A stretch of 43,024 bases of DNA from Desulfurococcaceae archaeon. Lineage in GTDB: Archaea; Thermoproteota; Thermoprotei_A; Sulfolobales; Desulfurococcaceae. The notes beneath the pieces are model-generated. The model saw only the letters and a program-made list of their open reading frames with translations. It was not told the origin of the DNA and searched no databases. Shown here piece by piece: positions 1-43,024 of this stretch. A program made the translations under genes and the position numbers. The stretch spans positions 1 through 43,024 of the forward strand of contig JAJHQS010000009.1 in the NCBI GenBank assembly GCA_020833225.1, in the 5' to 3' direction. The stretch's first letter is position 1. Every line of letters begins with the position of its first letter.

Positions 1-975
1 GAGATATATGTCTATGCTAATAGTTTAGTGGAATCAGCTAGGAGTAATGGTGGTAGAAAACCAGTACTCAGAAAACTAAGTGCTAGAATAGATAAATATG
101 ATTACAAATTAGACTTAGACAACATGACACTAACACTGAAACTACACAGCGGCTACGAGGTTAAATTAAAACTTGTAACTTCGAGGGATAGAATTGAGAA
201 GTTTAGAGGTTGGAGCAACTACGAGATAGTGGTAAAGTATGAGGATGGAGAATTCTGAGTCTCAGTATACTTTAGGAGAGCTATTAAACCCGTGAAGCCT
301 AGAACAATTATGTCCATTGACTTAAACTTCGACAATGTAACAATAGCAGTATTCACTCTCAATGGTAAACTGCTCAGGTTGAAGAGGTTTAAGACACCTC
401 ACAGGAAGATCTTGGCTCACAGGATCTGGATTGAGAGGTTTCAAAGGAGATACCCGAGGTCGTGGAGGTTTATCAAGGGTGTTAGGAGAGCCATTGAGAG
501 ACATGGTGAGAGGATAAGGAATATTTCGTGGGATTACTCCCATAAGTTGGGGGACTTAATAGCTGAACTAGCACTTAAATACCACTCAGTAGTAGTCCTC
601 GAAGACCTAGATGAACTGAGAGAGAACAATAGGAGGGGAAAGGAGTTCAATAAGAAACTTGGACTGTGGTTCTATCGTAGAATACAGTTCTGCGTAGATT
701 ATGAGGCAGGGGAGAGGGATCTTGAGGTAGTTAAAGTTAACCCTAGGGGGACATTTTCAAAATGCCCTAGGTGTGGCAGTAAGCTTGTCGAGAATGGAAA
801 TAGGGTGTTTAGGTGTAGGAAATGCAGCTTCATAGGTGATAGAGATGTTACTGCAACAATAAACCTCTACAGGAAGTATGTGTCTAAGTGCTCAAGATGT
901 GGGGTCTTCGGGGTGGCCCTGAACGCCCCCAAGGCAGATGCAGACCCAAGAAGCAATGCAGGGGAACAGAAATGA
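1..975 (+). pseudogene. tnpB: IS200/IS605-type TnpB, interrupted by one in-frame TGA (5' end outside window)
   Basis: RNA-guided nuclease family (TnpB, ancestor of Cas12) carried by IS200/IS605 elements. The reading frame is open from the first base of the window, so the true start lies upstream. It is cut by a TGA at 256-258 and continues in the same frame to 975. After the stop all RuvC-like catalytic motifs remain: the first Asp in SIDLNFDNVT, the Glu in VVLEDLDEL, and the last Asp in GDRDVTATINL. The zinc ribbon (CPRC, then CRKC) is also intact. The break follows EDGEF, in the beta-rich N-terminal domain just before the RuvC core, so one nonsense change (for example TGG to TGA) is the simplest explanation. 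The second half could restart at GTG 292, but such a product would lack the guide-RNA-binding domain. No tnpA is visible. A guide RNA, if present, would overlap the 3' end. Confidence 0.9.
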
Positions 976-1087
976 TGCGATGACACCAAGTTATATAAAC
1001 TTATATGAGAGCTGAACCCCTATCAGGTGGAATTACACCAAGTCTCTTAACAATATCTCTAGTCTCAAATCTTCTAATTTTAAGAGA

Positions 1088-1109
1088 CTCGCTAGCACCC
1101 CTCAGCGAG
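1088..1109. repeat. 6-bp hairpin downstream of tnpB, possible right-end palindrome
   Basis: CTCGCT and AGCGAG flank a 10-nt spacer, between the broken tnpB and the moaD-like gene. IS200/IS605 right ends carry subterminal imperfect palindromes, so this could mark the end of the element. It could equally be a terminator for the minus-strand gene cluster that ends at 1175. The exact element boundary cannot be read here. Confidence 0.3.
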
Positions 1110-1174
1110 AGTAAAGAGCATCATTTACTGTTACACAGGGTTTTCTAAGAAATGTTCTAAGTTAGGGTATTATC

Positions 1175-1441
1175 TTAACCTCCCTCAAATAATGGTAATG
1201 AGAATGTGATCTCATCATGGTTTTTAAGTTGAGTGTTCTTGGAGTAGAATGGTACTTCTTTACCATTAATATATACTTGTATAACAGGGATCGTCTCTAT
1301 AATTCTACGTAGTCTTTCATGTTGTTTTATTAATAAACTAAGTAATTCCTTAATTGTTGTAGTCTCAGGCACTTCTAAGATCTCAGAGTACACTCCGAGA
1401 ATTTCTGAGAGGATCCCGGAATATTTTACGAGGATTTTCAT
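1175..1441 (-). CDS. moaD: MoaD/ThiS-family sulfur carrier protein
   Basis: An 88-aa beta-grasp protein ending in Gly-Gly (LPLFEGG), the feature by which MoaD is adenylated and thiocarboxylated before giving sulfur to the pterin during molybdenum or tungsten cofactor synthesis. Its length and the central VYINGKEV stretch fit the MoaD side of the family. It is the last gene of the minus-strand molybdenum-hydroxylase cluster. Its ATG overlaps the upstream 2Fe-2S subunit stop (ATGA, 1438-1441), which implies translational coupling. This placement suggests it supplies cofactor sulfur for the two hydroxylases. A role in tRNA thiolation or protein tagging, known for archaeal beta-grasp proteins, cannot be excluded from sequence. 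Confidence 0.82.
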   Translation of the reverse strand: MKILVKYSGILSEILGVYSEILEVPETTTIKELLSLLIKQHERLRRIIETIPVIQVYINGKEVPFYSKNTQLKNHDEITFSLPLFEGG

Positions 1442-1917
1442 CTACTCACCCTGGATTTAGCGGCTTTTAGAACAGCTCTGAATATGTTTATATAACCAGT
1501 ACACCTACATAAGTTTCCTTTCAAGTATTCTTTTACATCACTTATTGTTGGATTAGGTACTTCTCTCAGCATGTATTCAGCCATAATTATAAATCCTGGT
1601 GTACAGTAACCACATTGTATAGCTCCTTCTTCTATGAATGCTCTTTGAATATCTGTAAGACCATTTTTCGATAAGCCTTCAAGAGTTATTATGTCTTTAC
1701 TATTAACATCAACTGTGAGAGTTAAACAGGCTAAAACTGGTTCACCATTAACTAGCACTGTACATGCTCCACACTCACCAATACCACAACCATATTTTAC
1801 ACTTGTCAATCCAAGTTTACTTCTAAGAGTATTTATTAATAGCTCTCTTGGTGAAACATCTAGTTCTATGTGTTCTCCATTAACCTTAAACGCTACTTTA
1901 ACCATATTTATACACAC
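1438..1917 (-). CDS. Molybdenum hydroxylase 2Fe-2S subunit, set A (XdhC/CoxS type)
   Basis: Small electron-transfer subunit of a xanthine dehydrogenase/aldehyde oxidoreductase-type enzyme. Eight cysteines bind two [2Fe-2S] clusters: Cys44, 49, 52 and 64 in a plant-ferredoxin-like N-terminal domain (GCGIGECGACTVL) and Cys102, 105, 137 and 139 in the helical C-terminal domain (QCGYCTPG, NLCRCTGY). The length of 159 aa is usual for the family. It follows the FAD subunit and precedes moaD, overlapping both by a few bases. An internal ATG at 1905, two bases after the upstream stop, is an equally good start and gives MVKVAFKVNG, closer to typical family N-termini. It passes electrons from the molybdenum site to FAD. 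The substrate is unknown. Confidence 0.93.
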   Translation of the reverse strand: MCINMVKVAFKVNGEHIELDVSPRELLINTLRSKLGLTSVKYGCGIGECGACTVLVNGEPVLACLTLTVDVNSKDIITLEGLSKNGLTDIQRAFIEEGAIQCGYCTPGFIIMAEYMLREVPNPTISDVKEYLKGNLCRCTGYINIFRAVLKAAKSRVSR

Positions 1918-2831
1918 TCTCCTCTAATTCTCCTATAAACACGCTCAATAGCATTCCATACTAAGACTTTAACTATATGTCTTCTATATTCAGCAGTTGA
2001 TCTAACATCTGTTATAGGAGAGATCTCACGATCTATCTCGTAAATAGCCTTCTTTAACTCCTCTGATCCTAAACGCAAACCTTTAATTCTCTCCTCTAAA
2101 ATCCTAGTTCTAATAGGTTTTGGTGCTACAGAGCCCACTGCTACTCTCGAATCTTCAATTACACCGTCACTACTGATCTCGGCGTATACGGCGGCACTTG
2201 CTATTGCAAGGTCTACTACTACTCTCGAAACTTTCTCAAAAGCTGAAGAACCCTTATTATTTTTCTTAACAATAACTTCTACTAGCATTTCATCAGGCTC
2301 GAGGGCAGTTATACCAGGCCCTTTAAAGAATTCTTCTAGCGGAATAAATCTCTTGCCACGAGTACTCATGGCGACTACTCTTGCATTATATACTAGTAGT
2401 GGTGGTGCTGTGTCTGCCGCTGGTGATGCATTACAGAGATTTCCAACTAGTGTAGCCATGTTTCTTATCTGTATACTCCCCATAACTTTAACAGCGTCAT
2501 GTAGTGCTGGGAGGTTTTTCTCAACGATCGTTGATTTCTCAATATCACGAAGGGTTGTTAAAGCCCCTATTCTAATGTGTTCATTTTCTTCTATAATGTA
2601 ACGTAGTCCCTGGATCCTTTTAATATTCACTATTACCTTTGGTTCTATTATTCTAGTCTTCATTTTAACTAGTAAATCTGTTCCACCGGCAAGTATTTTT
2701 GCCTCTCCCTTAAACTTAGCGAGTAGTTCTAAGGCTTCTTCTAGGCTTCTAGGCTCATAGTACTCGAATTCGAAAGGTATAATATGAGTGTTTCTCGCTG
2801 TTATATTTACTAATGGTATTTCGATTACCAT
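1908..2831 (-). CDS. Molybdenum hydroxylase FAD-binding subunit, set A (CoxM type)
   Basis: Medium subunit of the three-part molybdenum hydroxylase. It binds FAD through AGGTDL (residues 48-53) and the second loop around residues 127-141 (TLVGN followed by LCNASPAADT). Most relatives have TIGGN in the second loop, so V for G is a small deviation. The length of 307 aa is typical of vanillyl-alcohol-oxidase-fold FAD subunits with the CO-dehydrogenase C-terminal domain. It overlaps the large subunit by 7 bases and the 2Fe-2S subunit by about 10, so the set is one transcription unit. A 51-base piece of this gene is almost identical to the corresponding piece of the paralogue in set B, although the genes have diverged elsewhere. 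Confidence 0.93.
   Translation of the reverse strand: MVIEIPLVNITARNTHIIPFEFEYYEPRSLEEALELLAKFKGEAKILAGGTDLLVKMKTRIIEPKVIVNIKRIQGLRYIIEENEHIRIGALTTLRDIEKSTIVEKNLPALHDAVKVMGSIQIRNMATLVGNLCNASPAADTAPPLLVYNARVVAMSTRGKRFIPLEEFFKGPGITALEPDEMLVEVIVKKNNKGSSAFEKVSRVVVDLAIASAAVYAEISSDGVIEDSRVAVGSVAPKPIRTRILEERIKGLRLGSEELKKAIYEIDREISPITDVRSTAEYRRHIVKVLVWNAIERVYRRIRGECV
2388..2438. repeat. 51-nt segment shared with 6124-6174 (one mismatch)
   Basis: This stretch of the set A FAD-subunit gene matches 6124-6174 in the set B gene at 50 of 51 bases, in the same orientation. It codes the conserved FAD-loop residues ASPAADTAPPLLVY. Since surrounding sequence of the two genes is strongly diverged, including at synonymous sites, a short gene-conversion tract is likely. 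Confidence 0.75.
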
Positions 2832-5182
2832 TCAAGTTCACCTTTCTCTTTGAGTGCTTCAATAATCTTATCTGGAGTTACAGGAAGCTCGTAAAAGCGA
2901 ATACCAATAGCATTATAAACGGCATTTAATATTGCCGCAACAGCGGGATTCATAGCAGCTTCACCGAGACCTTTAGCTCCAAAGGGACCTGTGGGTTCAT
3001 ATGTTTTAGCAATAATAACTGTAAATTCCTCGGGTGTTGGGACATCTGCGGCAGTTGGTATTTTATAGTCGGTTATTAGCCCCCTGCCCATGATCTCGCC
3101 TGTTAAGGGATCATAAGCTGTGTTCTCCGTAAACGCCATACCCCACGCCATGACAAATCCACCGTGAAGCTGGCCTTCTACCATGTCAGGATTTATCGGT
3201 GTTCCTACATCAACGCCTGCCACCACGCGTATTGGTTTCACCTTACCAGTCCAAGTGTCAACTTCAACCTCTACATAGTAAACTGTGAAACTCGGTGGTG
3301 CTGACGTAGCTCTATAAGATACAAATGCACCTATAGTACCCCAATTTCTCTGCCAAGAAGTCCTCGCGATCTCGGCAAGAGTTAACTTTATATCTGTGCC
3401 CTCAACATAGACAACAGCTTGTTTAAGCTCTTTATCATAGCCTATTCTAAGAGCCTCTGGATTTACAACTCTACCTATGATCCTAATTGCAGCTTCTAGT
3501 ATTTTCTGCTTGACTATTTGTGCAGCTCGTCTAGCACACTCACCACCTACATATGTTCCACGTGAAGCATGTGTACAAACATCGTATGGAGTTGTCTCAG
3601 TACTTGCTGTTGCTATATTTACTAATTCCGGTGGGATTCCGAGCTCTTCAGCAATAATTTTCACGTGTGCGTCCAACGTACCTCCGCCGTGATCTTGGAG
3701 TGCTGTTATATAATCAAGTGTTCCATCTTCGTTTAATTTAAGTATACAGCCAGTGTAATCTATAACCTCGCCACTAATTGGTCCACCTGCACCAGATGTA
3801 TGAAAACCTCTTCCAACACCTATACCACGTCTAAATCTACCTTTCTTCTCACTTGGATGCCCACGCTCACTCCACCGAATGATCTCTTTACCTTTTAACA
3901 ACAACTCTGGCACACCATCAGATTTAATTATAGATTTCACAGTAGGGCCTTGACCCCAGAAAAGCTCTCCTTTACCCACGTAGTTTTTGAGTCTTAAGTC
4001 AATGGGATCTATGCCGAGCTCCTCGGCAATTTCATCTACAAGGGTCTCCACCGCCCACTGGACCTCAGGTGCTCCATAACCCCTTAAAGCACAGCCTGGA
4101 ACCTTATTTGTATAAACTGCTATTCCACGGTATCTAATATTCTTCCACTTATACATCGAGATAAACCAGCCTAGACTCGTGCCTAGTAATGGATATGGCT
4201 GTACTTGGTGAGCACCCACATCAAGTATATTAATAAACTCCGCTGCTGTGAACACCCCATTTTTCTTAGCGCCAATTTTTATTTTAAAGTGGAAAACGAA
4301 GTTTGAGTGGTCAAGTATGTCTTCTTCTCTCGTATAGGCTATTTTAACGGGTTTCTTAGCCTTTAAAGCAAGTGCTACTGCTATTGGCACTAAATAATTT
4401 GTTTGTATACTTGAACCAAAAGATCCACCGATAGGAACTCTAATAACATTAATTCTGCTCTCCGGTATATCGAAGAGTTGACTTATAAGTATACGTGTAT
4501 TATGTATCGTTTGCGTAGTAGTGTATATTGTGAGTTTGCCGCCGGGCTCTAGAACTACAAGAACAGCTTTTGGCTCTAATTGCATATGATATCTCTTACC
4601 AGTCTTAAAAGTCCTCTCAACAATCACATCGGCTTCTTCAAACCCTCTATTAACATCACCTTCATCATAATCTAAACGTGCTGCAATATTATTCTCTACT
4701 TCAATCCACTTATCGCCCTTCATGATCTTTTCATGTATTCTAGGAGACTCGGGCTTTATTGCTTCTAATGGGTCTAAAATAGGTTTATATATCTTTTCAA
4801 ATTCTATTTTCACACATTCAGCTGCTTTTTGTGCAAGTTCCTCGCTTGATGCAGCCACAGCAGCTACCGGCTCGCCTAGGTATCTAGGCTTATATGTAAG
4901 AATATATGTATCTTTAAATGTCACTTCATTTATACTTACAAGCCTCGGATTATAGGGTTTTTGTGGAATATCACTTGGCGTTACAACTATAGCTCCCATT
5001 TTCACAGCTTCAGATACATCGATTCTACGTATATCGGCAAACGCATAGGGGCTTCTCACAATTCTCCCAATTAGCATACCAGGTACTTCAAGATCATAAG
5101 TATATTTTAACATACCAGTAACTTTTGCCTCTGCATCTTTACGCGGAGTTCTCTTACCAATAAACATAAATTCAACGCTCAT
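2825..5182 (-). CDS. Molybdenum hydroxylase large (molybdopterin) subunit, set A
   Basis: Catalytic subunit of a xanthine dehydrogenase-family enzyme that hydroxylates a carbon of an aldehyde or N-heterocycle using Mo-pterin cytosine dinucleotide. It has the N-terminal hammerhead domain (KRTPRKDAEAKVTG) and then the two-part Mo-binding domain. The conserved active-site glutamate is in AKGLGEAAMNP near the C-terminus. The loop GCALRGYGAPE lacks the AYxCSFR signature of Mo-Cu CO dehydrogenase, so a CO dehydrogenase call is not supported. ATG 5182 is chosen because GAGGTG lies 7 nt upstream; the frame is open 13 codons further. It overlaps the upstream 2Fe-2S gene of set B by 11 bases, which ties both sets into one operon. 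Substrate unknown. Confidence 0.93.
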   Translation of the reverse strand: MSVEFMFIGKRTPRKDAEAKVTGMLKYTYDLEVPGMLIGRIVRSPYAFADIRRIDVSEAVKMGAIVVTPSDIPQKPYNPRLVSINEVTFKDTYILTYKPRYLGEPVAAVAASSEELAQKAAECVKIEFEKIYKPILDPLEAIKPESPRIHEKIMKGDKWIEVENNIAARLDYDEGDVNRGFEEADVIVERTFKTGKRYHMQLEPKAVLVVLEPGGKLTIYTTTQTIHNTRILISQLFDIPESRINVIRVPIGGSFGSSIQTNYLVPIAVALALKAKKPVKIAYTREEDILDHSNFVFHFKIKIGAKKNGVFTAAEFINILDVGAHQVQPYPLLGTSLGWFISMYKWKNIRYRGIAVYTNKVPGCALRGYGAPEVQWAVETLVDEIAEELGIDPIDLRLKNYVGKGELFWGQGPTVKSIIKSDGVPELLLKGKEIIRWSERGHPSEKKGRFRRGIGVGRGFHTSGAGGPISGEVIDYTGCILKLNEDGTLDYITALQDHGGGTLDAHVKIIAEELGIPPELVNIATASTETTPYDVCTHASRGTYVGGECARRAAQIVKQKILEAAIRIIGRVVNPEALRIGYDKELKQAVVYVEGTDIKLTLAEIARTSWQRNWGTIGAFVSYRATSAPPSFTVYYVEVEVDTWTGKVKPIRVVAGVDVGTPINPDMVEGQLHGGFVMAWGMAFTENTAYDPLTGEIMGRGLITDYKIPTAADVPTPEEFTVIIAKTYEPTGPFGAKGLGEAAMNPAVAAILNAVYNAIGIRFYELPVTPDKIIEALKEKGELEW

Positions 5183-5642
5183 GACCCCACACCTCATTAG
5201 CAGTCTTAGCAATAGCCTCAATAATCTTCACATACCCAGTACACCTACAGAGGTTGTTAACATATTCCTTAACGTCTTCACTTTTCTTAATTTTACCCTG
5301 CTTAATTCCAGCATATGCTGTTAATAAAATCCCAGGTGTGCAAAAACCACACTGTATTGCACCATTATCAATAAAGTTCTTAGCTAATTTCTCGAGGAGT
5401 ATATCTCCTACAAGCCCCTCAACTGTAGTGATCTCTGCACCATTAATTTGAATAGTGAGCAGTATACATGAAACAACAGGATTACCATTAATTAACACTG
5501 TGCATGAACCACATTCACCACGCTCACAACCTCTTTTAACACTCTTAACTTTAAGTCTAAGCCTAAGAGTGTCTATTAGAGTTTCCCGTGGATCAACATC
5601 TAACTCCACAGGCTTACCATTAAGAATAAACTTAACTTTCAC
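5172..5642 (-). CDS. Molybdenum hydroxylase 2Fe-2S subunit, set B
   Basis: Second copy of the small iron-sulfur subunit, 156 aa. All eight ligands are present: Cys39, 44, 47 and 59 (RGCERGECGSCTVL) for the first cluster, and Cys98, 101, 132 and 134 (QCGFCTPG, NLCRCTGY) for the second. It differs throughout from the set A copy, so the duplication is old or the two sets were acquired separately. GTG start; it overlaps the end of the FAD subunit of the same set (ATGTGA), and its own end overlaps the set A large subunit. Expected partner of the set B large and FAD subunits. Confidence 0.93.
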   Translation of the reverse strand: MKVKFILNGKPVELDVDPRETLIDTLRLRLKVKSVKRGCERGECGSCTVLINGNPVVSCILLTIQINGAEITTVEGLVGDILLEKLAKNFIDNGAIQCGFCTPGILLTAYAGIKQGKIKKSEDVKEYVNNLCRCTGYVKIIEAIAKTANEVWGHER

Positions 5643-5643
5643 T

Positions 5644-6525
5644 TCACATCACCCCTGTTTTCTTAAGTGCTTCAAGTAGAGCTTCGCGAGTCAATAGCTT
5701 AGCCATGTATTGTCTATACTCAATAGGAGCTCTAACATCGCTAATTGGAGATATGTCGTATACTACTAGTTTCGAGGATTCTTCAATAATCTCAAGAGAT
5801 GGTTTCTTGCCAATAAGAGTTTTTTCTACATTCATAGCCCTTACAGGTATTGGAGCTACAGAGTTAAGAGCTAATCTCACATCTGAGATAACTCCTCCCT
5901 CAACTTTCACGACACATGCAACAGCAACTAATGATATATCATAACCCCTCCTCCTACCAACTTTAAAATATGAGTAACCTGAATTCTCTAAGTCCTTATA
6001 CGGTACGATTATTTCTGTAACTAACTCATCTCGTTCAAGAGCGGTTTGTCGAGGTCCCTTAAAGAACTCTCTTATTGGAATAAGCCTTGATCCTCTCACA
6101 CTCTCAGCTTTAATAATAGCCTCATATACTAGTAGTGGTGGTGCTGTGTCTGCTGCTGGTGATGCATTACAGAGGTTGCCACCTATAGTTGCAGTGTTTC
6201 TAATTTGCCAATACGCGAATTTCTCAGTGGCTGCCCTCAATAGTGGTGCTTTCTCAGCTATTATTTTTGAATCTAAAATTTCCTGAATAGTTGTAACTGC
6301 ACCTATGTGTAATGAACCATTATTGTCACGTATATATCTAAGCTCTTTTAAACCACCAATATAGACCACGTATTTAGGCTTAAACCTACCTGTCTTTAAA
6401 TCGACAACAAGATCTGTTCCACCAGCAAGCGCTTTCACATTGTTAAGTTTATTTATAAGTTCAAGCGCCTCTCTTAAGTCTACAGGAACTATGAACTCTA
6501 TGTCTTCAGGGATCACATACATCAT
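5644..6525 (-). CDS. Molybdenum hydroxylase FAD-binding subunit, set B
   Basis: FAD subunit of the second hydroxylase, with LAGGTDLV near residue 40 and TIGGNLCNASPAADT, both canonical. It has about the same length as the set A paralogue. ATG 6525 is chosen because AGGTG lies 6 nt upstream and the ATG overlaps the large-subunit stop as ATGA; an in-frame GTG at 6534 is less well placed. The segment coding NLCNASPAADT and the following residues is nearly identical in DNA to set A (see repeat entry), much more than the rest of the gene. Transfers electrons from the Fe-S subunit to FAD and on to an acceptor that cannot be inferred here. Confidence 0.92.
   Translation of the reverse strand: MMYVIPEDIEFIVPVDLREALELINKLNNVKALAGGTDLVVDLKTGRFKPKYVVYIGGLKELRYIRDNNGSLHIGAVTTIQEILDSKIIAEKAPLLRAATEKFAYWQIRNTATIGGNLCNASPAADTAPPLLVYEAIIKAESVRGSRLIPIREFFKGPRQTALERDELVTEIIVPYKDLENSGYSYFKVGRRRGYDISLVAVACVVKVEGGVISDVRLALNSVAPIPVRAMNVEKTLIGKKPSLEIIEESSKLVVYDISPISDVRAPIEYRQYMAKLLTREALLEALKKTGVM
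6124..6174. repeat. 51-nt segment shared with 2388-2438 (one mismatch)
   Basis: Partner of the near-identical tract in the set A FAD-subunit gene. The single difference falls at 6154 (T against C). See the first copy for interpretation. Confidence 0.75.
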
Positions 6526-8885
6526 GTAGAACACCTGCCCTTTAACACGCCTATAAGTTCAAGAACACTCCATGGCGTGAGCGGTGTAAAGGTAATATTC
6601 ACTCCGAGTGCAAAAGCTACAGCATTAACTATTGAAGCTGGTCCAGGTATCATAGCCATTTCACCAACACCCTTAGCTCCAAAAGCACCATATCTATACT
6701 TATCTTCTACAAATACCGGCTTATAGATCTCTGGTATATCTTTAGCTGTAGGTATAACATAATCTGTAAAGTTTGTATTAACAATGTTTCCTTTATCGTC
6801 AAAGTAAAGCTTCTCCATTAAAGTGTAGCCAATAGCCTGGACAACAGCACCTTCTATTTGCCCTTCAACCTGTTTTGGATTAATGATCTTTCCAGCGGCT
6901 AAACCCGGATATACTCGTAAAACTCTAATATCACCTGTCCATGTATCAACTTCAACTTCAGCAATGAGAACAATGTAGCTGTAAGCAGGATATGCAAATC
7001 CCTGACCTATTGTGTCATCAAATTTACCTTTAGGTAAGAAGAAGTAGCCTGTGGCACTTAGTTCAATACCTCTAGCATAAGCCTCTCTTACTAGCTCTCT
7101 CCACGACAATCCCATTTCAGGATTTCTCCTCCAATATACTCTTCCATCTCTAAACTCTATTTCGCCAGGATCCACGTTGAGTATTCTTGAAGCTAATTGT
7201 GTAAGTCTCTCCCTGATCTTAGTGGCTGCCACGAGCACACCTATACCACCTATACCTGTTCCTCTAGATGCATGTGTTGCGCCAGAGTCTGGGGCCTCTG
7301 TTGAGCCTTGCACTACTCTTATAAACTCTAATGGTACTCCTAGAGCCTCTGCAACGATCTGTGCATGTGAGCTAACAGGCGAGCCTTGACCCATTTCAAC
7401 TATTCCAGTGTAGACAACCACTGAGCCATCTAACTCTACTTTTACATACGCGTTAGACCAGTCTGGTACAGCTCTCGAAGTACTAATACCATGCCAGCCA
7501 ATAGCAACGCCAATTCCTCTCTTAAATCTCTGACTAGCTTCATTAAATTTTTTATATTCCTCACGCTTCTTCCACCAATCAGCATTCTCGGCCACCTTCT
7601 TTAATGTCTCAGCCACGCCTACGGAGTGATCTAGTAATTGATTTGTTATAGTGTAAGAGCCTTCTTTCAATATATTTCTAAGTCTAAACTCGACTGGATC
7701 TAATCCGAGCCTTTCAGCTAAGAGATCCATTTGTCTCTCAGCAGCAAATTGTATTGAGAGATTTCCAAACCCCCTAAATGAACCCTGATATACTTTATTA
7801 GTATATACTGCATAACCATCAACTTTAGCGTGTGGTACTTCATAAGATCCTGAAGCATGCATAGTAGCCCTCCATAAGATAAATGGTGCTCTATTAGCGT
7901 AAGCACCAGTGTCGTGTATTATTGTGACATCTATAGCTGTGAGCTTACCGTTAACATCAGCGCCACTCTTATACCTAATTATCGCTGCTTCGCGTTTAGG
8001 GTGAATTCTTATCGAGTCTTCACGACTATAAATTAGAAATGCAGGTTTACCGGTCAAGTATGCTACAAGCGCAGCCTTAGCACACACAAGTGGGCCTTCA
8101 TCGTCTTTACCACCAAAACCACCGCCAATATATGGAGCAACTATTTTAACTCTACTAGCGGGTACTCCGAGAACTCTTGACACTATTCTCTGGCCGAGGT
8201 GAGGATATTGTATTGTACCTATAACAGTAACTCTACCCTCAGATTCAGGTATTGCGAGAGCAGCTTCTGTCTCTAAATAAGCGTGTTCTTGGTGGTGAAG
8301 TCGGTATTCATTTTCCACGATTACATGTGCTTTACTAAAACCCTCTTCTATATTCCCCTTTCTCACACGTGTAGTAAAGGCTATATTTGAACCTCTCTCA
8401 TCATGAACTAATATATCATTTCTTCTCATAGCTTCGAGTGGGTCTAATACATAGGGTAAAGGCTCATAGTGTACAAGGACTTCCTCAGATGCTTTGAAAG
8501 CTTTTTCAAAATCCACGGCAGCTATAAGGGCTATTACTTCACCCGGATATCTAATCTTCCCCTCAGCTAAGAGAGGTTGATCTGGTATTGCATAGCCAAC
8601 TTGGTTTTCACCCGGAATATCGTGAGCAGTAATAACTCTTACTACTCCTGGTACTTCAAGTGCTTTTTTATAATCTATACCCTTGATCTTAGCATGTGGA
8701 TAAGTACTTAGAACTTGTTTAATAAAAAGAGCATTACCGATCATGTAGTCTACAAAGTAGTCCTCAGTAAACATCGCTCTACCAAAGATCTTGTCTAAAG
8801 CATCAACTCTGCTAATATCTTTACCCACGACAATATAAGATTCAGCTGAAATCCATTTCTCCAAGATCTTCACGGGATCTTCCAA
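6522..8885 (-). CDS. Molybdenum hydroxylase large (molybdopterin) subunit, set B
   Basis: First gene of the hydroxylase operon, about 787 aa. Hammerhead domain (KDISRVDALDKIFGRAMFTEDY) and Mo-binding domains, with GGGFGGKDDEG, SFRGFGN and the catalytic Glu in AKGVGEMAMIP. The SFRGFG loop matches the xanthine dehydrogenase/aldehyde oxidase pattern (FRGFG) better than set A, so the two sets probably act on different substrates. It has no CO dehydrogenase Cys signature. TTG 8885 is preferred because GAGGTG ends 7 nt before it; the frame is open to a TTG at 8900, which would overlap the Shine-Dalgarno site. The gene diverges from the amidohydrolase gene across about 140 bases. Confidence 0.92.
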   Translation of the reverse strand: MEDPVKILEKWISAESYIVVGKDISRVDALDKIFGRAMFTEDYFVDYMIGNALFIKQVLSTYPHAKIKGIDYKKALEVPGVVRVITAHDIPGENQVGYAIPDQPLLAEGKIRYPGEVIALIAAVDFEKAFKASEEVLVHYEPLPYVLDPLEAMRRNDILVHDERGSNIAFTTRVRKGNIEEGFSKAHVIVENEYRLHHQEHAYLETEAALAIPESEGRVTVIGTIQYPHLGQRIVSRVLGVPASRVKIVAPYIGGGFGGKDDEGPLVCAKAALVAYLTGKPAFLIYSREDSIRIHPKREAAIIRYKSGADVNGKLTAIDVTIIHDTGAYANRAPFILWRATMHASGSYEVPHAKVDGYAVYTNKVYQGSFRGFGNLSIQFAAERQMDLLAERLGLDPVEFRLRNILKEGSYTITNQLLDHSVGVAETLKKVAENADWWKKREEYKKFNEASQRFKRGIGVAIGWHGISTSRAVPDWSNAYVKVELDGSVVVYTGIVEMGQGSPVSSHAQIVAEALGVPLEFIRVVQGSTEAPDSGATHASRGTGIGGIGVLVAATKIRERLTQLASRILNVDPGEIEFRDGRVYWRRNPEMGLSWRELVREAYARGIELSATGYFFLPKGKFDDTIGQGFAYPAYSYIVLIAEVEVDTWTGDIRVLRVYPGLAAGKIINPKQVEGQIEGAVVQAIGYTLMEKLYFDDKGNIVNTNFTDYVIPTAKDIPEIYKPVFVEDKYRYGAFGAKGVGEMAMIPGPASIVNAVAFALGVNITFTPLTPWSVLELIGVLKGRCST

Positions 8886-8968
8886 AGAAAGACACCTCAA
8901 ATGTTCTAGGTTACATTAGTATTCAGCTCGTGTTTACAGTTATATGCTAAGCTTATTAAGTTTTCTCA

Positions 8969-8976
8969 CTTTAAAT
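8969..8976 (+). promoter_or_regulatory. TATA-like box for the amidohydrolase gene
   Basis: CTTTAAAT lies about 55 bases before the TTG start, predicting transcription from near 9000 and a short leader containing the AGGTGAG ribosome site. It sits in the 144-base divergent region shared with the hydroxylase operon. Inferred from archaeal promoter geometry only. Confidence 0.45.
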
Positions 8977-9029
8977 ACTGCTCTAGAACCACAAAAAGGC
9001 GAAATCTTACCGATAGGTGAGTTGTTTTA

Positions 9030-10373
9030 TTGAGTAATTTACTTGTTAAAAACGGAAATATAGTGCTTTCTACTGGTATCTACAAGTGGGACATTAAAGT
9101 GCTTAATGGCATTGTTGTAGAGATCGGTAGAGGTATTAGTCCTAGTGGTGTTGAAGAAGTTATTGATGCATCTAATTGTTATGTCTTGCCCGGGGTTGTA
9201 GACGAACACGTGCACATGAGAGAGCCTGGATTAGAATACAAAGACGATTTTGAACACGGCAGTAAGGCAGCTATTAAGGGTGGTGTTACAACAGTCATAG
9301 AACATCCTAATACTCTACCTCCAGTAGAAGACTCTAAAAAACTTTTAACTAAGGCTAAACTACTTGAGAGTAAAGCTTATGTAGACTTCGCTCTCTTGGG
9401 AGTACTTCACGATGCTAATATATTTGAATTCGAAGACATGATTGAAGCTGGGGCCGTTGGCTTTAAGGTGTTTATGGGTCCAACTACAGGTAATATCCCA
9501 CCTCCAAGTGAAAGTACTCTATATGAGATTATGGAGAAGTCTGCTAAGAAGAATGTTAGAGTTATGTTTCATGCTGAAGACTACAAGCTTGTAGAATATT
9601 TTACAGAGAGGATTAAGAAAACCGGTAGAATTGATCCGGAGCTACATACTGAGGCAAGGCCACCACTTGTAGAAGTACATAGTATTTTGAAAATAGCCTC
9701 AATAACGAAATATGCTGGTGGACACGCACACATAGTTCATGTCTCATCACTTGACGCCATAGAGGCCATTAAGCTAGCTAGAGAATGGGGTGTCGATATT
9801 ACAGCTGAGACATGTCCACACTACTTCCTATTAGATATTAATGACTATAAGCGCTATAAAGCATTAATTAAGGTTAATCCACCAATTCGTGGAGGTATAC
9901 ATAGAGAAGCGCTATTAAAAGCCATTGTCTCAGGCTTTTTTGAGACCATAGGATCAGATCATGCGCCCCATACACCAGAAGAAAAGAGCAAATCTATCTG
10001 GGAAGCTGCAGCTGGTTTTCCAGGTGTACAGACATTATTACCATTAATGCTGGATCTAGCGTTTCGCGGAGTGCTACCGCTAACACATATACCAAGATTA
10101 CTAGCTGAAAACCCAGCAAAACTATTTAACTTGTGGCCTTACAAGGGAACTATAATGCCTGGTTCAAGTGGAGATTTAGTAATAATAGATCCAGATAGTT
10201 ATACTGAAGTTACAAGTGAGTGGTTAGAGTATAAGTATAAGTTATCGCCATATATAGGACTTAGATTAAAAGGAAGAGTGAGAGATGTTATATTGAGAGG
10301 TCATGTTGTAGTTAAAGATGGGAAATTAACAGGTAGAAAAGTAGGAGTATTTTTAAAGAGGATTTCTCAGTAG
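9030..10373 (+). CDS. pyrC: Cyclic amidohydrolase: dihydroorotase, or allantoinase/hydantoinase-like
   Basis: A 447-aa TIM-barrel amidohydrolase with a binuclear metal site. Visible are HVH (His60, His62), the likely carboxylated Lys146 in GAVGFKVFMG, a HAEDY metal-ligand region, TAETCPHYF, and GSDHAPHTPEEK with the catalytic Asp. TTG start with AGGTGAG upstream. Evidence is mixed. SDHAPH and the convergent pyrB nearby favour dihydroorotase (carbamoyl-aspartate to dihydroorotate, pyrimidine synthesis). The ETCPHYF motif and the FKVFMG lysine are also usual in allantoinases and hydantoinases, and the divergent neighbours are molybdenum hydroxylases of the purine-oxidising superfamily. No other ureide-pathway gene is in view, so the pyrimidine role is favoured but not settled. 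Confidence 0.75.
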   Translation: MSNLLVKNGNIVLSTGIYKWDIKVLNGIVVEIGRGISPSGVEEVIDASNCYVLPGVVDEHVHMREPGLEYKDDFEHGSKAAIKGGVTTVIEHPNTLPPVEDSKKLLTKAKLLESKAYVDFALLGVLHDANIFEFEDMIEAGAVGFKVFMGPTTGNIPPPSESTLYEIMEKSAKKNVRVMFHAEDYKLVEYFTERIKKTGRIDPELHTEARPPLVEVHSILKIASITKYAGGHAHIVHVSSLDAIEAIKLAREWGVDITAETCPHYFLLDINDYKRYKALIKVNPPIRGGIHREALLKAIVSGFFETIGSDHAPHTPEEKSKSIWEAAAGFPGVQTLLPLMLDLAFRGVLPLTHIPRLLAENPAKLFNLWPYKGTIMPGSSGDLVIIDPDSYTEVTSEWLEYKYKLSPYIGLRLKGRVRDVILRGHVVVKDGKLTGRKVGVFLKRISQ

Positions 10374-10410
10374 CAACTATTAGTATAATAATAGAAGTGA
10401 TATACGTGTG

Positions 10411-10418
10411 TTTAAAAG
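10411..10418 (+). promoter_or_regulatory. TATA-like box upstream of the C/D sRNA candidate
   Basis: TTTAAAAG lies about 40 bases before the sRNA's first stem base; a start near 10441 would give a short 5' extension. It lies downstream of the amidohydrolase stop, so the sRNA could have its own promoter. Weak evidence. Confidence 0.35.
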
Positions 10419-10453
10419 ATGTTTTTGAATATTTACATCATGGGCTCACAGCC

Positions 10454-10513
10454 TAGTGTGATGAAGACCTTTGGGTCTGAGTCATGAAGATGTGTCGCGG
10501 AGTGCTGAAACTA
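10454..10513 (+). ncRNA. Box C/D sRNA candidate (2'-O-methylation guide)
   Basis: In order: box C GTGATGA (10458-10464), a 12-nt guide, box D' CTGA (10477-10480), box C' TCATGA (10482-10487), a 17-nt guide region, and box D CTGA (10505-10508). The ends pair as TAGT (10454-10457) with ACTA (10510-10513), the short terminal stem expected to form the kink-turn bound by L7Ae. All boxes are in the right order and strand in a gap between convergent genes. C' has one deviation and the D'-C' spacer is very short. By the D+5 rule the guides would target the nucleotides pairing with T10472 and G10500. The 3' end overlaps the pyrB stop codon on the other strand. Targets not identified. Confidence 0.75.
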
Positions 10514-11434
10514 TACGCCTAGAATTGTCCTTATAAGCGCCATTCTAATGTAGAGGCCGTTCTTAGCTTGTTCAAAGTATAATGCTTGTGGCAATATATC
10601 CACATCTGGTGTTAACTCCCAAACTCTTGGTAATGGGTGTAGTATTATCGGTATTTTCTTAAATTTCTTAAGGTAGTCATATGTTATCATGTAGCTACCT
10701 TTAAGCCTCTCATACTCTTCTAAACTCATTCTCTCCTTTTGAAGTCTAGTTACATAGAGAACATCTAGTCTTTCTAAAATGTCCTCTGGCTTCTCATAGA
10801 ACTCGTAATGTATTCTCCTCTGGTCTAATGTTTTTAAAACTTCTTCTCTAGGTTTTAGTTCACGTGGTGAAATGAAATATATTGATATGTCTCGGAAATT
10901 TGACAGGGTATAAGAGAGACTTGAAATAGTTCTACTATACTTTAAATCGCCCATTAAGCCAACTACTAATCCGTCAATATGACCAAAAAATCTCCACATC
11001 GTATATACGTCGAGGAGTGCTTGTGTCGGATGTTCATTGTATCCGTCACCTGCATTTATCACTGGCGTCTTACATATTTGTGCGGCTTTAGCGGCGAAAC
11101 CAGGCTCTTTATGTCTCACAACAATAATGTCTGGTTCATAGCTATCAACTGTTCTAAGAGTATCCTCGGGGCTTTCACCTTTAGCCATACTAGTAACTTC
11201 TTCGGGTCCAAGATCTATAATTGCTCCTCCAAGTTTAATCATGGCGAATTGAAAACTCAGCCTAGTCCTAGTGCTTGGTTCAAAGAACGCTGTAAACATA
11301 ACTTTACCTTTAGCCACATTTAATCTATTACCTCTCTCATAAATACATCTAATTTCCTCAGCGTAATTAATAAGTCTCTCTATGTCACTCCTAGTAAACT
11401 GTAGTGCAGAGATTATATCTGCACCTTTATACAC
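10511..11434 (-). CDS. pyrB: Aspartate carbamoyltransferase catalytic subunit
   Basis: Joins carbamoyl phosphate and aspartate, the first committed step of pyrimidine synthesis. Diagnostic motifs: FFEPSTRTRLSF (carbamoyl-phosphate loop), HPTQALLDVYT, GDLKYSRT, YVTRLQKER (aspartate side) and HPLPRV. GTG 11434 is chosen because AGGTG lies 5 nt upstream and the resulting MYKGADIIS matches the usual N-terminus of archaeal PyrB; a GTG six codons earlier overlaps that ribosome site. A TATA box (CTTATATA, 11474-11467) sits at the right distance. HPLPRV is followed by W where most relatives have D (PRVDEI). No pyrI (regulatory subunit) is adjacent, so regulation may differ or the gene lies elsewhere. 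Confidence 0.93.
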   Translation of the reverse strand: MYKGADIISALQFTRSDIERLINYAEEIRCIYERGNRLNVAKGKVMFTAFFEPSTRTRLSFQFAMIKLGGAIIDLGPEEVTSMAKGESPEDTLRTVDSYEPDIIVVRHKEPGFAAKAAQICKTPVINAGDGYNEHPTQALLDVYTMWRFFGHIDGLVVGLMGDLKYSRTISSLSYTLSNFRDISIYFISPRELKPREEVLKTLDQRRIHYEFYEKPEDILERLDVLYVTRLQKERMSLEEYERLKGSYMITYDYLKKFKKIPIILHPLPRVWELTPDVDILPQALYFEQAKNGLYIRMALIRTILGV

Positions 11435-11466
11435 ATAGACACCTTGAAGCACTATACGCTATAGGG

Positions 11467-11474
11467 TATATAAG
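11467..11474 (-). promoter_or_regulatory. TATA box of pyrB
   Basis: CTTATATA read on the minus strand, centred about 36 bases before the preferred GTG start, predicting a leader of about 12 bases that just holds the AGGTG ribosome site. Confidence 0.5.
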
Positions 11475-11591
11475 AGCTTTTTCGCGAAGCACTTAGGCTA
11501 AAAACTCTAAATTGCAGAGAAATTTTAAGTTTTATTCTGGATAAATATCCCTAAGTAAATATCAAGAAGACGCTATTTTAAGGGTATTAAT

Positions 11592-12092
11592 TTGACTATT
11601 AAAACCTCGAGTAAAAAGCATAAGACGGGAGTAAGGTTCAGGGAGGAGTCTAAGAATAAGAGGTATTGGATAATCATATTAGTAATTGTACTAGTTATAT
11701 GTGTAATAATAATGCATTATTTCATAACACGACAATCGGGAGAAAAGGGGTCTTCATTGTGGGAAATAAGTACTTGGGCTGAGGAAGGCAAGATCATCAT
11801 TATTGGTTCACCTACTCTTGATTGTTTTACTGAGCCATGTCGACTAGAGTTCACAGTGAGGAATAACAGCAGTGAAGTAATAGTTATTCATGGTGTTGTA
11901 TTATATTTTCTAGTTAATGGAGATCTGCGACGTGTAGATGTAGTGATAAATGAGACTTTAAATCCTGGTGAAATCAAAAGCTTTATGAGCGCTGTTGAAG
12001 GAGTAGATCTATCTATGACTACTAATATTCAGATCGGAGAGCTTATAACTTCAATTGGTAAAGTAAGATTAGAATTTAAAATACCTGTTTAA
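11592..12092 (+). CDS. Hypothetical protein with one N-terminal membrane anchor
   Basis: A 166-aa protein with a basic, lysine-rich N-terminus, one transmembrane helix (about residues 25-46, WIIILVIVLVICVIIMHYF) and an extracytoplasmic domain of about 120 residues rich in beta-strand propensity. The domain has two cysteines (LDCFTEPCRLEFTV) that could form a disulfide, and the pattern resembles an immunoglobulin-like or cell-surface beta sandwich. I do not recognise the family. TTG start. The gene stands alone between pyrB (divergent) and the MATE exporter, whose end it overlaps by 4 bases in convergent orientation. Confidence 0.7.
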   Translation: MTIKTSSKKHKTGVRFREESKNKRYWIIILVIVLVICVIIMHYFITRQSGEKGSSLWEISTWAEEGKIIIIGSPTLDCFTEPCRLEFTVRNNSSEVIVIHGVVLYFLVNGDLRRVDVVINETLNPGEIKSFMSAVEGVDLSMTTNIQIGELITSIGKVRLEFKIPV

Positions 12093-13507
12093 CTACGTAG
12101 TATAGCACGCTCTACTACTTGAACACGCATTTTTACTATGGGTTTAGTCCACGTACCTCTTAGAGCCCAAGGTATTATTGCTAAACCCGCAATTAGATTA
12201 CTCAAGGCCATGGCAATCCACAATCCGAGAGTCTTCATATCGAGTATAAAAGCTAAGAGATAACCTAGTCCTATTCTAAGAATCCATAATCTCAAAATTC
12301 CTATGATTGTTGGATAGAGTGTGTGACCAGAACCTCTACCAATAGATATACCGATAAAGAACACGGCGAAGAATGCTAATGTTGGTGTAAAGGTTACAAC
12401 AAAAAGATCAGCCTCCTGCGCGATCTCTGGTACACTGGTGAACACGCTTATAAACCACCCTCTAGTAGCAAGTACTAGTAGTGTTCCAAGCATTGTGGAT
12501 ATTCCGATGTAAAGCATAGATTTAGTAGCTACACTTCGGGCTCTTTTTTCAAGCCCTGCTCCAATGGCTTGACCAATCATAGTTGATATTGCAAATGTAA
12601 ATCCCCATAAAACAGTGTCAGCGAGGTCCATGAGCAGAAAACCAATTGCCGCTGCGGCAGCTACATAGGCGCCAAAAGCATTTATAAGTCTATTCTGAAA
12701 CATAAAGGCCAAACTATTACTCATCATCATTAACATAACAGGTATACCGGCTCTAGTTGTTGTTTTAAACCACTCCCTATCTATATTTAATGTAAAGTGT
12801 GGTGTTATGTAGCAGTATTTTTTACGGAGTATTGTTAATAGTATTAGAAAGCCTATAAGCCTAGATAACACTGTTGCAAGTGCTGCGCCAGTAACACCGG
12901 TGGTAGGTATTACCTTTACTCCATTGATCTCAACGCCAAAGATGAAAATAGGGTCTAAAATAACGTTCATTGCACTAGAAATTACGCCTATTTTTGAAGG
13001 AGTTTTTGTGTCACCAATAGCCTGAAAGATAGTATTATAACTAGTTGTGAATGCTGCTAGTAGTAAATCTAATGATATAATGCCAGAATAGTTCATTACA
13101 TAATCATATAATTCAGGTGGTGTTGCAATAACATATGTGAATACTAGTGGCCTAGTGATATAAAAGATGAATACTGCTAAGCTATTAATAAGTAACATAG
13201 TTGATATAAAATATGAAACAACTCTCTTAGTACTCTCATAGTCTCGTGCACCTACATATTGGCTTATAATAGCCATATTTGCAGCAGCTACTCCTTGTGC
13301 TATGGCATTTATAAACATGAAAAAAGGCCATACTTGTCTAGGCGTAGCATAAGCTACACTACTATATCTACTAAGCCAAAAAGCATCAGCAATATTGTAA
13401 GATATATTTACAAGTTGAACCATCATTAATGGCACTCCAAGCTGGAGAAGTGTTCTACCTATTGGACCATTTAACACCATCTCTCTGTATTTACTTATAG
13501 ACTCCAC
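12089..13507 (-). CDS. MATE-family multidrug/cation exporter (NorM/DinF type)
   Basis: A 472-aa integral membrane protein with about twelve hydrophobic segments in two similar halves, each opening with the family pattern: GPIGRTLLQLGVPLMM at the start and TRAGIPVMLMMMSN in the middle. Internal motifs QAIGDTKTP and TGVTGAALATVLSR are typical of MATE antiporters, which expel drugs or metabolites in exchange for Na+ or H+. GTG start with GTGAT just upstream. The substrate cannot be told from sequence. It overlaps the convergent neighbour by 4 bases, and no regulator is adjacent. Confidence 0.93.
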   Translation of the reverse strand: MESISKYREMVLNGPIGRTLLQLGVPLMMVQLVNISYNIADAFWLSRYSSVAYATPRQVWPFFMFINAIAQGVAAANMAIISQYVGARDYESTKRVVSYFISTMLLINSLAVFIFYITRPLVFTYVIATPPELYDYVMNYSGIISLDLLLAAFTTSYNTIFQAIGDTKTPSKIGVISSAMNVILDPIFIFGVEINGVKVIPTTGVTGAALATVLSRLIGFLILLTILRKKYCYITPHFTLNIDREWFKTTTRAGIPVMLMMMSNSLAFMFQNRLINAFGAYVAAAAAIGFLLMDLADTVLWGFTFAISTMIGQAIGAGLEKRARSVATKSMLYIGISTMLGTLLVLATRGWFISVFTSVPEIAQEADLFVVTFTPTLAFFAVFFIGISIGRGSGHTLYPTIIGILRLWILRIGLGYLLAFILDMKTLGLWIAMALSNLIAGLAIIPWALRGTWTKPIVKMRVQVVERAILRS

Positions 13508-13676
13508 ACAACATCACTTTGTAACCAAAGTCATACACAAAAAGACTGGAGAAATAAATGTTTAATACTAAAAGCCTTACCTCTACAAGTAGAGAGGAGT
13601 CTGTATGGTTTCTACTTCACCTCGTAATTCTAGTTTTTAATTTTTCATGGAATACGGCTTTTTAATAGTTTATAAA

Positions 13677-14177
13677 TTAAAGTAAAAATATGTGTTTTAA
13701 AACTCCTATACCTAAGAAGACTGTAAATGTGACTATGATTGTAGCTATAAGAACCCCCAATTCTATTGCGAGAATAGCTTTCTTCCTGTTGAATCCGAGA
13801 ACATATGCAACTAGTGTTCCAGTCCATGCACCTGTAGCTGGAAATGGTATAGCTACGAATACTACTAATGCAGCATAGCCTTTACCACTAATATTTCTCG
13901 TTTTACGTCTACTATATTCTAGTATGAGGAGATATATTTTCTTAATAATGTTTGGCGTGTATTTAGACTTAAAAGCTGTATCTAAGAGATCTAGTAATTT
14001 ATATGCAATAAAAGGCACTAAGAGATTGCCGAGGAGACTAGTTACTAGTCCTTGAATTGCACTATACATGTCATTTGAAGTGGCAAATACATAGAGAACA
14101 CCACCTCTAATTTCACTAACTGGTAAAATACCAAGTACAAATGCTATTAGTAGATTTGTAGTCAAAGCATACACCAT
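13677..14177 (-). CDS. Small multidrug-export/DedA-like membrane protein (COG2426 type)
   Basis: An integral membrane protein of about 166 aa with four to five hydrophobic segments. The signatures LPVSEIRGGVLYVFA near the start, LGNLLVPF, and FVAIPFPATGAWTGTLVAYVLG match the COG2426 (putative small multi-drug export) family. Function of the family is not established. ATG 14177 is preferred: it begins directly before the first membrane segment and a TATA-like ATTATAATTA lies about 26 bases upstream, consistent with a leaderless message. The frame is open to an ATG at 14225. Divergent from the HD-domain gene, sharing a very short promoter region. Confidence 0.8.
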   Translation of the reverse strand: MVYALTTNLLIAFVLGILPVSEIRGGVLYVFATSNDMYSAIQGLVTSLLGNLLVPFIAYKLLDLLDTAFKSKYTPNIIKKIYLLILEYSRRKTRNISGKGYAALVVFVAIPFPATGAWTGTLVAYVLGFNRKKAILAIELGVLIATIIVTFTVFLGIGVLKHIFLL

Positions 14178-14194
14178 GAAATTTATAGTGACGT

Positions 14195-14207
14195 AATTAT
14201 AATATTC
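14195..14207. promoter_or_regulatory. Shared divergent AT-rich promoter
   Basis: AATTATAATATTC lies between the COG2426 and HD-domain genes and can serve as TATA element in both directions, about 26 bases from the preferred minus-strand ATG and about 40 from the plus-strand GTG. Inferred from spacing only. Confidence 0.4.
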
Positions 14208-14242
14208 AATTAGAATTAAAAACATTGTGTGGGGTGTTGTGT

Positions 14243-15025
14243 GTGGTTATTGTTAACGCTAAGTTATTGGAGGCGATTTTACCTAGTAATGAACTCCTAT
14301 TTAAAGCTTACAGGCTTATAGCAAGTGATTTTGAGGTTCAAACACTCTGGTATATGTCCAATATCATGGCTGTAAATAGACTTAAATACAACGATCACGG
14401 CCCGGTACACGCTCACATAGTAGCTGGCACAGCACTTTACCTTTACCAGCTGCTGAGAAGCAGAGGCGTTGAATCTACATTGATGAGAGATGGTGTTGTA
14501 GAGAATGAAGCGTATACATGGCTTATTCCACTTCTCGGGGGTCTACTACACGATATTGGTAATAGCGTTCATAGACACATGCATGAAGCTACTGGAGCAT
14601 TACTGGCAAAACCCATTATTGATAGAGTTCTAGAGAAGCTTATTGAAGAGCCTGCTATACGTATTAGAATTAGACAAGAAATAATGCATTCAATACACTG
14701 TACAAGTTACGATGTAGAATGCCTCACAATTGAAGCTGGGTGTGTTAAAGTTGCTGATGGATTAGATATGGCTGAAGGACGTGCACGAGTACCCTATAAG
14801 CTAGGGGGTGTCACAATACACAGCGTCTCAGCCCTAAGTATCAAGAAAGTTGAGATCATACCCTCTGATAAGAAGCCTATACGTGTAAATGTCTACATGT
14901 CTGAGAGAGCAGGTATTTTCCAAGTCGATGAAGTGCTTATGCCAAAACTAAATACTACGCCACTTAGAACTCTGTTAGAAATCTATATACTAGTTGAAAA
15001 TAACGTTTTAAAACATTACCCATGA
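14243..15025 (+). CDS. HD-domain metal-dependent phosphohydrolase, archaeal
   Basis: Protein of about 260 aa with an HD fold: a His near NDHGPVHAHIVAG, the HD pair in LLGGLLHDIGNSVHRHMHEA, a further His in IMHSIHCTSYD and the distal Asp in VADGLDMAEGRAR. HD proteins hydrolyse phosphomonoesters or phosphodiesters, including nucleotides and cyclic nucleotides. The substrate of this archaeal group is not known to me. GTG 14243 is chosen because GGGGTG lies 6 nt upstream; the frame is open to a TTG at 14225 that would overlap the neighbour's 5' region. It stands alone, divergent from the COG2426 gene. Confidence 0.85.
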   Translation: MVIVNAKLLEAILPSNELLFKAYRLIASDFEVQTLWYMSNIMAVNRLKYNDHGPVHAHIVAGTALYLYQLLRSRGVESTLMRDGVVENEAYTWLIPLLGGLLHDIGNSVHRHMHEATGALLAKPIIDRVLEKLIEEPAIRIRIRQEIMHSIHCTSYDVECLTIEAGCVKVADGLDMAEGRARVPYKLGGVTIHSVSALSIKKVEIIPSDKKPIRVNVYMSERAGIFQVDEVLMPKLNTTPLRTLLEIYILVENNVLKHYP

Positions 15026-15036
15026 GAACCTGTGAG

Positions 15037-15882
15037 TTAAAATGCAATAAGAGGTGTTGATGACTCAGCTATAACTCTAAGTGATCTCTGAACTCTTAAC
15101 TTAATATTAACATTCTCTACGCCAAAAATACTAGGAAACTCTTTGACAAGTTCTTCTAATCCTTCAAAATCACCACCATTTATATACCCAATAAAGATTT
15201 TCTTTACAACAGGATAATTCATTAATTTCTCCATAGCGCCAGGTTTACTGATCTCTATTAGCGGCATACAAGGCTTTTTGCCATAACAAACTTCTGCTTG
15301 AGCTTTAACTTTTCCCGTGGTTGATTCAACCATATAATGAACCCACTCTAACCTAGTCTTAATACGCCCACCCCCAATATTTAAAAAGCTTCTTGCAAAA
15401 CCCTCATTATATACTACTTCAAGCCACCTATTTACATGTAGATTCTCCGTGTTTAGACAAGAGATGACGATGTCTTTGTACACCCCTTCTAAGATCTTGA
15501 CAGCAGGCATTATTACACTCATAGTAGAACCTAATTTAACAATAGTAGGTGGTTGTATACAGAGATCTTTTAGTGAAATATTTAATACGCTTGTAATCTC
15601 TTTACTACGCCATTTCACATTACTATAGACAGCTCCAATAGGGCTTACTGTTTTTGTGTATGTCATAGTTCCTTTAGCAACAGTTGTGTACTCGGGAAGC
15701 TCAATTTTATCATTAATCATCTTAATCTTAGTAGAAAAATCTGAGAGAGTGCTCTGTACTTTAACACCTCTCCTAGAGAGTTTTCGTGTTAAAATATATG
15801 AAAGAATAATAAACACAAGTAAAATTGTTTGCATTATTAATGATATGAACTCTGTAGGGAACTCAATACCATGTATCAACAT
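15037..15882 (-). CDS. Hypothetical membrane-anchored protein
   Basis: About 281 aa, starting with a hydrophobic helix (FISLIMQTILLVFIILSYIL) that should anchor it in the membrane, followed by a short basic segment and a soluble domain of about 230 residues that I do not recognise. Two cysteines lie in a compact loop (VCYGKKPC) and one in a KDLCIQPPTIV stretch. ATG 15882 (MLIHGIEFPTEF) is favoured because it places the membrane segment close to the N-terminus; GTG 15924 and ATG 15906 are in frame and possible. The gene ends 11 bases past the convergent HD-domain gene and is followed upstream by the dGTPase-like gene on the same strand after about 85 bases. Confidence 0.7.
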   Translation of the reverse strand: MLIHGIEFPTEFISLIMQTILLVFIILSYILTRKLSRRGVKVQSTLSDFSTKIKMINDKIELPEYTTVAKGTMTYTKTVSPIGAVYSNVKWRSKEITSVLNISLKDLCIQPPTIVKLGSTMSVIMPAVKILEGVYKDIVISCLNTENLHVNRWLEVVYNEGFARSFLNIGGGRIKTRLEWVHYMVESTTGKVKAQAEVCYGKKPCMPLIEISKPGAMEKLMNYPVVKKIFIGYINGGDFEGLEELVKEFPSIFGVENVNIKLRVQRSLRVIAESSTPLIAF

Positions 15883-15967
15883 TATAAAACCACTTAAAAA
15901 CCTCATTTTTATTTTAAAATTCACAGATCTCTCACTCTCTCCTCACTAATTTATTAAACTCAAAGGC

Positions 15968-17620
15968 CTAGCTTGTTTCAGGTGCTTCACGCCTTTTTCT
16001 CCTAATAGAGCTTTCAATGATGTTCTCCGAGATCTCAATTATTTTATTAAGACTCGATTCATCTAGCTTCTTGTACTTTTCTCTAGTAATATATATAGAT
16101 ATTAGTGCTTCTGGAATGAGACCATATTCTCTAGCGAATTCTTCAAATGTATATGACTGCTTATGTATTATTTTTCCGTCTTTTACTTCAACAACTTCTA
16201 GTGAATTTAATATTTCACCGCCAGCAGTTGGGTACACATCGATCTTGTCAATATATACTTCAATATCTCGTTCAGTTAGACCTTTACTGGAAAGAGTGTT
16301 TGCAACTTCTTCTTTAATTTCAGATTTTATGATTTCTTGTACTCGAGCTCCAATACTACTAAATAGTACTCTTGCTTCATTTAAATCATATGTAAATCTC
16401 TTTACAAGTTTCCAAAGGGGCTTTCTATGGTAGAAGAGGCTTTCAAGCGCTATTTTTGCAAGAACTTTATCTTCGCACTCATAGCTCGAAGACCCTTCTA
16501 CTAATAATTTTTGTAGCTCACTATATAGTGAACTATCTGTTAGCGTCATGTAGTTTATTAGTCCCTCGTGATTTTCAAGCATTTTTTCTAGTACACTTGA
16601 AATTCTAGACTTTATACATGGAAGTAGTATTCCTATAGTCTCTACGAAAGCTACATTTACTGGGTGTAAATAGACGTATTTGTACATTATTTTTCTAGCA
16701 TCTAGCAACCTAGCTATTTCATCGAGAGTTTTGGTTGCAACTGCAATTACTGGCATTGAGTTTTTCTCGATTACGTATGAATTTCTCATTATCCATTCAT
16801 CATTTATTTCTCCAATAGGTACTCCTGTAAAATAGCTATCTCTTTTCAAGTAGTCCATTATATCGCTTGTGTAAATATAGTCTCTCACTATTAGCCTTAC
16901 TATTAACTCTAAGCTACCACGCCCCTCTGAAGTGTAAAACTCGTTACTATTAATTACTCCACGCCGCATAAGGTCGGTGTACTTGATCATTCCTCTAGGC
17001 GGCATAATGCCTTTATCCAGTAATTCTAAAGTAAACTCTGGATCTAGTCTAAGAGAATTCATATTCTCTAATAACGCTTTCTCAATGAGATCTCTTAAAT
17101 AATCCCTATATATAATATAACTGAGTATCTCGTGGTTTCCCACAACATAACCTAGAAAATTCGCGTTACTCAATACGTATTTATCAAAAACATGGCTAAA
17201 TGGTCCATGTCCTATGTCGTGTAGTAGTCCAAGTAGTCTCGTTGCAAATATTAACTCTCTTTGTTTGTTAATAGTGATTTTTCTAACGTCTTCACTAAGA
17301 GCCCCCATGATAGCGACTGATCTGATCACGAATGAGACGTATTTATATGAAGAGTATAGTACCCCAAGTGAATGCGAGAATCGCGTATGTGATGCGCCAG
17401 GATATACAAAATGTGCTGCCTGTAACTGATATATGTATCTCAGTCTTTGTAGTACCCAAGAGTCCATTACAGCGCCTTCAAGCTCTTTAACATAGTCAAT
17501 ATAGCCGTAAATAGGATCTCTTACTTGAGCATTAAATGGCATGAAGAGATATGATATAAACTCCTCTTCACGAGTACCTAACGGTGTAGTAGACACGGGA
17601 GTATACACCTCACTGTGCAC
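15968..17620 (-). CDS. HD-superfamily phosphohydrolase, dGTPase/SAMHD1-like (COG1078)
   Basis: A 550-aa HD protein of the deoxynucleotide triphosphohydrolase-like family. The N-terminus has the recognisable RDPIYGYIDY and LRYIYQLQAAHFVYPGASHTRFSHSLGV (first His), then the HD pair in LLGLLHDIGHGPFSHVFD, with a distal Asp in YTSDIMDYLKRDSYFTGV. Family members cleave dNTPs or related nucleotides, but the archaeal substrate is not established. GTG 17620 has AGGGG 6 nt upstream, inside the end of the preceding zinc-ribbon gene, so the two genes are probably co-translated. The C-terminal 150 residues look like a helical accessory domain. Confidence 0.88.
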   Translation of the reverse strand: MHSEVYTPVSTTPLGTREEEFISYLFMPFNAQVRDPIYGYIDYVKELEGAVMDSWVLQRLRYIYQLQAAHFVYPGASHTRFSHSLGVLYSSYKYVSFVIRSVAIMGALSEDVRKITINKQRELIFATRLLGLLHDIGHGPFSHVFDKYVLSNANFLGYVVGNHEILSYIIYRDYLRDLIEKALLENMNSLRLDPEFTLELLDKGIMPPRGMIKYTDLMRRGVINSNEFYTSEGRGSLELIVRLIVRDYIYTSDIMDYLKRDSYFTGVPIGEINDEWIMRNSYVIEKNSMPVIAVATKTLDEIARLLDARKIMYKYVYLHPVNVAFVETIGILLPCIKSRISSVLEKMLENHEGLINYMTLTDSSLYSELQKLLVEGSSSYECEDKVLAKIALESLFYHRKPLWKLVKRFTYDLNEARVLFSSIGARVQEIIKSEIKEEVANTLSSKGLTERDIEVYIDKIDVYPTAGGEILNSLEVVEVKDGKIIHKQSYTFEEFAREYGLIPEALISIYITREKYKKLDESSLNKIIEISENIIESSIRRKRREAPETS

Positions 17621-17622
17621 AA

Positions 17623-17856
17623 TCAGCCCCTGATCACGCTATACCGTGAGCCGTTATAATCTAAATACTCATAAAACCTCTTATATGGATTTTCCAAGAA
17701 GAAACCCTGTTTACACTTAGGACATACGATTAATACTGATCTTTCTCGTTCTTCTCTCTCGACATGTGAATCCATAATATATAAAGTAACCTCGTAAAGA
17801 TAGTTAAATTCAGAGGCATCCCCTTCAAAACCACAATAAGGGCATTTAATTATCAC
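17623..17856 (-). CDS. Small zinc-ribbon protein
   Basis: A protein of about 77 aa with two CxxC knuckles (KCPYCGF near the N-terminus and VCPKCKQGF around residue 50), enough for one zinc site. Between them lies an acidic, variable loop, and a tyrosine-rich tail follows. GTG 17856 (MIIKCPYCGF) is favoured, with GTGTGGTG just upstream; a GTG four codons earlier is possible. It ends 2 bases before the dGTPase-like HD gene on the same strand, so a partner or regulatory role with that enzyme is a reasonable inference. No specific function recognised. Confidence 0.75.
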   Translation of the reverse strand: MIIKCPYCGFEGDASEFNYLYEVTLYIMDSHVEREERERSVLIVCPKCKQGFFLENPYKRFYEYLDYNGSRYSVIRG

Positions 17857-18101
17857 AAAACACCACACAAACTCTTAAATTCACTATGTTAATAGTCTTA
17901 ATAAACAATTTCTACTCTACGATGAATATAAACTAAGTCTATGGGTCTAATATTCCTGCTTATCCCTAAATGCCCGTTCTCATCAGTTCTTATTTATTTA
18001 ATTCTATAAATTTCAAGAATAAGTGCAAAAATATACAGATGTGTTTACTATGTCTATTTACTCTGAGTTGTTTAATGAAATGTAACGGGTTTTTCATAAG
18101 T

Positions 18102-18896
18102 TTACTTGTATGTGAGAAGTTTTATGAGTAAGTAGTATAGTGGTTTATCACCTATAACCAATAGTATTAGTAATCCGATTAGCATGTAAAATACATATGG
18201 CAACCCTGGAGTAATCCACAATATATAGTTCCTCGGAATTACTCCCTTCTCTATAAGCTCTACGACATGTTGTCTAGTGTTATCATCTAATCTTAGTAAA
18301 TTATATTCTTCGCGAATACCTTGCTCAGTATACTTAAATATTTGTAGAGGATAATAATGTCTGTATTTTGGATCCTCATAAAACTCGCCTGCTTTTACAG
18401 GTCTTGCTAAAAATAGGATAATGGCTCTGTATTTAAATGGTAATTGTTTTAATAGACTTCTATAGTGTAGAGTATTAAATAGACCTTGAAGAACAGACCA
18501 GAGTAGTGCTATGAGTGAAGCATAGAGTACAGCTACCAGTGCTGGTGGAATAATACCATATCTTACCAATGTAGCACCATAGACTGTGGGGTGATGTAGT
18601 GAGAGGCCTAGTGCAAGTGAGACGTAGACGTCGCCATCTCCGATAATTCCATACTTGTAGAGGATATAGAATACTCCTGGGGTAACTAATAGTGTTAGTG
18701 CTGTATAAACTAGGTATTCAACGATATTCACAATAGTGATCAAAGTTAAGGCGTAGAGTATTGATGAAAGTGAGAGGTACAAGTACACTATTTTACTATC
18801 TAACTCACGTGTCTTTAGATCCTCAAAGCCCAATATGGCTAAAAACAGTAGTGAGATGAACACCTTAATAAGGGCGAGAATAGTCTCTAACTCCAT
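18102..18896 (-). CDS. Archaeal A24 prepilin/prearchaellin peptidase (GxGD type)
   Basis: Multi-spanning membrane aspartic protease that removes class III signal peptides from pilins or archaellins. The two catalytic aspartates are visible: one in the first loop (FEDLKTRELDSKIV) and one in the GxGD motif (GIIGDGDVYVSLALG). About seven hydrophobic segments; a long cytoplasmic loop of about 80 residues separates the catalytic core from the last membrane pair (FYMLIGLLILLVIG), larger than in FlaK/PibD of about 230 aa. ATG 18896 is preferred over the TTG two codons earlier. No pilin or archaellin gene is adjacent, so the substrates lie elsewhere. Confidence 0.88.
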   Translation of the reverse strand: MELETILALIKVFISLLFLAILGFEDLKTRELDSKIVYLYLSLSSILYALTLITIVNIVEYLVYTALTLLVTPGVFYILYKYGIIGDGDVYVSLALGLSLHHPTVYGATLVRYGIIPPALVAVLYASLIALLWSVLQGLFNTLHYRSLLKQLPFKYRAIILFLARPVKAGEFYEDPKYRHYYPLQIFKYTEQGIREEYNLLRLDDNTRQHVVELIEKGVIPRNYILWITPGLPYVFYMLIGLLILLVIGDKPLYYLLIKLLTYK

Positions 18897-18995
18897 TATC
18901 AAACTAATATTCAGCGTGTAACCACCTCTTCACAGTCAACACTACCACTCAGGACTCCCCGAGACTTCATCACAACTATTAAGGTATTATGGGGT

Positions 18996-19670
18996 TTGCT
19001 CTTTTATCAATTTTTTACTTACGGATTTCTCTGTGGGGTCTTATTGGGATGTACATTACTTTCACTTTTAAGGTTTTCACGTAGTAGTGTTAATAGTGAT
19101 GTTGCTGGGTTAAAGAGGCAGATAGAAGAGTTTAGTAAAGAGTTAAGAGAAGTAAAAGACACTACAAATATGCTAGCTGACAAAGTAGATAAACTTGCTA
19201 AATCTCTAAGTGAGCTTTCAAAAGAGGTAAGTAAACTCAGTGATGTGGTTGGTTTTGTAGTTGAAGATGTAGCGAGAATGCTACTTCCATTTTGGCTGAG
19301 CAGATATATGGGTATTAAAGTTGAGAATTTAAATAGGGCTTTTTTTGAACGTGAGGGGAGGATAGTTGAGGTAGATCTCTTTGGCGAGGGTATTGATGAA
19401 AAAAATGGAGGTAAAGTATTAATTATTGGTGAAGTTAAATCTAGAATTCACGGAAATGACGTAAAGACTTTTCACGAGAAAACAATTAAACTACTAGAGG
19501 AGTTGAAAGAAACTAGAACACCGCTTCTAATAATATTCGGACTCTACACACATCCAACTGCAGAAATGGAAGCTAAACGTAGAGGAGTACTATTAGTAAC
19601 ACCATATAACATAGTGTGGAATATTAATAGCCGAGAACAATGTGAAATAATACGGTCACCATCAGATTAA
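18996..19670 (+). CDS. Membrane-anchored coiled-coil protein with PD-(D/E)XK nuclease-like domain
   Basis: A 224-aa protein in three parts: an N-terminal membrane helix (about residues 5-26), a long heptad-rich coiled coil (about 34-90, many K/E/L positions such as KRQIEEFSKELREVKD), and a C-terminal domain with a PD-(D/E)XK pattern, EVDLFGEG (Asp127) followed by GEVKSR (Glu146, Lys148). This fold is shared by restriction and repair nucleases, but many archaeal coiled-coil members of this type are uncharacterised. TTG start with AAGGT upstream. It stands immediately before the rod-like RNA element on the same strand. DNA cleavage is an inference from the motif only. Confidence 0.78.
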   Translation: MLFYQFFTYGFLCGVLLGCTLLSLLRFSRSSVNSDVAGLKRQIEEFSKELREVKDTTNMLADKVDKLAKSLSELSKEVSKLSDVVGFVVEDVARMLLPFWLSRYMGIKVENLNRAFFEREGRIVEVDLFGEGIDEKNGGKVLIIGEVKSRIHGNDVKTFHEKTIKLLEELKETRTPLLIIFGLYTHPTAEMEAKRRGVLLVTPYNIVWNINSREQCEIIRSPSD

Positions 19671-19760
19671 AATGTATTACTTGAACAAATAGTGTACAAA
19701 AATATAATCTTTAAAAACATGTAGAATGACTAATGAAAACTAATTATACAAAACAGAAGG

Positions 19761-19766
19761 CTTAAA
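19761..19766 (+). promoter_or_regulatory. TATA-like box for the rod-shaped RNA
   Basis: CTTAAA preceded by purine-rich AGAAGG (BRE-like), centred about 26 bases before the first paired base of the hairpin. This is the spacing expected if transcription starts at the base of the stem. Confidence 0.45.
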
Positions 19767-19789
19767 CACTCTCCTTACAAAATAGAGAC

Positions 19790-19980
19790 TTGGTACGCCG
19801 GGGCCTAGACCCGGCCTATAAGTGTATAGGTATAAACAACCCGGTACACGTGTTAACCGGTATCGTGGTGGTATCTGGCTCGGGATAACCGAGTCAGGTA
19901 CTATCACGATACTAGGTTACACGTGTGCTGAGTTGTTTATACCTATACACTTATAGGTAGGGGATAACCCGGCGTACCAA
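19790..19980 (+). ncRNA. 191-nt rod-like structured RNA candidate
   Basis: A GC-rich island in AT-rich DNA that folds on itself end to end. Helices: 19790-19802 with 19968-19980 (13 bp, perfect); 19815-19840 with 19932-19957 (26 bp, perfect); 19842-19853 with 19919-19930 (12 bp); 19855-19858 with 19915-19918 (4 bp); 19859-19883 with 19889-19913 (25 bp); terminal loop GATAA. That is 80 pairs with one mismatch, two single-base bulges and one 12 x 10 internal loop. Seven pairs are G.U on this strand and only the single C/A mismatch would be G.U on the other, which argues for plus-strand RNA. It is not tRNA, SRP RNA or RNase P RNA by any motif I can see. A mobile inverted-repeat element is the main alternative. 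Confidence 0.75.
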
Positions 19981-20018
19981 ATCCTACAAATTTACATCTT
20001 ATTGTTTATGTATATTGA

Positions 20019-20492
20019 TTACTTGAATCTTCCAATTTCAACTAGGTTGTTTGGCCACGGTGCTAAAGTGTATTTTTCTAACCACTCTTCGTTTAGATTG
20101 AGCGTTTTTACGGTTTCTATAATTTTCTTAACAATATTTATTGATATTTTTTCTTCTCTTACTGCGGGACAATCTAAGTCAAGGTAAATAACTTTCTCGC
20201 GTGTTTTAAAGTCTAAGTAAACCATAATAGGCCAAAGTCTACAGTCTAGCGGCCTTTTACTATATATTGTACAGCGCCCTCTTTCATCTAGATAAGGGCA
20301 AGGTTGTCCGCCTCTAGACCCAATACATTTAACAGGACCTTTTTCAGTTATAATAGTAAAAGACTTATCATTAAAGTCCTCTTCCTCTTCTGGTAGGAGC
20401 ACTGCATAAAATCTTCTACAGCAATTTTGAATACACGAGGAGCAGATGTCTCCGAAATTTACAAAGTCAAGCTTATATGCGAGCCTACTCAT
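20019..20492 (-). CDS. YkgJ-family cysteine-cluster protein
   Basis: A protein of about 157 aa with the cysteine pattern of the YkgJ/UPF0153 family: CSSCIQNCC near the N-terminus, then CIGSRGGQPCPYLDERGRCTIYSKRPLDCRLWPIM. Such proteins bind a metal or Fe-S cluster through these cysteines; their reaction is unknown. ATG 20492 is chosen because AAAGGAG lies 5 nt upstream; the frame is open to an ATG at 20516. Its 3' end lies close to the rod-like RNA, in convergent orientation, and no clear operon partner is present. Confidence 0.85.
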   Translation of the reverse strand: MSRLAYKLDFVNFGDICSSCIQNCCRRFYAVLLPEEEEDFNDKSFTIITEKGPVKCIGSRGGQPCPYLDERGRCTIYSKRPLDCRLWPIMVYLDFKTREKVIYLDLDCPAVREEKISINIVKKIIETVKTLNLNEEWLEKYTLAPWPNNLVEIGRFK

Positions 20493-20565
20493 AGCTACTC
20501 CTTTGATTAATACCATTATTAGCTTTTAAGTACAGAGTTTATAAATAACAAGGGGTTTCTTTAGT

Positions 20566-20682
20566 ATGAAAGAAAAATACTACATGGTAAAGGTAAAGTT
20601 AAAATATAAAAGTGGTTTTAAGGTTTTCTTCGGAAATTATAGATGTTTATATGTATATGAGTTAAATACTTCCCTACAATAA
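20566..20682 (+). CDS. Possible 38-aa basic small protein
   Basis: Short reading frame (MKEKYYMVKVKLKYKSGF at its start) with an ATG about 26 bases after a good TATA box (TTTATAAATA, 20538-20547), the geometry of a leaderless message. AAGGGG lies upstream but is rather far. The composition is basic and aromatic. Its 3' end is covered by a 14-bp inverted repeat. I do not recognise it, and it may be a chance frame in the leader of the DUF131 genes. Confidence 0.25.
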   Translation: MKEKYYMVKVKLKYKSGFKVFFGNYRCLYVYELNTSLQ

Positions 20683-20692
20683 ACATCTATAA
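20637..20692. repeat. 14-bp perfect inverted repeat, 28-nt spacer
   Basis: TTATAGATGTTTAT (20637-20650) pairs perfectly with ATAAACATCTATAA (20679-20692). It lies about 100 bases before the DUF131 pair and covers the end of the possible small protein. It could be an RNA hairpin (leader or terminator) or a protein-binding palindrome. Its length makes chance unlikely even in AT-rich DNA. Confidence 0.55.
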
Positions 20693-20795
20693 GTCTCGAT
20701 ATTCTACGAGCTTTTTGATTTTAAATTTTCCCCTTAAATAGTAGAATTTATTAGACACTATTAACTTAACTCTAATTGTGAAGGAAGGTGTTATA

Positions 20796-21050
20796 ATGTT
20801 TGCATTACTATTAGTGTCAGCATTCATAATTATACTATTAGGTATGTTGCTTATAGTGTTCTCGATGCTTAAAGAAACTGAGCATGGTGAAAAGAAAGTT
20901 GAAGGTGGAGGTGTTTTAATTATAGGTCCATTACCAATTATTATAGGTACTAGTGAGAGGATCACTAAAGCACTCATAATATTAGCATTAGTGTTATTAA
21001 TATTTTCACTATTAGTTTTCTTAACATTTACAGGTTATTTAAAATGGTGA
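20796..21050 (+). CDS. DUF131/TIGR00304-type small membrane protein, copy 1
   Basis: An 84-aa protein with two membrane helices flanking a short loop with the family signature GGGVLIIGPLPIIIGTSE. It is an archaeal family of unknown function, and family members are about this size. ATG 20796 is chosen because AAGGAAGGTG lies 5 nt upstream; the frame is open to a GTG at 20778. The next gene starts 7 bases after its stop and codes a diverged paralogue, so the two probably form a heteromeric membrane pair. Upstream region carries a strong inverted repeat. Confidence 0.8.
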   Translation: MFALLLVSAFIIILLGMLLIVFSMLKETEHGEKKVEGGGVLIIGPLPIIIGTSERITKALIILALVLLIFSLLVFLTFTGYLKW

Positions 21051-21057
21051 AAAGAAC

Positions 21058-21342
21058 TTGAAGCTCTTTAAGCTGGGGTTACTCTTAATCTTCATTGGCA
21101 TAGCTTTAGCTTTTATGGCGGCAATACTACCATTAATGCTAGTAGGTTTTGAAACTAGTAGGATTAATGTTACAGGTGGTGGTTGTATCATAGTATTTTT
21201 TATACCAATATGTTTTGGCGTTGGCGAACAAGCTACACAAGCATTATTATTAGCAGTAGTCCTAGTAATAATACTAGTGGCAGTAATATTACTATTCAAT
21301 ACCTGGATCTTAAAAAGTACAAAACAAGTACAAGGCATCTAA
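21058..21342 (+). CDS. DUF131-type small membrane protein, copy 2
   Basis: A 94-aa paralogue of the preceding gene: two membrane helices around GGGCIIVFFIPICFGVGE, which aligns with GGGVLIIGPLPIIIGTSE of copy 1 but has lost the IGPLPI core and gained two cysteines. TTG start with GGTGA (inside the copy 1 stop region) 7 nt upstream, so translation is coupled. Function unknown. Likely the diverged half of a tandem duplication. Confidence 0.75.
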   Translation: MKLFKLGLLLIFIGIALAFMAAILPLMLVGFETSRINVTGGGCIIVFFIPICFGVGEQATQALLLAVVLVIILVAVILLFNTWILKSTKQVQGI

Positions 21343-21657
21343 ATTAAGACATTTTAAAAGAGCTAAACCTGTTAATCCAATTATTAATCTGTAAGGAAGC
21401 TAGTTATTTATACGCCGTTTGCCGTTCAAGTGTTAAAAACCAAGTATATCTAGGTTCTTTATGATGTATGCGGTGAGGAGTTTAAGGATATCAATATCTC
21501 TCTATATTAACGCTATAATTCACTCTCTCAGCTTATTATACTTGACATAAATTCTCCTAGCATCTTCTCCGTCTCAAAAGATGAAACTTTGAGCTATAGT
21601 AATGTTTCTAATTGAACATTATGCTTATTTTTAATCCTCTTAAGAGTGTCAAATATG
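21343..21657. other. 315-base gene-free stretch with a 7-bp hairpin
   Basis: No supportable coding frame. The hairpin TAATGTT / AACATTA (21600-21621, 8-nt loop) lies just past the stop of the minus-strand ABC ATPase gene and may end or protect that message. A short repeat GCCGTTTGCCGTT at 21414-21426 and a TATA-like TTATTTATAC near 21405 are present, but nothing downstream of the latter is recognisable as a gene or structured RNA. Confidence 0.4.
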
Positions 21658-22389
21658 TTAGTGCCAGTCTATGACATGTACGTGTCTTTGTAACTCTATA
21701 GCACATTTCTTGTAGAATTTGCCTAAAACCTCTATTTTTAAGATCTCTTCGACGTCTCCAAAGGCATAGCCGCCAGGTCCAAGAACAAGTATTTTCTCGG
21801 TATACTCAAGTAAGAGTGTTGGGTCATGGCTTGTAGTAATAACTAGTTTTTTCTCAGAAAGTTTACCAATGTATTCTGATAACTCAACTTTACCCTCTGG
21901 ATCTATGTTTGAGAACGGTTCGTCGAGTAATATGATGGGGGTGTCTAATATGAGTGTCCTTGCTAACATTGTTCTCTGCAATAACCCACCTGAGAGTTGA
22001 CTAAGTTTCTTAAACCAATACTCTTTGCTTATGCCTGTGAGCTTTAGGATTTCTTCTACACTATTAGAGTTCTTTCCTAAAACCCCAGCTAAGTTTTCTA
22101 TGAATTCATAGAGCGTTATAGGTGCATCTACTGGGATAATATAGTGTTGAGGCATATAAGAAATGAGGCCTTTAACTAACTTAGAATTCTTAACGATGAT
22201 ATTATCTATAATCACCCTTCCGTGAACAGGCTTAATCCTCCCAATAATTGTTAATAATAAAGTGGTTTTACCAGAGCCATTTGGCCCAATAACCTGGTAA
22301 AGCCCAGGCCCTGAAAACACAGCGGTAAGATCTTTAAATACAACTTTATCGCCACGTTTTACAGTAACAGATTCTAGTTTTACCTGCAT
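21658..22389 (-). CDS. Metal-ion ABC importer ATPase (ZnuC/TroB type)
   Basis: A 243-aa ATP-binding cassette: Walker A GPNGSGKTT, Q-loop YMPQHY, signature LSGGLLQRTMLARTL, Walker B PIILLDEPFSNIDPEG and the switch His in TTSHDPTLL. The partner binding protein and permease are divergent across a 66-base promoter region. ATG 22389 is preferred: the frame is open to a TTG at 22410, but that codon lies in the operator palindrome. The C-terminus ends in an unusual histidine tail (RHVHVIDWH) that could bind the transported metal. The family placement as zinc or manganese importer rests on the TroA-type binding protein. Confidence 0.88.
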   Translation of the reverse strand: MQVKLESVTVKRGDKVVFKDLTAVFSGPGLYQVIGPNGSGKTTLLLTIIGRIKPVHGRVIIDNIIVKNSKLVKGLISYMPQHYIIPVDAPITLYEFIENLAGVLGKNSNSVEEILKLTGISKEYWFKKLSQLSGGLLQRTMLARTLILDTPIILLDEPFSNIDPEGKVELSEYIGKLSEKKLVITTSHDPTLLLEYTEKILVLGPGGYAFGDVEEILKIEVLGKFYKKCAIELQRHVHVIDWH

Positions 22390-22400
22390 CTCCTTCCCCT

Positions 22401-22444
22401 TTGTGCACAAGTTTATTAGGGGCTTATATATTTATTGTGCACAA
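22401..22444. promoter_or_regulatory. Twin TTGTGCACAA palindromes flanking a shared divergent promoter
   Basis: The perfect 10-bp palindrome TTGTGCACAA occurs at 22401-22410 and again at 22435-22444, 34 bases apart (close to three helical turns). A TATA element (CTTATATATTTA, from 22424) lies between them. The site separates the ATPase gene from the binding-protein and permease genes, so one regulator could close both promoters. The ribbon-helix-helix protein coded downstream of the permease is the obvious candidate. Confidence 0.75.
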
Positions 22445-22455
22445 GGTGACCATAT

Positions 22456-23457
22456 CTGAACTATAGATTTATCTTAACTATAACTCTACTTGTAGTGTTT
22501 TCACTATTAGAACTCGGCAATATAGTGTCATCTGAGAGCACTACATTTATTATTGTAACTGCTCCTCCACTTAAAGGAGACGTAGAGAGGGTCGTATGTA
22601 CTGGTGATATTGTTATTTCACTAGTACCTCCAGGTGTTGATATACATGAATATCAGTTAAGTATTAGTAATTTAGATTTGTTAAAGAAAGCGTCTCTAAT
22701 AGTTTCTACAGGTCATACCTCTTTTGAACTCAAGATAAAAGAGCTGGTAGAGAGAGGAGAGCTGAGCGCAATATTACTTGACACTCTAGAAATTCCGGGT
22801 TTAAAACTCAGCAAAAACCCTGTTACAGGGCAATTAAATTATCACATGCCTGTAAAAGACCCTGTAAACTATGTGTTATTTATATCACGCCTCGTAGAGG
22901 ATCTCGCTAGTTTAAATCCAGAGAAAGCTGAGTGCTATTACTCTAATTATATTAAACTTATACGTGAACTTTATACCTCAGTTCTAGTATATAGAGGCGA
23001 TTACACAGGTCTCGCCATAGTAGATTCTCCTCACTCTCAATACTACGTGGAGTGGATTGGATTTAAAGTAGTATGGATGTTGAAATATGAGGAGGATGTT
23101 CCTGTAACTACGAAATCGCTTGAAGTATTTAGAGAATTCCTAGCTAATAACTCTGTGAAAGTAGTTTTTGTAGCAGAAGACTTTCCTCACTATTCATTCA
23201 TAGTTGAAGAGGCTAGTAAATACAACGTCTTAGTTGTTAAGACCCCTTCACCAACTAGTAACGTAAGTATACTAGATGGGCTTAAGCAGGTGGTAGAGCA
23301 ATTAAAGAACTCAACGATCACGGAAACAACAGTTACCAGTAGTGTGGGAGTTGAGAAGAATACATACACTACTATTTTATGGATGATGATTACACTTACA
23401 AGTGGTATTGTAATTGGAGTTCTCCTTGATAAATTATATGTGAGGCGGAGAACTTGA
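22456..23457 (+). CDS. Metal-binding ABC transporter substrate-binding protein (TroA/ZnuA type), probable CTG start
   Basis: Surface protein that captures Zn2+ or Mn2+ for the importer. Metal-ligand histidines are at PPGVDIHEYQLS, NYHMPVKDP and DSPHSQYYVEW, with an acidic ligand in VVFVAEDFPHY; the TroA pattern is complete. A C-terminal helix (MMITLTSGIVIGVLLDKLY) should anchor it to the membrane after a Thr/Ser-rich stalk. The first conventional start, GTG 22495, cuts the signal peptide in half. The frame is open upstream and codes NYRFILTITLLVVFSLL, a good signal peptide; the only plausible start there is CTG 22456, with GGTGA 6 nt before it. The permease start overlaps its stop. Confidence 0.83.
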   Translation: MNYRFILTITLLVVFSLLELGNIVSSESTTFIIVTAPPLKGDVERVVCTGDIVISLVPPGVDIHEYQLSISNLDLLKKASLIVSTGHTSFELKIKELVERGELSAILLDTLEIPGLKLSKNPVTGQLNYHMPVKDPVNYVLFISRLVEDLASLNPEKAECYYSNYIKLIRELYTSVLVYRGDYTGLAIVDSPHSQYYVEWIGFKVVWMLKYEEDVPVTTKSLEVFREFLANNSVKVVFVAEDFPHYSFIVEEASKYNVLVVKTPSPTSNVSILDGLKQVVEQLKNSTITETTVTSSVGVEKNTYTTILWMMITLTSGIVIGVLLDKLYVRRRT

Positions 23458-24305
23458 CGTTTAAAGTTTTATTGTTAATACTCTTAAGCGTATTTTTACT
23501 AATACCCTGCGTACTCTACGATGTTTACAGGGGATTAGCTTACATAGTGGTGAGTTTAGCTTTTAGTGCAACTAGTTTATTAACATATTATAGAAGACTA
23601 GAATTCCTCGTAGCTGAGAGCGTACACAGTAGTCTACTAGCAGTAACAGCTGGCTATATTATCGAGTACTATATTGGAGGAAATATTTACTATTATGCAC
23701 TGCCAATAGGGCTGCTTCTAGTATATGTAACAATGGCTCTTGTGAAGAAAGGATTTATGCAGGAGAAAGCAATTGCTATAACTAGTTCACTGACACTTGT
23801 TCTTACAATTTTACTAGTTCATTACGCCTTAACCAGGATACCTATGAAATACTCTCTCTCTAGTCTACTACTTGGAGACCCACTACTTGTCAGTACAAGT
23901 GAAGCTATGTTTGCTATAATACTTTCACTTATAGTTACATTTATAATAGTCCTAGTATTTCGAAGAGTACTTGAGGTGAGCGTTGATGAGGTGTCAGCAC
24001 TATTAGCAGGTATTAATGTGAATTTCTATGACTTCTTCTCTTATACCTTAATTGGAGTAGTATCAATTACTCTACTAAAATTTGCAGGTTACATAGCTGA
24101 ACATGTGATGTTACTACTTCCAGCCTCTATTGCAGCTCTCTATTCTAATAATATGAGAGAGCACGTGTGGCTTGGATTAGTAGTGGGGTTTTTCTCAGCT
24201 ACTAGTGGTTTAATGCTTTCAATTCTCCTTGGTGGTGCACCCACAGGTTTTACCGGCTTAGTACTTATCTTACTCTTACTATTAAAATACATTGTGAAGG
24301 TGTAG
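23454..24305 (+). CDS. Metal-ion ABC importer permease (ZnuB/ABC-3 family)
   Basis: A 283-aa membrane protein with about eight hydrophobic segments. Family marks are FSATSLLTYYRRLEFLVAESVHS in the first third (SLLTYYRRLEFLVAE type), VDEVSALLAGINVNFYDFFSYTLIG and FVGYIAEHVMLLLPASIAAL-like sequence (KFAGYIAEHVMLLLPASIA) in the last third. It forms the channel with the ATPase coded divergently. TTG start overlapping the binding-protein stop by 4 bases, with AGGCGGAG upstream. The regulator gene follows after 4 bases. Confidence 0.88.
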   Translation: MTFKVLLLILLSVFLLIPCVLYDVYRGLAYIVVSLAFSATSLLTYYRRLEFLVAESVHSSLLAVTAGYIIEYYIGGNIYYYALPIGLLLVYVTMALVKKGFMQEKAIAITSSLTLVLTILLVHYALTRIPMKYSLSSLLLGDPLLVSTSEAMFAIILSLIVTFIIVLVFRRVLEVSVDEVSALLAGINVNFYDFFSYTLIGVVSITLLKFAGYIAEHVMLLLPASIAALYSNNMREHVWLGLVVGFFSATSGLMLSILLGGAPTGFTGLVLILLLLLKYIVKV

Positions 24306-24309
24306 TGTT

Positions 24310-24690
24310 TTGAAGAGGAGGTTTGGTATTAGTTTACCTGAACCCGTAGCAGTTAAACTAGATGAGCTTGCGTCAAGTATTAGTAGTGATCGTTCCAGTA
24401 TAGTGGCCAGGGCTCTTCAAGAGTATCTTCACAACGATCTTCACGAACACGGTGAACACTTATGTACAGGGCTCATAATTCTTATGAGTGAGAAGTCCAT
24501 AGATGTAAATAGTTTAAAAAGTGAAATAGTAAAAGCACAGTTCACAATTAGATCTAGTGTAGGCTATATTACAGTTCTCTATGTTGAAGGGCTTTACGAT
24601 AGTGTGAGAAATCTTCGTAAAAAAGTTTCACGTAGATGTATATTCACTAGATATATACCTCTCTCTTGCGTATATATGGGGAGAAGTTAA
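24310..24690 (+). CDS. NikR-like ribbon-helix-helix metal regulator with altered metal site
   Basis: A 126-aa protein with an N-terminal ribbon-helix-helix domain (KRRFGISLPEPVAVKLDEL, then SDRSSIVARALQEYL) and a C-terminal ACT-like domain as in NikR (TGLIILMSEKS, VGYITVLYVEG). The NikR nickel ligands (the His in the IQH segment and the HVH-x5-C set) are missing here: the equivalent stretches read KAQFTIRSSVGYITVLYV. Instead the linker holds a dense set, His41, 45, 47, 50 and Cys52 (HNDLHEHGEHLC). It probably senses another metal, with the TTGTGCACAA sites as operators. TTG start with AGGTG upstream. Last gene of the transporter operon. Confidence 0.82.
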   Translation: MKRRFGISLPEPVAVKLDELASSISSDRSSIVARALQEYLHNDLHEHGEHLCTGLIILMSEKSIDVNSLKSEIVKAQFTIRSSVGYITVLYVEGLYDSVRNLRKKVSRRCIFTRYIPLSCVYMGRS

Positions 24691-25563
24691 TTGTTAACTC
24701 TTGAAAATTATGAATACTCATTTAAGCCCGTGAGAGGTTATTGGTTTACATGGTTTCTTATCGAGGAGTTAAGAAAGAAGAGTGGTTGTTTTAACACTAC
24801 CCTGGATCTAGGTCTTACCACGACATTTTTGTGTATTGAAAATGGACTAGTAAAAATTAATAACAAAAGCTTCTCAATAGATGAATTAATGCCTAGTGAA
24901 GCTGATAGAGTTAAGTTTGTCTCAGATAAATATGTATTTGATGTTGTGAAATATACGGAGAAGGGGTTTTATAAGTTAAAAGCTACTGGACTTGATAAAG
25001 CACCAACACTTGAAATTAACGGCATTCACATGCATAGAATTAGTGGAATTGACCCGTGGACTGATGCGTTGTTGAAGATCTCAGCAGCAAAGATCTCGCG
25101 AAGTCAAGTGATTTTAGACACGTGTATGGGACTCGGATATACCACAATAGCCTCACTTCGGCGTGGCGCTAGTTTAGTATATACTTTCGAAATAGATGAA
25201 GACGTGGTGTGGATTGCTGAGAGAAATCCGTGGAGTAGAGATCTTGAAGATTCACGCGTTAAAATACATATTGGTGACGTCACAAAGCTGATTACTAGGC
25301 TTCCAGATATGTACTTTGACAGGATTATTCATGATCCACCGCGATTTACGAGGACTACTGGAAACCTCTATAGTTTAGAATTCTATAAAGAGCTCTACAG
25401 AGTTCTTAAACCACGTGGAATTCTATTTCACTATACTGGCGAACCGAGGAAACATGGCCCCCCAAGTATACTTAAAGGCATTAAAGAAAGGCTTGAAAAA
25501 TCAGGTTTTAGAGTACTTTATTTTGATAGTAAAGCACTGGGATTTATTGTAGTGAAGACATAG
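24691..25563 (+). CDS. Archaeal SAM-dependent methyltransferase (COG2521 type)
   Basis: A 290-aa class I methyltransferase. The SAM-binding motif I is DTCMGLGYTT (residues 143-152), followed by an acidic ribose contact (TFEIDED) and the active-site motif HDPPRF (214-219), as in the predicted archaeal methyltransferases of COG2521. The N-terminal 110 residues form a separate domain that may bind the substrate. DPPR-type motifs are common in enzymes acting on exocyclic amines of RNA, but the substrate is not known. TTG starts directly after the regulator stop, with GGGGAGAAG upstream, so it is cotranscribed with the metal transporter genes although no functional link is evident. Confidence 0.82.
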   Translation: MLTLENYEYSFKPVRGYWFTWFLIEELRKKSGCFNTTLDLGLTTTFLCIENGLVKINNKSFSIDELMPSEADRVKFVSDKYVFDVVKYTEKGFYKLKATGLDKAPTLEINGIHMHRISGIDPWTDALLKISAAKISRSQVILDTCMGLGYTTIASLRRGASLVYTFEIDEDVVWIAERNPWSRDLEDSRVKIHIGDVTKLITRLPDMYFDRIIHDPPRFTRTTGNLYSLEFYKELYRVLKPRGILFHYTGEPRKHGPPSILKGIKERLEKSGFRVLYFDSKALGFIVVKT

Positions 25564-25621
25564 TTATAGTAGAGTATTTCACTTAAGACTCTGTAGCATA
25601 ATACTTCTCAGGGGGCGTCTC

Positions 25622-26575
25622 TTGGAAATTGTAGGAGTAGATATTGGCGTTGTAGAGAGGGTGGCTAGGACACTTAAACATAAATCTGGGGCTCTTGAGA
25701 AACTAGATGTTTATGATACAAAGTTTTATCCGCCTGTAAGTGATGATCCTGAGTTAGTTACACGCTATTTTCTAGTCCTCGTTGCAATGGATCATAGGCT
25801 TAGTAGACCTGGTAAACCTTACGAGGCGTGTCTTGAAGATGGTTGCTATAAAGGAGCTGATCTGCTCTATAGACTTGGCATGAAAAAGTATATAGAGGAT
25901 CCAGGCTTCTTCTCGCCTGAAAGGCTTGTGGAGATTAAAGTTGAAGACGTGAGAGAATGGCTTAGTATTGGTAATACTATGCCACCAGATTTAGAAATAA
26001 GGACGTTGTTGCTTAGAGATCTAGGATATAAACTCATGAGACTATATAATTCAAGTGCTCTAAAAATTATAGAGAAATCTGATAATAAGATACATGGTTC
26101 TCTTGAAAATCCAGGTCTTGTAGATAATTTAAAAGTCTTCAGAGCATATGAAGATCCTGTTGAAAAGAAGGCAATGCTCTTAGCGAAGTTTCTTATTACA
26201 CGAGGACTCTTTAAACCTATAGATGAATTAGATGTGGCTGTAGATAATCACTTATCACGTATAGCTTACCGCGTAGGGCTCGTAATGGTGTCTGGTCCTT
26301 TGTGGAATAAGATTAAAGAAGGTGTTGAGGTAACGGCTGAAGAAGACATATTGTTAAGGATTGTTGTTAAAAGGGCTTATAGGTATGTGGCATTTAAATC
26401 CGGGTTAAGTCCAATTGTGATCGACGACTTCTTCTGGATCATGGGTAGAAAATTGTGTGTACGAGATAGGCAACCTGAGTGTGAGAAATGTCTCTTTAAA
26501 AGCTATTGTAGAGCTCGAAAAAACTCTGTATTTATGGTTAATGAGCACTCATATTATAATACATGGTATTATTAG
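25622..26575 (+). CDS. HhH-GPD-like protein with an endonuclease III-type [4Fe-4S] loop
   Basis: 317 aa. The C-terminal segment has Cys279, 287, 290 and 296 (C-x7-C-x2-C-x5-C), close to the endonuclease III cluster loop (C-x6-C-x2-C-x5-C). It is preceded by VIDDFFWIMGRKL, which resembles the VDTHVxRVxNRL helix of those glycosylases that carries the catalytic Asp. The upstream part (YDTKFYPPVSDDPELVTRYF, GADLLYRL, RIAYRVGLVMVSGPL) is reminiscent of the queuosine-salvage (DUF2419) branch of the same fold. So a base- or nucleoside-releasing enzyme is a fair inference, but the specific function is unrecognised. The next gene follows closely on the same strand. Confidence 0.65.
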   Translation: MEIVGVDIGVVERVARTLKHKSGALEKLDVYDTKFYPPVSDDPELVTRYFLVLVAMDHRLSRPGKPYEACLEDGCYKGADLLYRLGMKKYIEDPGFFSPERLVEIKVEDVREWLSIGNTMPPDLEIRTLLLRDLGYKLMRLYNSSALKIIEKSDNKIHGSLENPGLVDNLKVFRAYEDPVEKKAMLLAKFLITRGLFKPIDELDVAVDNHLSRIAYRVGLVMVSGPLWNKIKEGVEVTAEEDILLRIVVKRAYRYVAFKSGLSPIVIDDFFWIMGRKLCVRDRQPECEKCLFKSYCRARKNSVFMVNEHSYYNTWYY

Positions 26576-26598
26576 TTTCTCGTAGAGGTGCACTATTA

Positions 26599-26961
26599 GT
26601 GTCTCTAAAGAGTAGTGAGAGAAGTATTAGGGAAATTCTCTCATTGAATAAGTTAGAGAGAATTATTATGGAGTATTTTATTAAACACATTAGTGCTGGA
26701 GAGATCATTGCAGCACTCGACATAAAAGAAGAGGTTAAAAAGAGAGCTAAGCAAGGTGAGACAGATATTGTAAGTGAGCTTGAAGACGCTATAATATTGA
26801 GAGAAGTAAACGTAGCCATGGCATTACTTGCAAATAAAGGTTTTCTCGAGTATAAAAATGGGGTTTATAAATTAGCACCATGGATAATAGAGATTATTAA
26901 AACAAAGAAGGGGGGATTATATCCAGGTCAACCAAAATCGCTTAAAGAGCTGTTAGATTAA
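26599..26961 (+). CDS. Hypothetical protein, small helical
   Basis: About 120 aa, mostly helical, with a conserved-looking acidic/basic middle (EEVKKRAKQGETDIVSELED) and a possible winged-helix tail (NVAMALLANKGFLEYKNGVYKLAPW). I do not recognise it. GTG 26599 is favoured because AGAGGTG lies 8 nt upstream; an ATG at 26563 is in frame but would overlap the Fe-S protein gene by 13 bases. Same strand and close spacing suggest cotranscription with that gene. Confidence 0.6.
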   Translation: MSLKSSERSIREILSLNKLERIIMEYFIKHISAGEIIAALDIKEEVKKRAKQGETDIVSELEDAIILREVNVAMALLANKGFLEYKNGVYKLAPWIIEIIKTKKGGLYPGQPKSLKELLD

Positions 26962-27017
26962 ATTGGCACTTTTACTGGAAGTATTTTAGTAAACTAACTT
27001 ATTCTATTTAACTCTGT

Positions 27018-27491
27018 TTAAACTTGATCAACTATGTCATAAGCGTAATTGACCTCGCCTAGATCGCCTAGATTTTCAATATAGAGATGAGGGTCTACAA
27101 AGGTTACTCTATTAGCTCTCAAGAGGGTCTCTATGTTGCAGAGCTCAGCTAAAACAGCTTCTTTAACCTCTAATTCACCAATGATAACTCTTCTCGCATA
27201 TATATTTCGAGCTTTCACATACTTCAAGACCACAGGGGCTTTCCCGCCAAACACCAGAATATTTACACAGTGTGCTTTCCCAATGATTAGAGGTCTCTTA
27301 CCAGAGAACAAAATACAATTATTAGATGCCAGAATACCTACTCTACCACTGCCAAAAATAACTGCCTCCTCATCGGCAACTACGAATATAGCTTTTAATA
27401 CACCTAAAATTTGAACTCTTTTAGCTCTAATATAGGGACATTGAAGTTTGCCGAATAAAACAAGATGATCTATATTACTATTACGAGGCAA
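27018..27491 (-). CDS. Bactofilin-like repetitive beta-helix protein
   Basis: About 157 aa made of short repeating valine- and isoleucine-rich strands with glycine turns (DHLVLFGKLQCPYIRAKRVQ, VFGGKAPVVLKYVKARN), the texture of bactofilins and other polymer-forming beta helices. No enzymatic motif. TTG 27491 is favoured because GGGAG lies 6 nt upstream; the frame is open to a TTG at 27515. It could form filaments or a membrane-associated scaffold, but this rests only on repeat pattern. Convergent with the preceding plus-strand gene. Confidence 0.6.
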   Translation of the reverse strand: MPRNSNIDHLVLFGKLQCPYIRAKRVQILGVLKAIFVVADEEAVIFGSGRVGILASNNCILFSGKRPLIIGKAHCVNILVFGGKAPVVLKYVKARNIYARRVIIGELEVKEAVLAELCNIETLLRANRVTFVDPHLYIENLGDLGEVNYAYDIVDQV

Positions 27492-27628
27492 CCATATCTC
27501 CCAGATTAGGAACAAGTATTAGAGATTTATGAGGTTTAGTGTGTTCAGAGTTTTAGAGTGAGCAATTAATATGATAAGGACTACCAAGAACTCTCAAACT
27601 ATTTCGCTATAAACTCTGACTATAAAAT

Positions 27629-27640
27629 TTATAAATTTTT
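27629..27640 (+). promoter_or_regulatory. TATA box of the MscS remnant
   Basis: ATTTATAAATTT lies about 40 bases before the remnant's ATG. A 9-bp inverted repeat (TCAGAGTTT 27545-27553, AAACTCTGA 27611-27619) lies just upstream. The rest of 27516-27673 has no supportable gene. Confidence 0.4.
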
Positions 27641-27673
27641 AATCTAAGGGTTAACTAATAACCAGGGGTATCT

Positions 27674-27869
27674 ATGAGCAGTGAGGAGAGTTTAGGTAAG
27701 GCTCTTGGTAAAGTAGTATTATACGCTATACTAGTAGCCCGAGGTCACAGTTAAAGACATCTCAACTCTTTTCACAATAGTTCAGAGAAAAGACGGTGTT
27801 GAAGTATTGATACCGAGTAGTATGATTATTGGAAGTAAAATTGTAATTAGGCAAAGATCTTTGAAGTAG
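27674..27869 (+). pseudogene. Decayed MscS-type mechanosensitive channel gene
   Basis: An intact-looking start (promoter, AGGGG, ATG) codes MSSEESLGKALGKVVLYAIL, the N-terminal membrane approach of a small channel protein, then hits TAA at 27752-27754. In another frame from 27738 the DNA codes PEVTVKDISTLFTIVQRKDG followed by VEVLIPSSMIIGSKIVIR, which matches the MscS beta domain (V-DI, DG--V-IPNS-I---I). The pore-forming helices in between and the C-terminal domain are missing. So a deletion with frameshift, plus loss of the 3' end, is likely. The family call rests on the beta-domain signature alone. Confidence 0.65.
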
Positions 27870-27887
27870 TTTTTAATCACACGTCTC

Positions 27888-28652
27888 TTATTCTATTATT
27901 TTACTAAAGCACTTAAATGCAGCCATAATTGATATCGCATTAAATACTGTTAGGGCAAATAAGTCTACTAGTATATCATAGTCGCCGTGAATCAAGATCT
28001 TTCTGAGGATATTTACAGTGTATGTTAGTGGATTTCCCAGAGCAATTATCTTAATGAACTCTGGCATTATGTCTACTGGGTATAGTGCATTACTGGCGAA
28101 GAAGAGGGGCATTGATATGGCCCCAATTATCCCCATAAACCTCTCTCTTGTTTTTAATGTAGAGGCTATGAGTATTGAGAGCCCAGTAAAGCCCATTGCC
28201 ACATAGATTATCGTTAACCACCCGATGAACAAGCCTAAGGGGTTTAAATTTATTTTTGCACCAACAATAATAGCAGCTATTAAGACTATGATATATTGTG
28301 TAGAGGCTCTAATACCTCCTGCCAGAGATCTTCCAAGCACTATTGCAACCCGGCTGATCGGCACTGTTAAAAGCCTTTTCAGTAAACCCGCCTCTCTCTC
28401 AAAAACAAGCATTATACCATATGCTAAAGCAATAAATGTAGCTGACTGCATTATGACTCCTGGTGCTATGAAAGTCACATAATCCCCTACACCTGGAAAA
28501 GCCCTTACCTTCGCCATTACTGAGCCAAAAACTATAACCCAGAGAACTGGTTGAATAGCTCTAGTAAATATCTCAATAGGGTCATGTCTTAGTCTTCTTA
28601 ACTCGACTTCAACCATTGTGAGAATACAAGATATAAAACCCGTATAATTCAC
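27888..28652 (-). CDS. ABC-2-type exporter permease (DrrB-like)
   Basis: A 254-aa membrane protein with six hydrophobic segments and the ABC-2 family pattern: RHDPIEIFTRAIQPVLWVIVFG at the start, FVERAGLL-like EREAGLLKRLLTVPISR in the middle, and NALYPVDIMPEFIKIIALGNPLTY near the end. GTG start 2 bases after the ATPase stop, with AGGGGTGG upstream, so both genes form one exporter. It probably exports a lipid, drug or polysaccharide; the substrate cannot be told. Confidence 0.9.
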   Translation of the reverse strand: MNYTGFISCILTMVEVELRRLRHDPIEIFTRAIQPVLWVIVFGSVMAKVRAFPGVGDYVTFIAPGVIMQSATFIALAYGIMLVFEREAGLLKRLLTVPISRVAIVLGRSLAGGIRASTQYIIVLIAAIIVGAKINLNPLGLFIGWLTIIYVAMGFTGLSILIASTLKTRERFMGIIGAISMPLFFASNALYPVDIMPEFIKIIALGNPLTYTVNILRKILIHGDYDILVDLFALTVFNAISIMAAFKCFSKIIE

Positions 28653-28654
28653 TT

Positions 28655-29659
28655 TTAACCACCCCTCCTAATCATTCTTCTCGTAGATAATACCTCTCTT
28701 AATCTTCCTGGAGTCTCTTCTACACGCATTCCAGTTAGTGCTATGAAAACATCATCTAGAGTCTTTTCTCCGAGTTCAACCCCTTCGACTATAACGCCAA
28801 GTTTATAAATAGCCTCTATAATTCTAGGTAAGTCTCTCGAAATATTATTAACTGAGAACGAGAGGGACTTCTCGTCGAGTATTGTAATTTTAAATTCACT
28901 ATTTTTCAGCGACTCCACTATGTAATCACGATCTCTACTATTATGTAGTTTTATTGTGATAGAATTTCCTCCTACAATTTCTTTTAACCGTACTGGTGAA
29001 TCTTCAATAATAACTTTGCCGCGATTTAGCAATGTAACTTTATCAGCATATCTCTCAGCTTCATCCATGTAATGTGTTGCAAAAAATATTGTCATATCGT
29101 GTTCTTTCTTGAAGCTTAATAGCTTACTCCATACTAGTGACCTAGCCCTAGGATCTAGCCCTATCGTGGGTTCATCTAGTATTAATACTCTAGGTTTACG
29201 CATTAAAGCTATAGCTATTTCAAGTCTCCTGATCATACCGCCAGAATAGGTCTTTACAAGTCTATTAGCAGTATCTCTTAATTCCATAAATTCTAATAAT
29301 TCCTCTATAATATCTTTTCTCTGAGCTGAAGGAATTCCATATAGTTTTGAATATATTAACATGTTCTCAAAACCTGAAAGCTCCGTCCACAAGCTCATTT
29401 CTTGAGGCACATAACCTATTAGCTCTCTAACTCTAGAACCTTGAGAAATCACGTCAAATCCTAAAACCTTAATAGATCCTGATGTAGGCTTAATTTGAGT
29501 AGTAATTATTCTAATTAGAGTAGTTTTACCAGCACCATTAGGTCCCAATAAAGCGTGAGAAGAACCCTCCTCGGTTGTAAGAGACACGCCATCTAGAGCT
29601 TTTACACCACCACTGTAAATTTTTACAACATTATTTGTAATAATAGCCTCCAAGATCAC
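28655..29659 (-). CDS. ABC exporter ATPase (DrrA-like)
   Basis: A 334-aa ATP-binding cassette subunit: Walker A GPNGAGKTT, Q-loop GYVPQEMSLWTELSG, signature YSGGMIRRLEIAIAL, Walker B RVLILDEPTIGLDPRAR, and the switch His in FFATHYMDEAERYAD. The long C-terminal extension with KTLDDVFIALTG is typical of the daunorubicin-resistance (DrrA) group. GTG start with AAGGT 5 nt upstream. It drives the permease coded immediately downstream. Confidence 0.93.
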   Translation of the reverse strand: MILEAIITNNVVKIYSGGVKALDGVSLTTEEGSSHALLGPNGAGKTTLIRIITTQIKPTSGSIKVLGFDVISQGSRVRELIGYVPQEMSLWTELSGFENMLIYSKLYGIPSAQRKDIIEELLEFMELRDTANRLVKTYSGGMIRRLEIAIALMRKPRVLILDEPTIGLDPRARSLVWSKLLSFKKEHDMTIFFATHYMDEAERYADKVTLLNRGKVIIEDSPVRLKEIVGGNSITIKLHNSRDRDYIVESLKNSEFKITILDEKSLSFSVNNISRDLPRIIEAIYKLGVIVEGVELGEKTLDDVFIALTGMRVEETPGRLREVLSTRRMIRRGG

Positions 29660-29795
29660 ACCATACCTTCTAAGTAAAAACTCGATGACATCTTATATAT
29701 AAAGCTTTTTTATTCAAGTAAATTATTTAACTAATAAATAATTAAATAGTAATTGTCGAAAAACATTACTCTAAGCAGGTGTACATATATAAGAT

Positions 29796-30983
29796 TCAAA
29801 GGGCTTTCTCAGCCGTTATTCTTTCTATTGTCTCAATGTGCTTCTTTACGCGCTCTGGTATACCTTTAATATCTAAGCTTATAAAGCCTCTTATAATGAT
29901 CCCCACAGCTTCTTCTCGTGTAAATCCCCTGCTGATAAGGTAGTTGATCTCGTCCTCGGCAATTTTTCCTATTGATGCTTCGTGTGTTAATATTACATTT
30001 GGGGTTTCTGCAAGGAGTTCTGGTATGGTTTCAATTACAGAGTTCTCGGAGAGTAATAATCCTCTACAATCTATATGACCTTTTCCGCTCTTACCAACTA
30101 TTCGAGCCCGAGTGGTGATCCTCGAGAAGTCTTTGCCGAGAGATCTAGAGATGATCTCAGCTGCAGAGCCTTCACCCAGTAAATAAGCTAGTCCACCAAC
30201 ATCTAAAATAGAGTTCTCTAAGCCTAGTAAGATAGAAGCTGTATAAGTATACGCATTTTTCTCTAAGTAAATTACTGGGTATGTTTGAAGAGTCTTAACA
30301 CGACCAATACTCACATAGTACGATATATACTTACCGCCGGGTTTAATCCACACAGCTGTTCTAGGTCTTACATGTGAAACTCTATTCCACGAATGCACCA
30401 TTATGTATCTTAGTGTAGCCTCATCTTCCACATAATACTCTGTTATACCTACATGTAAACCAAAAGACTCTGGTGCTATTGTACAACCAGTGTAAATAGT
30501 TACATCAGCACCTTTCTCAATAATAGCAATATTGTGTGGTGCCTGTAAACCACCAATACTCATAAAGAGACAAGTCATTATAGGGTCTTCTATTCTAGTA
30601 TTTTCTTTTACTCTCACAAAATAACCTCCAAGACCTTTAAGAGTAGCTATAGCAGTATATTTATCCATTGCTGGGTCAATGAGCTTCCACACGTATTCTC
30701 TAGCTTCATCAGGGTTTTCTTCAATAAACTCCTCTATGCGTTTAACTTCAACACCAGGTATCTTGCTAAGATATCTAAAATACGCCTGATCAACCTGCGT
30801 ATAGTAAGCCTTAGCTGAGAGGTCAACACCTACCTCACTCACTCTCTCAGTGTCTAATTTAGACTCTCCGCTCACTGGTTTAAGATATTCCGAAATATCT
30901 ACGTCTAATCCATAGAGTGCTGGTTTACTTAGAGCGCTCTTAGCCCTCTCTCTTATTTTCTCTAACCAGTTCTCTAAAGCCAT
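29796..30983 (-). CDS. sufB: SufB/SufD-family Fe-S cluster scaffold protein
   Basis: A 395-aa protein of the SufB/SufD family. The C-terminal signature (LTHEASIGKIAEDEINYLISRG) and the parallel beta-helix core (repeated V/I strands around PRTAVWIKPGGKYISYYVSI) are clear. With SufC it assembles [Fe-S] clusters; archaea often have a single SufB-type protein with SufC. ATG 30983 is chosen because GAGGTG lies 7 nt upstream; the frame is open 5 codons further. It overlaps the 3' end of sufC by 44 bases, so translation is coupled. SufB rather than SufD is inferred from the HEAS motif and the lack of a second paralogue nearby. Confidence 0.88.
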   Translation of the reverse strand: MALENWLEKIRERAKSALSKPALYGLDVDISEYLKPVSGESKLDTERVSEVGVDLSAKAYYTQVDQAYFRYLSKIPGVEVKRIEEFIEENPDEAREYVWKLIDPAMDKYTAIATLKGLGGYFVRVKENTRIEDPIMTCLFMSIGGLQAPHNIAIIEKGADVTIYTGCTIAPESFGLHVGITEYYVEDEATLRYIMVHSWNRVSHVRPRTAVWIKPGGKYISYYVSIGRVKTLQTYPVIYLEKNAYTYTASILLGLENSILDVGGLAYLLGEGSAAEIISRSLGKDFSRITTRARIVGKSGKGHIDCRGLLLSENSVIETIPELLAETPNVILTHEASIGKIAEDEINYLISRGFTREEAVGIIIRGFISLDIKGIPERVKKHIETIERITAEKAL

Positions 30984-31659
30984 GAATAAACACCTCACTT
31001 AATAGTTCTGGCCCACCACAGAACTTTATTTCACCAGAGACCATAATACACGTTAAAGTAGGCTTAATATACTTAGATATCTGTGCACTGTGAGTAACTA
31101 TAATTGTAGACTTATATGGTGTTTCACTTATAAGTTTCTTAATGGCGCTAGCTATGATCTCGATAGAGTCGACATCTACACCGCTGTCAGGTTCATCTAT
31201 TAGTGGTAGTTTTGGTTTTTGAGCTAAGAGCATTGCAATCTCAGCTCTCTTGAGTTCGCCGCCGGAGAAACCTTTTCCAAACTCCCTATCAAGGAGGTGT
31301 TTAATCTCAAGAACACTTGCTATTTCAATCGGATCACAGCCGGTCTTCTTACATAAAGCTTCAAGTAATTGACGCATGCGTACACCAGTTAGTTTTGGAG
31401 GTGTTTGATGTGCTAGGGTAAGTCCTTTTGAAACCCTATACTCCATAGGCTTACCAGTGATGTCTTCACCCTCGAAAACAATATTTCCAGATATTACTTC
31501 AACACCTGGGTATCCAATTATAGCTTTTAAAAACGTGGACTTACCACTACCATTAGGACCTAAAAGAAAAACCACACTATTTCTCTCTACAAATACATTA
31601 TTATTCCTAATAATAACTCTCCCACTAATAGCTACACTTAGATCTCTCACTTTAAGCAC
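30940..31659 (-). CDS. sufC: SufC, ATPase of Fe-S cluster assembly
   Basis: Soluble ABC-type ATPase: Walker A GPNGSGKST, Q-loop AHQTPPKLTGV, signature FSGGELKRAEIAMLL, Walker B LPLIDEPDSGVDVDS, and the switch His in VTHSAQI. The DEPDSGVD form is characteristic of SufC. GTG 31659 (MLKVRDLSVAI) is chosen because GGTGG lies 5 nt upstream and the product then matches normal SufC N-termini; the frame is open 21 codons further to an ATG at 31722. A TATA-like CATATATTC (31705-31697) fits this start. Divergent from mgtE. Confidence 0.92.
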   Translation of the reverse strand: MLKVRDLSVAISGRVIIRNNNVFVERNSVVFLLGPNGSGKSTFLKAIIGYPGVEVISGNIVFEGEDITGKPMEYRVSKGLTLAHQTPPKLTGVRMRQLLEALCKKTGCDPIEIASVLEIKHLLDREFGKGFSGGELKRAEIAMLLAQKPKLPLIDEPDSGVDVDSIEIIASAIKKLISETPYKSTIIVTHSAQISKYIKPTLTCIMVSGEIKFCGGPELLSEVFIHGFRELVRENKREG

Positions 31660-31803
31660 TATTTCCACCACGAGTTTCACCGCACTCACTTCATAGAATA
31701 TATGTTTAGGGCTAATAACCATGTTATTTAAGGGCCATTACATTAAATTTCCAGAGTGGTTTTTATTTTATTAATTACTAGAATTACTATTAGGGGTTAT
31801 ATT

Positions 31804-33183
31804 GTGAACTCTGTAGAGCTTGTTAAGAGGATCTCTGAGCTACTTGAACAGGATAAAATCAGAGATGCGAGTACATTACTCGATGCCTTACCACAACATG
31901 AAGTAGTCGAGGTGCTTTTACGTTTAAGAAGCGAACTTAGAGTCAAATTACTGAGCGTAATGGACTTAGAGAGAATTAATGAGGAATTAGCTAAGTTACC
32001 AGTAGAGCTAGTTAACGAGATTACCTCTGTTAAGGGTTTTGACGACATCGTCAAGGTTTTAGTAAAACTTCCTGTCGATGAAGTTGCAGATTTCATTTCT
32101 AAGCTCCCATCTAAAACACGTGTGGAAGTGTTGAAACTCTTACCCAGGGACTTTGCGTATACAGTGGCTTCACTAATGAAGTTTCCACCTGAGAGTGTAG
32201 GTGGAGTAATGACGACAATGGTTCCAGTGTTTGTGTCTGAAATGAGTGTTGGTGAAGTACTTGATGCCTATATTCAGAAATCTAAACTAGGACTTTATGA
32301 AAGCCACTACTACATCTACATCATTGATGAGAAGGGTTTATTAGTAGGTTATACTGACGTTAAGACACTACTATTGAAGCCACGCGACGTGAAGATCTCT
32401 AAGTGTATTCAACCTGTTAAGTTTACAATTAACCCCTTCGCAGATCGTGAAGAAGCTGCCAAGCTAGCAATTAAATACGATCTTCTCGAGGTACCGGTGG
32501 TAGATTTTGATGGGCGATTCTTAGGTGTTGTAACACTCGACGACCTTCTCGACGTGATTTCAAGCGAGTATATGGAAGACCTCTTAAAATACGCTGGTAT
32601 AGTGGAGACTATTAAAGGCAACTATGTAACTGAAAGCCCTATTAAATTAGCACTTAAAAGAGCTCCTGTATTAATATATTTATACCTCATGAACACTATT
32701 ACTGGCGGCATTGTTGCTGTCTACGAGAATATTATTGAAAAAATAGCACTCCTCGCAGCCTTTATGCCGTTGCTAGCTGATAATTCAGGTAATATTGGCT
32801 CTCAATCCTCAGCTATTATTATTAGAAGTCTTGTCACAGGTGAAATTAAATTAACTAAGAGAGACATTTTAATAATGCTTAGCAAGGAGTTCTTGACTAC
32901 AACACTACTACTAACAATTCTTGTGCCAGTGAGTTTTGCTATAGGATTTACAATACCATTTTTAGCTCATCAGGGAATCAGCTATGCAGTGAAAATAGCG
33001 CTCGCTGTTACAATGGCACTAATAGCGTCATGCTACATAGCAGACATCGTGGGCTCACTATTACCTATATTATTAGCAAAGTTCCACATAGATCCAGCAG
33101 TAGCCTCAGCGCCTGTTATAACAAGTATTGCGGATATAGCTACAGTAACGACATATTTTACAATAGCAACTCTTCTGTTTTAA
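31804..33183 (+). CDS. mgtE: MgtE-family magnesium channel/transporter
   Basis: A 459-aa protein with three parts: an N-terminal helical domain of repeated leucine-rich turns (LPVDEVADFISKLPSKTRVE), two CBS domains (from MTTMVPVFVSEMSVGEV to LGVVTLDDLLDVISSEYMED), and five membrane helices with the family hallmark MPLLADNSGNIGSQSSAIIIRSL and a final Asp-containing segment (SIADIATVTTYF). The N and CBS domains close the pore when Mg2+ is high. GTG 31804 is favoured, with GGGG upstream; the frame is open 16 codons further. It is divergent from the suf genes with no shared function evident. Confidence 0.93.
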   Translation: MNSVELVKRISELLEQDKIRDASTLLDALPQHEVVEVLLRLRSELRVKLLSVMDLERINEELAKLPVELVNEITSVKGFDDIVKVLVKLPVDEVADFISKLPSKTRVEVLKLLPRDFAYTVASLMKFPPESVGGVMTTMVPVFVSEMSVGEVLDAYIQKSKLGLYESHYYIYIIDEKGLLVGYTDVKTLLLKPRDVKISKCIQPVKFTINPFADREEAAKLAIKYDLLEVPVVDFDGRFLGVVTLDDLLDVISSEYMEDLLKYAGIVETIKGNYVTESPIKLALKRAPVLIYLYLMNTITGGIVAVYENIIEKIALLAAFMPLLADNSGNIGSQSSAIIIRSLVTGEIKLTKRDILIMLSKEFLTTTLLLTILVPVSFAIGFTIPFLAHQGISYAVKIALAVTMALIASCYIADIVGSLLPILLAKFHIDPAVASAPVITSIADIATVTTYFTIATLLF

Positions 33184-33194
33184 TTATAGTTAAT

Positions 33195-33599
33195 TTATTT
33201 AATAGCTCTCAAGTGAAAAGGATTTGGTAAGAGATCTGAAAGATTTTTAACTATTAGTTCGCCGCTTTTTACACTATACATTACAATAGTGGCTTCGGGA
33301 TTGAATTCAGCTATAACTTGTCTACAGGCTCCACATGGGGGTATGGGATTCTCGGTGTCGGCTATCACGGCTACTACTAATGGTTTCTTACACCCATTGG
33401 TAATCATTGACGCTATAGCTGATCTCTCAGCACATATTGTAAGCCCATAGCTAGAATTCTCCACATTTACGCCTAAATATGTTCTTCCATCATCACACAG
33501 TATTGCTGATGCCACGTGGATGTTACTGTAAGGTGCATAGCTGTTAGGGAGTATAGTTAAAGCCCTCTTAATGAGCTCCCAATATATTTCACTACTCAG
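33195..33599 (-). CDS. cdd: Cytidine deaminase, probable CTG start
   Basis: Zinc enzyme that deaminates cytidine or deoxycytidine in pyrimidine salvage. Metal and catalytic motifs are TICAERSAI (Cys, Glu) and PPCGACRQV (two Cys), plus GVNVENSSYG. The first conventional start, GTG 33515, would cut off the conserved PYSNIHVASA segment. Reading further upstream in frame gives a normal-length 134-aa enzyme (SSEIYWELIKRALTILPNSY before APYSN). The only start in that stretch before a stop is CTG 33599, with GAGGTGA 6 nt upstream. The CTG overlaps the end of ileS by 8 bases, so the two genes are coupled. Confidence 0.88.
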   Translation of the reverse strand: MSSEIYWELIKRALTILPNSYAPYSNIHVASAILCDDGRTYLGVNVENSSYGLTICAERSAIASMITNGCKKPLVVAVIADTENPIPPCGACRQVIAEFNPEATIVMYSVKSGELIVKNLSDLLPNPFHLRAIK

Positions 33600-36500
33600 T
33601 GGGCTTCACCTCTATGATGTATTCTTCGTCATTAATATCCCACTTTTCAACTAGACCTCCAAGTTTACCAGCTTGGCTTAGATCGCTTGATACATTTAGC
33701 TCGATAGATCTCGTTTCATTCATAATGTAATTTCTCTTAGATTCAATTAACTGAACCTTGTCACTTGGAGCTATAATAACTGTCACTATTTTAGCTGTGA
33801 GAGGTAGCTTTAGCATCTTCCTCATGACTTGTACTCTTCTAACAATATCTCTAGCCAAGCCCTCTGCTAGGTCTTCTATAGACATCTTTGTGTCTACAGC
33901 TACAATACCATGCTCGAACTCGCTAACAGTATATTCCTCGAGGTAGTATGGTGTGATCTCTACATCATCTTTTTCAATAGTGACCTCTACGTTGCCAATT
34001 ACACACTTATAGACTCCACTTTTCAATATGCTTCTCGCTACAATATCGCTGTTTTCTTCTAGGTGTCTAATCAGTTCATTTAGTAATCCACGGTATTTAG
34101 GGCCTAGAGACCTGTAAACCGGCTTAACTTTATATCTCTTAATTTCTTCTACTTTACTAGCCTCCACGATCTCTACATACTTTGTATTACAAGCGAATTT
34201 TACGATATCAATTAAGCGTTCAACAGCCCTTGAGATTTCTGGACTACTAGTGTAAATAACAACTCTTCTCACAGGTTGTCGGAGTTTTAAACCATATTTC
34301 ATTCTCGCACTAGCCACAGCACTATAAATTTCACGTATTAGCTCCATATTTTTCTCTAAGATCTCATCTATAAACCTATAATCTGGTTCTGGAAACTCCA
34401 AAAGATGTATACTTGGTTTACCATAATATTCTCTGTAAAGTGCTTGATAAATGTACTCGGTGACAAGTGGTGTAATAGGTGCTAGGAGTCTTAGGACTCT
34501 ATCAAGTACATAGAACAATGTGGCATAGACCGCCATTTTGTCAGCCACGTTTTCCTCGATCCATACGCGTGGTCTAACCAACCTAATATACCAGTGACTT
34601 AAATCCTCAACTATGAATTGTCTAATAAGCCTTACAGCCTCGTGAACTCTATATGACTCCATGTGTTTTAATACTGCTTTAACAAGATTATTCACTCTAC
34701 TCAGTATCCATTTGTCCTCTATGTGAAGTACATCCTCGTATTCTCGTAGACTATGTCTATGTGGATTAAAATCGTCGAGATCCATATATGTCTTAGCGAA
34801 GACTGCTACGTTCCAAAGTACTGAGAGATCACGGCGAGATTCTTCCAGCTCTTTCCAGGAGAACTTAACATCTTCCCACAGTGTATTTGAAAGTAACCAA
34901 AGCCTTAGTGGATCACGACCAGCCTTCTCAATGGCTTCATCAACACCAACGTAGTTACCTAGGCTCTTATGCATTTCTCTGCCTTTTTCATCAAGCATAA
35001 AACCATGTACTAAGACTACTTTATAGGGAGCCTTCTTATATATTATAACTCCTGACCTTAGTAGTGAAAAGAACCATCCCCTGATTTGATCAGGCCCCTC
35101 TACGATAAAGTCTAATATAGCTTCCTCAGTACTCATCTTCTCAGGGTGACCACGGGGAGCATAAAAAGCTACACCACTATCTAACCATACATCTAATACA
35201 TCAGGAACCCTCTGCATCTCTAATCCACACTGTGGGCATTTAAAAGTAATTTTATCTATCCAAGGCTTATGAAGATCTTGAGGAATGTAACCGGCATACT
35301 TCTTTAATTCCTCTTTACTACCTATAACAACTCTATGTCCATTAGGACAAATCCATACTGGTAATGGAGTACCCCAGTAACGTTGTCTCGAAATAACCCA
35401 GTCTTGGAGATTTTCAAGTATATTTCCAAGTCTTGTAAGTGCCCAAGAGGGAATCCAAGTGACTTTAGACACTTCTTCTCGCAGTAGGCTCTTTATCTTA
35501 GTGACTTTAATAACCCACTGTTTAGTAGCACGTAGAATAACGGGTGTTTTACATCTCCAGCAAATAGGATAGCGATGTATAATTGTACCGCTATATATTA
35601 GATAGCCTCTTTCTTCCAGGGCTTGAATAATTTTAACATTGGCGTCTCTCACGTAGAGTCCAGCAATAAATCCTACTTCACTAGTAAATCTTCCCTCCTC
35701 ATCTACTGGCGAGATAACGAGATCATACATACCCATTTTTACAGCTACATCAAAATCTTCAAAGCCATGACCTGGTGCACAGTGAACAAGACCAGTACCT
35801 TCATACATTGTTACATATTCTCTACTAAGTACAATTCTGTGATACTCATCAAGTTTCTCCTGTAGTGGTATAAGATCTCTTAGTGGATGTGTATATGTGT
35901 ACTTAGTGAGCTCTCTGCCGTAAATTTCTCCTATAATACTATATCCTGCTATTCCGCATTCTTTAATAAAAGCTTTAAGCCTCTGCTTAGCGAGAATCCA
36001 CGTTTCACCACGTACGTAGAGTTTAATATAGACCTCATCGGGATGAGCCATTACAAAAACATTCGCCGGTAAAGTCCACGGAGTAGTAGTCCAAATAATT
36101 AAATACGTATTAGGCTCCTCTCTAACAGGGAACTTAACATAGATGCTTGGGTCTTCGAGATCACTGTATTCCACCTCATATTCTGCTAATGTTGTAGAAC
36201 ATCGTGGACACCAATACACGACTCTATATTCTATGTCTAGTAAACCGAGTTCATCAGCTTTTTTAACAAGCCACCAGGCAGCACTAATGTAGTCATTTGT
36301 TATCGTGTAATAGGGGTTCTTCCAGTCCATGAATACTCCAAGTTCTTTAAACCACTTGGTCATGGCATTAGCATTTAAGAGTGCAAATTTTCTGCATTGC
36401 TCAATAAAATTCTCAACTCCGATTTTCTCTTCAATTTCCTTCTTAGACTTAACACCAAGTAGTTGTTCCACTTTAACTTCTATTGGTAAGCCGTGACAAT

Positions 36501-36777
36501 CATAACCAGGTCTATCGTAGACATTATATCCCCTCATTCTCCAATATCTTAATATAGAGTCCTTCAGTACTTTGTTTAATGCAGTGCCAATGTGGGGTAT
36601 GTCGCTTGAGGGGTATGGAGGACCATCAATAAACTTGAATACTGCTTGTTTTTTAAGAGCTTCGTTTTTCACGAGATCATATATTTTATTCTCTTCCCAA
36701 TAGTCTAAGACGCGTTTTTCAACAAAGTGTTGGTTATATGGCCCTTCAAGCTTCCACGTCACGTCTCTATACACCAA
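33592..36777 (-). CDS. ileS: Isoleucyl-tRNA synthetase
   Basis: A 1061-aa class Ia synthetase. The HIGH-type motif is PHIGTALN near residue 61, the CP1 editing domain shows WTTTPWTLPANVF, and the GWFFSLLRSG helix precedes the KMSKS loop, which here reads EMHKS (GREMHKSLGN). The C-terminal anticodon-binding region is long, as in archaeal enzymes. The start is uncertain between TTG 36777 and GTG 36774, both close to AGGAG. Zinc-type cysteine pairs are at YWCPRC and KCPQC. It charges tRNA-Ile. The cytidine deaminase gene follows with an 8-base overlap. Confidence 0.96.
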   Translation of the reverse strand: MVYRDVTWKLEGPYNQHFVEKRVLDYWEENKIYDLVKNEALKKQAVFKFIDGPPYPSSDIPHIGTALNKVLKDSILRYWRMRGYNVYDRPGYDCHGLPIEVKVEQLLGVKSKKEIEEKIGVENFIEQCRKFALLNANAMTKWFKELGVFMDWKNPYYTITNDYISAAWWLVKKADELGLLDIEYRVVYWCPRCSTTLAEYEVEYSDLEDPSIYVKFPVREEPNTYLIIWTTTPWTLPANVFVMAHPDEVYIKLYVRGETWILAKQRLKAFIKECGIAGYSIIGEIYGRELTKYTYTHPLRDLIPLQEKLDEYHRIVLSREYVTMYEGTGLVHCAPGHGFEDFDVAVKMGMYDLVISPVDEEGRFTSEVGFIAGLYVRDANVKIIQALEERGYLIYSGTIIHRYPICWRCKTPVILRATKQWVIKVTKIKSLLREEVSKVTWIPSWALTRLGNILENLQDWVISRQRYWGTPLPVWICPNGHRVVIGSKEELKKYAGYIPQDLHKPWIDKITFKCPQCGLEMQRVPDVLDVWLDSGVAFYAPRGHPEKMSTEEAILDFIVEGPDQIRGWFFSLLRSGVIIYKKAPYKVVLVHGFMLDEKGREMHKSLGNYVGVDEAIEKAGRDPLRLWLLSNTLWEDVKFSWKELEESRRDLSVLWNVAVFAKTYMDLDDFNPHRHSLREYEDVLHIEDKWILSRVNNLVKAVLKHMESYRVHEAVRLIRQFIVEDLSHWYIRLVRPRVWIEENVADKMAVYATLFYVLDRVLRLLAPITPLVTEYIYQALYREYYGKPSIHLLEFPEPDYRFIDEILEKNMELIREIYSAVASARMKYGLKLRQPVRRVVIYTSSPEISRAVERLIDIVKFACNTKYVEIVEASKVEEIKRYKVKPVYRSLGPKYRGLLNELIRHLEENSDIVARSILKSGVYKCVIGNVEVTIEKDDVEITPYYLEEYTVSEFEHGIVAVDTKMSIEDLAEGLARDIVRRVQVMRKMLKLPLTAKIVTVIIAPSDKVQLIESKRNYIMNETRSIELNVSSDLSQAGKLGGLVEKWDINDEEYIIEVKPTE

Positions 36778-36863
36778 CTCCTATTAGGTCAATAATCTAG
36801 TTTCTAGATTTAATAATAGCATAAATATTTGTGAGTTATTTAAACTTAATGTAAGTATTTAAA

Positions 36864-37628
36864 CTAAAACAACATTATAAGTTTTATTAGCGAGTATGTT
36901 AGTACAGCGAGGAGAATTAAAGCTCCTGACATTAATATTAAGAAACCTATTTTGTTAAGCTTGTAGAGAACTCTAACATATGAGAGTATTACTCGCACGC
37001 TTAGTTTAGATTTTCCTGAAACTCTTTGTCTAAATACATATGGTTCTTCGCAGACTCGGTGTGGTTTTAAATAACCGAGTATTTCTACAAGGACTTTATA
37101 CCCCTTAGGCTCTATGGGCCTCCATGCTGACAACACTTCTCTCTTTGCAGCGAAGAATCCACTAATAGGATCTCTAACACCTCTACAGCTTTTAATGAGA
37201 ATTCTCGTAAGCATAGTGGCTCCGAAAGATATGAGGGATCTAAGTAATCCAAAGCCTTGAACACCGCCACCTCTGATGTATCTTGAGGCAATAACAATGT
37301 CACACTCATTTACACGTTTAACTAGTTTTGGAATAAGTGATGGGGGATGTTGTAAGTCTGCATCCATGACAACTACTATATTACCCTCTGAGGCTCTTAA
37401 CCCATCGTAGATGGCTGAGGATAAGCCCATTTTAAAAGGCCGCTTTACAACTTTAACAGGGTATTTGGTTGAAAACGCTTCAGCCACTTTTGCAGTGTTA
37501 TCGGGGCTATTATCGTCTACAACTATAATTTCGTAGTTAAGTCCTCTTACATAGTTATCTATTAGTGGAATAAGTTTTTCTATATTTTCTCTTTCATTAT
37601 ATGTGGGAATTATAATAGATATTTTCAC
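36864..37628 (-). CDS. Family 2 glycosyltransferase, dolichyl-phosphate mannose synthase-like
   Basis: A 254-aa GT2 enzyme. Nucleotide-sugar motifs are IIIPTYNERENI, IIVVDDNSPDNT, VVMDADLQHPPSLIP (the DAD metal site) and YRGV-like RGVRDPISGFFAAKR; the order matches DPM1. A C-terminal membrane helix (LILMSGALILLAVLTY) replaces the larger membrane module of some homologues. It probably moves mannose or glucose onto dolichyl phosphate for surface-protein glycosylation. GTG start 11 bases after lysS on the same strand, so the two are likely cotranscribed although their roles differ. Confidence 0.88.
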   Translation of the reverse strand: MKISIIIPTYNERENIEKLIPLIDNYVRGLNYEIIVVDDNSPDNTAKVAEAFSTKYPVKVVKRPFKMGLSSAIYDGLRASEGNIVVVMDADLQHPPSLIPKLVKRVNECDIVIASRYIRGGGVQGFGLLRSLISFGATMLTRILIKSCRGVRDPISGFFAAKREVLSAWRPIEPKGYKVLVEILGYLKPHRVCEEPYVFRQRVSGKSKLSVRVILSYVRVLYKLNKIGFLILMSGALILLAVLTYSLIKLIMLF

Positions 37629-37639
37629 AAAGTTTGACC

Positions 37640-39277
37640 CTAAATATGCGTCTTAGTTGCTAGCAATATGTACTTTAAACTAAGTTCTCTGCCTAGTAGA
37701 GCTAGTAGAGGTGCAGCTCTAGGACCACTATCTTTTCCACTTAGTAACCTATAGAAATATGTGTAAAAGGATTTAACAAGATCTTCTCCTAGTCTTGATG
37801 TTACAGCTATGAAAGCATCTTTAATTTTCTCCTCACTCCATAAATCAAGTGTTTGAAAGCGTTCATATAGTTCTTTAAATATATCAGCAATACTGCTAGG
37901 TATTGTAGATGCAACTTTCTCAGCTTCACTGATTGGAAGTAATTTTACTCTCATATCGCTAGGTCCATATTTTTCAACCCATACATGTGCTTTTTGCATT
38001 ATTTCAAGTATTCTTTTTAATCCATATTCTGTAGGCTTTTCACTAATGTGTCCACTTGTTTTAAGTCTCGTTAATCCCTCAGTAGCCCATTTCTCACATG
38101 GTATAATTTGTGCGAGTATTGCTAAGTGTAAGTAAGGTACCTGTTCTGGCATTTCACGTGGTGGTAAACCACGCGGATAACTGAGCTCATAGCTTCTGCT
38201 TAACAAGACTTCCTCTTCTTCGCTCACAGCTTTTTCAACTCCATAATAAATTCTCTCAGCTTTATAGTAGATGTTGTAATAATGTGGTACTTCATGAAGA
38301 CCCACAGCAAACTTTTTCATGGGGGGAGTTTTGAGAACTATAAATCTAAATACATGGGGGTGTGCCACTTCAAGCCATTCTCTCGGTGTGAAACCTAAGA
38401 AGTCACTACTACCCATGTCTGCTAATTTTCCATCTGGTGTTTTCCACTCAACCCACTCGTAGGGTATGCCTTCCGGTGGTTGCATGTTAAATACGTTTAC
38501 AGCTAGGTCTACACAGCTATCTCTACTACCACCTGGCATGGCGTGATCTTTGCCGTAAGCTTCAAAGTCTACACCCAGGGACCACCAAACACCAACCCAC
38601 TCTATTCTCCACATTAATTTACCGTTTTCAATAGACGAGACCCCTCTATGTCCACAACCACTACACACGTACTCTACGTGTTCTTCATCAACGATCCTTG
38701 TGGAGCTAGTAGTATCTATTCTACCACACTTCTCACAGATAGGTTCAAAAGGGATCCAGCCTTCTTTATATTGCTTACGTCCTCTATACTTATTTATTAC
38801 CATTCTCACTTTCTCTCTATTTTCAAATACTAGCTTAGTAAACTCTTTAAGCTTATTCTTGTAAAGTTCTGTAGTAGTTACAACTTCGATCTCGCCATCT
38901 GTAAATTCCCCAATAAAGGGTCCAAAGTCTTTCCAGTAGTGTTCAACCCAGTTAGAATGGCAGCCCTCAGGATCTGGTACTCTTATTAATGGCCAGCCAG
39001 CATATTTTACACCATTTTCTTTAAACCTCTTAACTTGTGCTTCTTTTGCTTTCCATGAGTCTTGGGTGTATAATGTAAGATACTGTTTCACTACTAAACC
39101 TCTACTTTGGAGTAGTTTTCTGAGAACTTCTGGTATAATTATTTCTCCCCTAAGTCTCCCTACATGTTGTAGTCCAGAAACAGAGAGTCCACTATTAAAT
39201 ACAATTATGCTTTTACCTCTCTTCTTAAGACTTTCATAGAGCTTATCAGCTAACTCGTCAATCCAATGTCTTGGCAC
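37640..39277 (-). CDS. lysS: Lysyl-tRNA synthetase, class I
   Basis: A 545-aa class I LysRS, a form mainly found in archaea. The HIGH-type motif is HVGRLRGE near residue 41, and two cysteine pairs (CEKCGR, CSGCGH) suggest a zinc site. The loop equivalent to KMSKS reads LADMGSSDFLG, missing the usual lysines of KMSSSKGN; the flanking sequence (EWKTPDGK before, REWLEVAHPHVFRF after) is normal, so this is not an alignment slip I can see. GTG 39277 is chosen because AAGGGTG lies 6 nt upstream; a GTG three codons earlier is possible. It charges tRNA-Lys. Confidence 0.95.
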   Translation of the reverse strand: MPRHWIDELADKLYESLKKRGKSIIVFNSGLSVSGLQHVGRLRGEIIIPEVLRKLLQSRGLVVKQYLTLYTQDSWKAKEAQVKRFKENGVKYAGWPLIRVPDPEGCHSNWVEHYWKDFGPFIGEFTDGEIEVVTTTELYKNKLKEFTKLVFENREKVRMVINKYRGRKQYKEGWIPFEPICEKCGRIDTTSSTRIVDEEHVEYVCSGCGHRGVSSIENGKLMWRIEWVGVWWSLGVDFEAYGKDHAMPGGSRDSCVDLAVNVFNMQPPEGIPYEWVEWKTPDGKLADMGSSDFLGFTPREWLEVAHPHVFRFIVLKTPPMKKFAVGLHEVPHYYNIYYKAERIYYGVEKAVSEEEEVLLSRSYELSYPRGLPPREMPEQVPYLHLAILAQIIPCEKWATEGLTRLKTSGHISEKPTEYGLKRILEIMQKAHVWVEKYGPSDMRVKLLPISEAEKVASTIPSSIADIFKELYERFQTLDLWSEEKIKDAFIAVTSRLGEDLVKSFYTYFYRLLSGKDSGPRAAPLLALLGRELSLKYILLATKTHI

Positions 39278-39379
39278 ATAGGGCACCCTTAACGCGTCAA
39301 CTATATTACTACTATGTTTGAAATAGTTTTAAGTAGTTTAATGTAGATTAAGTAGAGCAGTTTGTAGGGGGTGTTTCGA

Positions 39380-42298
39380 ATGTTTCAGAGTAGAGATGAG
39401 TTTCTGAGGTGGCTTAGAAGTATAGAGAAGAAGTGGCAGAGTAAATGGAGAGAGGCACATCTATTTGAAGCTAATCTTAAGCCAGGAGCTCCAAAATTCT
39501 ATATTACAGTTCCATACCCCTATGCTAATGGCCCGCTTCACATTGGTCACGGAAGAACATATACAATTGGCGATATAGTGGCAAGGTATAAGAGACTAAG
39601 AGGATTTAATGTACTTTACCCCATGGCTTTTCATATTACCGGGACACCTATAATGGCATTTTCTGAGATGATTAGTAGAGGTGATCAAAAGACGATATCT
39701 ATGTATAGAGAGTATATAAAACTATATGTAGAAGACGAGTACAAAGTTGAGGAAATTCTCGAGTCTTTTAAAAACCCTCTAAATCTGGCAGTATTTTTCG
39801 CAGAAAGAATCCAGAGAGACTTTGAAGAACTCGGGTATAGTATTGACTGGAGGAGGAAATTCCACACTGGTGAACCAATATATCATAACTTCGTAACATG
39901 GCAATTTTACAAATTAATGGATAAAGGCCTCATAACCAGGGGAGAACACATTGTAACATACTGCCTATTACATCAACAACCTGAAGGTGAAGACGACATT
40001 TTAGATGCAGATGTAAATCCAGTTGAAATAGTAGAATTCACAGCTGTTAAATTTAAGCTCGAGGATTCTGATGTATACCTGCTTGCAGGAACTTTAAGGC
40101 CAGAAACTCTCCTAGGTGCTGTAAATATGTGGATTAACCCGCAGGTTGAGTATGTTGTGTTCAAGTGGCGTGGAGATAAATACATAGTGTCTAACGAGGC
40201 GTTCTTAAAGCTGAAATATCAATATCCAGAAGAAGAATTCATAGTTATTAAGACTATTAGTGGGAGAGAGCTTTTAGGTAAATATGCTCTATCGCCGCTA
40301 AATCAAAAGCGCCTATTAATCTTGCCAGCGCAATTTGTTGATCCAGATAATGCCACCGGTATAGTGTACTCCGAGCCAAGTGATGCGCCTTATGATTATG
40401 TGGCCTTAGTGGAGTTAAAGAGAAATCCAGACTTGCTTAAAGAATATGGTATAGATCCATCGCAGGTGACGAGTATTGAGCCAGTGAAAATTATCGATAT
40501 ACCGGGTATTAAGGGTCATCATGCTGAGGAAGTTGTTAAAAATGCAGGCATTGAGAGTCAGAATGATCCTAGATTAGAAGAGATAACGAGTGAGGTTTAT
40601 AAAGAGCAATTCTATAAGGGCATTATTAGAGTAGATGATCCTGAATTTAATGGTCTATCAGTTAGAGATGCGAGAGAGAAAATGAAGAATAAGCTCTATA
40701 TGCAGGGATACGCCATACCCTTCTACGAGCTTAATAGAAAGGCTTGGTGTAGGGCTAAGGGGAAGATAATAGTTGCAAAGATCTCGGGTCAGTGGTTTAT
40801 AAATTATAATTTAGAATGGCTTAAGAGTAAAGCGAGAGAAATTATCCTCAGTAATAAGCTTATAGTAATTCCATCAAAATATACAAAACAGTTCTTAGAT
40901 GTATTAGACTGGCTCGATAAAAGGCCTTGTGCTAGAAAACGTGGTATAGGTACGAAGTTACCTTGGGATTCAGAATGGATTATTGAGAGTCTCAGCGATT
41001 CAACAATATATATGGCGTTCTATACTATAGCACACATTATAAGAGAGAAGGGTATTCAGCCTAATATGCTAATACCAGAAGTATTTGACTATGTCTTCCT
41101 TGGTCAAGGCGACGTGAGTGATGTTTCAACTAAGAGTGGTATACCTGTGAGTGTTCTCGAAGAGATGAGAAGAGAGTTTATGTATTGGTATCCTGTTGAT
41201 CAGAGACACACTGGCATACCACATATATCAAATCACCTTACCTTCTATATACTACATCACATAGCACTATTTCCAATGGAACAGTGGCCGCGAATAATAT
41301 CTCTTAATGAAACTGTTATTAGAGAAGGAGCTAAAATGTCAAAGAGTAAGGGTAATGTTATACCATTAAGACATGTAACTACAATGTATTCAGCAGATCT
41401 CTTTAGGCTCTACATAGCGTGGGCAGCTGAGCTAGACAGCGTTCTCGACTGGCGTGAAGCAGAAGTTTTACGAGTACTTGATAATATTATGAGGTTTACT
41501 AATATAACTAAACAAGCGGTGGAAACGGCGTGTGAAGAACGCGGATATGACATATTTACTAGGTGGTTCATGAGTAAGTTTAATGAAATAATTGAAAAAG
41601 CTACTGTTATGTTAGAGAACATGGAAATAAGAAAATATATACAATACGTCTTCTTTGATGTGTTAACGCTAGTAGATAAGTATAGAGAACTAAAAGGACT
41701 AGACTATATTTGTGGCGTGAAGGAAATACTTAGAGAGTGGATTACATTATTAAACCCAGTAATACCACATTTAACCGAAGAAATTAATAGTTGGCTAGGT
41801 AGTAGTGAATTTCTCTCTGTCTCGTCATGGCCTGAGGTGAAGAAACCTATAGAAGAAGACTTAGTTATCTTAGTTGATAATATTGATAAAGTGATCTCCG
41901 ACATCAGAGAGATCATAGCACTACTAAAGAAACCTGTCAACACCGTATACATCATTATTGCACCCGAATGGAAGCGCGAAATAGCCAGGCTAGTACTAAG
42001 TGGAGTGCAGTTAAAAATGATAATTGAGGCCATGAAAACTAAGTTCGGATTAAAAGGCCGTGAAATAGAAATAGTTGATGCATTTAACACTTATAAGAAA
42101 ATGGATAAAGCTGATTTAGAGAGAATAGCTAAGACTACGAGTAAGCGTGAGTATGAAGTGATGTTAGCTGTTACTAACTATTTACAGCGCAAATTAGGTG
42201 TTAATATCTCAATAATATGGGAGGAAGAAGCAAGACACAGGAGTATACCTCGAGCTGAGCGAGCTCTTCCACTTAAACCAGCACTATATATAGAGTAA
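39380..42298 (+). CDS. leuS: Leucyl-tRNA synthetase, archaeal type
   Basis: A 972-aa class Ia synthetase with intact signatures: HIGH motif [14 protein letters not shown], the CP1 editing domain ([18 protein letters not shown]), and KMSKS in [16 protein letters not shown]. Archaeal-type order and length. ATG 39380 is chosen because GGGGGTG lies 6 nt upstream; a GTG three codons earlier overlaps that site. Divergent from lysS with about 100 bases between starts. It charges tRNA-Leu. Confidence 0.97.
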
Positions 42299-42404
42299 GC
42301 AGTACCTAAAGCAATTATAAATGTTCAAAACATTACTAAAAAGTTGTGAATAACACTGTGAAGACTCAGCTGAATCAGCAGAGAGTAGTCAATTACCCTT
42401 CTTA

Positions 42405-42502
42405 CACTAGAGAGGCGAGAACTCCTCCTAGTGCTAGTAGGTTAAGGAGTAATATTTCTCTTTTGAGAATTCAATCTGAGTTAGGTCTTGAGACTATTAC
42501 TC
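42405..42502 (+). other. Hairpin-rich stretch after leuS
   Basis: Nested inverted repeats: CACTAG-A-GAGG pairs with CCTC-CTAGTG (42405-42433, 10 bp with one bulge, 8-nt loop); GAGTAATA (42447-42454) pairs with TATTACTC (42495-42502); inside this, TTCTC-TTTT-GAGAA forms a small hairpin (42456-42469). Together they suggest folded RNA, either the leuS 3' end or a separate small RNA. No coding frame or known RNA family recognised. The rest of the 42299-42640 gap holds nothing I can name. Confidence 0.4.
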
Positions 42503-42598
42503 TCAATCTTCAGACTTAAGGTTTAAATATACCTCTAATCATCGCCGAGGACTCAACGATGTTAATGCATATTACTGTGAAACGCTTTATTATACAAG

Positions 42599-42606
42599 CT
42601 TATAAG
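42599..42606 (+). promoter_or_regulatory. TATA box upstream of the marC region
   Basis: CTTATAAG predicts a start near 42628. This is about 140 bases before marC but only about 17 before the possible 45-aa frame, so the small frame, if real, would be the first gene of this transcript. Confidence 0.5.
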
Positions 42607-42644
42607 TATTTCAACCCCTATCCTAAAAGGCGCGGCTTTCAGTT

Positions 42645-42782
42645 ATGAAATTCTCGTTTAATTGGGAATTTTTGAGAGTTCAACATCGCACTACACTACG
42701 CTATTTTAAACAGCCACGTATTAATAAAGAGGAGTTTGTAAGTAAGCTTTTAAGAGGTGAGTGTGCTTGTTTGTTGAAATAG
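42645..42782 (+). CDS. Possible 45-aa protein upstream of marC
   Basis: Short basic frame (MKFSFNWEFLRVQHRTTLRY at its start) placed right behind a TATA box and overlapping the start of marC by 16 bases, which would couple the two. AAAAGG lies 12 nt before the ATG, a weak site. Not recognised; it could also be an untranslated leader. Confidence 0.3.
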   Translation: MKFSFNWEFLRVQHRTTLRYFKQPRINKEEFVSKLLRGECACLLK

Positions 42783-43000
42783 TCATGACTTTTATAATGT
42801 ATTTTGTGCAGCTACTTGCAATAATGAATCCTTTTTCTGTAATACCGGTATTTCTCACCCTCACGCAGGATCTATGTTCTAGTGATGTGAAAAGCATTTT
42901 ACGTAAAGCGACGATTGCTAGTTTAACAATAGTAATAGCATTTACACTCCTTGGCAGATATATTCTCGAGGTTTTTAATATCTCAATAGCGAGCCTGTGA
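42767..43000 (+). pseudogene. MarC-family membrane protein, 5' part, apparently frameshifted
   Basis: Codes the N-terminal two membrane segments of a MarC/UPF0056-type protein: FVQLLAIMNPFSVIPVFLTL (the NPxSxIPxFL hallmark), then RKATIASLTIVIAFTLLGRYIL. TTG 42767 is chosen because AGGTGA lies 6 nt upstream. A TGA at 42998-43000 ends the frame after ISIASL, well short of the usual 200 aa. From 43000 a different frame is open to the window edge and reads SDLKITVI, which could be the continuation, so a one- or two-base change near 42998 is likely. With only 24 further bases visible, this cannot be settled. Confidence 0.6.
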
Positions 43001-43024
43001 GCGATCTGAAAATAACTGTAATTA

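What the first reader, a model, noticed from the sequence alone, without database searches (positions are those of the whole stretch)
19790..19980. Near-perfect 80-bp rod-like RNA of 191 nt, possibly a new non-coding RNA class
A GC-rich island in AT-rich DNA folds end to end into 80 base pairs with one mismatch, two single bulges, one 12 x 10 internal loop and a GATAA end loop. Seven pairs are G.U when read on the plus strand, but only one mismatch would be G.U on the minus strand; that asymmetry is expected of a conserved RNA and not of a simple DNA inverted repeat. A TATA-like CTTAAA lies 26 bases before the first paired base. No tRNA, SRP, RNase P or guide-RNA feature fits. GC-rich islands in AT-rich hyperthermophile genomes have been a productive sign of RNA genes.
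Basis: partly seen in the sequence, partly recalled or inferred. Interest (0 to 1): 0.85.

Follow-up and report, generated by a model that had tools for sequence, protein, structure and literature searches.

The report
Conserved rod RNA beside archaeal nuclease
A heat-loving archaeon carries a small RNA gene whose product folds end to end into an ~80-base-pair rod; nine related genomes keep the rod while changing most of its letters, always directly after the gene of the same predicted DNA- or RNA-cutting enzyme, so the two probably work together as a previously undescribed RNA-plus-nuclease pair.

Summary
Window 19790-19980 folds into a rod of 85 predicted pairs (-146.8 kcal/mol, z -18.8; the minus strand reaches only -116.9). 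It is a single-copy, conserved RNA gene, not a repeat. Homologous rods (176-191 nt) occur in 6 of 8 genomes of the same genus and in 3 of 4 genomes of Thermogladius. Within the genus, 46 of 66 tested stem pairs show compensatory double changes (slid controls 9-18). G.U pairs outnumber A.C mismatches 103:29. The rod length is nearly constant (73-79 nt from the apical loop to a conserved basal UAA), and both ends keep sequence motifs.

New here: in all nine genomes the RNA lies directly downstream, on the same strand, of one orthologous gene for a coiled-coil PD-(D/E)XK nuclease, whose putative active-site residues are invariant. Genomes without the protein ortholog also lack the RNA. The pair sits in four different gene neighbourhoods, one of which is seen empty in two relatives. 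The RNA has its own TATA box. Rfam, PADLOC, plasmid, phage and viral collections hold no match.

Best explanation: an independently transcribed RNA that binds and controls its neighbouring nuclease, in the manner of RNA-antitoxin or RNA-nuclease modules. The RNA gene and the pairing with the nuclease are strongly supported; the mechanism is inferred.

The parts
19790..19980 (+). Rod RNA, 191 nt; predicted transcript, 5' end near 19790
   Evidence: Fold z -18.8; nine homologs; covariation
19791..19802 (+). 5' strand of the basal stem, pairs with 19968-19979
   Evidence: MFE structure
19803..19812 (+). 5' side of the basal internal loop (GCCUAGA) and the CCC that pairs with GGG 19960-19962; CCYAG-(A)-CCC kept in most of the genus
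   Evidence: Alignment A2; motif table
19960..19967 (+). 3' side of the basal internal loop, GGG-GAUAA; GGGGnUAA or GGGGUAA present in all nine homologs
   Evidence: invariant columns
19884..19888 (+). Apical loop GAUAA; GAUAA, GNRA-like or GNNAA in 8 of 9 homologs (AAAA in one), closed by CGG/CCG
19761..19766 (+). TATA-like box CTTAAA of the RNA gene, about 26-27 nt before the first pair
   Evidence: Position; conserved upstream of the genus homologs
19744..19754 (+). Element TTATACAAAAC just upstream of the TATA box
   Evidence: ATACAAAAC or TTACAAAAC in all six genus members, ATATGCAAAA(C) in two Thermogladius members; the pattern is not enriched in the window, so only its position and conservation count
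19672..19687 (+). Element ATGTATTACTTGAACA between nuclease stop and RNA promoter
   Evidence: Exactly one match in each of five genomes searched, each time at this place
18996..19670 (+). Partner gene: 224-aa coiled coil plus PD-(D/E)XK nuclease-like protein; start codon uncertain
   Evidence: A3 alignment: E125, D127, E146 and K148 invariant; AlphaFold pLDDT 76.9; best folds EndoMS/NucS and Cas4-like SSO0001; weak DUF3782 and PDDEXK_10 matches; dN/dS about 0.17 in two relative pairs
18102..18902 (-). Left flanking gene, prepilin peptidase A24; adjacent to the right flanking gene in genomes whose site is empty
   Evidence: Pfam; empty site
20019..20516 (-). Right flanking gene, CxxCxxCC protein
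   Evidence: Pfam

Best explanation
The element is an independently transcribed non-coding RNA gene. Its product is a stiff hairpin of about 70-80 base pairs, with a conserved internal-loop motif at the base and a GNRA-like or GAUAA loop at the tip. It forms a two-gene module with the coiled-coil PD-(D/E)XK nuclease encoded just upstream. Most likely the RNA is the dedicated ligand of that nuclease: one or more coiled-coil-joined subunits bind the rod, probably through its conserved ends at a fixed spacing, and the RNA holds the enzyme inactive or positions it until a trigger. This is the logic of RNA-antitoxin modules such as type III toxin-antitoxin or AbiF. Shown: the conserved structure, the strand, the fixed pairing with the nuclease gene, and the conserved promoter sequence. 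Inferred: transcription, direct binding, and inhibition as opposed to activation.
For: Covariation: 46 of 66 pairs with double changes, 91% of cells paired, 0 of 500 shuffles, slid controls 9-18 pairs. Plus-strand bias in nine of nine. Constant rod length, with conserved ends around a freely varying middle. Nuclease ortholog directly upstream in nine of nine. Among order genomes, all eight orthologs scoring E < 1e-85 have the RNA, and so does the ninth found in G063. G003 (95% complete), G014 (99%) and G001 (78%) lack both. The pair is kept together in four different neighbourhoods, with an empty site between peptidase A24 and CxxCxxCC in G002 and G007. Own TATA box and upstream elements. Active-site residues invariant, dN/dS about 0.17, nuclease-like fold. 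Precedent for an RNA neutralising its neighbouring protein: AbiF and RCd22, PMC12373285.
Against: No transcript, binding or activity data exist. In type III toxin-antitoxin and AbiF loci the RNA lies upstream and is short, repeated or pseudoknotted; here it lies downstream and is one long rod. More distant relatives of the protein (E < 1e-30, in about 25 further genomes of the phylum) were found, and none of the 15 neighbourhoods folded has a comparable rod, so the protein family does not generally need one. Nine genomes in two genera is a narrow base. The gene tree follows the species tree, so frequent horizontal transfer, typical of toxin-antitoxin or defence modules, is not evident.
Confidence: 0.45

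Rival explanations
1. The RNA is the working subunit of a ribonucleoprotein in which it activates, scaffolds or aims the nuclease, for example a dsRNA scaffold that lines up several coiled-coil nucleases in a repair or defence complex.
For: Same co-occurrence and relocation evidence. Rod length is constrained, as expected of a ruler or scaffold. In Thermogladius the pair lies beside Mre11-like and NurA genes. RNA genes next to a nuclease gene are typical of OMEGA/HEARO systems.
Against: The rod has no free guide segment and no sequence that varies like a target. The protein has no resemblance to RNA-guided nucleases.
Confidence: 0.25
2. The hairpin is the 3' end of the nuclease mRNA and acts in cis by stabilising or terminating it; it has no separate role.
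For: It lies about 120 nt after the stop codon on the same strand in the window, and similarly close in the homologs.
Against: A conserved TATA-like box and upstream elements sit right before the rod. Neither 3'-end protection nor termination needs an 80-bp rod of fixed length with conserved loop motifs. Archaeal terminators are U-tracts (general knowledge).
Confidence: 0.12
3. The RNA acts in trans independently of the nuclease, for example as a 6S-like decoy for a dsRNA- or polymerase-binding protein, and the gene order is incidental.
For: Long rod shape; independent promoter.
Against: Co-absence with the nuclease in G003 and G014, and the pair stays together in four neighbourhoods.
Confidence: 0.12
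4. It is a DNA-level element: an inverted repeat acting as a cruciform, a nuclease recognition site or the end of a mobile element.
For: The module occupies different sites, one of which is seen empty. A nuclease lies next to an inverted repeat.
Against: G.U pairs exceed A.C mismatches 103 to 29, and the plus strand is more stable in all nine. Single copy. No target-site duplication was recognised by eye at the junctions. Nuclease phylogeny follows the genomes.
Confidence: 0.06

Closest known systems
COG5493 / PF07788 (DUF1626, PDDEXK_10) with PF12644 (DUF3782), archaeal and bacterial coiled-coil PD-(D/E)XK proteins
   Same: N-terminal coiled coil, C-terminal nuclease-like domain (PMC1913061 DUF1626 section)
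   Different: Both Pfam matches are below the curated cut-offs. No RNA partner is mentioned in the DUF1626 section read, and distant relatives show no rod
Type III toxin-antitoxin (ToxIN, CptIN) and AbiF with RCd22
   Same: Two-gene module of a nuclease-family protein and a small structured RNA with its own promoter
   Different: There the RNA lies upstream of the protein gene and is repeat-based or carries abiF motifs, and the proteins are unrelated families. Here the RNA lies downstream, as one unrepeated ~80-bp rod
OMEGA / HEARO (IsrB, IscB, TnpB with omega RNA)
   Same: Structured RNA beside a nuclease gene; the pair changes neighbourhoods
   Different: Different nuclease fold; no guide segment; no transposon ends identified
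Bacterial 6S RNA
   Same: Long rod-like regulatory RNA of similar size (general knowledge)
   Different: 6S has a large central bubble mimicking an open promoter; here the centre is fully paired. No Rfam match
Archaeal SRP RNA
   Same: Elongated structured RNA
   Different: The genome's SRP RNA is elsewhere, C15:57758-58047

Membership tests
Any Rfam family | Covariance-model score above the gathering threshold | tested here: not met
   None in the window. Only sub-threshold matches such as rncO and various miRNAs, as any long hairpin gives
Genuine conserved structured RNA | Compensatory changes across homologs | tested here: met
Type III toxin-antitoxin / AbiF | Small RNA gene paired with a nuclease-family protein gene | tested here: met
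   Nine of nine homologs
Type III toxin-antitoxin / AbiF | ToxN, CptN, TenpN or Abi_2 type protein | tested here: not met
   Pfam, NCBIfam and PADLOC scans give coiled-coil and weak DUF3782/PDDEXK_10 matches only; PD-(D/E)XK fold
Type III toxin-antitoxin / AbiF | RNA upstream of the toxin gene, repeats or pseudoknot | tested here: not met
   RNA downstream, single rod
Type III toxin-antitoxin / AbiF | Protein toxic, RNA neutralises it by binding | not testable with these tools
   Needs an experiment
OMEGA / HEARO RNA-guided nuclease | RuvC/HNH nuclease and an RNA with a guide | tested here: not met
   PD-(D/E)XK fold; RNA paired end to end
COG5493 / PDDEXK_10 nuclease (partner protein) | Pfam match above cut-off | tested here: not met
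   PDDEXK_10 16.6 of 21.2 bits; DUF3782 16.9 of 24.4 bits
PD-(D/E)XK superfamily (partner protein) | D...E-x-K residues on the core fold | tested here: met
   D127, E146 and K148 invariant. Top fold matches are PD-(D/E)XK enzymes with Foldseek E of 2e-3 and probability 1.00, so moderate support
Mobile inverted-repeat element (MITE) | Several dispersed copies | tested here: not met
   Single copy
Archaeal SRP RNA | RF01857 match | tested here: not met
   The only match is elsewhere in the genome

The most novel reading that the evidence does not exclude
A new kind of archaeal RNA-protein system: a chromosomal gene makes an almost perfectly double-stranded RNA rod of fixed length that serves as the dedicated regulator or scaffold of a PD-(D/E)XK nuclease, a nuclease superfamily not known (to my knowledge) to work with a private RNA. 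The two genes move and are lost together.
Probability: 0.5. Interest if true: 0.88.

Novelty: new variant of a known kind. Interest (0 to 1): 0.74.

Why it matters
No family in Rfam 15 matches this RNA, and none that I know is an ~80-bp rod kept at constant length while most of its letters change. A fixed partnership with a PD-(D/E)XK nuclease would extend the idea of RNA-controlled nucleases to a widespread archaeal protein family of unknown function. It also raises the question of why an archaeon makes a long double-stranded RNA. Because a cultivated genus, Thermogladius, carries the pair, transcription and binding can be tested directly.

Tried and rejected
Repeat or MITE: rejected, single copy. 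SRP RNA: rejected, found elsewhere. Known RNA family: no Rfam hit; rncO and miRNA matches are sub-threshold hairpin look-alikes. tRNA: none. Plain DNA search of relatives gave only weak matches; synteny and folding then found the homologs. Viral, plasmid and phage collections: no relatives of the nuclease. Rods beside distant nuclease relatives: none convincing; the structured stretch in L088 was a branched fold, not a rod. A nine-sequence MAFFT alignment across both genera was too poor in the stems, so covariation was counted within each genus. Insertion junctions of the empty site: no target-site duplication seen. Literature searches on Thermogladius small RNA, DUF3782 and COG5493 gave no report of the RNA. 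My second notebook entry says that the covariance-model hits in Thermogladius were antisense. That was wrong: they are on the minus strand, which is the strand of the nuclease gene.

Full report
Observation. The 191 nt at 19790-19980 fold into one unbranched rod. MFE is -146.8 kcal/mol against a shuffle mean of -61.2, z -18.8, with 85 predicted pairs and a GAUAA tip. The reverse strand folds less well, -116.9. The stretch is intergenic, and no ORF of 60 aa or more overlaps it. It is the only copy in the genome, and Rfam finds no family at gathering threshold.

Homologs. DNA search of 61 relatives gave only marginal matches, but two of them fell beside the same gene as in the window. Folding the DNA downstream of that gene in the other species of the genus showed a rod each time: G004, G006, G005, G007 and G002. 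A covariance model from these six sequences was searched through the family and order. It found three more rods, all in Thermogladius, on the strand of the nuclease gene. In these three the gene strand folds at -144 to -152 kcal/mol and the opposite strand at -88 to -100.

Selection on structure. Within the genus, 46 of 66 stem pairs have at least one compensatory double change and 91% of cells are paired. No shuffle of 500 reaches this, and sliding the partner by 1-3 columns gives 33-45% paired and 9-18 such pairs. Thermogladius adds 16 double-change pairs in three sequences. Over all nine, G.U pairs outnumber A.C mismatches 103 to 29, and the plus strand is more stable in every case. The sequences are related, so the pooled p-value is only indicative. 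The distance from tip to basal UAA is 73-79 nt in all nine. The 3' motif GGGG(n)UAA is kept in all nine. The tip is GAUAA, GNRA-like or GNNAA in eight of nine.

Gene control. A TATA-like box lies about 25-34 nt before the stem in the genus, preceded by an ATACAAAAC-type element; a similar ATATGCAAAA stretch precedes two Thermogladius rods. Another element, ATGYATTAYTYGAACA, occurs exactly once in each of five genomes, always between the nuclease stop codon and the RNA promoter. The RNA therefore looks like its own transcription unit. This is sequence evidence, not a measured transcript.

Partner. The upstream gene encodes a long coiled coil followed by a PD-(D/E)XK-like domain, with E125, D127, E146 and K148 invariant in nine orthologs. 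The AlphaFold model (mean pLDDT 76.9) has EndoMS/NucS and Cas4-like SSO0001 as best matches in the PDB, at moderate significance. Pfam DUF3782 and PDDEXK_10 match weakly, below their cut-offs. PMC1913061 describes the DUF1626/COG5493 proteins as nuclease-like with N-terminal coiled coils. dN/dS of about 0.17 indicates a functional protein.

Linkage. Protein orthologs with E below 1e-85 occur in eight genomes of the order sample, and all eight have the RNA; the ninth pair, in G063, was read directly. G003, G014 and G001 lack both. The pair occupies four neighbourhoods: peptidase A24 | pair | CxxCxxCC in the window and G005; before an amidohydrolase in G002 and G007; near a phosphoribosyltransferase-like gene in G004 and G006; between a nucleotidyltransferase-like gene and an Mre11-like gene in Thermogladius. 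In G002 and G007 peptidase A24 and CxxCxxCC are immediate neighbours, so the same site exists empty. The nuclease tree is broadly in line with the trees of two other genes, so the pair is mainly inherited vertically, has changed place, and was probably lost together in G003. More distant relatives of the protein elsewhere in the phylum show no rod in the 15 neighbourhoods folded.

Interpretation. The fixed order, joint absence and joint relocation make a functional pair likely. The rod's conserved ends and constant length suggest that the ends, at a fixed spacing, are what is recognised. By analogy with RNA-antitoxin modules and AbiF, where a neighbouring RNA binds and neutralises the protein (PMC12373285), I favour an RNA that restrains the nuclease. 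A scaffold or activating role is the main rival. Membership in type III toxin-antitoxin, AbiF or OMEGA is not claimed, because protein family, gene order and RNA architecture differ.

Limits. Nine genomes, mostly metagenome assemblies, in two genera; no expression or binding data; short-calibration covariance-model E-values; and no metagenome search was available.

Noticed in passing
window 19880-19890 and 19958-19970: The apical hairpin and the basal 3' strand share GGGATAACC, so both ends of the rod carry the same 9-mer in this genome. In the other homologs the resemblance is weaker.
   Followed up: partly
L112 (Thermogladius) 1-8551: In Thermogladius the nuclease-RNA pair lies directly before Mre11-like and NurA genes followed by two more genes of a likely DNA-end-processing cluster, and after a nucleotidyltransferase-like gene.
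   Followed up: partly
window 2383-2471 and 6119-6207: Two 89-bp stretches 85% alike, 3736 bases apart, with further weaker repeats at the same spacing, as from a tandem gene duplication.
   Followed up: no
window 20778-21342: Two small membrane-protein genes in tandem; the first matches DUF131.
   Followed up: no
window 14225-15025 and 15968-17620: Two HD-domain protein genes close together on opposite strands.
   Followed up: no
L051 1080-1135: Just after the rod in G004 lies a GC-rich palindrome (AGCTTCGCCTTTCAAGGCGGGGAGGAGG) that resembles ends of IS200/IS605-type elements; resemblance from memory only.
   Followed up: no
window 19672-19700: The unique ATGTATTACTTGAACA element is followed by ATACA/GTACA, giving an interrupted inverted repeat (TGTATTA...TAATACA in G004): a possible operator or a small hairpin in the nuclease 3' end.
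   Followed up: partly
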